A stretch of DNA of 40,610 bases from Bacillota bacterium. GTDB taxonomy: Bacteria > Bacillota > Negativicutes > Sporomusales > CTSoil-080. The number at the start of each line of letters is the position of its first letter. Positions within the stretch are counted from its first letter, which is position 1. The stretch lies in assembly GCA_017889625.1 (NCBI GenBank), contig JAGGAD010000018.1, positions 1 through 40,610 of the forward strand, in the 5' to 3' direction. Below are positions 1 through 40,610 of this stretch, piece after piece. The translations under genes and the position numbers were made by a program. The notes beneath the pieces are model-generated. The model searched no databases and was not told the DNA's origin. It was given only the letters and a program-made list of their open reading frames with translations.

Positions 1-155
1 TGTTTTATAACAATTGCGAAAATTGCGGTGCCATCATGATAAAACTCCCCAAAGGTTACCGTTTGATCGTAATCCCCCAAGTTTTTTTAGTTTGCCGGGC
101 GCATCCCTCTTTTCATAGTTAAACGTTTTTTTATTACGACTGGATTCTTCCCCAA
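1..155 (-). pseudogene. possible interrupted coding region running off the left edge
   Basis: On the minus strand a very strong ribosome site (AGGAGG, about 162-167) precedes a TTG at 155. The frame from it runs 22 codons to an in-frame TAA at 87-89. After that stop the same frame stays open to the window edge and reads like protein (NLGDYDQTVTFGEFYHDG). This could be a gene with a nonsense mutation, or a 22-residue leader followed by a poorly started gene. The opposite strand is also open here and contains a CxxC pair, so the strand is not certain. I do not recognise a family. Confidence 0.25.
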
Positions 156-428
156 TCGCCTCCTCCTAGATCAGAAGTTTTTTAGGGAAACCATTATGCA
201 ATAAACGTAAGAGCCTATGATCAATGTTATTATAATAATTTTCTTAAAACTATCGCTAGCGTGGCAATTTTTCCATTTTAGTAAATCTTTCTGAACTTTT
301 ATACAACTTTATAATAGTCGAATAATATACAAATGTCAAATACTTTATATTTTGTGGGCGGTTAGTCTACAATGGGGTAGTATTTTGTAAAAATGGCGGT
401 TTTTGTGGGCTCTAAACAATAATAATTT

Positions 429-457
429 TTGATATATTTCTTTGACTTGAGTATAAT
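429..457 (+). promoter_or_regulatory. sigma-A-type promoter of the XRE regulator
   Basis: TTGATA (429-434), a 17-base spacer and a perfect TATAAT (452-457) precede the TTG start at 478. Transcription would begin close to the GAGGTG ribosome site at 464-469, giving a very short leader. The AT-rich 300 bases upstream contain two copies of TTTGTGGGC (about 351 and 400) but no gene I can support. Confidence 0.6.
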
Positions 458-477
458 CATTATTGAGGTGATTACTT

Positions 478-993
478 TTGAACCTTTATTGCACAAAAGT
501 TGGTGAAAGCGTCAAACCTATCCGAACATTACTTTATTGGACACAAGCTGAATTAGCTAAACAAACCGGACTTAGCCGGGCAACAATCATAAACATTGAA
601 AGTGAGCCATGGCGCATGACAAGAACATCGGCCTTAGCTATTTTTTCAGTAGTCGTAGCCGAAACAGCCAGACGGAACCGGCTTTTAAACGAGGCCACAA
701 GTAAACCATCGGTGGATTGGCATGAATTACTCCAAGACTTAAGGTTAACAAACTTAAAAGCCTGGCGGCGTATTCTCGGCTCGTCCGAGTTTGTCTCCAC
801 CGGTCTAATCCCGTTATTAGGCGGAATCAGCTTTGTCGCAACAAATGCGCAAACCACGTTACCAGTGGAAACTCACCAAAGACTATCCACTGCTGCTAAC
901 GAAGCTTTACGCGCGCTTTCTGTAAAATTATGTAATATTTATGAAATAGAGGAACTTGCGTTGGATCGTTTTGTTGGCAAATTAGAAGATTAA
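478..993 (+). CDS. XRE-family helix-turn-helix protein
   Basis: This 171-residue protein carries an N-terminal Cro/C1-type helix-turn-helix at about residues 10-60: LLYWTQAELAKQTGLSRATI shows the usual Q-x-x-L-A motif and the recognition helix. The remaining 110 residues resemble no sensor domain I know and are moderately hydrophobic around 105-125. The start is TTG, chosen because GAGGTG lies 8 bases upstream and there is a good promoter just before. It stands alone with its own promoter and terminator, so it is probably a small autonomous transcription regulator. Targets are not evident. An autoregulatory role is possible but not shown. Confidence 0.75.
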   Translation: MNLYCTKVGESVKPIRTLLYWTQAELAKQTGLSRATIINIESEPWRMTRTSALAIFSVVVAETARRNRLLNEATSKPSVDWHELLQDLRLTNLKAWRRILGSSEFVSTGLIPLLGGISFVATNAQTTLPVETHQRLSTAANEALRALSVKLCNIYEIEELALDRFVGKLED

Positions 994-1036
994 GTCTAAC
1001 TTCACTGTTTAGTAAAGTTGAGGTTAGACATTTTTT
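994..1036 (+). terminator. intrinsic terminator of the XRE gene
   Basis: GTCTAAC with its inverted copy GTTAGAC forms an imperfect stem starting immediately after the stop codon (994-1029), followed by a T6 run (1031-1036). Confidence 0.7.
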
Positions 1037-1039
1037 AAT

Positions 1040-1110
1040 AGAAAAAAGACAAGAAAGGTAAAAGAGCAGGCCCAGCGCCTATTTTTTTTACCCTTCTTGT
1101 CTTTTTTCTT
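1040..1110. terminator. long bidirectional terminator hairpin
   Basis: A 23-base arm at 1040-1062 pairs with 1087-1110 with one unpaired base, flanked by A and T runs that suit termination in both directions. It separates the XRE gene from the convergent phosphatase gene. The inner part contains a further AGGC/GCCT pair. Confidence 0.75.
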
Positions 1111-1165
1111 AATGTTGTGGAACAAACGATTTTTTTATCTATTCACCGCAAAAACGATTTATCAC

Positions 1166-1816
1166 TTACTTTACCAATAATTGCTTCAATTCGTCAACGT
1201 TAGCAACGAGATGCGTTGGGTTAGCCAGGCTAAGTTCTTCGCTAGTGCCGTAGCCGTATTCAACGCCGATAGAATCAATATGATTACTCTGAGCGCCAAT
1301 AATGTCGTATTTTCGGTCACCAACCATGACACTGCGGCGACGTAATTTATCCGAAACCGCAGACAAAGCACAAGCTACTACTTCTGTTTTACTGGTAAGG
1401 GTGCCATCGAGGTTACTGCCGACAATCGTCGTAAAATACTGTTCCAGCGCAAAGTATTTGGCTATTTGGGTGGCAAATACAGCCGGTTTTGAGGTTGCCA
1501 TAATAAGCCGTTTGCCGCAGTTGGTCAAACTGGCCAGCAACTCGATAATTTCCGGATAAACCGCATTTTCATATATTCCCGTCTTGGAAAAGTACTCCCG
1601 GTAATACCCAATAGCTTGCTCGGCTTGCGGACGCTCCATTGAGTAAAATTCCTGAAAGGATTCTAACAGCGGCGGGCCAATAAATGGTATCAACTTGTCC
1701 AAATCAGGTTCATAAATACCGCACTTATCAAGCGCATACTGCACAGATTTAATAATTCCTGGTTTAGAATCAGTTAAGGTTCCGTCTAAATCAAAGAGAA
1801 TGATATCATAGCTCAT
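1166..1816 (-). CDS. HAD-superfamily phosphatase (phosphoglycolate-phosphatase-like)
   Basis: A 216-residue HAD hydrolase. Motif I is FDLDGTLTDS with the nucleophile Asp9 and the acid/base Asp11. A helical cap follows (about 18-85), then motif II (MATSK near 105) and motif III/IV (MVGDRKYDIIGA near 165) with the metal-binding acidic residues. Length and layout fit the Gph/PpaX branch of HAD-IA, which removes phosphate from small phosphorylated metabolites. The exact substrate cannot be read from the sequence. It begins 3 bases after the ECF S-component gene, so the two are co-transcribed; the phosphatase may process a cofactor precursor or simply share expression. Confidence 0.85.
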   Translation of the reverse strand: MSYDIILFDLDGTLTDSKPGIIKSVQYALDKCGIYEPDLDKLIPFIGPPLLESFQEFYSMERPQAEQAIGYYREYFSKTGIYENAVYPEIIELLASLTNCGKRLIMATSKPAVFATQIAKYFALEQYFTTIVGSNLDGTLTSKTEVVACALSAVSDKLRRRSVMVGDRKYDIIGAQSNHIDSIGVEYGYGTSEELSLANPTHLVANVDELKQLLVK

Positions 1817-1819
1817 AGT

Positions 1820-2410
1820 TTATCTTAAACCACGCATTTTCTTCAGCATAAGGATAACCGGAATAGTTATCAGGGCTGAAATTATCGCTTCCGGAATCCC
1901 GTTAACTATAATAACACTGCCTATCGCGGCGCGCGCAGCAGCTAAGCTGATACCTTTAGCGGCCGCAAAGTCAGCGACATATAACAGATAGATCATACCC
2001 ATAACACCAACGGTATTGACCAACGACCCAAGTACCGCCCCTAGGCCAATTCGCCACACAGCATTGCCAATCGCCACCTTGTAGCAATAATACGCCACTA
2101 AGCCAATAAGGATTCGCGGTACTACCGATACCAACGGGTTCAGCAAGGCAAAGGACAACAGATTTGGCGCAAGGATATTTTGCAAGATACTAAATAACCC
2201 AAACAGCAACCCAACCATAACACCGACCCGCGGACCTTCTAAAATAGCTCCGATTATAACCGGAATATGCATTACCGTAGCTTTGATCATTGGCAGCGGG
2301 ATAAATCCGTAGCCAGAAACACCCAGCACCACACTAACCGCCGCCAGCATGGCTACCACCGTTAATTGCCGCACACTTAAGAGCGGCTTAGAATATTCTT
2401 GACTTTTCAT
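1820..2410 (-). CDS. ECF transporter S component (vitamin or cofactor uptake)
   Basis: A 196-residue integral membrane protein with about six hydrophobic segments and the N-terminal VAMLAAVSVVLG stretch typical of substrate-binding S components of energy-coupling factor transporters. S components bind one vitamin and share a common EcfA/A'/T module, which is not encoded here. The conserved pattern IPVIIGAILEGPRVGVMVG (about 50-70) suits the general ECF_trnsprt family (Pfam PF12822, including pantothenate- and folate-type members); I cannot fix the ligand. The start is ATG with GGAGG about 10 bases upstream. It is the first gene of a two-gene operon with the HAD phosphatase. Confidence 0.8.
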   Translation of the reverse strand: MKSQEYSKPLLSVRQLTVVAMLAAVSVVLGVSGYGFIPLPMIKATVMHIPVIIGAILEGPRVGVMVGLLFGLFSILQNILAPNLLSFALLNPLVSVVPRILIGLVAYYCYKVAIGNAVWRIGLGAVLGSLVNTVGVMGMIYLLYVADFAAAKGISLAAARAAIGSVIIVNGIPEAIISALITIPVILMLKKMRGLR

Positions 2411-2645
2411 TTACAACGACCTCCGTTCTCATTCCCCTAGGGATATAAGTCGAAATTGGGAAACTTGTTTTTTTAGTTCAGTTCCGAAGGATACCGACTT
2501 TAGGAAAGTTTTTTTCAGTCATATACCGCTATTATTTTCAACATAATTTAACTTTTTCCTTTTTATAAATCAGGCTAAAATTAAATACTTTTATTCGAAT
2601 ATTGCATAACCATGGTGATTATATCCCCCAGCATGGTTATTATAC
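2411..2645 (-). other. leader region of the ECF gene; no riboswitch recognised
   Basis: These 235 bases hold the untranslated leader of the ECF S-component gene. I compared the leader with the THF and preQ1 riboswitch layouts often found before such genes and found no convincing match. A 9-bp inverted repeat (ATAACCATG 2606-2614 with CATGGTTAT 2632-2640) sits just behind the stop codon of the next gene upstream. It could be its terminator, although no T run follows. Confidence 0.35.
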
Positions 2646-3749
2646 CTACGACGACTGTTGTCCGCAAGTCAATTTCGCAGTGCTTTCCGCCAACAGTTTT
2701 TTCGCTTCGCGGCTAGCCCATTTTATTTCGTTGGCAGTTACAATTGCTTCCATTAGGCCATGCAAGTAATAACTGCCGGTAAGCAGCGGCTGCCATGCTT
2801 CTACTGCTTTTGTTAAATCATCCCAGTAATTTTCATTAATTTCTTCGGGTTGGGCAAACTCCTTTTCAATGATTACCGACCGAAGTTTGGCGTTTAATCG
2901 GCTTATAGATTTACAGCCGCTATTAAGTATTTCAAGGATTGCTTTAAACTCTTCACTAATTGGCAAAGCTCCAGACTGGATTCTTCGATCAAGGCGAAGC
3001 GGCAGCAAATCATAAATGCGGTCGGCCTTTTTGGTTATTGATTCATTGTAATCAATAAGTTTTTCAACAAAATCCAGCCATTGATTTTGCTCGTCCAAAT
3101 TAGCTGCCCCGACTTTTTCTTCACGTTTTAATAGTTCATATAGCAGCCGCAGCTCTTTATTTTGACCATGTACGATGTCTTTTTTGCTATAATCAATAGC
3201 TGGCGCTTGATTTTCAAGCTGGACAAAGCTGGTTACCGCCTGGCAAAAGTACGCTGCTGCCGCTTGGTTACTGACTAGCATCAATTTTTTAAATTGTTTA
3301 CCATAACGCGGCGGCCATAATAGGATATTGATAACCATAGCCGTGCCAAGACCGACGAAGATTACTGAGGTCCGGGCTAAAGCGTGAGTTATAAATTGGT
3401 CCGAGCTGCCGCTTATAACAAACAGGGCTGCAACAATGCCCATGGTTATGCCGCTTTCCAAGTTCAATTTTATGTATAAGGTTATAATTACAATAGTTAT
3501 CAGCCCCATTGCTATCGGGGTCCCACCCAGCAGGTAGCCTAAAAGCATGCCCACTACAACCCCAATAATGTGCACCATAATCTGGTTTCTTGCAGTTTTC
3601 AGCGTCAGGAAGATCGAAGGTTGAATGTTGATAATTGCCGAAACAGCGCCAAAGAAGGCCGGTTCTAGGGTTAAGACTTTGCAGATAAACATGGTTATTG
3701 TTACAGCAATTCCTGTTTTTATAATACGGGCACCAAATTTCAACTTCAT
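2646..3749 (-). CDS. aromatic acid exporter family protein (ArAE_1/FUSC type)
   Basis: A 367-residue protein in two halves. Residues 1-165 carry five or six hydrophobic segments with the family pattern (GARIIKTGIAVTITMFICK, then AVSAIINIQPSIFLTLKTAR), ending in a WPPRYGK motif. Residues 170-367 form a soluble, charged helical domain. This matches the DUF939/ArAE_1 family of inner-membrane proteins related to the AaeB/FUSC aromatic acid efflux proteins. Transport of aromatic carboxylates is known only for distant members, so the substrate here is inferred. The start has GGAG upstream. It is a single-gene unit with its own putative promoter. Confidence 0.8.
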   Translation of the reverse strand: MKLKFGARIIKTGIAVTITMFICKVLTLEPAFFGAVSAIINIQPSIFLTLKTARNQIMVHIIGVVVGMLLGYLLGGTPIAMGLITIVIITLYIKLNLESGITMGIVAALFVISGSSDQFITHALARTSVIFVGLGTAMVINILLWPPRYGKQFKKLMLVSNQAAAAYFCQAVTSFVQLENQAPAIDYSKKDIVHGQNKELRLLYELLKREEKVGAANLDEQNQWLDFVEKLIDYNESITKKADRIYDLLPLRLDRRIQSGALPISEEFKAILEILNSGCKSISRLNAKLRSVIIEKEFAQPEEINENYWDDLTKAVEAWQPLLTGSYYLHGLMEAIVTANEIKWASREAKKLLAESTAKLTCGQQSS

Positions 3750-3850
3750 CAGCTCCCTGGTTAGTAATATTTTAACGGGACCAGCCAGATTAGGACTAAT
3801 ATAATATAAACTTTATAATTTCCGACAGATATTTTTATGTTTCAGCGAAT

Positions 3851-3898
3851 ATTATCGGCAAGTAAGGTCGGATAAGTCAAACAATGTTTCCCGGGAAA
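3851..3898 (-). promoter_or_regulatory. putative promoter with palindromic operator before the exporter gene
   Basis: Reading the minus strand, TTGACT (3875-3880), an 18-base spacer and GATAAT (3851-3856) form a plausible promoter. A perfect 12-bp palindrome TTTCCCGGGAAA (3887-3898) lies just upstream of the -35 box, where a regulator could bind. The resulting leader of about 95 bases is long. Confidence 0.4.
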
Positions 3899-3918
3899 TA
3901 TTTTAGTCTAATTAAGCA

Positions 3919-3945
3919 AAAAAGAGCGTCGGCGACGCTCTTTTT
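3919..3945. terminator. intrinsic terminator behind the methyltransferase gene
   Basis: A perfect 12-bp stem AAAAAGAGCGTC/GACGCTCTTTTT with a GGC loop. Read on the minus strand it lies 36 bases after the methyltransferase stop and ends in a T run. Confidence 0.9.
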
Positions 3946-3981
3946 GTCTAGTTAAACTGTAGATAAGCTATCTATAAAGAT

Positions 3982-4590
3982 TTATAGCACAAAAGGGATT
4001 AGTGCTTTTACTTGTTCTTGATATTCAGGATATTCTTCAGGAAACTGCCGAAGCAAAAGGGTCTCTTCTTCCTTTAGTTTGCTCCATAATCCCAGAAAGG
4101 CTATTACCAGCGCCACGAGACCACGAACTTCGCCAAGGGTAATTGCCGTTCCCAGCCACGCCAGGATCAAGCCAGTATAGATAGGATGACGGACTAACCG
4201 ATACGGACCGGTTTGGATAAGCTGGTGATTTTCCTTTAACGTTATTTCTCCGCTCCAATTAGTACCTAATGCCCGTCGGGACCAAATAGCAAAGAAAAAA
4301 CCGCTTATGCAGACGATATTGCCAATAAATTCACTTGGCATGGTCCTCGGGATATAACTAACCCCCAGCCAACCTGCTGATAAGGCCGGAAGATAAACTA
4401 ACGCAAAACATACTGCCAGCCTAATGGCAATGAATACTCGTCCCTGGAGCTTCTGCCGGTACACCGTTTTCTTGGTATTTCGTGCGGCTATAAGCCAGTA
4501 GCTAAAAAATATTATCCACAAAACTCCGGTTAGTGCAGTAGCGTCTAGCAAATTTTTCTTCGCGCCTCCTTGAACCGATACTGTTGCCAA
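3982..4590 (-). CDS. isoprenylcysteine carboxyl methyltransferase-family membrane protein
   Basis: A protein of up to 202 residues with four or five membrane segments and the signature TGPYRLVRHPIYTG (about 135-148), followed by EEETLLLRQFPEEYPEYQ. This C-terminal SAM-binding pattern defines the ICMT/PEMT family. In bacteria the substrates are mostly unknown (lipids or small thiols); true isoprenylcysteine methylation is not expected. The start is doubtful. The ATG at 4590 has little upstream ribosome site, whereas a strong AAGGAGG lies inside codons 6-8 and would serve a TTG at 4551, giving a 189-residue protein that begins right before the first membrane helix. Confidence 0.8.
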   Translation of the reverse strand: MATVSVQGGAKKNLLDATALTGVLWIIFFSYWLIAARNTKKTVYRQKLQGRVFIAIRLAVCFALVYLPALSAGWLGVSYIPRTMPSEFIGNIVCISGFFFAIWSRRALGTNWSGEITLKENHQLIQTGPYRLVRHPIYTGLILAWLGTAITLGEVRGLVALVIAFLGLWSKLKEEETLLLRQFPEEYPEYQEQVKALIPFVL

Positions 4591-4627
4591 TACCCTAAGT
4601 ATACCGTAATCTGCTTCTAATTAAACG

Positions 4628-4653
4628 CCCTCGATCAAGCTCGTGACCGAGGG
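4628..4653 (-). terminator. weak hairpin behind the 50-residue small gene
   Basis: CCCTCG pairs with CGAGGG around an inner TCA/TGA pair, 19 bases after the small gene's stop codon on the minus strand. The following sequence is only moderately T-rich. Confidence 0.35.
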
Positions 4654-4671
4654 ACAAAAAGCATTTTATAA

Positions 4672-4824
4672 TTATGCAGCTTTTTTATTACAAGTTGTTT
4701 GAGTATTGTCAACAGCAGTCTTACCCATGCTGTCCACTGCACGCACATAGTGGGTGTAAGTCATTGCATCATAAAAGTTAACCGAACTGCAATTTATGAT
4801 AAGATTAAACAATTTTTCTAACAT
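4672..4824 (-). CDS. unannotated 50-residue small protein
   Basis: An ATG at 4824 preceded by AGGAGG (spacing 7) opens 50 codons, beginning MLEKLFNLIINCSS and ending TQTTCNKKAA. There are two cysteines, a short hydrophobic N-terminal helix and no membrane segment long enough to span. A consensus promoter lies 32 bases upstream and a hairpin follows, so all parts of an independent gene are present. I recognise no family and assign no function. Without such regulatory signals I would not have called so short a frame. Confidence 0.65.
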   Translation of the reverse strand: MLEKLFNLIINCSSVNFYDAMTYTHYVRAVDSMGKTAVDNTQTTCNKKAA

Positions 4825-4855
4825 GTATTATTCCTCCTAAAAACTCACTGTATTT

Positions 4856-4884
4856 AGTGTATCAGAGGCCTATAACACTGTCAA
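4856..4884 (-). promoter_or_regulatory. promoter of the 50-residue small gene
   Basis: On the minus strand TTGACA (4879-4884), exactly 17 bases, then TACACT (4856-4861). The ribosome site AGGAGG follows about 20 bases downstream. Confidence 0.6.
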
Positions 4885-5022
4885 TTTAAACGTTTATTCT
4901 CAATTGTTAGAATTTAATTACAAATTAATAATGGTTCTTTTTTTATAGAACCGAGTTCGTTCGGTGTTTTTCTATAGTGGACATTAAATAGAGTTTTTCA
5001 TATTTTACGTTTATTTACATCA

Positions 5023-7062
5023 TTATTCTAAATTAGGAAGCCGGCAGGCCTCCGTGTAGGCTTCACGAATGGCATTGTAAATTTTCCGGGGTTCTTGGGC
5101 ATCACCGATTACTGTGATCGGTGCCAGTTTTCCCTGGAGTTCTGTATACAAAGCCTTATTAGCAACCGACCCAATGGCTAATACCACGGTATCCGCCGGT
5201 AAAAGTTCTTCATTTTCTTCTCTTACGATCAGTACTCCGGTTGATTTTATTGCTATAACTTGAGTTTTAGCCAAGGTTATGACGTTAAACCGTTTAAGAT
5301 CCGCCATTGTCGCCCAGCGAGTGCTTGGACCAATTCCTTTGCCGATACCTTTGCCCTGTTCTACCAACGTAACAGTTTTACTGCCATGGGTCAACAGCCG
5401 GTATAGTTCTTCGAGCGGTTCAGCTTGGTTCAGCATCAAAAAGCGCAAGGTTTCAGGGTCAATAGTACCAATCTGAGCCAGTTTAAGAGCCGTATCGACA
5501 CCGACAGCACCGCCGCCGACAATTACTATTTGTTTCCCGACAGGAACCTTATCTTTTAACACATCCCACGCCTGAACAACATTAGCCCCCGGCTCAATCG
5601 CCAGTGCCGTTTCTACAGGAGTTGCGCCACTGGCAATTATCACCCGGTCAAATTTTTCGCTAATCGCCAGAATGGCTGCCGCCGTGGCGGTGCGATCATA
5701 AATTATATTAACTTTTAGCTGCCAGCAGGCTTCAGTGAGATAGTTAACGAGTTTAATAAACTCTTGGCGCCCAGGGGCAGCTGCCGCTAGACGGGCTTGT
5801 CCCCCAGGCAGATTGTGTTGCTCCCAAATAGTTACGCTATGGCCACGGCTAGCCGCAACCCGGGCATATTCAAGCCCAGCTACGCCTGCACCAATTACTA
5901 GAATTTTCTCCGGACTGGCCGTTTGATCGTTTCCAGGCTTCCATATTGATTCAAGTTCTTTTTCCCGGCCAGCCTCACTATTCGCCAAACAGCTTAGTTG
6001 TTTGCCAAAAAAGATATTATCCATGCAGCCTTGGTTACAGGCCACACAGGGGCGAATGTTGTCATATTGGCGAGCTTTAGCTTTATTCGCTAAATCCGGG
6101 TCGGCGGCAAAACCACGGGCAATGCCAATAAAGTCGGCGTTGCCATCAGTAACAATTTTTTCAGCTAATTGGACATTCATCCGGTTACAAACTACGACCG
6201 GAATGGCCACCGACTGTTTAATAGCCGCTCCCAAATAGCTAAACGCCCCCAGTGGCACTTCCATGGTCAATTGCGGGACTTGGGTTTCATGCCAGCCACC
6301 CGTTACGTTTAAAGCATCGACCCCTGCCGCCTCCAGTTTGACAGCAATTTTCCGGGCCTCGTAGTTGGTGTTACCGCCATTCATAAAGTCATGGCCAGCT
6401 ATCCGCATCATGATCGGAAAGTCTGCCCCTACCGCCTGGCGGACTGCCGCCACTACTTCCAGGGCAAAAGTCATCCGGCCTTCAAGATCTCCGCCATAGC
6501 GATCCTGGCGCAAGTTGGTTAGGGGCGACAAGAATTCAGCAATCAAGTATCCAGCGCTGCCGACAATTTCTACGCCATCAAAGCCGGCCTGTTTTGCCCG
6601 CCGGGCGGCGGCGGCAAAGTAGTCAATAATTTCTTTGATTTCAGGTTCAGTAAGTTCCTGCGGCGTTTCGCCAGTAAATCTAGACGGCACCGCCGAAGGA
6701 GCAACTGCCACCAAACCACCGTGTTCGCTTGAACGGGCATAGCGACCGGCATGAAATAACTGAGGAAATATTTTAGCTCCTTCAGCCTGCACCGCCCCAG
6801 TAAGGCGGCGGAGACCGGGAATAAAGCTATCGTTATAGATTTGAAACATGCCATGTTGATTGATCCGTACCGGGTCAATGCCTACCGCACCGACAATAAT
6901 CAACCCAACACCGCCTTGAGCCCGTCGCCGGTAAAATTCAATAACCCGGTCACTAGCTTGACCTTGCGGACAGTAGGCTAAATGCATCGGGGTCATAACT
7001 AGGCGGTTCCTTAGTTTTAATTTTCCGATGGTACCGGTTGAGTATAAATTAGCCATCTTCAT
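5023..7062 (-). CDS. old-yellow-enzyme family NADH:flavin oxidoreductase / 2,4-dienoyl-CoA reductase-like protein
   Basis: A 679-residue iron-sulfur flavoprotein. Residues 5-335 form the FMN-binding TIM barrel (QLFHAGRYA near 101-109, EIVGSAGYLIAEFLSPLTN near 165-183). Cysteines 339, 342, 346 and 358 (CxxCx3Cx11C) bind a [4Fe-4S] cluster. From about 385 a FAD-binding motif (VIGAGVAGLEYA) and near 500 an NAD(P)-binding motif (VIVGGGAVGVDTA) complete the FadH/trimethylamine-dehydrogenase architecture. Members reduce activated C=C bonds of enoates or enoyl-CoAs using NAD(P)H; the substrate here is unknown. ATG 7062 or in-frame ATG 7056 both suit the AAGGA site. It follows an MFS gene by 46 bases, suggesting import and reduction of one compound. 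Confidence 0.9.
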   Translation of the reverse strand: MKMANLYSTGTIGKLKLRNRLVMTPMHLAYCPQGQASDRVIEFYRRRAQGGVGLIIVGAVGIDPVRINQHGMFQIYNDSFIPGLRRLTGAVQAEGAKIFPQLFHAGRYARSSEHGGLVAVAPSAVPSRFTGETPQELTEPEIKEIIDYFAAAARRAKQAGFDGVEIVGSAGYLIAEFLSPLTNLRQDRYGGDLEGRMTFALEVVAAVRQAVGADFPIMMRIAGHDFMNGGNTNYEARKIAVKLEAAGVDALNVTGGWHETQVPQLTMEVPLGAFSYLGAAIKQSVAIPVVVCNRMNVQLAEKIVTDGNADFIGIARGFAADPDLANKAKARQYDNIRPCVACNQGCMDNIFFGKQLSCLANSEAGREKELESIWKPGNDQTASPEKILVIGAGVAGLEYARVAASRGHSVTIWEQHNLPGGQARLAAAAPGRQEFIKLVNYLTEACWQLKVNIIYDRTATAAAILAISEKFDRVIIASGATPVETALAIEPGANVVQAWDVLKDKVPVGKQIVIVGGGAVGVDTALKLAQIGTIDPETLRFLMLNQAEPLEELYRLLTHGSKTVTLVEQGKGIGKGIGPSTRWATMADLKRFNVITLAKTQVIAIKSTGVLIVREENEELLPADTVVLAIGSVANKALYTELQGKLAPITVIGDAQEPRKIYNAIREAYTEACRLPNLE

Positions 7063-7108
7063 TCATTCCTTTTTTACGGTTATTCTCGCAACAGATTATT
7101 CGCAAAAT

Positions 7109-8338
7109 TTATCGTTCTTCCGTCGCTACCCGGTCAACGCTGACAGTAACGTGTTTTTGTTTTTCGACATTAATAAACTGCGCCGAGATAAAGTTAAGCA
7201 TCGCAATAACTGCCCCGCCTAGAAAGACGTACTTATAGCCATTAGGTCCACTATTGTACCATACCAAGCCGCCAATTAGCGGCAAAACCATGGTCGAAAT
7301 ATGATCCAGACTAGTTCCTAATGAAAGACTGGGCGATACTTCATCCGGAGTACGGGCCAGTTTTTTCATATAAGTTGCCCGGGCCATACTAACTGAGCTA
7401 AGCGACTGGTCAATAATGTAGCACAGGCAGATTACGCTAAGCGCCAGCGTCGGACTAAATAAGTCAGTAGCAAACGCATACCCCAAACAAATAAAGAAAA
7501 ACAGAAAAGCTTCGCGAGTAAGGATGTATTTTTCACCCCGCTCATCAATAATTTTCCCCAGCCATGGTTTTAGAAAAATTCCGGTAACTGAAATAATAAA
7601 GAATAAGAGCGTCATGGTCGTAACTTTTTGCTGAAAAACATCAACTAAGACCCAGGGGCCAAAGGTCAAGAATACCTGTTTACGCGCCCCAAATAAAATG
7701 GACAGCCAGTAATATAGTCCATATTCTTTCCTAAAGATAAACCGTTTGCCGGTTTTAGCAACTTGCGTCGGTTTTACAAATAACAGACATACTGCAGCTA
7801 ACATGAAGGCAATTGCACCAATAGTAAAGGTAGCAGTAAAGCTGATGTGGCAAAAATGAAACAACACCCACAATATTGCGCTGCTGACTACCAAGGTCGC
7901 CGTACTCACCGAATTGATTCTGCCCAGTTTTCGCCCCATATCCTTGGCAGTCGCAAAACTCATGCCGATGCTGTTAGAGGTTGGCAGATAGATGTGGGTT
8001 CCCAGGCTGTAGACGAACATTGTCATAACTACAAACTTGTACTCATAGGGAATAACGCCTAATAAGAACATCCCGATACCTGCCAATAGATTGGCTACGG
8101 CTGCAATGCGCACATCACCTAATGATGTCATTAAACCAATAATTACAACCACCAACAGCCCAGGCAGTTCACGAGGTGTTTCCAAGCCAGACCGTTCGAG
8201 AATCGACATTCCTAAACAATCTCTAAAATAGTTGGTTATAGCCGCCCCGTCCACACTTTGCCCAATCCCGATTAAAGCAGTTGCTAACAGAAAAATAAGA
8301 TAGTTGCGATCAAACTGTGCCAACAATTTCGCCGTCAT
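7109..8338 (-). CDS. MFS transporter, 12 membrane segments
   Basis: About 409 residues with roughly twelve hydrophobic segments and no soluble domain. I start it at ATG 8338 (MTAKLLAQFDRNYLIF) because AGGGGGAA lies 4 bases upstream and a promoter-like sequence precedes it. The frame is open 99 bases further upstream, but that part has no ribosome site and reads as non-coding. The loop between segments two and three (SLGDVRIA) departs from the usual GxxxDRxGRR, so it is a divergent MFS branch. It is the first gene of an operon with the old-yellow-enzyme gene, whose substrate or product it probably carries. Confidence 0.8.
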   Translation of the reverse strand: MTAKLLAQFDRNYLIFLLATALIGIGQSVDGAAITNYFRDCLGMSILERSGLETPRELPGLLVVVIIGLMTSLGDVRIAAVANLLAGIGMFLLGVIPYEYKFVVMTMFVYSLGTHIYLPTSNSIGMSFATAKDMGRKLGRINSVSTATLVVSSAILWVLFHFCHISFTATFTIGAIAFMLAAVCLLFVKPTQVAKTGKRFIFRKEYGLYYWLSILFGARKQVFLTFGPWVLVDVFQQKVTTMTLLFFIISVTGIFLKPWLGKIIDERGEKYILTREAFLFFFICLGYAFATDLFSPTLALSVICLCYIIDQSLSSVSMARATYMKKLARTPDEVSPSLSLGTSLDHISTMVLPLIGGLVWYNSGPNGYKYVFLGGAVIAMLNFISAQFINVEKQKHVTVSVDRVATEER

Positions 8339-8365
8339 AACATTCCCCCTAGTATAATGTACTCT

Positions 8366-8393
8366 ATTATATATTAGCATAAAAATGCCGCAA
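8366..8393 (-). promoter_or_regulatory. putative promoter of the MFS/flavoprotein operon
   Basis: On the minus strand TTGCGG (8388-8393), 16 bases, then TATAAT (8366-8371), 28 bases before the start codon. The -35 box is weak. Confidence 0.4.
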
Positions 8394-8593
8394 TTTACGG
8401 GTTTACTAGCCGTCCCATAAATAATACTACTTTCCATAAAAAATAGATGGCATTTACAGACACAAATCCGGTAATTTTAAAACTGTCCTTTATTAAATAC
8501 TGTCCCACCAAAATTTTTATAATAAGTTATAATATAATAATTAAGCCAATCACTCAGACTCCTTCTACGGAATCGAAAAATCAGGAGGAACCT

Positions 8594-10819
8594 ATGACCG
8601 AACAACACCCTGACTTTCAAGCAGAACAAGCTCATTTAAAAATGACGCTTAGCGAAATGGAACAAATTATGGCTGAGTTGAACGCAGATATTGATGATCG
8701 GCTCATCAGAGCCCAAAAGTCGCTGTCGCAGAAAGACCAAGTCAGTGCCTATATTCATACCATGTTGCGCAGTGATAATGCCAAAAGGATTGACGATATT
8801 AGCCTGGCCAAGTCCAGTCCCTATTTTGGTCGAGTGGACTTTCGCGAAGATGAAGCTCCTGATTTTGATAGTTTCTATATCGGCCGGTACAAAATCGCCA
8901 AACTATCGATCCAGGAAACTAAGGATATTCTTGTTTTTGACTGGCGCGATCCAGTTTCGACTATTTTCTATGAAGGCTATGGCGGTCGAGCCAGTTATGA
9001 TGTTCTGGGCCGCTACCACTATCAAGGTGATGTCCGACTTAAACGTCAGTACAAAATTGAAGACGGTATTCTTAAAATGATTGTTGATAATTATATCATG
9101 GAGCAGATTTTATCGCGCCAAAAAGAAGCCCTGTTAGCTGATCCCATGCTTATCGACCGACTGCAACAAGGCGCAACTGATAAGCTTAAAGATATTGTAA
9201 CGTCGATCCAAGCCGAACAGAATAAGATCATCCGCGAACCGCTAAACCAGGTTACAGTCATTCAAGGAGTGGCGGGTTCGGGTAAAACTACCATCGGTCT
9301 TCACCGCTTGTCCTATCTCTTATATAATGAAAAGCTCAATGCGCAAAAGCTCATCGTTATTGCGCCGAATCGTATTTTTCTAGATTATATTTCTGAGCTT
9401 TTACCAGAGATCGACGCCGCTAATGTTCCGCAAATGGTGTGGGATGATTTGGTTTCACAGATTACGCAAACAAAATACACCATTGCGATTAACTGTCTAC
9501 TAGAGCTTATTTTGTCCGGCGGTAGCAAAGAGCACATCCGGTTATTAGAGGACACCGCCCAACTTAAGGGATCGTTTGATTTTACCAAAGTACTTGATGC
9601 TTATCTAGAACAGAAAATTCAAAAGTTTTGTATGAAGTTAGCCGATATTAGTTTATTTGATGGTCAACTAAAAATCAGCACCGCCGAACAGCTGGATAAA
9701 GTGATGGAGGATATTAAAGTCCCCTATAATGAACGGATTCGTGCGCTAATCCACTACATCACGTTCCGCGTAAATAATTACATTGATATTGCCGAAGCCC
9801 GCAAAGGTAAAAAAGGGTCCCATGAACCACTGACTGAATGCCGCGAAGAAGCTACGAATTTTCTCGACAGCTATTTTAAGCGCTGGAAAAGTATCACCCC
9901 ACTCACGGCTTATCATGAAATATTTTCGAGTAAGGCGTACTTTAAAGCGGTTAAGGATAAGAGATATGACTTTGATGCTATCCGCGCTCATTCGCTGAGC
10001 ATTTTGGATGCCGGCGAAGTTGAACGTGAAGATCTTGCGCCGCTGGCTTATCTAGCTTATTTAATTGATGGCTGGCGGCATGTTGAAAAGTTTGACCATA
10101 TTGTCATTGATGAGGCCCAAGATTTAAACGCCCTGGAGTTTGCTATTTTGAAGCGGTTATCTACTAATGGATCGTTTACCATTATGGGAGACTTATCACA
10201 AGGTATCCATTCTTACCGCAGTATCAGTAGTTGGAATATATTATTAAAAGAAATATTTGCCGACTCACGGACAGCTTATCGTGAGATTACCTACAGTTAT
10301 CGTTCGGCTAAGGAAATTATTGATGTCTCTAACCGAGTCATGCCCCAAGGGCATACCCGAGCTACCGGAGTGTACGAGATCGGTCATAAACCAACGACAG
10401 AAAAAATCCTTTCGCCCGAACATGGCATAAATCGTATTATAGAAAGACTGCAAGTCTTTTTGGCGCAAGGCACAAAATCCATCGGTATTATTACCAAGCA
10501 GGAAAAGGATGCGGTGGCGTTACATGCCACGCTTCAAACTGACGCCAAAATTCATGGTCTTAATCAGCCGATCCATCTTGTATCCGGTGAAATAGCCTCA
10601 TATCAAGGCGGGATTTCAGTATTGCCGATTTTACTAGCTAAAGGCTTGGAGTTTGACGCCGTAATTGTCTGGAATGCTTCAGAAAGCGAATTTACCGCTG
10701 ATCCATTTAATGCCCGGCTATTATACGTTGCCTTGTCCCGGGCCATGCATAGTCTACATATTATGTATCAAGGAAATTTGACCCCATTATTAAGAAAAAA
10801 ACCTCGTAAGTCGAACTAA
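8594..10819 (+). CDS. helD: HelD, UvrD-like ATPase that recycles RNA polymerase
   Basis: A 741-residue superfamily-1 helicase-like ATPase. Walker A GVAGSGKTT lies at 225-233, the DEAQD Walker B box at 506-510, motif III follows (IMGDLSQGIHSYR), and the C-terminal motif VI (YVALSRAMHSLHIMY) closes the protein. The long charged coiled N-terminus (about 1-100) and overall length match Bacillus HelD, which inserts arms into stalled RNA polymerase to free it from nucleic acid. The ATG at 8594 has AGGAGG 6 bases upstream; the open frame reaches 147 bases further up but that part is low-complexity AT sequence. It is monocistronic and divergent from the MFS operon. Confidence 0.9.
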   Translation: MTEQHPDFQAEQAHLKMTLSEMEQIMAELNADIDDRLIRAQKSLSQKDQVSAYIHTMLRSDNAKRIDDISLAKSSPYFGRVDFREDEAPDFDSFYIGRYKIAKLSIQETKDILVFDWRDPVSTIFYEGYGGRASYDVLGRYHYQGDVRLKRQYKIEDGILKMIVDNYIMEQILSRQKEALLADPMLIDRLQQGATDKLKDIVTSIQAEQNKIIREPLNQVTVIQGVAGSGKTTIGLHRLSYLLYNEKLNAQKLIVIAPNRIFLDYISELLPEIDAANVPQMVWDDLVSQITQTKYTIAINCLLELILSGGSKEHIRLLEDTAQLKGSFDFTKVLDAYLEQKIQKFCMKLADISLFDGQLKISTAEQLDKVMEDIKVPYNERIRALIHYITFRVNNYIDIAEARKGKKGSHEPLTECREEATNFLDSYFKRWKSITPLTAYHEIFSSKAYFKAVKDKRYDFDAIRAHSLSILDAGEVEREDLAPLAYLAYLIDGWRHVEKFDHIVIDEAQDLNALEFAILKRLSTNGSFTIMGDLSQGIHSYRSISSWNILLKEIFADSRTAYREITYSYRSAKEIIDVSNRVMPQGHTRATGVYEIGHKPTTEKILSPEHGINRIIERLQVFLAQGTKSIGIITKQEKDAVALHATLQTDAKIHGLNQPIHLVSGEIASYQGGISVLPILLAKGLEFDAVIVWNASESEFTADPFNARLLYVALSRAMHSLHIMYQGNLTPLLRKKPRKSN

Positions 10820-10974
10820 TTAGTATAATCGCTGTAAAGCAAGTACTATTCTGGTAAAATATAGTCAACAACAGAATAATCTTTAACAACGTATTTCCAA
10901 CGGTGCAAAAGGTGGTGACTTGACCAATTAGGGCCTTATATAAGCAGAAACCGGCGTTATTATACACTTTTGTT

Positions 10975-13900
10975 TTGCTTCTTTTATTATTAATTTATTT
11001 TGCAGCTAGAATTTATCAACCCGCCGCCACAAATATCCCCAAAGCCCAGCAAGGAGTCATGGACCTTCGCGGCTGGGATTTTGATAAAGATGGCCTTGTC
11101 GCCCTAAATGGCGAGTGGGATTTTTATTGGAATCAGTTATTGGCTTATCCGGATTTTCATAATGGTAGTAGCATCTTGCCAATCTATGAGACAGTGCCAA
11201 ATAATTGGAATTCATACATTATAGACGAGAACCACCTTCCAGGTTTTGGCTATGCAACCTATCGCCTTAAAATAAAAATAACGGATGTCGCCAGCATAAA
11301 GGGGCTTAAAATTACAGCACCGTCCGGGGCTTATACCCTGATTGTCGATAATACGGTACTATGTTCCAACGGAGTAGTAAGTACCAATGAGCAAACTTTT
11401 TCCCCCGGGTTTGAGTCCAAGGTTGCTGCCTTTAATACGGCTACCGACGAGTTTGAAATTATTATCCAGACAAGCAACTTTGCCTACGCTCGCGGTGGTC
11501 TATGCTATTCGTTGTTTCTCGGAACTGATAAGCAGATTACAGCCCTGCATGAAAAGGAACGCCAGCGATATTTTCTACTGCTCGGGGCTCTGTTCATTAT
11601 GATCATCTATCAGCTTTCGATTTTTCTGCTGCAAAAACGGTACAACTATAAAGCAGAACTGTACTTTGTATTTATTATGATACTGTTTGCACTGCGTGTT
11701 CTCTTTTGTGGCGAGTATCTTATCTGCGAATTTCTTCCTCCCTTAAGCCTCAATTGGATGGGTTTCTTCGAATATACAACCACACTCTGGGCTTTACCGG
11801 CTTTAGCATTATTTATGCAAGAACTTTATCCAAAAGAATGTTCCCGGCGCTTTTTAAATGGCATCATCATAGTAGCTTTATTTTTTACTATGATTAATGC
11901 ACTAACGCCGCTTTACTTTTATTCTTCTTTACTTTTATTAGTGCAATGCCTATCTGTTGCTGCCGCCTTATATTATGTTTACGCTGCAGGGTTGGCCCTG
12001 ATCCGCAGGCGCTCTGGCGCCGCGTTATTATTCGGCATTATTATCTTTGCCATCTGTGCTTTCGCCGAAGAAAGCTTATATCATTGGAGCATTATCCAAA
12101 CCCAATACGGAAATGTATTTCCTTACGTTAGTTTCGTGTTTATTTTTGCCCAGTCTTTCATTTTAGCCCATCGGTCCGCCCAAGCTTTTGCCGAAGTAAA
12201 TACACTGTCACAAAAGCTTATTTCATTAGATAAATTAAAAGATGATTTTATGGCTAATACATCACACGAACTAAGAACACCCCTCCATGGAATGATAACA
12301 ATTACCGAATCGGTGTTGGCAAGCGCCGCAGAAATTTTGCCTCAACACCATAAAGACAATCTGGCTCTGGTTGTATCCAGTGGTCGACGCTTAGCCAACT
12401 TGGTTAACGATATTTTGGATTATGAAAAGTTAAAACATGGCGATATTAACCTAAAAACAAATAGTCTTGATATCCAGCAGGTTATTCCGGCAATCTTAGA
12501 GGTAAGCCGCTATTTATCATTTTCTAAGCCGCTTGCCATCGTCAGCCAAATCCCAGATAACCTCCCCCCGATTGAAGCGGACGAAAACCGGTTTATCCAG
12601 ATTGTTTATAATTTGCTTGGCAATGCTATCCGTTTTACCGAACAGGGTATGATCACTATTTCTGCCATCCAAAACAAAAACATGGTGGAAATAAGTGTGA
12701 CCGATACCGGGATCGGAATACCCCCGGATAAGCTTGACGATATTTTCAAATCGTTCGAGCAGCTTGATGCAGCCTTATCCTCCCCCTACGGCGGAACTGG
12801 TTTAGGCCTGAGCGTTACCAAATATTTAGTAGAAATCCAAGGCGGCCAAATTTGGCTAACTTCGTCACCGGGGCAGGGTTCGACTTTCACCTTTTCTCTG
12901 CCGGCAAGCACAGCGCTTGCAGATACAAAAAAATTTACTAATGGTAAAGAAACGATCGCTTACAACGCACCACTCCGTTCGAATTTTAAAACCCCGACAT
13001 ATTTTCCCCAAACCGGCGAATTTACGGTTTTATTGGTGGATGATGATTATGTTAATCTACAAGCACTTAATAATATTATGGTGTCAGAAAATTATTCGGC
13101 CATCGCGGTTGCCAATGGGCAAGAGGCCTTAGATGTCTTATCGCACCAGCGACAAGTTGATCTGGTAATTCTCGATATTATGCTGCCCGGCATGTCTGGC
13201 TATGAGATTTGCCGGAAATTGCGGGAAAATTACTCGTTATTTGAATTACCAGTACTAATGATGACCGCCCAAAACTCAGCAAACAGCATGATAGCCGGGT
13301 TTGCAGCAGGGGCGAATGATTTTTTGGCCAAGCCGTTTGATCCCAGCGAGCTAAAAGCGCGAATGAAAACACTGCTGCAGCTAAAAAAGTCTGTCAACCA
13401 TGCTATCCAAGCTGAAATGGCCTTTTTACTGGCCCAAATAAAGCCGCATTTTCTTTACAACGCTCTGAATACGATCATGTCGTTTTGCTGGACGGATGCG
13501 GAGAAAGCCGGACAATTACTTTTGGCCCTAAGCCAGTATTTACGAGGCAGTTTTAATTTTAATAATATGAACCAATTTATTCCTTTAGAAAACGAACTGG
13601 AATTTGTCGAGTCCTATCTCGCTATTGAAAAAGCACGATTTGAGGAAAAGCTGAATTTCCAATTTGATATTGCCGTTCCTTTGGACTTTATGGTTCCCAC
13701 CCTCGTTATCCAACCTCTTGTTGAAAATGCGATTAAACACGGCATTTTGCCTAAACAAAAAGGCGGAACCGTATTTCTTTCCGTCACCCAACAAGCTTCT
13801 TTTATTTTTATTAAAATTGAAGACAATGGCGTGGGCATGACAGAAGACAAGTTAACCGCAATTTTAGCTGATTCAACTACCAAAAGCGTAGGCCTGATGA

Positions 13901-14013
13901 ATATAAATAAACGTCTTAAGCGTATCTACGGCTACGGTTTCGACATTGTGAGCAAAGTTGACGCCGGAACAATCGTAAGTATAAAGCTTCCTTGCGAAAG
14001 AAAGGAAATATGA
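10975..14013 (+). CDS. 7TMR-DISM hybrid sensor histidine kinase with two kinase cores
   Basis: About 1012 residues. An N-terminal membrane anchor is followed by an extracytoplasmic jelly-roll-like sensor (about 25-185, LNGEWDFYWNQLL), seven membrane helices of the 7TMR-DISM type (about 195-395), HisKA with His431 in SHELRTPLHG, HATPase_c (DTGIGIPPDK, GTGLGLSVTK), a receiver with Asp734 in LVILDIMLPGMSG, then a second LytS-type His_kinase domain with His825 in KPHFLYNALNTI and its own ATPase. The 5' end is uncertain. The TTG at 10975 lacks a ribosome site and sits inside the first hydrophobic helix, while the well-placed TTG at 10920 is in another frame. The gene is followed 4 bases later by its response regulator. 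The ligand is unknown; such sensors often detect carbohydrates or other small molecules. Confidence 0.88.
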   Translation: MLLLLLIYFAARIYQPAATNIPKAQQGVMDLRGWDFDKDGLVALNGEWDFYWNQLLAYPDFHNGSSILPIYETVPNNWNSYIIDENHLPGFGYATYRLKIKITDVASIKGLKITAPSGAYTLIVDNTVLCSNGVVSTNEQTFSPGFESKVAAFNTATDEFEIIIQTSNFAYARGGLCYSLFLGTDKQITALHEKERQRYFLLLGALFIMIIYQLSIFLLQKRYNYKAELYFVFIMILFALRVLFCGEYLICEFLPPLSLNWMGFFEYTTTLWALPALALFMQELYPKECSRRFLNGIIIVALFFTMINALTPLYFYSSLLLLVQCLSVAAALYYVYAAGLALIRRRSGAALLFGIIIFAICAFAEESLYHWSIIQTQYGNVFPYVSFVFIFAQSFILAHRSAQAFAEVNTLSQKLISLDKLKDDFMANTSHELRTPLHGMITITESVLASAAEILPQHHKDNLALVVSSGRRLANLVNDILDYEKLKHGDINLKTNSLDIQQVIPAILEVSRYLSFSKPLAIVSQIPDNLPPIEADENRFIQIVYNLLGNAIRFTEQGMITISAIQNKNMVEISVTDTGIGIPPDKLDDIFKSFEQLDAALSSPYGGTGLGLSVTKYLVEIQGGQIWLTSSPGQGSTFTFSLPASTALADTKKFTNGKETIAYNAPLRSNFKTPTYFPQTGEFTVLLVDDDYVNLQALNNIMVSENYSAIAVANGQEALDVLSHQRQVDLVILDIMLPGMSGYEICRKLRENYSLFELPVLMMTAQNSANSMIAGFAAGANDFLAKPFDPSELKARMKTLLQLKKSVNHAIQAEMAFLLAQIKPHFLYNALNTIMSFCWTDAEKAGQLLLALSQYLRGSFNFNNMNQFIPLENELEFVESYLAIEKARFEEKLNFQFDIAVPLDFMVPTLVIQPLVENAIKHGILPKQKGGTVFLSVTQQASFIFIKIEDNGVGMTEDKLTAILADSTTKSVGLMNINKRLKRIYGYGFDIVSKVDAGTIVSIKLPCERKEI

Positions 14014-14017
14014 ACCC

Positions 14018-15214
14018 ATGCTTAAAACCATTCTAGTGGACGACGAACGTCCTGCCTTGATCGCATTAGAACGTTTACTCCAACAATCTCCTTTTATTGA
14101 TATAGTCGGTTCCTTCACCGAGGTTGCGCCGGCTCTCAAACTGGTCGAAACTGACAATATTCAGCTGATCTTTTTGGATATTGACATGCCCAAACATAAC
14201 GGCATTACTGTAGCTAAAAAAATTCTGGCCACAAACGCTGACATCAATATTGTTTTTGTCACCGCCTATAATAATTTTGCCGTTGATGCTTTCGAAGTAA
14301 ATGCTACCGATTATATTCTGAAACCAGTTTCTAAAAAACGTCTGGACAAGACTTTGGAACGAATTGCCCAACAGCATCTCCTGCCAGACAGCTTAGCGCT
14401 ACGGCAAAAACAAGCTGAGTTTTTTAATCAAATCTTGGCCAGAGAAATTACCGTTCAGGATGATATAGTTACGCAAGCTAAATTATTGGGCATTGATGTT
14501 ACACATTCTTTTTCGTTCTTTTACCTTTTAATTGCCTACGGCAACGACCAGCTACATCAGGATACTCCTGATGCCCTTGATTCCGCAATTCAAGGGTTCC
14601 TAGATGAATTCCTGGTTGAGCCTAAATTATTGGCCTGGCAACTTTCTCAAGGAATCGGGATTATCGACTATTCCCAGCTTGCTTCCACAGACGAAAAATC
14701 CGAAGAATTAGCCGCGGCGGAGCGACTAAAAGCCAGCGCCGCCAGGTATTTCCCTGATATCCCCATTGCGATTGGCATAGCTACACGTTATTCCCAAATA
14801 GAAAGCTTTCCTGAGCGCCATGCAGAAGCCCGCAATGCTGCAATTATCGGGCTACACACCTCTCCAAATCAAGGCATTTATCACTTTCTCGACAGTGGCT
14901 TTCTCCCTATTTTGGATCAATATGTTGATATTCAGCATGTCGAAAAACTGATCGATAGTACCATCGGCAAAATTCTCGATTATGACCAAGCAAACGGTAC
15001 CGAACTGTTCCGTACTATGGAAGCGATTATCTTATACGATAATCTACGGGATGTATCCCATACGCTGTTTATCCATTATAAAACCGTACTATTCCGTAAG
15101 CAAAATATCGAAAAAATCCTGGGAATAACCCTGAACTCTTTTTCCGGACGAACTATGCTGGGTGTTGCCCTGACGCTTTTTTATTTACGCAACGCGGCAC
15201 CGATAAAAAAATAA
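14018..15214 (+). CDS. response regulator with CdaR/PucR-type output
   Basis: A 398-residue protein. Residues 1-120 are a receiver domain with acidic residues 8-9, the phospho-acceptor Asp54 in IFLDIDMPKHNG, a Thr in VFVTAYN and Lys in YILKPVSK, closest to LytT-type receivers. Residues about 150-290 resemble the CdaR GGDEF-like middle domain. The C-terminus (YDNLRDVSHTLFIHYKTVLF, then FRKQNIEKILGI) is a PucR-type helix-turn-helix. The expected LytTR domain is absent. ATG 14018 follows GAAAGGAAA and starts 4 bases after the kinase stop, so the two form a two-component pair. The receiver presumably takes phosphate from the LytS-like core of the kinase. Its targets are unknown. Confidence 0.85.
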   Translation: MLKTILVDDERPALIALERLLQQSPFIDIVGSFTEVAPALKLVETDNIQLIFLDIDMPKHNGITVAKKILATNADINIVFVTAYNNFAVDAFEVNATDYILKPVSKKRLDKTLERIAQQHLLPDSLALRQKQAEFFNQILAREITVQDDIVTQAKLLGIDVTHSFSFFYLLIAYGNDQLHQDTPDALDSAIQGFLDEFLVEPKLLAWQLSQGIGIIDYSQLASTDEKSEELAAAERLKASAARYFPDIPIAIGIATRYSQIESFPERHAEARNAAIIGLHTSPNQGIYHFLDSGFLPILDQYVDIQHVEKLIDSTIGKILDYDQANGTELFRTMEAIILYDNLRDVSHTLFIHYKTVLFRKQNIEKILGITLNSFSGRTMLGVALTLFYLRNAAPIKK

Positions 15215-15220
15215 ATGATA

Positions 15221-15256
15221 TTAAATTAATTTATAATATATATATAATTAATTTAA
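15221..15256. repeat. AT-rich perfect inverted repeat
   Basis: TTAAATTAATT (15221-15231) and its exact inverse (15246-15256) flank 14 bases of alternating A and T, directly after the response regulator stop and before the terminator. Confidence 0.6.
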
Positions 15257-15265
15257 TTTTTCTTA

Positions 15266-15301
15266 AAAAAGAGGCTGCCAATTCAGTGGCAGCCTCTTTT
15301 T
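15266..15301. terminator. bidirectional terminator between response regulator and TetR genes
   Basis: A perfect 15-bp stem (15266-15280 with 15287-15301) with loop ATTCAG, GC-rich centre and A/T tails on both sides. It serves the two convergent genes. Confidence 0.95.
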
Positions 15302-15316
15302 GTTACTTGCTGACTA

Positions 15317-15877
15317 TTATTTAAATGCCGTAATTTGGATTTTCACAATTTTATTGATTTCTTCTTCGAGACTATAACTCCCTCCATGGGCACACCAATC
15401 GAAGATAAGACCTCTTACCACAATGAAGAAATAACGTCTAATTTCTTCTGCCGGCATATTAACTGATATTTCTCCCTTTATTTGACCTTCTCTTATAATA
15501 TTTTCTAAAATTACTTCCATTTGCCGTTTTTTCGCAAACACCGAATTATTGGTGCTGTAGATCGACCGAATATTTTCTATCCCGACAGAGGTAGTATGTA
15601 ATGCATAGTGATGAAAAAATTGAATAATTTTTTCAAGCGGAGAAGGTTCGGCAATTAATCTTTCTGCAACATATTCTTCAAAATATTTATCCATTGTCTT
15701 GTACGCTTCTTGAAGAATCTCGGCCTTAGACTTGAAGTAGTGATAAAAGGTTCCCACCGAAATACTGGCGGCGTTAATTATTCCCTCGACGGTCATACCC
15801 TCGTAGCCCTGTTGCTGCATCAGTTCAAGCGCGACACGGATGATTTTCTCCTTGGTTGCCAACGTCTTTGATTTCAT
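15317..15877 (-). CDS. TetR/AcrR-family repressor
   Basis: About 186 residues from ATG 15877, which has AGGAGG 10 bases upstream; the open frame extends 11 codons further without a ribosome site. The N-terminal helix-turn-helix reads GYEGMTVEGIINAASISVG then TFYHYFKSK, the classic TetR signature. The C-terminal 130 residues are the helical ligand-binding and dimerisation part. It is divergent, across 713 bases, from the MFS gene at 16591. That region contains three TTCTAGAA palindromes, which are the best candidates for its operators. The likely role is ligand-relieved repression of itself and the MFS/cyclase locus. Confidence 0.88.
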   Translation of the reverse strand: MKSKTLATKEKIIRVALELMQQQGYEGMTVEGIINAASISVGTFYHYFKSKAEILQEAYKTMDKYFEEYVAERLIAEPSPLEKIIQFFHHYALHTTSVGIENIRSIYSTNNSVFAKKRQMEVILENIIREGQIKGEISVNMPAEEIRRYFFIVVRGLIFDWCAHGGSYSLEEEINKIVKIQITAFK

Positions 15878-15998
15878 CCAATTGACTCCTCCTACCATCC
15901 TCTTCTGCAACTATGAAGCTAGTTAAAGATTAATAACTATCGGGAAATGTTTCACATACTAACCATATAGAGTTCCGCCAGGCAAAAAATCTGACACG

Positions 15999-16006
15999 TT
16001 CTAGAA
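15999..16006. promoter_or_regulatory. TTCTAGAA palindrome, candidate TetR operator
   Basis: The 8-bp perfect palindrome lies 122 bases upstream of the tetR start, in its likely promoter region. The same word appears twice more before the divergent MFS gene. Confidence 0.4.
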
Positions 16007-16016
16007 AAACATAAAA

Positions 16017-16052
16017 TGCACTCATGCCGGATTCTAATATCCGGCGAGTGCA
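16017..16052 (-). terminator. terminator of the 36-residue small ORF
   Basis: TGCACTC pairs with GAGTGCA, and GCCGGAT with ATCCGGC (a 2-base bulge between them), around a 6-base loop. On the minus strand it is followed by a T-rich stretch and lies 27 bases after the small ORF's stop. Confidence 0.65.
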
Positions 16053-16079
16053 CCAAATTGTGTTCGTAATAATTTTAAT

Positions 16080-16190
16080 CTAGCAAGATGTAGTAACGGT
16101 TTTCACGTCAATCGCATGAGCACCCATAAAACTTCCCAAAACAAGACCGAAATCGCAAAATGAAACAGTAAGTTTCTGCGATTTACTCAC
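16080..16190 (-). CDS. possible 36-residue small protein
   Basis: A GTG at 16190 opens 36 codons starting MSKSQKLTVSFCDFG and ending DVKTVTTSC, with a short hydrophobic centre and a C-terminal cysteine. A terminator hairpin follows at a natural distance, which is the main support. The ribosome site is poor (CTGAG directly before GTG), so translation could instead start at the internal ATG. It lies between the tetR and MFS genes. I recognise no family. It might be a small regulatory or membrane peptide, or the transcript might be a non-coding RNA. Confidence 0.35.
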   Translation of the reverse strand: MSKSQKLTVSFCDFGLVLGSFMGAHAIDVKTVTTSC

Positions 16191-16418
16191 CTCAGGTACA
16201 CGCTAACTAAAAATCAAATCCCCTACAACAAAAGCACCACAGCCCTTAGAGATTAGCAAGTTCGCAAGACCGATAGTAAACCAATTTATCATGACTTTAC
16301 TAAATGGCACATTTATTGCAACGACTATATGACAAAAACTATTTCATGGTATTTGCTCATCCTGAATGCTGCGTTTTCACTATAACTTTATTATGTATTA
16401 ACTGCATCAAATGGAGCC

Positions 16419-16440
16419 GATTCTAGAATCTCTTCTAGAA
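16419..16440. promoter_or_regulatory. tandem TTCTAGAA palindromes, candidate operators of the MFS gene
   Basis: GATTCTAGAATC (16419-16430, a perfect 12-bp palindrome) and TTCTAGAA (16433-16440) have centres 12 bp apart, about 150 bases before the MFS start. The rest of the 400-base stretch 16191-16590 shows no other gene I can support. Confidence 0.5.
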
Positions 16441-16590
16441 CAAATTATAAATTAGTTCCTAATTTCTGTCAATATCCTTTTTTTTACAAACACAGCCATT
16501 AATCAACCTTCTAACCGGATGGAGGTGAGGGTAAAGCAGCTTGGTTAAAAGCCTAACTGACCCTGACTATAATAAGAGGAGGAATGGAGC

Positions 16591-17955
16591 GTGAGTAAAA
16601 GTTTTAGTATCTCTGGCGTAGTAGATGCTCTAGGGGTTAATAAGTTTACATTGTCGGTATTTTTCTTTCTCGGCATGGCAATGGTTTTTGATGGCTATGA
16701 TTACATGGTTGTGTCCTATACTATGCCGCAAATTTCTGCCGAATGGGCTTTAAACAAAATACAAACCGGCAGCCTGTCATCTTGGAGTCTCTTTGGATTA
16801 ATTATCGGCGGCGCACTAGCTGGCATTATTTCTGACAAAATTGGCCGAAGGAAGACTTTGATATACTCTATTGCCGCCTATTCAGCATTAACTATTCCGA
16901 TCTACTTTGTTAACAGTTTCGAAGCCTTTGCCTTTTTCCGGGTGTTAACCGGGGTGGGGTTAGGTGCTTGTATCCCCGTTGTAACCACGATCTTTTCCGA
17001 ATCTACTCCTACCAGCCTCCGTGCCCTGTTTATAACGTTCGGTATGGCCTGGATGATCGTAGGCTGGGTATTAGGGGGAATTATCCCAACTTTGGTTGTT
17101 CCGATCTGGGGTTGGAGAATGTGTTACTTAATCGGCGGCGTACCGTTATTGTATTCCATCTTTTTGTATTTCAAAATGCATGAATCAGCTTATTGGTTAG
17201 CCAACAAAGGCCGGCTGGCCGCTGCGGTGAAAATTCTTGAACACATTGAAAGCGTTGCCACTGGCAAAGTTACCCCCCGAGACTTTAAGGACCTGGTTAT
17301 TCCGCCCGCCCCTAAAATCGTCGGCCCCAAAGCTCTGTTTTCGCAAGATTACAGAATGATAACCGCCGGTATCTGGATAACTTATTTCTGCGGCTGTTTC
17401 ACTGTTTACGGCATGAATGCCTGGCTACCGTCGCTAATGTTGGAAAAAGGATTTAAGCTTAGTTCCGCCTATACCTTGGCAATTGCCAATAATGCGGCTG
17501 CCGTATTGGCTGACGCCGTAGCCGGTGTTGGTTCTGAGCTAATAGGCCGCAGACCTAATCTTATTTTTAGTTATATTATTGCAGCCATCTCAGTTATCAT
17601 CATGGCTTTTGTCGGCGGTGGGTTTGCCGCTATTCTCGCCGCCAATATTTTTATGGGGTTTGCTATCAACTATTCTATTACCGCGGTACAACCGCTTATG
17701 GCTGAAGGGTATCCGACTGAGTTTAGAAATACCGGGGTATCCTGGTGCCATGCCTTTGGTCGACTGGGAGGAGCCAGTGCTCCAATTATCGCTGGGATAA
17801 TTATGGGGATGAATCTTGGACCGCAAATGTCATTTTTGTTTTATGCCATTCCAGGGATCATCGGAGCCTTAGCGGCCATATTTTTTGTGAAAAGAGAAAC
17901 AAGAGGGAAATCTCTCGACCAACTGGCCAATGAACGAAGTAATGTTGTTAGTTAA
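16591..17955 (+). CDS. MFS transporter, aromatic acid:H+ symporter type
   Basis: A 454-residue, 12-segment transporter. DGYDYMVVSYTMP in segment 1 is the AAHS-family signature (carriers of benzoate, 4-hydroxybenzoate and relatives), and the loop 2-3 motif GIISDKIGRRKT is intact. GTG 16591 follows AGGAGG by 8 bases; the ATG 8 bases earlier hits a stop after four codons, which settles the choice. It is transcribed alone, between the tandem TTCTAGAA sites upstream and a strong terminator downstream. Its neighbours (cyclase-family hydrolase, TetR and MarR regulators) suggest import of an aromatic or cyclic acid that the hydrolase acts on. The substrate is inferred only. Confidence 0.88.
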   Translation: MSKSFSISGVVDALGVNKFTLSVFFFLGMAMVFDGYDYMVVSYTMPQISAEWALNKIQTGSLSSWSLFGLIIGGALAGIISDKIGRRKTLIYSIAAYSALTIPIYFVNSFEAFAFFRVLTGVGLGACIPVVTTIFSESTPTSLRALFITFGMAWMIVGWVLGGIIPTLVVPIWGWRMCYLIGGVPLLYSIFLYFKMHESAYWLANKGRLAAAVKILEHIESVATGKVTPRDFKDLVIPPAPKIVGPKALFSQDYRMITAGIWITYFCGCFTVYGMNAWLPSLMLEKGFKLSSAYTLAIANNAAAVLADAVAGVGSELIGRRPNLIFSYIIAAISVIIMAFVGGGFAAILAANIFMGFAINYSITAVQPLMAEGYPTEFRNTGVSWCHAFGRLGGASAPIIAGIIMGMNLGPQMSFLFYAIPGIIGALAAIFFVKRETRGKSLDQLANERSNVVS

Positions 17956-17966
17956 TTATATTTAAT

Positions 17967-18010
17967 CAACAAAGAGCAGGTCGCATTTTTGCATGACCTG
18001 CTCTTTGTTG
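17967..18010. terminator. bidirectional terminator between MFS and marR
   Basis: A perfect 16-bp stem (17967-17982 with 17995-18010) and a 12-base loop, followed by TGG and a T-rich tail. It serves both convergent genes. Confidence 0.92.
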
Positions 18011-18075
18011 TGGTTATTTTTTTCGGCAATAACTTCATTTTAAGGTGCTATTGTCACATTGTTTCTGTTCAAAAT

Positions 18076-18519
18076 TTATTCCCGCGCGAGATTAAACTCT
18101 CGGAAATATTCTTTCATACGCAACAGGTTTTCATTTAACTGTTCCGCACCGTCTTCGTCTAGTGAATCCAAAAACTCTTTATAAAACTGGTCAATTTGTT
18201 CATGAAAAATCATTGCTTTTTCCCACCCGGATTTAGTCAAATAGAGATTTTGCATCCAGTTGCCATTTTCATCGGTTTGTTTATAAATTAAGCCGTTTTT
18301 TTCCATATTACGCACTGAAACTGACAGACTTGGCATTCCAATACCACATAGTTGTGACAGTTCCGATAATGTACAACCTTCATTGTCCTTTAGTATTGTC
18401 AATACCCGCGGCTGGCCGCTGTATAATCCGGCATTGTTGCTCAAATACCGCTGTATTTTTGAAAACTCAAACACCACGGAAAATAGTAATCCACCAAACT
18501 CATATCGATCTACTGGCAT
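18076..18519 (-). CDS. MarR-family regulator
   Basis: A 147-residue winged-helix protein. The helices CTLSELSQLCGIGMPSLSVS then VRNMEKNGLIYKQ form the DNA-recognition region, and the wing reads ENGNWMQNLYLTKSG. Flanking helices form the dimer interface. Start ATG 18519 has GGAGGGAG 6 bases upstream. It is divergent from the cyclase gene; the shared 216-base gap contains a consensus promoter and a 22-bp perfect palindrome, the size expected for a MarR dimer. It is therefore probably the ligand-responsive repressor of the cyclase/radical-SAM unit. Confidence 0.9.
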   Translation of the reverse strand: MPVDRYEFGGLLFSVVFEFSKIQRYLSNNAGLYSGQPRVLTILKDNEGCTLSELSQLCGIGMPSLSVSVRNMEKNGLIYKQTDENGNWMQNLYLTKSGWEKAMIFHEQIDQFYKEFLDSLDEDGAEQLNENLLRMKEYFREFNLARE

Positions 18520-18628
18520 GTTTCTCCCTCCAGCAACTATTCTTGTTCAAAGGTGCCACCATACAAAGAAATTTTCTCCCGCCATATTATTATAAATTCA
18601 TAATATATCATAAGTATATGTGTTTGTA

Positions 18629-18640
18629 TACATTTCGGTA
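18629..18640. promoter_or_regulatory. second, partial copy of the MarR operator half-site
   Basis: TACATTTCGGTA repeats the half-site TACATTTCGTA of the palindrome at 18685-18706 with one extra G. It overlaps a TGTATACA palindrome and lies just upstream of the -35 box. Confidence 0.45.
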
Positions 18641-18645
18641 GTTAA

Positions 18646-18674
18646 TTGACAAAATTTTTGAATAATGTTACAAT
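18646..18674 (+). promoter_or_regulatory. consensus promoter of the cyclase gene
   Basis: TTGACA (18646-18651), exactly 17 bases, TACAAT (18669-18674). Transcription should begin near 18681, immediately before the palindrome. Confidence 0.75.
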
Positions 18675-18684
18675 TCTTATAAAT

Positions 18685-18706
18685 TACATTTCGTATACGA
18701 AATGTA
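18685..18706. promoter_or_regulatory. 22-bp perfect palindrome, candidate MarR operator
   Basis: TACATTTCGTA followed by its exact inverse TACGAAATGTA. Its position at about +4 to +25 of the cyclase transcript is where a repressor would block initiation. The divergent marR gene is the obvious source of the binding protein. Confidence 0.7.
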
Positions 18707-18735
18707 GCGCAATAACTTTTAAGGAGGCCCTACTT

Positions 18736-19659
18736 ATGCATGAATATCCTATCGCGATTACCAAAATGCCATACGATGTGAAGACATACGATACTCCTTT
18801 ACTAGATTATTCTACTCCCAAGAAAAACCTTCCCGGCAAGTGGTCCATTACTAGTGACATGGTGACGGTTGACCTGTCCCACCCCTGGGGCAACGACCAA
18901 CCAACTTGGCCCGCTGGCGCTCAGCCGTGGACTACCCCGGTCCAGTATATGTCGAAGTTTAATCGCCGCACCCAGCTGATGCACGATTTTCCTCAGCATG
19001 TTTCGACGCACTACGACGCTCCGGCTCATGTTTGCCAGGAGAGTCCCTTTACCGATGAAGTTGCTCTGGAAAAATTTATTGCGCCAGCAGTTATCTGGAA
19101 TGTTGCGTGTAAACCAATGCAAACTATAACTGTTGAGATGTTGGAAAAATGCGAACCAAAGCTGCAACCTGGCGATTATGCTATAATAATAACAGGATGG
19201 CATCGCCTGTATAGTGATTCTGACCGCTATTTCCTGTGGAGCCCCGGTTTGTCGGAGGCGGCAGGCGAATGGTTGGTTGAGCAGGGTGCCTCAGGGTTTG
19301 GTATTGACTGCCAAGCTCTCGACCATCCTTGTGCCTCCTATATGGCTCAGCACGGCCCTGGCCCGCTCGTTCCCCGGGTCATTGATTTGTATGAAAATAC
19401 GTTTTTCCCTGGCCGCAAGGCTAAGGAAGACCATCCCAAGTGGGAGCCGGTTCACGAGGTGTTCTTGAAAAGGAATATCCCCGCCTGGGAAAATGTCGGC
19501 GGCGATGTGGACAAGGTTCTTGGAAAACGCTGTGTAGTATGCGCTTTCCCCACCCGTTGGCACAAAGGCGATGGTGCGATTGTCCGGATGGTGGCATTCA
19601 TTGATAAGAATGAACTCAACGATGTCCCAACCAGGACTTACAAGTACGGCACGTATTAA
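18736..19659 (+). CDS. cyclase-family metal-dependent hydrolase (kynurenine formamidase/isatin hydrolase type)
   Basis: A 307-residue protein of the putative-cyclase family (PF04199). The metal-binding motif HVSTHYDAPAH (88-98) matches the family pattern HxGTHxDxPxH with Ser in place of Gly, and VDLSHPWGNDQPTWP near 45-59 is the family's opening strand. Members hydrolyse amide bonds of small cyclic or N-formyl aromatic compounds using Mn or Zn; the substrate is unknown. ATG 18736 has AAGGAGG 8 bases upstream; the open frame extends 30 codons up through the promoter and operator and should not be used. At about 307 residues it is longer than typical 210-260-residue members, with an extended N-terminus. 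Confidence 0.85.
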   Translation: MHEYPIAITKMPYDVKTYDTPLLDYSTPKKNLPGKWSITSDMVTVDLSHPWGNDQPTWPAGAQPWTTPVQYMSKFNRRTQLMHDFPQHVSTHYDAPAHVCQESPFTDEVALEKFIAPAVIWNVACKPMQTITVEMLEKCEPKLQPGDYAIIITGWHRLYSDSDRYFLWSPGLSEAAGEWLVEQGASGFGIDCQALDHPCASYMAQHGPGPLVPRVIDLYENTFFPGRKAKEDHPKWEPVHEVFLKRNIPAWENVGGDVDKVLGKRCVVCAFPTRWHKGDGAIVRMVAFIDKNELNDVPTRTYKYGTY

Positions 19660-19661
19660 TT

Positions 19662-19724
19662 TCAACAATCGCAATGGGCTGTGCTGAAACAAAAGTTTCA
19701 GCACAGCCCATTGTTGATTGTTGA
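19662..19724. terminator. very strong hairpin between cyclase and radical SAM genes
   Basis: A perfect 18-bp stem (19673-19690 with 19695-19712, loop AAAA) sits inside an outer 9-bp pair TCAACAATC/GATTGTTGA. No clean T run follows, so it may be a partial terminator or an mRNA-stabilising element that sets the ratio of the two products. Confidence 0.6.
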
Positions 19725-19764
19725 AAAACAAATTTTACATAGCTTTAAGATAAAGGTGGATAAA

Positions 19765-21126
19765 ATGAAAAAAAGCCATCAGGCTGAAGTTCAAAAGTTG
19801 ATACTAAATTCGGCAGCGGAAGGAAACATTCTGCCGATTACTTCCCGTTGCGATTCCCACTGTATTTTTTGTAGTCACAAAAATAATCCGCCAGAAATTG
19901 ATGTTATTTCCATCGGGGTCCGTACGCTGGAGGAAATCACGCAGACGATGAACTACCTCGTCCCTAACCAGGCCATTATTATTGGGGAATCAGCCTCTAG
20001 CATTATTGAGGGCGAACCGTTTACTCATCCGAATTTTCGCGAAATTCTAACAATACTTCACCAGCGATTTCCGCTGACTCCGATTGGGATTACGACCAAC
20101 GGTCACCACTTATCGTCTGATATAGTAGATTTTATCGGCAATTTGGGAAACATCTCGCTGAACATTTCCCTCAACAGCGCTTCTCTCTACGGACGGAAGC
20201 TGTTAATGGGGAACACTGCAGAACAGGCGAGAAAAACTATTGCGGGCATAAAATTCCTCGCCTCCCAAGGTATTGCTTATAACAGTAGTATGGTTGCTAT
20301 GCCCCATGTCACCGGTTGGAATGACATGAAAAATACGATTCAATTTTTATCTGAAAATAAGGCTTCGGTTATCCGGGTTTTTATGCCGGCTTTTTCTAAC
20401 AAGGCCTTGCACAACATTTCTCCGGAAAACGCCACCAGTTATGAGCAGCTACGAGAGTTTATCCTAAGTTTATCTACAGAACTCGCCTGTCCGGTGCTGT
20501 TGGAGCCTTCGTATGTCACTGACCTGACCCCGGTGATCAGCGGTGTGGCCAAGGATTCCCCTGCTTGGTTAGCTGGACTGCGGCGTGGTGATGTGGTATG
20601 TTCTATTAATCAGAAAAAGCCCCGTTGCCGGGTGGAAGCTTGGAATATGCTGGTTCCGCAAGGACCGCTTCAAGTAGTCGCCTTGAAAAACGGACAGGAA
20701 CAGGCAGTTTCATGGCAAAACGACTTTGACGGCGGCTCAGGTATCGCTATGGAGTATGACTTTGATATGCGGCGGGCGGAACATATCCAGCAACTTGTTC
20801 TGCGTCGCCCCGGAAAAAGTCTGTTGCTTACGTCAGAGTTTGGTCACGTGGTTGTCCAGACGGTGTTAGCATCGCTTGGCCTTGTCAGCCAAGCCGAAGC
20901 CGTACTGGTTAAGAACCTCACGTTTGGCGGAACAATCAAAGCCTCGGGGTTGCTGACTGTGGATGATTATTATGCGGCATTTAAAACTTGGCAAGTGCTG
21001 CATCAAGAAAAGCCCGAGCAAATTTTTGTTCCTATGGAAAGTTTTAATTCTTTGGGCTTTGATTTGAAACATAAACATTTTAAGCAGTTAACGAATTTGA
21101 CTGGCGTACCGGTATTGCCGACATGA
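19765..21126 (+). CDS. radical SAM protein with PDZ and DUF512-like C-terminal domains
   Basis: A 453-residue protein. Cys29, Cys33 and Cys36 (CDSHCIFC) form the CxxxCxxC cluster site of radical SAM enzymes; the barrel runs to about 240 with the substrate/SAM strand GITTNGHHLS. Residues about 250-330 look like a PDZ domain (SGVAKDSPAWLAGLRRGDVV). The end (VKNLTFGGTIKASGLLTVDD, then IFVPMESFNSLGF) matches the DUF512 tail of PDZ-radical SAM-DUF512 proteins, but here PDZ follows the barrel instead of preceding it. ATG 19765 has AAAGGTGG 6 bases upstream; earlier codons run through the hairpin. It lies 105 bases behind the cyclase gene and is probably partly co-transcribed. Its reaction is unknown. 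Confidence 0.82.
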   Translation: MKKSHQAEVQKLILNSAAEGNILPITSRCDSHCIFCSHKNNPPEIDVISIGVRTLEEITQTMNYLVPNQAIIIGESASSIIEGEPFTHPNFREILTILHQRFPLTPIGITTNGHHLSSDIVDFIGNLGNISLNISLNSASLYGRKLLMGNTAEQARKTIAGIKFLASQGIAYNSSMVAMPHVTGWNDMKNTIQFLSENKASVIRVFMPAFSNKALHNISPENATSYEQLREFILSLSTELACPVLLEPSYVTDLTPVISGVAKDSPAWLAGLRRGDVVCSINQKKPRCRVEAWNMLVPQGPLQVVALKNGQEQAVSWQNDFDGGSGIAMEYDFDMRRAEHIQQLVLRRPGKSLLLTSEFGHVVVQTVLASLGLVSQAEAVLVKNLTFGGTIKASGLLTVDDYYAAFKTWQVLHQEKPEQIFVPMESFNSLGFDLKHKHFKQLTNLTGVPVLPT

Positions 21127-21188
21127 TTTGGTTGTAGGTCCGACCTATGGACGTGTATAACAATCTGAATTAGAAAATGCATTTTTAA

Positions 21189-21216
21189 AACCCGGTGCAA
21201 AATCCTGCACCGGGTT
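21189..21216. terminator. terminator between radical SAM and SnoaL-like genes
   Basis: An 11-bp perfect stem AACCCGGTGCA/TGCACCGGGTT with loop AAATCC, with A- and T-rich flanks, between convergent genes. Confidence 0.85.
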
Positions 21217-21237
21217 CAGTTTGCAAAAAAGTATTTA

Positions 21238-22074
21238 CTAATAACTAAATGTTTCGCTAAAGGTATAATACGGTTCTGGCGGTCTGGGAACATTCTGCGG
21301 AACTTTGGTTGGAGAATATTCCTTATAATTGTCATTATACACATCCAGCTTCGGCTGTATCGCTGCTATTTGCGGAGGAGGACCGGCAAAGGTGGCTTCA
21401 TTACCAACAGTCGTAGCCCCTGGCCCGCCTTCAGCTTTTTTAGGCCAATCCCCGCCGAAGTCTGTACATATAAGCAAATGCCAAATTTTCCACTGTCCAT
21501 CCTCTTTTACAAAGTCTGCGGCATATCTCTCCCACATCCAGACCTGTTGAGGCTTCCCAGTAACGGGATCAACGCTAGCCATAGCTCCAGGAGAATACCA
21601 CATACCCTTCGCAGTTTTTCCATCCCCTGCTACTTCAATACAGCCAGTTGTAAGATTATGCAACATAAGCTGACCAACGCCAAGATTCTCTGGTACATTG
21701 GCAATATCCGAGCGAACTTTACTAAGCAATTCAAGTTCAATTTTGTTTGAGGTCTCATGAAATTCACCATATTGATACATAATCGATTTCATGCCAATCA
21801 TCGAGCCTGGGTTCATCGAAAATTTTGCTGTCTCAGTATATGGTGATTTCGTAACCCAAATATCAAGAAGCTCTTCTTTATTCTTACCCAGAGTATGATA
21901 ATACTCATGTCTGCTCATCAAATTCTGTACCTCTTGAAAATCTAACGCCCTTTGAGCCATTTGCTCTGCAGTCAATTTTCTAGAAGCTTGTTGTTGGGCA
22001 AAGCACAACGAAGTACTTAATGCCATTAAGCAACATACGACCATACCTAGTAACCACTTGTTTTTGACTTGCAT
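21238..22074 (-). CDS. secreted SnoaL-like (NTF2-fold) protein
   Basis: 278 residues from ATG 22074, which follows AGGAGGGG by 5 bases. An N-terminal signal peptide (lysines, then LLGMVVCCLMALSTSLCFA) predicts export to the periplasm. Residues about 40-200 match a SnoaL-type domain: the helix MAQRALDFQEVQNLMSRHEY, later WYSPGAMASVDP and the closing strand DGQWKIWHLLICTDFGG. SnoaL-like proteins are small cone-shaped barrels used as enzymes or binders of hydrophobic molecules. The C-terminal 70 residues are proline-rich and probably extended. It lies 131 bases behind the SLH porin pair in the same direction. Function unknown. Confidence 0.78.
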   Translation of the reverse strand: MQVKNKWLLGMVVCCLMALSTSLCFAQQQASRKLTAEQMAQRALDFQEVQNLMSRHEYYHTLGKNKEELLDIWVTKSPYTETAKFSMNPGSMIGMKSIMYQYGEFHETSNKIELELLSKVRSDIANVPENLGVGQLMLHNLTTGCIEVAGDGKTAKGMWYSPGAMASVDPVTGKPQQVWMWERYAADFVKEDGQWKIWHLLICTDFGGDWPKKAEGGPGATTVGNEATFAGPPPQIAAIQPKLDVYNDNYKEYSPTKVPQNVPRPPEPYYTFSETFSY

Positions 22075-22205
22075 AATTTCCCCTCCTAATTTCACGTGAC
22101 AACTCGTATTCTAAGTTAACCACCCCACTAGCTGTAATACACCTCCCATCCCAAAACCCTATTAAACCTATATAATTAATTACAACATGGTAAATCTAAT
22201 AAAAC

Positions 22206-23423
22206 TTAGAAGTATACCGCAATTTGTCCACGATATACTTTAACATTATCCCGACCAGTATCAGCATCTTTACCTGCCATATACCACGCTGTAAACTTAG
22301 AATTTAGGGTTGGAACATAATCAAACCCAAACCGTACACCTTTAAAATTTATATCGAGAATACGATCCTCAGTATCTTTATCGGTATAATACACCGCATT
22401 GGTCGGCGTTTTACGATAATTTACAAACAAATCCCCTGAGCCAACTACCGTACTATCAGCAACTTTATATTGCAATTGAACATAATACGCTTTGTTGGCA
22501 ATATCATTATTTGACTTGGCGGCAACAGCTGTAAATTTTAAGTCATCCATTATTTCTGTATCAAACCCCACGGTACAGTATTTATTCTTCGCACCGCTAA
22601 CGTCTATCTGCTGAAAATTGGCCCTGACATTTGTATCCTTGCCAATAGCCCATGCGACATCCATACCGGTATATCCATTATCTGCATCCGTATTGCTAAC
22701 ACTGATTGTCGTTTTTACAACATTTCCGAACGACGCTTCAGCCCCCATGACCCTACCAGCAAACACTAAACCATACGCCGGTTCATAGTTATATTTTCCA
22801 AACTTTATACTAGCACCAGCTAACGGTCCCGCTATGTATAGTTGTTCTGTTTGCGAATCGATTCCCTCATTATCGGCTATAGCATTATCGCCTGCCGAAT
22901 CACCAGCATTAGCATTATTGATCTGCCTTTGAAATTCATTTTCAACATTAACCGTCCAATCAGTATTCACTCGATAAGCATAGTTAATATCTAAATTTAC
23001 ATGGCGGTCATTATAAGTACTTCCGTTGCGTTGTGTATCATACCTTACCCGAGTCGCACCCGATAGTTGCAACGCATTTATTTTATCTTCCATCGCTTTT
23101 ACTCGAATGCCAAGTCCGGCAAGTTCATCTTTATACTCATCAGCCAATTTATCAATAAGTTTTCTTTGCTCTGCTGAGGCCTTGTCCTCTTTCACTATAA
23201 CCTTAGCTACTATAACCGCAAATTCGTAACGAGTAAGTGTTTTGTCACCATTAAATCTGCCAAGCCCATCCCCTTCGAGAATACCATCAGCCACTAACTT
23301 TTTCACTGCACTATAAGACCAATGATTTATCGGTACATCAGAAAAAGGAGTCGCCGCAAACGCCATGCTATTAATACCAAAGATCAATACCAACGCCAAA
23401 ATTATCCACAAACTTATTCTCAT
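22206..23423 (-). CDS. SLH-domain outer-membrane porin (OmpM type)
   Basis: 405 residues. A signal peptide (1-23, ending MAFAA) is followed by one SLH domain (about 24-75: PFSDVPINHWSYSAVKKLV, then LTRYEFAVIVAKVI), a short coiled coil (80-115) and a roughly 280-residue beta-rich barrel ending in QIAVYF. The terminal phenylalanine is the signal for outer-membrane assembly. In Negativicutes such proteins both form pores and tether the outer membrane to the cell wall through the SLH domain. Start ATG 23423 has GAGGGGGAG upstream. It lies 18 bases after the first porin gene; the two share 30-40 residues of similar N-terminus and arose by duplication. Confidence 0.9.
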   Translation of the reverse strand: MRISLWIILALVLIFGINSMAFAATPFSDVPINHWSYSAVKKLVADGILEGDGLGRFNGDKTLTRYEFAVIVAKVIVKEDKASAEQRKLIDKLADEYKDELAGLGIRVKAMEDKINALQLSGATRVRYDTQRNGSTYNDRHVNLDINYAYRVNTDWTVNVENEFQRQINNANAGDSAGDNAIADNEGIDSQTEQLYIAGPLAGASIKFGKYNYEPAYGLVFAGRVMGAEASFGNVVKTTISVSNTDADNGYTGMDVAWAIGKDTNVRANFQQIDVSGAKNKYCTVGFDTEIMDDLKFTAVAAKSNNDIANKAYYVQLQYKVADSTVVGSGDLFVNYRKTPTNAVYYTDKDTEDRILDINFKGVRFGFDYVPTLNSKFTAWYMAGKDADTGRDNVKVYRGQIAVYF

Positions 23424-23441
23424 CTTTTCTCCCCCTCACAT

Positions 23442-24752
23442 TTAAAAGAAATACCTAATTTGACAACGAAAATAATTATCTTTCCATGAATCGTTTGCGG
23501 TAGTCGCTTTCATCTTGGCATAGATAAGCTCAATCAGGGTTTTCTTCATAGGAACAAATGAGTAGCCAAATTCAAGGCCATTGGTTCCATGGTCAGGGTC
23601 TTGAACAACAAACGTTGGATAAATTGCCGCGTTAGCTTCGATTCTTTCGTAATTAAGATAAACGCCATATGAGCCAGGGTTCATAAAGTCAGGGAACTTA
23701 TAGTTAAGTCCTACAAGGTATGATTTACTATCCGTTTCATAGCTAGATTTTCCATGAAATACTGTCAATGATATGTCTTTCGTTAATCTCCTATCAAACC
23801 CAATCGTTGAGTAATGTCTACTTGTTACACTAGCATCACGCCACACCTTGAAATAGCCTAAGTTGGCATTAGTATCCAAAGTTACAGGATAGAACAATTC
23901 TGCAGCCACAATGGATGGTTCTGTTGTTGAAGTAACACCATACAACGGATCCGTCAACCGCATATTGCAAGGATAATAAAGGTAACCCCAGGTCATGATT
24001 AATTGCGGCTTTAGTTGTCCTGAAGGAGGTCCGGGCGGTTCGCCATAAATAGCAGGATTGTTCAAACCAAGTTGTATGCCATGGATATTCGCATCATAAA
24101 GTACGCCATAAGAAGTAAACTCATGAAACTCGCCAACAGTAAGCGATGAGGTGCCAATTCTACCCGCGATGCCAAGCTGTTTCGCTTGATCACTCGTACC
24201 AATAGGATCACCATCAGATACATTGATAAAGTCTCTTAGGTATTCCTGAACTGTAAAAACAGACCAATCATTATTTACTTTGTAATTAGCATTCAATTGA
24301 AGCTTTAATCCATCTAGAAGTTTGTTGTTAACATTTGAAGTTCCCGCGCCCATGTCCCCATGTTCATATTTGGCGAAGACAATCCCAAAAACATGGGCTT
24401 TGTCAAGTTGTTTACCCAACCTTTCAACATGAACACCTAACACTGAAAGTTCCTCGGCAAATTCAGCAGCTAGTTTATTAATAAGGGCCTGATCATCGGC
24501 ATGGCCCTTGTCAACTCGAGCCATGGCATTTGCTACCAGCATTGCCATCTCATAGCGAGTAATTGTTTTGTTTCCCTGGTAAGCCTCCCCTGTAGAATTC
24601 GGCAAAACACCATCTCGCGCCAACTTGGCAATTGCCGTATACGCCCAGTGATTTGCCGGAACATCCACAAAAGCATTTGCAGCAGCAAATACCGTACTCG
24701 CAATTGTCAGGACAAACATAAGTACCAATACAACTACTGTGCACTTTTTCAT
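23442..24752 (-). CDS. SLH-domain outer-membrane porin (OmpM type), first of a tandem pair
   Basis: 436 residues: signal peptide (1-23), SLH domain (about 24-78, AFVDVPANHWAYTAIAKLAR and ITRYEMAMLVANAM), a predicted coiled stretch (80-115) and a beta-barrel of about 320 residues ending in QIRYFF, again with a C-terminal phenylalanine. A loop with PPGPPSG (near 240) is unusual for a barrel and probably faces outward. ATG 24752 has AAGGAGG 7 bases upstream. It is first in an operon with the second porin and perhaps the secreted SnoaL-like protein. The 264 bases before it are AT-rich with no gene I can support. Confidence 0.9.
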   Translation of the reverse strand: MKKCTVVVLVLMFVLTIASTVFAAANAFVDVPANHWAYTAIAKLARDGVLPNSTGEAYQGNKTITRYEMAMLVANAMARVDKGHADDQALINKLAAEFAEELSVLGVHVERLGKQLDKAHVFGIVFAKYEHGDMGAGTSNVNNKLLDGLKLQLNANYKVNNDWSVFTVQEYLRDFINVSDGDPIGTSDQAKQLGIAGRIGTSSLTVGEFHEFTSYGVLYDANIHGIQLGLNNPAIYGEPPGPPSGQLKPQLIMTWGYLYYPCNMRLTDPLYGVTSTTEPSIVAAELFYPVTLDTNANLGYFKVWRDASVTSRHYSTIGFDRRLTKDISLTVFHGKSSYETDSKSYLVGLNYKFPDFMNPGSYGVYLNYERIEANAAIYPTFVVQDPDHGTNGLEFGYSFVPMKKTLIELIYAKMKATTANDSWKDNYFRCQIRYFF

Positions 24753-25016
24753 GAACTTCCTCCTTCAAGTTTTGAAACAACGCCGTTGGAATCTTCTTAT
24801 TTCCCCAAAAACAACTACGAAATAATTACGGTTCTTTTATTGAATTTTTTCTTAAAATAGTTAATTTTTAACATTTTATATGGTTATTATAACTTTCTTA
24901 CCCTTCTTAAAAGAAATACATAAATCGGCTAAGTATTATATTGGAATATTCTTAATACTTCTCGAACCTCATTTTCTTGACCCGCTAAATATATTATAGG
25001 CCATTTACCCAAAGCA

Positions 25017-25061
25017 AAAACACCAGTCAGCCATTTACTAACTAGGCTTAACTGGTGTTTT
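25017..25061 (-). terminator. terminator of the cca gene
   Basis: AAAACACCAGT pairs with ACTGGTGTTTT, extended by AGCC/GGCT with small bulges; a T run follows on the minus strand. It lies 12 bases after the cca stop. Confidence 0.8.
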
Positions 25062-25072
25062 ATTCTGTACGA

Positions 25073-26296
25073 TTAGCCTTTCATTATAGCACTAACTTTC
25101 ATACATCTATGTTGAAGTATCCAATCACCAATTTCTTTGCCTTGTAAATATTCTGGCGCATTAATACCCTTGATTGAATTAATAGCTTTAAGCAATTGTT
25201 CGGCCTTAAGCAAAAACATTGGTATTTCTCCACTATCAAAAAATACTATCCTGCGGAAGCCATTCATGCCGATTGGGTTATTTACAATTTCTAAAAGTAA
25301 CTCTACAATTTTTTTTGGTTGTTTAATATTAACTCGCATATGATGTTTAATGACTATTTCCGCAGACTTACGCCAATTAGTGGGTATTGGTATTTTTTTA
25401 GCAAAATTGTCCAGCGCTATTAATCCATTGATATCATGATTTATATGTCTAGGAAGTTGGTCTTCTGGCGTTAGTCCTTTGCCAATATCGTGCATTAATC
25501 CGGCAAATTTAACTTGTATGGGCAGTGTTGTACCAGCTAACCAATCAATTATTTGCATCGTATGTTCAAAAGCATCCCCTTCCGGATGGTATTCTATTGG
25601 CTGACGTTTACCTAGCAAAGCATAAATTTCTGGCAAGACAGTTTCAAGCAAGCTTGCCTTTTGCAAATACCTAAAAAATAGCGACGGCCTATCGGTATTG
25701 AGTACCTTATTTAGTTCCTTAAAGAATCTTTCTTTTGGTTCAGCTTTAAGTTCTTCTCTACATTCTGACATTAGGTCTAACGTCTGTTGATTAATAGAGA
25801 AATCTAACTCTGCTGCTTGTCTAGCTGCTCTTAAGGCTCGTACGGGGTCATCCTTGAAAACTTCTGAAGTTGCATTAATTACTCTAAGTTTAATATCCTT
25901 TTGTCCATCATACGGGTCAACGATTTTGTATCCAGGTAACTCCATCGCTATGCTATTCATCGTAGTATCTCTACGGAACAGGTCTTGTTCTATAGTAATG
26001 GAAGGGTCACACTGGACCTTAAAGCCATTATAACCAACGCCTGTCTTTCGTTCCATTCTAGCAAAAGCTATCTCACAACGGTCTCCTTCAATTTCCAACA
26101 GGAATACCGGGAATGATCTTCCGATTTGTTTAGCCATCGGAAAACTTTCGCTAAAGTTAATGTGACCAACACCAGTTATAACATAGTCTTTATCCTTTGG
26201 TGTCGCTTGAAGTATCGTATCTCTAACCCATCCACCAACAATATATACCTTGCCACCTAGCCTATTAATTGTAGATACAAAATCTTGTTCAGTCAT
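25073..26296 (-). CDS. cca: CCA-adding tRNA nucleotidyltransferase with HD domain (E. coli type)
   Basis: About 407 residues. The nucleotidyltransferase head shows VGGWVRDTIL and the catalytic DKDY acidic pair, then GRSFPVFL and RMERKTGVGYNGF, which follow E. coli Cca closely. RRDTTMNSIA is the motif for sugar and base recognition. An HD domain (LMHDIGKG near 275) gives phosphohydrolase activity in the family. It adds or repairs the 3' CCA of tRNAs. I prefer ATG 26296, which overlaps (ATGA) the stop of an upstream coding-like frame, over the TTG 15 bases earlier; neither has a strong ribosome site. The enterobacterial-like form in this lineage hints at acquisition by transfer. Confidence 0.85.
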   Translation of the reverse strand: MTEQDFVSTINRLGGKVYIVGGWVRDTILQATPKDKDYVITGVGHINFSESFPMAKQIGRSFPVFLLEIEGDRCEIAFARMERKTGVGYNGFKVQCDPSITIEQDLFRRDTTMNSIAMELPGYKIVDPYDGQKDIKLRVINATSEVFKDDPVRALRAARQAAELDFSINQQTLDLMSECREELKAEPKERFFKELNKVLNTDRPSLFFRYLQKASLLETVLPEIYALLGKRQPIEYHPEGDAFEHTMQIIDWLAGTTLPIQVKFAGLMHDIGKGLTPEDQLPRHINHDINGLIALDNFAKKIPIPTNWRKSAEIVIKHHMRVNIKQPKKIVELLLEIVNNPIGMNGFRRIVFFDSGEIPMFLLKAEQLLKAINSIKGINAPEYLQGKEIGDWILQHRCMKVSAIMKG

Positions 26297-26525
26297 TTGA
26301 TCAACCCACAATTCATAAGTATTTTCTTTCGTTCTTCTTCAGGAAGTTTAACTGTCTTTTTCGAGAACTTTTTTCTTCTTAAGTATAACCTATTAAAATA
26401 ACTTCATCATTTGTTTTGCAAATCTCTTCCAAAATTACCCCTAATATCACCGCAAGTTTCTTAACAACTTCTTTCGGGGTCTTCTTAACTTTGTCTAATA
26501 AAAAAAGAGCAGCTTCCGCCGCCCC
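26293..26525 (-). pseudogene. frameshifted coding fragment in front of cca
   Basis: Two overlapping minus-strand frames read like one protein. The first (26525 to the TAA at 26379-26381) gives LDKVKKTPKEVVKKLAVILG and ends in VILIGYT. The second (about 26403-26293) gives LRRKKFSKKTVKLPEEERKK and ends with a TGA that overlaps the cca ATG. Adding one base near 26381 would join them as ...IGYT-LRRKKFSKK.... No start codon with a ribosome site exists upstream, and a terminator occupies its 5' end, so it appears to be the remains of a gene once coupled to cca. Family not recognised. Confidence 0.45.
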
Positions 26526-26543
26526 CTAATCTAGTGCTCTTTT
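26503..26543 (-). terminator. terminator of the small secreted protein gene
   Basis: AAAAGAGCA pairs with TGCTCTTTT around a GC-rich loop and is followed on the minus strand by T7. It lies 50 bases after the stop of the gene at 26593. Confidence 0.8.
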
Positions 26544-26592
26544 CTTGTCTGTACAACTGTTGTTTTTCTTGTGCAACTGCTGAATGTATCAT

Positions 26593-26979
26593 TTATACTG
26601 TCGCTTTTGCTCTCTCCATGTATTGATTATAGGTTTCTTGATCTACCCCCATAGTAGTGGCTACGTCCAGCCAGCTGTTACTACTAGTCTTCTTTGACAA
26701 TATTTCGTTTATATTGCTAACATGCACATTTATACTATTATTTTGACCTGCTAATAATCCAGCCATTACAATATCCCTCGGAGCATACCCTTCTTCCATT
26801 AAGTAGGCAACAACGTCTTTAGAAATCGCTATGGTGTTCGCAATACTTGCTTGCATACTATCTCTCTGATAGTACCATTGAACAACATCTTGTGGCCCCG
26901 ATGCATTACATATATTTAAGCTTGCTGTTCCTCCCAAAATAAATACCCCCATAAGTATTGCTACAAATATCTTTTTCAC
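26593..26979 (-). CDS. small secreted protein of unknown function
   Basis: 128 residues from GTG 26979, which has TGGGAG 8 bases upstream; the frame is open five codons further but that start lacks a ribosome site. A signal peptide (KKIFVAILMGVFILGGTASL) predicts export. The mature part is helical: ANTIAISKDVVAYLMEEGYA and RDIVMAGLLAGQNN suggest a small helical bundle with no cysteine pair or metal site. I recognise no family. It is monocistronic with its own terminator. Confidence 0.7.
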   Translation of the reverse strand: MKKIFVAILMGVFILGGTASLNICNASGPQDVVQWYYQRDSMQASIANTIAISKDVVAYLMEEGYAPRDIVMAGLLAGQNNSINVHVSNINEILSKKTSSNSWLDVATTMGVDQETYNQYMERAKATV

Positions 26980-27102
26980 GCTATTATCTCCCATCTCTTT
27001 TTAGTTAACCTTTCTTTACTATATCAATAAATAGTTACATTAACATTTCAGTTTTATTACATTTTTATAACGGTTGTTAGAAAATTACAGCTATTTATAT
27101 TC

Positions 27103-27147
27103 AAAAAAAAAATTGCCGGGACAGATAATTTATTTACCCGCCCTGGC
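27103..27147 (-). terminator. terminator ending the long pyrimidine/ABC operon
   Basis: On the minus strand GCC-A-GGG pairs with CCC-GGC (27115-27147), then AA and ten T residues (27103-27112). It lies 75 bases after the carbamoylase stop. Confidence 0.75.
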
Positions 27148-27215
27148 TATACTTTTGTAATACTTATTGGTTTTGTTCCGAGGCATCATTATTTAAGCCG
27201 TCAACCCTTGAATTT

Positions 27216-27252
27216 GATAACCTTATATGATAAGCAAATTTATAAGGTTATC
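27216..27252. repeat. 12-bp inverted repeat spanning the carbamoylase stop codon
   Basis: GATAACCTTATA and its exact inverse flank a 13-base loop; the stem includes the last codons and stop. It may protect the operon's 3' end. No T run follows directly. Confidence 0.5.
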
Positions 27253-28443
27253 ACAAGCAAGTGAAAAACTTTCTATTTTTGTATATTCTTCGGGACTGTG
27301 GCTTTTGCCGCCAATACTAGGCATGAAAATCATCGCTGAATCAATGATTTGGGCAAAAGCCTTCGCATCATGACCTGCCCAGCTAAACAATTCCATCGAA
27401 TTCGGAAGCTCAATAGCTCTCAAGCTATATAGTAGTTCTTCCGAGAAAAACTTCACCGGCGTATATATTTCATTTACTAACTGCACCTCTACCCCATATT
27501 TTTCTCTGAGCGATACTGCATACTCTTTGATTTGTTTTGCAAGGGCAAGGGCAAGGGCATCGTCTGTCGCCCGGAAGTCTACTACGAGCGACGCCATGCC
27601 TGAAATGACGTTATGAAGATTTGGATAATTAGACAGACGGCCTACTGTCGTGACTGCCTCGCCGCTATTAGCTTGGCCAAGCTCCCACGTTTTCTGTATT
27701 AGGTCGGCTGCAGCTACTAATGCATCCCGGCGTCCGTTCATAACCGTAGGGCCTGCATGGTCGGCGGCACCCGCAAAATTGAAAAACAGACGTCCAATAC
27801 CGACAATTCCCTGTACAATTCCTATATCGTAGCCAGCAGTCTCCAGCACATCGCCTTGCTCTACGTGCACTTCTAGATACTTGCTGTAATAATCCTTTGC
27901 CCACCCGAGATCGGTGCCAAAGGGCACTCCCTCAAATATACCGCTTTCTTTTCTAAGGGTTTCAATGTTTTTTCCCGCCGCATTTTTGTAGGACAACATC
28001 TCATCGATGCTCATATCGCCGGTCATAAAGCGAGCGCCAAAATACCCCTTCTGACAGATAAGGCCTTCCTCATCGGCTGTTGCTAAAACTTCAACCGGGT
28101 ATTTGGGACACAAACCGTTTTCATGCATCATCGCAATCAACTCCAGGCCGACTACAATTCCGGCAACCCCGTCATAGGCTCCAGCATTGTATACGCTGTC
28201 AATATGTGATCCAATGGCAATCGGTTTTTCTCGGCTTGCCATTGGATCATAGCGACCAATTAGGTTGCCAAATGTATCCATCCGAACTTGCATATCCAAC
28301 TCATCCATTATCTCCCTCAGATATTCTATCGAGTCTACCCAAGCCTGCGAATAGGTTGGACGAGTAATTTTTCCCGGTTCTTCCGTAAAACTAGCAATAG
28401 TTCGCAACCATTTCTGCATTCTTTCTGGATTTGATTTGACCAT
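27223..28443 (-). CDS. M20-family N-carbamoyl-amino-acid hydrolase / allantoate amidohydrolase type
   Basis: A 406-residue zinc-dependent amidohydrolase of the hydantoinase/carbamoylase family. Metal ligands are visible as His80 (GSHIDSV), Asp91 (AGAYDGVAG), Glu126 (ATADEEG), the EVHVEQG histidine near 193 and the C-terminal GGKSHSPEEY. A lid domain with GAADHAGPT and RRDA sits between. Members cleave N-carbamoyl-L-amino acids, N-carbamoyl-beta-alanine or allantoate to the amine plus CO2 and ammonia. With the hydantoinase-like gene 42 bases upstream it should complete ring degradation. Which substrate is used cannot be settled here. ATG 28443 follows AAGGAG by 8 bases. Last gene of the operon. 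Confidence 0.88.
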   Translation of the reverse strand: MVKSNPERMQKWLRTIASFTEEPGKITRPTYSQAWVDSIEYLREIMDELDMQVRMDTFGNLIGRYDPMASREKPIAIGSHIDSVYNAGAYDGVAGIVVGLELIAMMHENGLCPKYPVEVLATADEEGLICQKGYFGARFMTGDMSIDEMLSYKNAAGKNIETLRKESGIFEGVPFGTDLGWAKDYYSKYLEVHVEQGDVLETAGYDIGIVQGIVGIGRLFFNFAGAADHAGPTVMNGRRDALVAAADLIQKTWELGQANSGEAVTTVGRLSNYPNLHNVISGMASLVVDFRATDDALALALAKQIKEYAVSLREKYGVEVQLVNEIYTPVKFFSEELLYSLRAIELPNSMELFSWAGHDAKAFAQIIDSAMIFMPSIGGKSHSPEEYTKIESFSLACDNLINLLII

Positions 28444-28485
28444 GACGAACTCTCCTTCTTAAAAAAACATTTACCCCTACATTAG

Positions 28486-29871
28486 CTATTTACTACTCAA
28501 AAATCGGCCTTGTCCCGCCTGCAACAAGACCTGTTCGTTCGAATATGCAATTCGGCCTCGCGCAATTGTACTAACAACTTGATGGGATACTGTAAGATCA
28601 TCATATATAATCGCACTCTCTCGACATTTACAGCGCAGATTTTGATGATTGATATACTCCGGCGTTCTCAGCTTTTTTACTATAACAAGGTCCGCATCTC
28701 GGCCCCTCGCAATTCTTCCCTTTATTTTATCAAGCCCAAACAGTTGCGCTGTATTTTCAGCGGTGTTTTGCGCGATCATTTCATAAGTTAGTTTGTGTTG
28801 CTCAACCAGCCGTAGCAACAAGAGAAGTGTCAATTCAAGGCCTGGCAAACCGTCAGGTGCTTGCCAAATACTATTGCCACTTTTGCACTTTTCCTCCCGG
28901 GTAAACGGAGCATGATCGCTTCCTGTTAGCTCAATTTTTCCCTCACTATATCCTTGCACCAGTTGGTCTACACAATTTCGAATGCGAAACGGTGGTTTCA
29001 TACGGGCAAACCCACCATACTCATCCATTGAGTCACTATCGAAAGTAAGATAGTTAACACATGTTTCGGCATGGATATCTAGGCCCTTTTCTTGTGCCTG
29101 GCAGATCATCTTCATTGACTCAGCGGAACTCACATGTGCTACAATAGTTCGGCATCCAGTGGCCTTTGCCGCGCATATCGCTCTTGCCACAGCCCTTGCC
29201 TCGGCTTCTTCTGGACGGGACGCACAAAAATCCCTAACTCGGTTACCGTCTTTTGCTCGTATTTGTTTTGTCTTATCAGCAATTATGCTGCCCTCTTCGC
29301 AGTGAATCGTTAAAGTAAGACCCGTTTCAGCAATACAGGCCATTACTTTTTCAAGATCACCAGAGCTAGCCGAGCAAAGACCATAAAATTCCTTTTCTCT
29401 CCCTACAACCGGCGGCATCAGAAACGTCTTGAAGCCAATAGCACCAGCTGCTGCAAGCCGCGGAATTTCATCAAGATTATCAGCCCCGGCACCGCCGTAT
29501 AGCGCAACATCTATACAGGCGTCACGGGTAACTTCATCCACCCGTGACAGAAAATTTTCCAGTGTAGAGGCAGGTTTTGCACATCCTGGCATCTCAAATA
29601 AAGTGGTAATGCCAGCGGCTACCGCCGCCATAGTGCCTGATGTAAAGTCTTCGCGATAAGAAAATATTCCGCCTCGAATATGCACATGGGAATCAATTAC
29701 CCCTGGGAAAATCAACCGTCCTGTCGCATCAATATTTTTTTTGGCTGGTGATAACGCACATGGTCGTTCAACTATTTGTTCGATTTTCCCACCATTTATA
29801 CCGATGCTGCCCCGTCGACAGCCCTCTGGCAATACCAGCGTACCATTTAAAATATTAATACTATTATCCAT
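28486..29871 (-). CDS. cyclic amidohydrolase (allantoinase/dihydropyrimidinase/hydantoinase family)
   Basis: A 461-residue TIM-barrel amidohydrolase. DSHVHIRGG carries the first two metal histidines, GFKTFLMPP the lysine expected to be carbamylated, LTIHCEE and IVAHVSS two further histidines, and LTGSDHAPF the catalytic aspartate. Length and motif spacing are closest to allantoinase (AllB-like) but dihydropyrimidinases and hydantoinases share them. The reaction is hydrolytic opening of a cyclic amide or imide such as dihydrouracil, hydantoin or allantoin. It starts 15 bases after preA and precedes the carbamoylase, which fits the second step of reductive pyrimidine breakdown. Confidence 0.88.
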   Translation of the reverse strand: MDNSINILNGTLVLPEGCRRGSIGINGGKIEQIVERPCALSPAKKNIDATGRLIFPGVIDSHVHIRGGIFSYREDFTSGTMAAVAAGITTLFEMPGCAKPASTLENFLSRVDEVTRDACIDVALYGGAGADNLDEIPRLAAAGAIGFKTFLMPPVVGREKEFYGLCSASSGDLEKVMACIAETGLTLTIHCEEGSIIADKTKQIRAKDGNRVRDFCASRPEEAEARAVARAICAAKATGCRTIVAHVSSAESMKMICQAQEKGLDIHAETCVNYLTFDSDSMDEYGGFARMKPPFRIRNCVDQLVQGYSEGKIELTGSDHAPFTREEKCKSGNSIWQAPDGLPGLELTLLLLLRLVEQHKLTYEMIAQNTAENTAQLFGLDKIKGRIARGRDADLVIVKKLRTPEYINHQNLRCKCRESAIIYDDLTVSHQVVSTIARGRIAYSNEQVLLQAGQGRFLSSK

Positions 29872-29886
29872 TATTTTCCTCGCAGC

Positions 29887-31101
29887 TCATTTTTTCATCA
29901 TTGAAATACAACCCTGAGGACAAATTTGGGTACATAGACCACAACCCTCGCACTTATCGTTGATGCATACCGCACTCTTTCCCTCGATGCGTATCGCTCC
30001 AGCCGCATTATTATCTCGGCAAGCCGTTACACATTTCCCACAACCAATACATTTTTCCGCGTTCACGTACGCGTATAGTTTATAGTCTCGATTTAGATCA
30101 ATCTGTTTAGTAACATTGACTAACGCCTTGCCTCTAAAGTCTTCAATTGTCCCAAAGTCCATTTCTTCCATATAACGCAATAATCCGGCAGTTAGTTTAT
30201 TAATAACTCCGTATCCATGTTCCATGACTGCAGAACAAACCTGCAATGTCTGTGCACCTAACAAGATAAATTCAGCGGCGTCTTGCCATGTATAAATTCC
30301 GCCAGTGGCTGAAATAGGCAGATTGGTCGCCGAGGCCAACTGCATCACGCAGCGCAATGCAATCGGCTTAATGGCCTTCCCGCTTAGGCCCTGCAAGGCA
30401 CTCATACCATCAACTGAATTATAAGGGATAAAAGTTTTGAGATTAACGCCAGGTAAGGAACTCATCGTATTAATAGCCGCAATAGCATCTGCCCCGCTGG
30501 CTTTAGCCGCAATACCTTTACTCTGTACATCCATAGTCAGTGCCGTTAACTTGGGAATAACCGGCTTTGTGGTTTCTTCGCGGACCCAGGAAACCACCTT
30601 CTTGATTTGTTCTTCATCCGTTCCCAGCATTGCTCCACAGCCACTTTCAGCCTGTCCATGCGAACATGATAGGTTAAGTTCAAATCCATCTACGCCGGCC
30701 TGCTCGAAAATTCGCGTCGTTTCTCGCCATTCCTCTTCTTTAAGAACGTCGGTATGCATAAGACTTGCAAACACGGCATTCTCCGGGAACCGTTGTTTGA
30801 GCCAGAGGATACCTTCTGCCCACGCTTCTAGTGTTTTTGCGCTACCAATTTCAAAGTTGGTAAAGCCGATAATTTGACTTTTATCTCTAACGGCGTGAAT
30901 TCGCGGAGTAACATTTTGTTTAATAAATCTGGGAGTGTATTGCACAGATTTAATGACCGCTCCACCCCACCCCATCTCAAAAGCCCGCGCAATGTTTTCT
31001 GGCGAAACAGTCGGGGGCGCAGACGCTAGAATAAAAGGATTCTTTAAGTGTATTCCGACAAAATTTGTTTGCAATGTTGCTGACATCTTCGTTTTCCACA
31101 T
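29887..31101 (-). CDS. preA: PreA-like dihydropyrimidine dehydrogenase subunit with ferredoxin domain
   Basis: A 404-residue protein. Residues 5-310 form the FMN-binding barrel of class-1 dihydroorotate/dihydropyrimidine dehydrogenases; the active-site NLSC motif is present (ELNLSCSHG, with Ser instead of the usual Pro after Cys) and ATGGIYTW binds the FMN phosphate. Residues 345-404 hold two [4Fe-4S] ferredoxin motifs (CIGCGKCVTAC and CEGCGLCTQICPQGC). E. coli PreA (about 411 residues) reduces uracil or thymine with electrons from the flavoprotein PreT. No PreT gene is in this operon or window, so the electron donor may be ferredoxin. ATG 31101 follows GGGGAA. Confidence 0.88.
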   Translation of the reverse strand: MWKTKMSATLQTNFVGIHLKNPFILASAPPTVSPENIARAFEMGWGGAVIKSVQYTPRFIKQNVTPRIHAVRDKSQIIGFTNFEIGSAKTLEAWAEGILWLKQRFPENAVFASLMHTDVLKEEEWRETTRIFEQAGVDGFELNLSCSHGQAESGCGAMLGTDEEQIKKVVSWVREETTKPVIPKLTALTMDVQSKGIAAKASGADAIAAINTMSSLPGVNLKTFIPYNSVDGMSALQGLSGKAIKPIALRCVMQLASATNLPISATGGIYTWQDAAEFILLGAQTLQVCSAVMEHGYGVINKLTAGLLRYMEEMDFGTIEDFRGKALVNVTKQIDLNRDYKLYAYVNAEKCIGCGKCVTACRDNNAAGAIRIEGKSAVCINDKCEGCGLCTQICPQGCISMMKK

Positions 31102-31124
31102 CCGTTCCCCATAGAATTTGCCGA

Positions 31125-31712
31125 TTATTTTTCTCTTTTCACTATAAGATTGCTGATAAAGCTGCTAAAATCGCTAATAATTTCTTTGTTAGTTCTATTT
31201 CTGTCATCCATCGCCAGACCATAAACACACGGCAGTTCTAGTTGTCGATCAGTAATTTCTTTTTTCAATTCCTCAATGAATATGCCCGGCCTATTAATAA
31301 GGGTTCGCGGTATCTCTTTGGGGCGACCGCCCCAATCTTCGCAATAGCTTGACATGCTACTACCGCAGGTAGGCGAACCATCACAGGTAAGTATTGCGAT
31401 CACATCGTATGAAATTATTTTATAATTTTCCATATAATCGGCCATCTGTCCAGCTAATTGCCGGCAAAACCGGCGGTACCCTACGTTATCATAAAGATTT
31501 CTGCTATTCCACCACCGCTGATTACCCATATACAGCGTTTCCGGACAAGGCATTTGTATAACTCCCATTCCAAAGTGATCCAATACCTGGATCACTTCAG
31601 AAAACATGCCAGGATAACGAGCAAATTCCCTTACTTTATTGTTTGCATTCAACAAGCAGTTTGCAACAAAAACTACTTTTTTGCTACGCGCATCTTCCTT
31701 GTGTAACGACAC
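31125..31712 (-). CDS. TudS-related putative desulfidase (DUF523-like)
   Basis: A 195-residue protein with cysteines at 19 (NCLLNA), 56 (MPCPET), 110 and 116 (TCDGSPTCGSS). This cysteine layout is that of DUF523/TudS, where three cysteines hold a [4Fe-4S] cluster whose free iron removes sulfur from thiouracil-type compounds. The CD3072-like branch of the family fits the length and motifs. GTG 31712 has AAGGTG 8 bases upstream. It lies 23 bases before preA, which reduces the uracil ring, so desulfurisation of a thiopyrimidine followed by reduction is a natural reading. Activity is inferred from family and context. Confidence 0.8.
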   Translation of the reverse strand: MSLHKEDARSKKVVFVANCLLNANNKVREFARYPGMFSEVIQVLDHFGMGVIQMPCPETLYMGNQRWWNSRNLYDNVGYRRFCRQLAGQMADYMENYKIISYDVIAILTCDGSPTCGSSMSSYCEDWGGRPKEIPRTLINRPGIFIEELKKEITDRQLELPCVYGLAMDDRNRTNKEIISDFSSFISNLIVKREK

Positions 31713-31732
31713 TGCCTATCACCTTTTCTTTC

Positions 31733-31772
31733 TTAGAGAAACCACCCAATATCGCTTCGGCGGTTTCTCTAA
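31733..31772. repeat. intra-operon hairpin between binding protein and desulfidase genes
   Basis: A perfect 11-bp stem TTAGAGAAACC/GGTTTCTCTAA. No T run follows on the minus strand, so it more likely stabilises the upstream binding-protein message than ends transcription. Confidence 0.65.
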
Positions 31773-31784
31773 GTTGTATCATTA

Positions 31785-32822
31785 TTATTGCAAAGACTTA
31801 GCTGCCTGCTCCCACGGCTGCTTATCGTAGACTTTTTCTGGTAATTTCTTGATAATTTTATATTTTAGGGCTAAGTCTTCTGTTGCTTTGATACTTTTTT
31901 CATCAAGATAACAGATTTTATCGGTGGTTATGCCTTGTGGCATAACCAGTTTGGCAATTTCTTTGGCAAACGCCAATTGATGCGCCTTATTATTACTGGA
32001 ATGGTCAAGGTACTTCCACACAATCTCCGTTGCCCCCTCCGGATCCTTACAAGCTTCCGCCCAGCCTCTCATTGTAGCTCGCATAAACTTTGCAGCAACC
32101 TCTGGATTATTTGCAAGCCATTCAGTGTTAGCAATAAGGCAGTCCTCCAGCATACCGGATCCTTCTTGTTCTAGATCGATAACATTGAGATCGCTTGCCG
32201 CAAGACCGGATTCCAACAACACCAGATATTCATTATAGGTATGGGCCGATGCTACGTCTATAGAACCATTGAGAAAAGCATCCATAGAATTATCCTGTTT
32301 TACAAGCATGAGATCCTTATCCTTATTTAAACCATATTTATCAAGTAACGCATAGATTGGGTATTCAGCTGTTCCCAGCCAAGCACCAACCTTTTTACCC
32401 GCAAGATCTTTGGGACTGTTGATTCCTTTGTCTTTTTTGGAAACTAGCATAAAAGAACTTTTTTGGAATATTTGTCCAACTTCGGTAATCGGATGACCCT
32501 GCTCTTCAAACGGTAAGATACTATAAAGGTTAGCGATACCAAACTCTGCCGCGCCGACTGAAACCTGGTTTGTCGCCACAATGTCTGGCCCACCGGGAAT
32601 AAAGTCAACATCAATACCTTCTTCTGCATAGTAACCTTTTTCTTTAGCATAATAGAAACCCATAAACTGCGCTGAAGGTAACCATTTTAGTTGTAAGCGG
32701 ACGCTAGTAAGTTTTTTCCCGTTATCCGCTGAGTCCGAATTTGAATTGCCGCACCCCGCCACCAAACCGATTACTAACGAAAGAGCTACCAATAACCCCA
32801 TAAATTTAGCTATCTTGTTCAT
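31785..32822 (-). CDS. ABC transporter substrate-binding lipoprotein, NMT1/THI5-like
   Basis: About 345 residues. A lipoprotein signal peptide ends in LVAGC (lipid-attached Cys24). The mature protein starts with VRLQLKWLPSAQFMGFYYAK, the hallmark of NMT1/ThiY-type binding proteins that recognise thiamine pyrimidine precursors, riboflavin or related heterocycles, and is close to the nitrate/taurine group. I prefer the ATG at 32822, which has AAAGGAG 7 bases upstream, to the one six bases earlier. It follows the permeases by 18 bases. Given the enzymes downstream its ligand is probably a pyrimidine- or hydantoin-like ring compound. Confidence 0.88.
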   Translation of the reverse strand: MNKIAKFMGLLVALSLVIGLVAGCGNSNSDSADNGKKLTSVRLQLKWLPSAQFMGFYYAKEKGYYAEEGIDVDFIPGGPDIVATNQVSVGAAEFGIANLYSILPFEEQGHPITEVGQIFQKSSFMLVSKKDKGINSPKDLAGKKVGAWLGTAEYPIYALLDKYGLNKDKDLMLVKQDNSMDAFLNGSIDVASAHTYNEYLVLLESGLAASDLNVIDLEQEGSGMLEDCLIANTEWLANNPEVAAKFMRATMRGWAEACKDPEGATEIVWKYLDHSSNNKAHQLAFAKEIAKLVMPQGITTDKICYLDEKSIKATEDLALKYKIIKKLPEKVYDKQPWEQAAKSLQ

Positions 32823-32840
32823 ATTCATTCTCCTTTGTTA

Positions 32841-33611
32841 TTATTGTTGAGATGTGTGCCATTTGAGAGCGTAATACTCAACTAAGGATACAACGCCGTA
32901 CATCAAAATGCCGCAAAGGGCAGCAGCAACAATATAGGCCCAACCAAGACTCATTTGCGACAGTTTAAGTACGGTCGAAAGTTCAAAGCCAATGCCATGG
33001 TATGATGTGAAAAATTCGCTGCAGATCGCGGCCATTAACCCAATCGTTGTGTTGATTTTTAACGCCGTCAGTACATTGGGTACACTGTTAGGCAGACGTA
33101 GTTTTAAGAAAATTGTCTTCTTATCCGCGGCGTAAGAATTCAACAAATCAAGCGTAAAGGGTTTAAGTACCGTCAACCCGCGGTAAGTGTTGATTGCCAT
33201 CGGAGCCATCGAAAACATTGTAACTACAGCTATCTTTGAACTCATCCCCATACCAAACCAATTGTTCATAATCGGGGCCATTGCAATCATTGGAACAGCG
33301 TTGAACGCAGTTACTAAAGTCAATCCTCCACTGCCCCATTTGGGAAAAATAGCTGTTAACATCGCGAACATAAACCCTAAAATGGATCCAAGAAAAATAC
33401 CGACGAGTGCTTCGCACATTGTAAATTTTGTATTTTCCATAACCACATCAAAGTTTGAATAAAGTGCCCCGGCGATGTCAGTCGGTAATGGCAGTTGATA
33501 CGGTTTTAGCTGTAACAACACATGAAAGCCCCCCACTTGCCAGCAGAAAATAAACAATATACCAAACATCACCGCAATAATACCATTGACAAGATTTCCG
33601 CTTCTTTGCAT
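32841..33611 (-). CDS. ABC transporter permease (SsuC/TauC type), second of two
   Basis: A 256-residue membrane protein with six hydrophobic segments. The EAA-type coupling loop lies near residues 160-180 (LDLLNSYAADKKTIFLKLRL). It belongs to the nitrate/sulfonate/taurine permease group. Its ATG overlaps the stop of the first permease by one base (TGATG), so the two are translationally coupled and probably form a heterodimer. GAAGGTG upstream acts as ribosome site. Confidence 0.88.
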   Translation of the reverse strand: MQRSGNLVNGIIAVMFGILFIFCWQVGGFHVLLQLKPYQLPLPTDIAGALYSNFDVVMENTKFTMCEALVGIFLGSILGFMFAMLTAIFPKWGSGGLTLVTAFNAVPMIAMAPIMNNWFGMGMSSKIAVVTMFSMAPMAINTYRGLTVLKPFTLDLLNSYAADKKTIFLKLRLPNSVPNVLTALKINTTIGLMAAICSEFFTSYHGIGFELSTVLKLSQMSLGWAYIVAAALCGILMYGVVSLVEYYALKWHTSQQ

Positions 33612-34408
33612 CAGCTAACACCTTCTTCCCGGTCACCCTTTTCCCAATGCACTACTAATTTTTCGATAAAAGCTATTACGGCATATCCGAAGATACCCAG
33701 CAAGGCCGCCATAATCACGGATGCCCAAAATATCAAGGCTCCATTAGCACCGTAATACAACGAATTTAAAATTTTTATTCCAATACCTTCCTTGGTTCCC
33801 AGCATCTCCACCAGTATCGCGGCTGTAATCGCAGCTGGCGCGGAGAGCTTAAGACCAGAGAACAAATGCGGCAAGGCTGCCGGAATCATTAGTTTACAGT
33901 AAGTATCAATTTTAGTTGCCGTATATGAATAAACTAGTTCAATTTTATCCTTGTCGACGCTCTTAAGGCCACTATACATATTAACCGCTACCGGGAAAAA
34001 AGTAATAAATGCCGAAAGCATAATACGGGCTGCATCCTGACTTTTGACAATCGAGTATACAATAGGCGCGAGAGCCAAAACTGGAATCATTTGTGAGATA
34101 ATAAGATAAGGAAACAACATCTTCCCTACGAATTTTGCTAAGCTCATAACAATAGCCACAGCTACGCCAACCACAGCACCAAGAATGAACCCGATAAAGG
34201 CTCTCGACAATGTCACCATTGCGGAAGCTAACAACGAATTAAAGTTTACCAAAAAGGTACCAGCAACCTGATGAAAATATGGAAGTTTTTGCATATGCAT
34301 ACTGTCGTGCATGACATTCTGCAATACCCACGCTCCACATTCCCACGCTAAAATAAGTCCTACAAACCAGACCAGCGCGGCAATATTTTTAGTTCTTCGG
34401 GCTTCCAT
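33611..34408 (-). CDS. ABC transporter permease (SsuC/TauC type), first of two
   Basis: About 265 residues with six membrane segments and the coupling loop KIELVYSYTATKIDTYCKL near 165-185. ATG 34408 is preferred: it has GGGGGTG 5 bases upstream and starts 2 bases after the ATPase stop; the ATG 21 bases earlier would overlap the ATPase gene. It pairs with the second permease as the membrane channel of the uptake system. Confidence 0.87.
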   Translation of the reverse strand: MEARRTKNIAALVWFVGLILAWECGAWVLQNVMHDSMHMQKLPYFHQVAGTFLVNFNSLLASAMVTLSRAFIGFILGAVVGVAVAIVMSLAKFVGKMLFPYLIISQMIPVLALAPIVYSIVKSQDAARIMLSAFITFFPVAVNMYSGLKSVDKDKIELVYSYTATKIDTYCKLMIPAALPHLFSGLKLSAPAAITAAILVEMLGTKEGIGIKILNSLYYGANGALIFWASVIMAALLGIFGYAVIAFIEKLVVHWEKGDREEGVS

Positions 34409-34410
34409 CG

Positions 34411-35184
34411 TCACACCCCCATGAAACATTTTCGGATTCTTGCAAGCAACGACATAAATTCAGGAGTGTCACGCACCTCATTTGACCGTGGCCGAGGTAA
34501 ATTAATATCAATAACATCCGCAAGTTGTCCCGGATGCGGCGTCAACACACACACCCGATCCGAAAGAAATACCGCTTCTGAAATATTATGGGTCACGAAA
34601 ATCACGGTTTTATGAGTCTTGCTCCAAATTTTTAGTAAGTCTTCCTGCAATTTATTGCGAGTAAACTCGTCCAAGGCCGAGAACGGCTCGTCCATCAGCA
34701 AAATCTTAGGATTTATGGCAAGCGCTCTCGCAATACCGACCCGTTGCTGCATACCGCCGCTCAGTTGGCGAGGATAACGATTAGCATAGTCACTGAGCCC
34801 TACTAATTCCAGCATTTCTTCAGCTATCTCGTTCCGCTCGACCCGGCCTATTTTCATAATTTCCAGCGGCAGACAAATGTTTTTCTGGATAGTCCTCCAC
34901 TCATACAACACCGGATTCTGAAAAACCATCCCATATTGTCTTGTTTTTCTTGCTTCCCCAGGTGTAAGACCACCAATAACGATTTCTCCCGTGGTAGGTT
35001 TTAAAAGATCTGCCATTAGCCGCAATAGAGTAGTCTTACCACACCCGGAAGGTCCTAACAATGATATAAATTCACCTTCCCGAATATTAAAATTAACATT
35101 ATTAAGTGCAGCTATAGCTTCGCCTTTTTGGCCTTTATAAACCATGCTGACATTTCTGATTTGTATCTCGGAAGTGCTACTCAT
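34411..35184 (-). CDS. ABC transporter ATPase (SsuB/TauB type)
   Basis: 257 residues from ATG 35184, which has AGGAGG 8 bases upstream; the open frame continues 20 codons further up through a hairpin and should not be used. Walker A GPSGCGKTT lies at 44-52, the signature is LSGGMQQRV, Walker B is ILLMDEPFSALD and the H-loop is FVTHNISEA. It energises the two permeases. Close family relatives drive import of taurine, nitrate, sulfonates and heterocyclic vitamin precursors. Confidence 0.92.
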   Translation of the reverse strand: MSSTSEIQIRNVSMVYKGQKGEAIAALNNVNFNIREGEFISLLGPSGCGKTTLLRLMADLLKPTTGEIVIGGLTPGEARKTRQYGMVFQNPVLYEWRTIQKNICLPLEIMKIGRVERNEIAEEMLELVGLSDYANRYPRQLSGGMQQRVGIARALAINPKILLMDEPFSALDEFTRNKLQEDLLKIWSKTHKTVIFVTHNISEAVFLSDRVCVLTPHPGQLADVIDINLPRPRSNEVRDTPEFMSLLARIRKCFMGV

Positions 35185-35209
35185 AAGAAAAACCTCCTGA
35201 TAATAAAAG

Positions 35210-35245
35210 AATGGCGCAAGAATCCTTAAAAATCCTTGCGCCATT
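35210..35245 (-). terminator. intra-operon hairpin before the ABC genes
   Basis: AATGGCGCAAG pairs perfectly with CTTGCGCCATT and is followed on the minus strand by TCTTTTATTAT, just before the ATPase ribosome site. It likely acts as a partial terminator or attenuator between the MmgE/PrpD gene and the transporter. Confidence 0.65.
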
Positions 35246-35305
35246 GCAATTCTTTAATATATATTTTCCATTTAATGAACTACTTATCTCTATTTAAAAA
35301 TTATG

Positions 35306-36700
35306 TTAAATCTTCTCTCCTGCATCGTTAACAAGATCTAACAACCGTGACATATCCCGCTGATTTTCAAGGTTCTCGATAAACTCAATAATTCTGTCCG
35401 TCCTTAAGGGATCACTGTAGATACGATTAGCCAGCCCACGGAATTTGTCTTTAACATCATTAAATCGTACTGGATTCCTCCAATCACCCTTGGGGTCTTC
35501 AACTACAGCTTCATACTTTTTCCCATCTTTCATCGTAATTTCCACGGCACTTGAGTAATGTTCAGGATACCGACGTTCAAACTCTGGGTCTTCTACAACA
35601 TCCGTCACCGAAATTAAATATCTAACTAGCGGATCCTCAATATACTTAACATCAAATTCATCCACCGTTACTTTCCCATTTTTGAATGCGATAGCTGCTT
35701 GGTATGGCATGCTAAACTGCAAATCTACAATATTTTTGGGATCCCATTTTCGCTTTTCTGCCAAAAGTCGCATAGTGTATTTTGAAGAACGAATATGGAT
35801 TTTTTCAATTTCATCCGCCCTCGGCTGATGCTTTTCCACAATCTCTAAACAAGCATCCAAATGACCACCCGAATAGCGGCAACAAGGATATACTTTTATA
35901 CTTGATGAAGCAAAAGTCCACTTATCCCCGAGGCCTTCCAAAATATATTTTGTATCAAAATGATCAAGATAGGAATATGCATGCATAAGACCATCTTTGC
36001 CCTCATAAATGTCGGACGGGCCATTAAACCCCTTTTTGGCCATTCGCGCGGCAATAATCGAATTCATTGCTGGATGCCCTGCCTGAAGGCGTTTAGTAAA
36101 CGAACCCTCAGAATTCCAAGCCATAAGTCCAGCAACCATGCTGCCTGCAATTCCCTGAGCATAAACCATTTGCAATTTATCAAGTTTCATCAGCTTTCCC
36201 GCCGAAACAGCAGCCCCCATGGTTCCACAGGTACTAGTTGGATGAAAACCTTGGTAATACATATCTCCTAAGTAAGCCGTTCCCATGCGGCATACTACTT
36301 CATTACCTAAAGAAACTGCTTCAATAAACTGCTTCCCGCTGGCCTTGCTGTACTCGGCTAATGCCAAGCTTACCGGATACGTAGCTGGAGACGGGTGCGC
36401 ATTTGACTCATTATGGTCGTCAACAAAATCATAACCGTAGCACTGTATCGCATTGGCAAAGGCAGCGTTTGGCAATGCAACTTTTTTAGCCAAACCTACG
36501 ATTGAACCTTCTTCTGGTCCACCAAGTTCCTGCGCAATCTCTCTCGCAATCTGGCTTGTTGAAAGGTTCCTTGTCCCAACCATAGAGGCCAACACATCCA
36601 GAGTTAGTAGCTTGGCATGATCCACCGCATAAACAGGCAAATCTTCATAATTTAATTCTACGGTCAACTGTGAAATTTCTTCTGCAATTGTTTTTCTCAT
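35306..36700 (-). CDS. MmgE/PrpD-family protein
   Basis: A 464-residue protein from ATG 36700 (GGAGG 7 bases upstream). It shows family landmarks: YGYDFVDDHNESNAHPSP, GFHPTSTCGTMGAAV, GSFTKRLQAGHPAMNSI and the KVYPCCRYSGGHLDA stretch. The family includes 2-methylcitrate dehydratase, cis-aconitate decarboxylase and iminodisuccinate epimerase; many members are uncharacterised and sit in amide- or hydantoin-degradation operons. No other methylcitrate-cycle gene is nearby, so PrpD itself is unlikely. As first gene of the operon it may act on the product or stereochemistry of the ring substrate. Confidence 0.85.
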   Translation of the reverse strand: MRKTIAEEISQLTVELNYEDLPVYAVDHAKLLTLDVLASMVGTRNLSTSQIAREIAQELGGPEEGSIVGLAKKVALPNAAFANAIQCYGYDFVDDHNESNAHPSPATYPVSLALAEYSKASGKQFIEAVSLGNEVVCRMGTAYLGDMYYQGFHPTSTCGTMGAAVSAGKLMKLDKLQMVYAQGIAGSMVAGLMAWNSEGSFTKRLQAGHPAMNSIIAARMAKKGFNGPSDIYEGKDGLMHAYSYLDHFDTKYILEGLGDKWTFASSSIKVYPCCRYSGGHLDACLEIVEKHQPRADEIEKIHIRSSKYTMRLLAEKRKWDPKNIVDLQFSMPYQAAIAFKNGKVTVDEFDVKYIEDPLVRYLISVTDVVEDPEFERRYPEHYSSAVEITMKDGKKYEAVVEDPKGDWRNPVRFNDVKDKFRGLANRIYSDPLRTDRIIEFIENLENQRDMSRLLDLVNDAGEKI

Positions 36701-36907
36701 CAAAATTCCTCCATATATTACTATTTAGCAACTTTCTTGCAATTTTATTTCGTCTACAAAAAACCGCCAAGTATCAGTAAAACTCCATTCTTGCAGCTCT
36801 TAATACAACTAGTATTACTTGATTGAACCTCAAAAACTATTACCTCCGCATCTTTCAAAAGCTGCTTCTTAGAAATAAAAAAATAGGCTGCAAAGAACCA
36901 GTTGCCT
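36701..36907 (-). promoter_or_regulatory. operon leader with possible attenuator
   Basis: The leader of the MmgE/PrpD operon is about 220 bases. It contains AGGC/GCCT (36885-36888 with 36904-36907) followed on the minus strand by A and T7 (36877-36883), a weak terminator-like structure, and an overlapping 17-codon frame beginning GTG ATG with AAGGG before it. A second frame stays open for 53 codons without a normal start. No T-box or known riboswitch motif was recognised. Confidence 0.35.
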
Positions 36908-36927
36908 GCTCCATTGCATCACCCTTG

Positions 36928-36979
36928 ATTTAAATTATACGGATTATAAGCAGAAAAAAAAGGACATATGTCTCTTTTT
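36928..36979 (-). promoter_or_regulatory. 52-bp repeated promoter/operator element, copy A
   Basis: Identical to the copy at 38617-38668 at 49 of 52 positions. On the minus strand it holds the dyad GACATATGTC (36963-36972) and two TATAAT boxes (36943-36948 and 36934-36939). The dyad centre is at -40.5 relative to the second box, the usual position of a Crp/Fnr-type activator. The adjacent 36980-37126 is AT-rich and shows nothing else. Confidence 0.6.
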
Positions 36980-37126
36980 GTCAGATATAATATAATAAAG
37001 TTTTAAAAAACTACTTGGTAATTAATGTCTACTTAACTGGCTCTATTTTTTTATGGCCATTTGGAAAATTTATTAACGGTAAACACTTTACTACTGAACC
37101 TAAAAATTGCCCCAGGGCTTAGGTTT

Positions 37127-37180
37127 AATGCAAAAAACAACCAAAACAGCGCTCACACTGTTTTGGTTGTTTTTTGCATT
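37127..37180. terminator. very strong terminator behind the YnfM-like MFS gene
   Basis: A perfect 23-bp stem (37127-37149 with 37158-37180) with an 8-base loop and A/T-rich arms, 72 bases after the MFS stop on the minus strand. Confidence 0.9.
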
Positions 37181-37251
37181 TTGGATCGTTGGTAACTGCA
37201 CGACAATTTTTTCTGCCAATACTGTTCCCATTTCTAGAATTCTATCATTAT

Positions 37252-38460
37252 TTAATAATTTTTACATGAAGCCTTAAAATTTTCTTTATATAGTAAGTTA
37301 GCAGCAATAATTATTGCAAATAATAATGCAATACCAATTAATAATGTTACGCCATGCCAACCCCGCCACAGAAGGAACTGACCTCCAATAGTGCCAAGGC
37401 AACTAGAACCAGTATAGTAAAACAAAAGGTACAGCGAAGAAGCATGTGCTTTACTATTGGTAGCGGTCTTCCCAATCCAACTACTAGCAACTGAGTGACA
37501 ACCAAAAAAGCCAAAGGTAAAGAATGCTAAGCCAATAATTTTTAAATAGATACTACAGACTAGAGTCATAAGACAGCCTAACATCATTATCGGAATACCA
37601 ACGATCAATACTTTTGGACTGCCATGTTTATCGGCCATTTTCCCCATAAAAGTAGAGCTGAACGTGCCCATCAAATAAACAAAAAATATACAGCCAACAG
37701 CGGCTTGACTAAACTGGTATGGCGGTGCCATTAATGGGTATGAAATATAGTTATACATGGTTACAAAACTGCCCATTAAAAGAAAACCCATAATATAGAT
37801 TAAAAGCAATTTCGGATTTTTTATATTTTCTGCCAGTAGCTGCAAAGTTTTTTTGACGGACTGTTTTCGCGGCATAAAATTTTGTGACACCGGCAAATTA
37901 AACAAAAACCAGATTGCACAAGCAAAAGACAATAGACCAATGAATTCTAAGGCAATACGCCAAGAAAAAAAGTCAGTAATAAAACTAACAATAATCCGCC
38001 CGGCCAGACCACCAACCGTATTACCGCTGATGTAAATACCCATCACTAAACCAGCCGTGGCATGGTCAAATTCTTCACTAATGTAGGCCATGGCTATAGC
38101 GGGAAACCCCGCTAATAATGCTCCTTGCAAAGCTCTAATTCCCAAAATTATATAAAAGTTTGAAAAAAGCGGTAACATTATCGCCAGAATCGAAGATCCT
38201 AACAAAGACATGACCATTATCTTTTTCCGTCCTTTGGAATCAGATAGCCACGACATAATAATCATAAAAATGGCTAAACTGGCTGTTGCAAAAGAAACGG
38301 TTAAACTTGAATAAGCAGGTTGAATATTCATTTCTTTAGAAAATACAGGAATTAATGGTTGAGTGCAATACAACAAAGCAAAAGTTACAAAACTTCCTAA
38401 AAATAATGATATAATTGTTCTCCAATAAGCTTTACTGCCTGTGATTAAGTAATTTTCCAT
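37252..38460 (-). CDS. MFS transporter, YnfM-like
   Basis: A 402-residue protein with twelve hydrophobic segments. The opening LLYCTQPLIPVFSKEM and the loop motif SWLSDSKGRKKIM are typical of the YnfM/arabinose-efflux-like branch of the major facilitator superfamily. GGAG lies 8 bases before ATG 38460. It is monocistronic with a strong terminator and a copy of the 52-bp element 157 bases upstream, so it is probably co-regulated with the MmgE/PrpD-pyrimidine operon. Import or export of a related compound is a reasonable guess. Confidence 0.87.
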   Translation of the reverse strand: MENYLITGSKAYWRTIISLFLGSFVTFALLYCTQPLIPVFSKEMNIQPAYSSLTVSFATASLAIFMIIMSWLSDSKGRKKIMVMSLLGSSILAIMLPLFSNFYIILGIRALQGALLAGFPAIAMAYISEEFDHATAGLVMGIYISGNTVGGLAGRIIVSFITDFFSWRIALEFIGLLSFACAIWFLFNLPVSQNFMPRKQSVKKTLQLLAENIKNPKLLLIYIMGFLLMGSFVTMYNYISYPLMAPPYQFSQAAVGCIFFVYLMGTFSSTFMGKMADKHGSPKVLIVGIPIMMLGCLMTLVCSIYLKIIGLAFFTFGFFGCHSVASSWIGKTATNSKAHASSLYLLFYYTGSSCLGTIGGQFLLWRGWHGVTLLIGIALLFAIIIAANLLYKENFKASCKNY

Positions 38461-38616
38461 GTGCTTTTCTCCTACATTACTAAATGTGTTTTATGAAAAT
38501 TATTTTATCGCTAACATTTTATGCATTCATCCATTGCACTTTATTATATAATTAACATATTGGATTAATTATTTTCATTATCATTGAATGCACTGGCGAT
38601 TAATTACAACAATATA

Positions 38617-38668
38617 ATTTAAATTATACGGATTATAAGCAATAAAAAAAGGACATCTGTCTCTTTTT
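38617..38668 (-). promoter_or_regulatory. 52-bp repeated promoter/operator element, copy B
   Basis: Second copy of the element, with dyad GACATCTGTC (38652-38661) and TATAAT (38623-38628 on the minus strand), centre again at -40.5. It faces the MFS gene. Between it and the plus-strand uridine phosphorylase gene I see only the leader described next. Confidence 0.6.
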
Positions 38669-38835
38669 AAATAGGCGTTCTGTGCTATCTAGCAGACTTT
38701 GGACTAAGAAAAATAGCAGATGAATTATTTTATCTCCTTAGTATAACACTGCACATTGCTTTTGAACGTAAAGAAATTATAAGGTTCTATTTGCATAACA
38801 GAAAAATTAAACTTCCGCACAATGAAGAATTTTCG

Positions 38836-38899
38836 TATAATAAAAAACAAACAAGGAGCGTAATTATAATTGTTATCTAGACAGTTTACAGCTACTTGA
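38836..38899 (+). promoter_or_regulatory. promoter box and short coupled leader ORF before uridine phosphorylase
   Basis: TATAAT (38836-38841) is followed by AAGGAG (38853-38858) and a TTG at 38870 that opens nine codons (MLSRQFTAT). Its TGA overlaps the TTG at 38896 (TTGA), an arrangement typical of translational coupling. Confidence 0.4.
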
Positions 38900-39693
38900 C
38901 GGGACAGAGCATATCTATGGAAAATATAAAAATGCACCACATTGGATGCACAAAGGATGATATTGGGAAATATGTGTTTTTGCCGGGTGATCCTGGACGG
39001 GCTAAATTAATTGCTTCTTATTTTGATAAAACAGAATTTGTTACGTCAAACCGTGAGTTTACTACTTATACCGGTAATATTGATGATACGAAGGTCAGCG
39101 TAACCTCGACCGGGATTGGCGGCCCGTCAGCTGCTATAGCAATGGAAGAACTCGTAAAGCTTGGTGCGCATACATTTATCCGCGTGGGAACTTGCGGCGC
39201 TATCCAAAAAGAGCTTAAGCCGGGAACACTGGTTATTCCCACCGCTGCAATTCGCAAGGATGGAACAAGTCAAGAATATATTCCTGTTGAATTTCCTGCT
39301 GTTGCGGATTTTTCTCTTCTAACGGTACTTAAGGAAGCTGCAGAACGTCTAGGTCATTCTTATCGCATGGGCATTGTAGAATGTAAAGATTCCTATTATG
39401 GACAACACGAACCAGAAAGAATGCCAGTTGGACATATGCTCAGGGAAAAGTGGGAAGCTTGGAAACTGGCTGGTACCCTTGCTTCCGAGATGGAATCATC
39501 CACATTATTTGTAGTGGCTTCTGTTTTGCATGTGCGATGCGCAACTGTATTATTGCTCTATCGTAACAGGGAACGCGAAAAGCTTCTTAATACAGAAGCA
39601 ATCTGCTCAGATCAGGTGCCAGATGCTGTTGAGACTGCGATTGAAGCGATGCGCAGCATGATTATCCAGGATAACCGACAACACCACGGCTAG
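38896..39693 (+). CDS. udp: uridine phosphorylase
   Basis: Up to 265 residues. From the in-frame ATG at 38917 it aligns by eye with E. coli Udp: phosphate-binding PGDPGRAK, NREFTTYTG, STGIGGPSAAIAMEEL, RVGTCGAI, and the nucleoside-binding EMESSTLF. It splits uridine with phosphate into uracil and ribose-1-phosphate in the cytosol. The start is TTG 38896 (coupled to a nine-codon leader) or ATG 38917; neither has a strong ribosome site of its own. It is followed 13 bases later by the Crp/Fnr gene. Uracil made here could feed the PreA pathway encoded to the left. Confidence 0.87.
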   Translation: MTGQSISMENIKMHHIGCTKDDIGKYVFLPGDPGRAKLIASYFDKTEFVTSNREFTTYTGNIDDTKVSVTSTGIGGPSAAIAMEELVKLGAHTFIRVGTCGAIQKELKPGTLVIPTAAIRKDGTSQEYIPVEFPAVADFSLLTVLKEAAERLGHSYRMGIVECKDSYYGQHEPERMPVGHMLREKWEAWKLAGTLASEMESSTLFVVASVLHVRCATVLLLYRNREREKLLNTEAICSDQVPDAVETAIEAMRSMIIQDNRQHHG

Positions 39694-39706
39694 AGAGGTA
39701 GCACCT

Positions 39707-40350
39707 ATGATTAAAAAGCTGATTAATGAGATAGCAGATACTAAATCACGCCAGTGGCTTTTTAATTTACTGCAATTCATGTCAGACGAAGTGCTACAGA
39801 ATTGCAGGCTTTTATATCGTAAAAAAGGAACAACACTTATCCATGTAGGCGATATGGCAGATTCTGCTTATTTGCTTGTTGAAGGCTCGGTCAAAATTAT
39901 AAATGAACTGCCTAACGGTGTAGTCTATTCCTTTGCCAAGTTATATGCACCTGAGTTGTTAGGCGAAAATGAACTGCTTGCTAATTTCCCATGTTATCGC
40001 GGTACGGTAGTATGTGAAACAGATTGTAAGTTTATCTATTTATCTAAGAAAGATTTTTTGTTGTGGCTAAAGAAAAGTCCTGAAACACTATATCAGGTTA
40101 CGGTTGCAATTATTAAAAAAACAGGCTTGCTTATCATCTTGCGCAATATTATGAGGTTAAAGCAGAAAATGATATTTGTGTGTTAAATATTCCACGTAGC
40201 CAACTTGCCGATGAAATTGGGTTTTGCGTCAAAACAGTTGACCGTTGCATTCGAAAATTTAAGGATTCAGGACTAATAAATCGACAGGGCATGAAAATTA
40301 CTATCACTAAAAAACAATACCTACTACTTCAAAATTTTAATTTTCATTAA
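39707..40350 (+). pseudogene. Crp/Fnr-family regulator split by a frameshift at an A7 tract
   Basis: The first frame (39707-40186, 159 residues) carries the cyclic-nucleotide-like sensor barrel (GDMADSAYLLVEGSVKII, PELLGENELLANFP) and then loses sense. From the A7 tract at 40115-40121 the -1 frame continues the protein naturally: NRLAYHLAQYYEVKAEND, then the Crp helix-turn-helix RSQLADEIGFCVKTVDRCIR and a stop at 40348-40350. One added A would restore a full regulator of about 214 residues. ATG 39707 follows GAGAGG by 8 bases. Only one cysteine lies in the sensor strands near the usual position, so a Fnr-type cluster is unlikely. It is the best local candidate to bind the 52-bp elements. Confidence 0.85.
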
Positions 40351-40368
40351 AATATATTTAGATTATAT

Positions 40369-40402
40369 AACAGCTATCTTTTCTAAGATGGTTGTTTTTT
40401 TG
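40369..40402 (+). terminator. terminator of the udp-crp unit
   Basis: AACAGCTATCTT pairs with AAGATGGTTGTT (two G-U pairs, loop TTCT), followed by a T7 run. Confidence 0.8.
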
Positions 40403-40523
40403 TTAATAATTCCTCATTTACGTCAATATGGCCATAAATAATGCCTACATTTTATATTCGCCAGCCCCATGGCGGCGCAGATAAATTTTATTTAGCTGTT
40501 GTCGTAATATTATCGTCAAAATG

Positions 40524-40550
40524 AAAAAACCTACAGAGTAAAAACCCTGC
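40524..40550 (-). terminator. possible terminator of the tRNA gene
   Basis: On the minus strand GCAGGGT pairs with ACTCTGT through a T-rich loop, then AGG and T6 (40524-40529). The pairing includes G-U pairs. Confidence 0.5.
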
Positions 40551-40565
40551 AAGCCTTGAATTCAA

Positions 40566-40610
40566 TGGTGGAGACGAGGGGGATCGAACCCCTGACCTCT
40601 TGAATGCGAG
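40566..40610 (-). tRNA. partial tRNA-Ala (anticodon CGC)
   Basis: The minus strand from the right edge reads an anticodon loop CTCGCAT (anticodon CGC), the 3' anticodon stem TCAAG, a variable loop, a T arm AGGGG-TTCGATC-CCCCT, the acceptor strand CGTCTCC, discriminator A and an encoded CCA at 40566-40568. Position 70 is U, as needed for the G3-U70 identity pair of tRNA-Ala. The 5' half lies outside the window. Confidence 0.9.

Follow-up and report, generated by a model that had tools for sequence, protein, structure and literature searches.

A duplicated 52-bp promoter element and its predicted Crp/Fnr-subfamily activator in nucleoside and pyrimidine catabolism of Negativicutes

How does a 52-bp sequence come to stand twice, almost unchanged, ahead of two different genes, and which regulator might read it? 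The question is raised by a locus in a Bacillota genome, of which a stretch of 40,610 nucleotides, here called the window, was analysed. The two copies, A and B, share one layout on the minus strand, consisting of an A-run, the dyad GAGACA-NN-TGTCC, a T-run and the double box TATAAT-CCG-TATAAT. Comparison within the window bears out the initial annotation in that the copies are identical at 49 of 52 bases and point at an MmgE/PrpD operon and the gene of an MFS transporter. Their edges are sharp, with no similarity continuing into the flanks on either side, and the runner-up 52-mer in the window (same strand) matches copy A at 29 of 52 bases. The features are as follows.

36928..36979, minus strand: copy A, putative promoter of the MmgE/PrpD operon
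36957..36978, minus strand: palindromic operator of copy A, half-sites AAAAGAGACAT and ATGTCCTTTTT, centre about -40.5 (pattern match; same palindrome beside crp relatives)
36934..36939, minus strand: gene-proximal box TATAAT of copy A, likely -10
38617..38668, minus strand: copy B, putative promoter of the MFS gene, apparent recent duplicate (genome BLAST and window comparison)
38646..38667, minus strand: palindromic operator of copy B, half-sites AAAAGAGACAG and ATGTCCTTTTT (pattern match)
38623..38628, minus strand: likely -10 box TATAAT of copy B, spaced as in copy A
35306..36703, minus strand: MmgE/PrpD family protein, first gene behind copy A (PF03972, PF19305)
27223..35244, minus strand: rest of the operon by domain matches, with an ABC transporter (ATPase, two permeases, NMT1-type binding protein), TudS-related protein, PreA, amidohydrolase and M20 hydrolase
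37252..38460, minus strand: MFS transporter behind copy B (PF07690)
38920..39693, plus strand: uridine phosphorylase, udp (TIGR01718, above cut-off)
39707..40350, plus strand: Crp/Fnr regulator gene, disrupted by the loss of 52 bp near 40119, beyond which the reading frame is lost

The operon behind copy A encodes an SsuABC/NMT1-type ABC transporter, a TudS-related desulfidase and a PreA-type dihydropyrimidine dehydrogenase. The udp and Crp/Fnr genes lie on the far side of the copies and run in the opposite direction to the MmgE/PrpD operon; a scan of the window found no dyad before this udp-crp unit. Taken together, the genes suggest that the locus serves pyrimidine breakdown. Elsewhere in the window there is no further GACA-NN-TGTC. 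The genome scan that had been proposed for the element recovered exactly two copies by BLAST (3.30 Mb in 113 contigs; copy B at E 6e-17), and the 22-bp palindrome, allowing up to two mismatches, has no further occurrence in this genome outside copies A and B.

Orthologues of the MmgE/PrpD protein were sought in the class, the order and a sample of the phylum, and among the genomes searched only two carry them (80-81% identity), namely G143 from the same order and G020 from the same class, which belong to two other families than the window genome. A search of plasmids with the same protein gave only homologues at about 30%, and the one context examined was unrelated. In both G143 and G020 the genes run in one direction in the order udp, crp, element, MmgE/PrpD, ABC genes, TudS and so on, and the crp open reading frame is intact (232 and 240 amino acids, respectively) and directly upstream of the MmgE/PrpD operon. 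The palindrome is kept in the intergenic region, as AAAAAAGGACATATGTCCTTTTTTT in G143 and AAAAAGGGACACATGTCCTTTTTTT in G020, and in these two genomes and the window genome palindrome sites were found only at the pyrimidine locus. Over positions 35306-40350 the window differs in arrangement from the orthologous loci L086 and L087, its udp-crp unit being inverted relative to the MmgE/PrpD operon with the MFS gene and a promoter copy in between.

Each window copy bears two TATAAT boxes on the minus strand (36943-36948 and 36934-36939 in copy A). The orthologues keep the gene-proximal box, as CATAAT in G143 and TATAAT in G020, and not the first one, which was therefore rejected as the -10, leaving the gene-proximal box as the likely one. 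From the dyad centre to the start of this box there are 28.5 bases in both window copies and in G020, and 29.5 in G143. This agrees with the earlier placement of the dyad at about -40.5 for the window copies; in most relatives the distance is 29.5 bases, i.e. -41.5. The -35 regions had been called poor, and the corresponding position of copy A indeed matches TTGACA at two of six bases. Since the GAGACA half-site and the additional TATAAT are common to A and B and absent from the orthologues, one window copy was probably derived from the other. No MFS gene is present at the orthologous loci in G143 and G020, and copy B looks like a recent duplicate, so that A and B should not be read as independently conserved sites. 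Homologues of the window MFS in the same bacterial family, at 62% and 58% identity, are divergent from LysR genes (L033, G000:C83, 153-2492; L032, 3046-5321) and lack the element, and MFS relatives were rejected as its source on these grounds.

The regulator was approached from the protein side, by searching the intact G143 regulator against 380 genomes of the class, which brought up 15 further genomes with Crp/Fnr relatives at 30-36% identity. A site matrix built solely from the four MmgE/MFS sites was then run over the loci of these relatives, and 14 of the 15 loci, chosen only by Crp similarity, have a site around the crp start (-300 to +50). Eleven of these sites outscore all 300 dinucleotide shuffles of their own stretch, and the other three are reached by 1, 2 and 6 of 300 shuffles, the weakest being that of G202. 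The sole failure is G269, where a strong site lies just behind crp instead. Matrix scores rise to 30.6, against a best of 13.1 in 362 kb of unrelated sequence; the 28 loci with MFS relatives in other taxa were used only as background. The palindrome of the subfamily reads AAAARGACA-YR-TGTCYTTTT. In G229 a second strong site stands ahead of deoC, and in G046, G007, G127, G011 and G029 one stands ahead of a set of ABC-transporter genes adjoining udp.

A search from the side of the site, for the palindrome with at most one mismatch, gave hits in 9 of the 380 genomes. Three of these are the MmgE/PrpD operons of the window genome, G143 and G020; in G018, G229 and G273 the palindrome lies near a Crp protein of the subfamily, and in G758 a 5'-nucleotidase gene (TIGR01533) begins 73 bases after it, with deoB-like and pdp-like genes next in line. 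The other two hits are strong copies of the operator at L130 5265-5286 and L131 5048-5069 (G755, about 1 kb before purE, and G133), with no Crp relative in the stretch read. By curated models the neighbours of the sites include uridine phosphorylase, deoxyribose-phosphate aldolase and cytidine deaminase, together with purine- and pyrimidine-nucleoside phosphorylases, phosphopentomutase and a NupC-type transporter (genes udp, deoC, cdd, deoD, deoB, pdp and nupC). These gene neighbourhoods support a predicted regulon of nucleoside and pyrimidine catabolism, with a Crp/Fnr subfamily that has its own operator, reaching beyond this genome. The operator is sharp enough for regulon prediction in other genomes of the class. 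A limited literature search found no published description of a Crp/Fnr nucleoside regulator or of a YeiL regulon, and the control circuit is apparently new to the literature.

The geometry of these promoters was examined in a set of 25, with near-identical species collapsed, a box being defined as a match to TATAAT at five or more of six positions including A2 and T6. Such a box starts 29-31 bases past the dyad centre in 16 of the 25 promoters (exactly 30 in 12 of them), a count which overstates the independence of promoters from related species, with the peak nevertheless clear; in 20,000 circular shifts of the same sequences the count averaged 1.6 and never exceeded 8. Where a -35 hexamer would be expected, at a spacing of 16-18 bp, the best candidates mostly match at 1-3 of 6 bases, and three crp-facing promoters have no box at 29-31. 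In the class II arrangement known for CRP and FNR, the site is centred at about -41.5 and a -35 hexamer is missing. A centre at -41.5 together with the missing -35 is thus standard class II, which makes activation likelier than repression at these promoters.

The regulator itself can be aligned over its full length with CRP and DNR, in the case of the G143 orthologue as for the subfamily; its N-terminal domain matches the cNMP-binding type (PF00027), and its C-terminal domain is of the helix-turn-helix type. Within the recognition helix K, T and R are invariant; the R aligns with CRP Arg185, which in CRP contacts the operator base at -4.5, and the base at this position of the subfamily operator is an invariant G. 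The A/T-flanked palindrome near -41.5 without a -35 is likewise shared with class II CRP and FNR promoters. In contrast, the half-site is AARGACA rather than TGTGA or TTGAT, and the helix reads K-T-x-x-R where E. coli CRP has R-E-T-V-G-R; with its altered helix and new half-site, the subfamily is well suited to testing the recognition code of Crp/Fnr proteins. G143, G020 and the window copy retain the phosphate-binding arginine of CRP (Arg82), whereas most other members have alanine there. A cAMP-binding CRP in the strict sense is not indicated, as the operator is not TGTGA-N6-TCACA and the CRP model scores far under its cut-off.

No NCBIfam model names the subfamily, with those for CRP, FixK, FtrB and YeiL matching weakly, and the present data would give it an operator, a promoter geometry and a pathway (nucleoside/pyrimidine catabolism). 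The model of the E. coli Crp-family regulator YeiL (NF007707) matches 9 of 14 members, at best with 1.7e-15, but these scores are far under the curated cut-off. E. coli yeiL adjoins nucleoside hydrolase and pseudouridine genes; a literature search found no published YeiL operator for comparison. DeoR and CytR, which act as repressors, control the same pathway genes (deoC, udp, cdd, deoB, pdp, nupC) but are of other protein families. The CytR system has been the subject of a comparative study (PMC3454398).

From the operator-subfamily link, the spacing and the gene functions, all read directly from sequence, we infer binding by the regulator and activation rather than repression. A dimer of the subfamily would bind AAAARGACA-YR-TGTCYTTTT centred at about -41, overlapping the position that a -35 hexamer would otherwise occupy, and would assist RNA polymerase onto the TATAAT 29-30 bases downstream, as in class II activation. 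The genes switched on would be those of pyrimidine and nucleoside breakdown, in this genome the MmgE/PrpD-ABC-PreA operon through copy A, and the MFS transporter gene would have come under the same control through copy B, the apparent recent duplicate promoter. In relatives the same operator precedes crp itself, cdd, deoC, udp and nucleoside-transporter or permease genes. We put the probability that the 52-bp element is a core promoter under an activator of this Crp/Fnr subfamily at about 0.8. The suggestion that both promoters depend on an activator of the Crp/Fnr family represented next door was well placed, given that the dyad tracks the subfamily, sits at class II distance and precedes coherent catabolic genes, and the view of the window copies as a class II Crp/Fnr-type promoter pair in a nucleoside/pyrimidine regulon is supported in substance. 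Several points count against it, including the disrupted regulator in the window, the G269 site behind crp, the sites in G755 and G133, for which there is no explanation, and the MFS homologues that lack the element.

The same operator and regulator could instead act in repression, the bound protein blocking RNA polymerase from -41 until a nucleoside-derived signal releases it. Nucleoside catabolic genes are often repressed, as by DeoR and CytR, the placement of dyads ahead of crp itself would be in keeping with negative autoregulation, and the three crp-facing promoters without a box at 29-31 fit this reading too. A repressor would, however, need neither a fixed distance to the -10 nor a weak -35, and the peak of centres at -41.5 with a poor -35 is the usual place of a class II activator, so that repression seems unlikely.

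Non-regulatory readings fare worse. That the palindrome with its A/T runs is an intrinsic terminator of the upstream crp, standing before a promoter by chance, could be argued from G143 and G020, in which some 40-50 bp separate the crp stop codon from the dyad and the dyad leads into a T-run. No gene ends ahead of either window copy, however, the dyad was not called in a terminator scan, and in relatives its distance to the -10 is fixed and the genes behind it are crp, cdd, udp, deoC and those of transporters; this makes a terminator very improbable. A mobile or recombination repeat devoid of regulatory meaning would account for two near-identical, sharp-edged copies flanking a gene that is missing from the orthologous loci, but many dispersed copies would be expected, as against two in 3.3 Mb. 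Since other families keep the element before the orthologous operon and the palindrome tracks the regulator, we regard a mere repeat as scarcely credible.

The state of the regulator in the window needs correcting. The initial annotation had a Crp/Fnr gene next door, which is present, and spoke of a repaired protein; the gene is more than frameshifted, for measured against the two intact orthologues in G143 and G020 it lacks 52 bp where the last part of the long helix and the hinge would be encoded, and it is out of frame from there on. This assembly holds no other relative of the protein at E 1e-25. The deletion means that the circuit may be orphaned in this genome; unless the assembly is wrong, the two window operators may lack their regulator or be served by a more distant Crp/Fnr protein. 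The suggested small regulon linking transporter, operon and regulator has operators at the operon and the MFS gene and a dyad that tracks the Crp subfamily, but the window crp is disrupted and, unlike crp in relatives, carries no element. The window may illustrate how duplication of a 52-bp promoter brings a new gene into a regulon, and perhaps how a regulon loses its regulator.

Behind copy A a stretch (GGTGATGCAAYGGRGCA) kept in three genomes is followed by a terminator-like hairpin and TTTTTTTATTT, and no such conserved leader stretch is found behind copy B. Two candidate attenuators can be listed.

36876..36924, minus strand: leader attenuator, behind copy A only, in which the hexaloop signature TGCAATGGAGCA (36907-36918) overlaps with a T-run and a hairpin of terminator type (in three genomes)
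35210..35248, minus strand: second attenuator or terminator, which stands between MmgE/PrpD and the ABC genes and repeats the signature (35237-35248)

The 5' arm of the second terminator bears the 12-base signature TGCAAYGRNGCA, the same as in the leader. Leader folding gave z values of -2.7, -2.0 and -2.7 in the three genomes, attenuator-like hairpins occur in the orthologous loci as well (L086 at 8634 and 10240; L087 at 8419 and 9986), and within the three genomes the signature with a T-run is confined to these operons. The loci of the other Crp relatives have no hexaloop signature. As the 5' arm is nearly fixed while the 3' arms differ, the 5' arm probably has a second partner, a small hairpin, UGC-(AAYGRN)-GCA, whose loop has A in position 1 and G in position 4 and which would compete with the terminator stem.

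A1 and G4 are the loop signature of ANTAR targets (PMC8934654), and genes for an EutW/EutV-like histidine kinase and an ANTAR response regulator lie side by side in all three genomes (G000:C97:25910-26068 in L088, where a groES-like gene follows, and L089 and L090). The copy A leader resembles the EutV targets of eut leaders in that the hexaloop overlaps the 5' arm of the terminator, but described functional targets have two closely spaced hexaloops (PMC8934654), and each of the leaders here shows only one of this kind. The leader as an ANTAR target is offered as a lead. A two-layer control, in which the Crp/Fnr operator AARGACA-N2-TGTCYTT would govern initiation and two single-hexaloop attenuators, possibly read by the EutV-like regulator, would govern elongation, with the MFS gene behind copy B subject to the first layer only, is a tentative and rather doubtful proposal.

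A search of the window with Rfam placed the leader in no catalogued RNA family at the gathering threshold and found only a pan motif elsewhere (RF01749, 2420-2500, minus strand), just over the gathering score. The window also encodes two adjoining proteins with N-terminal SLH domains (22206-24752, minus strand), which presumably resemble the SLH porins of Negativicutes.
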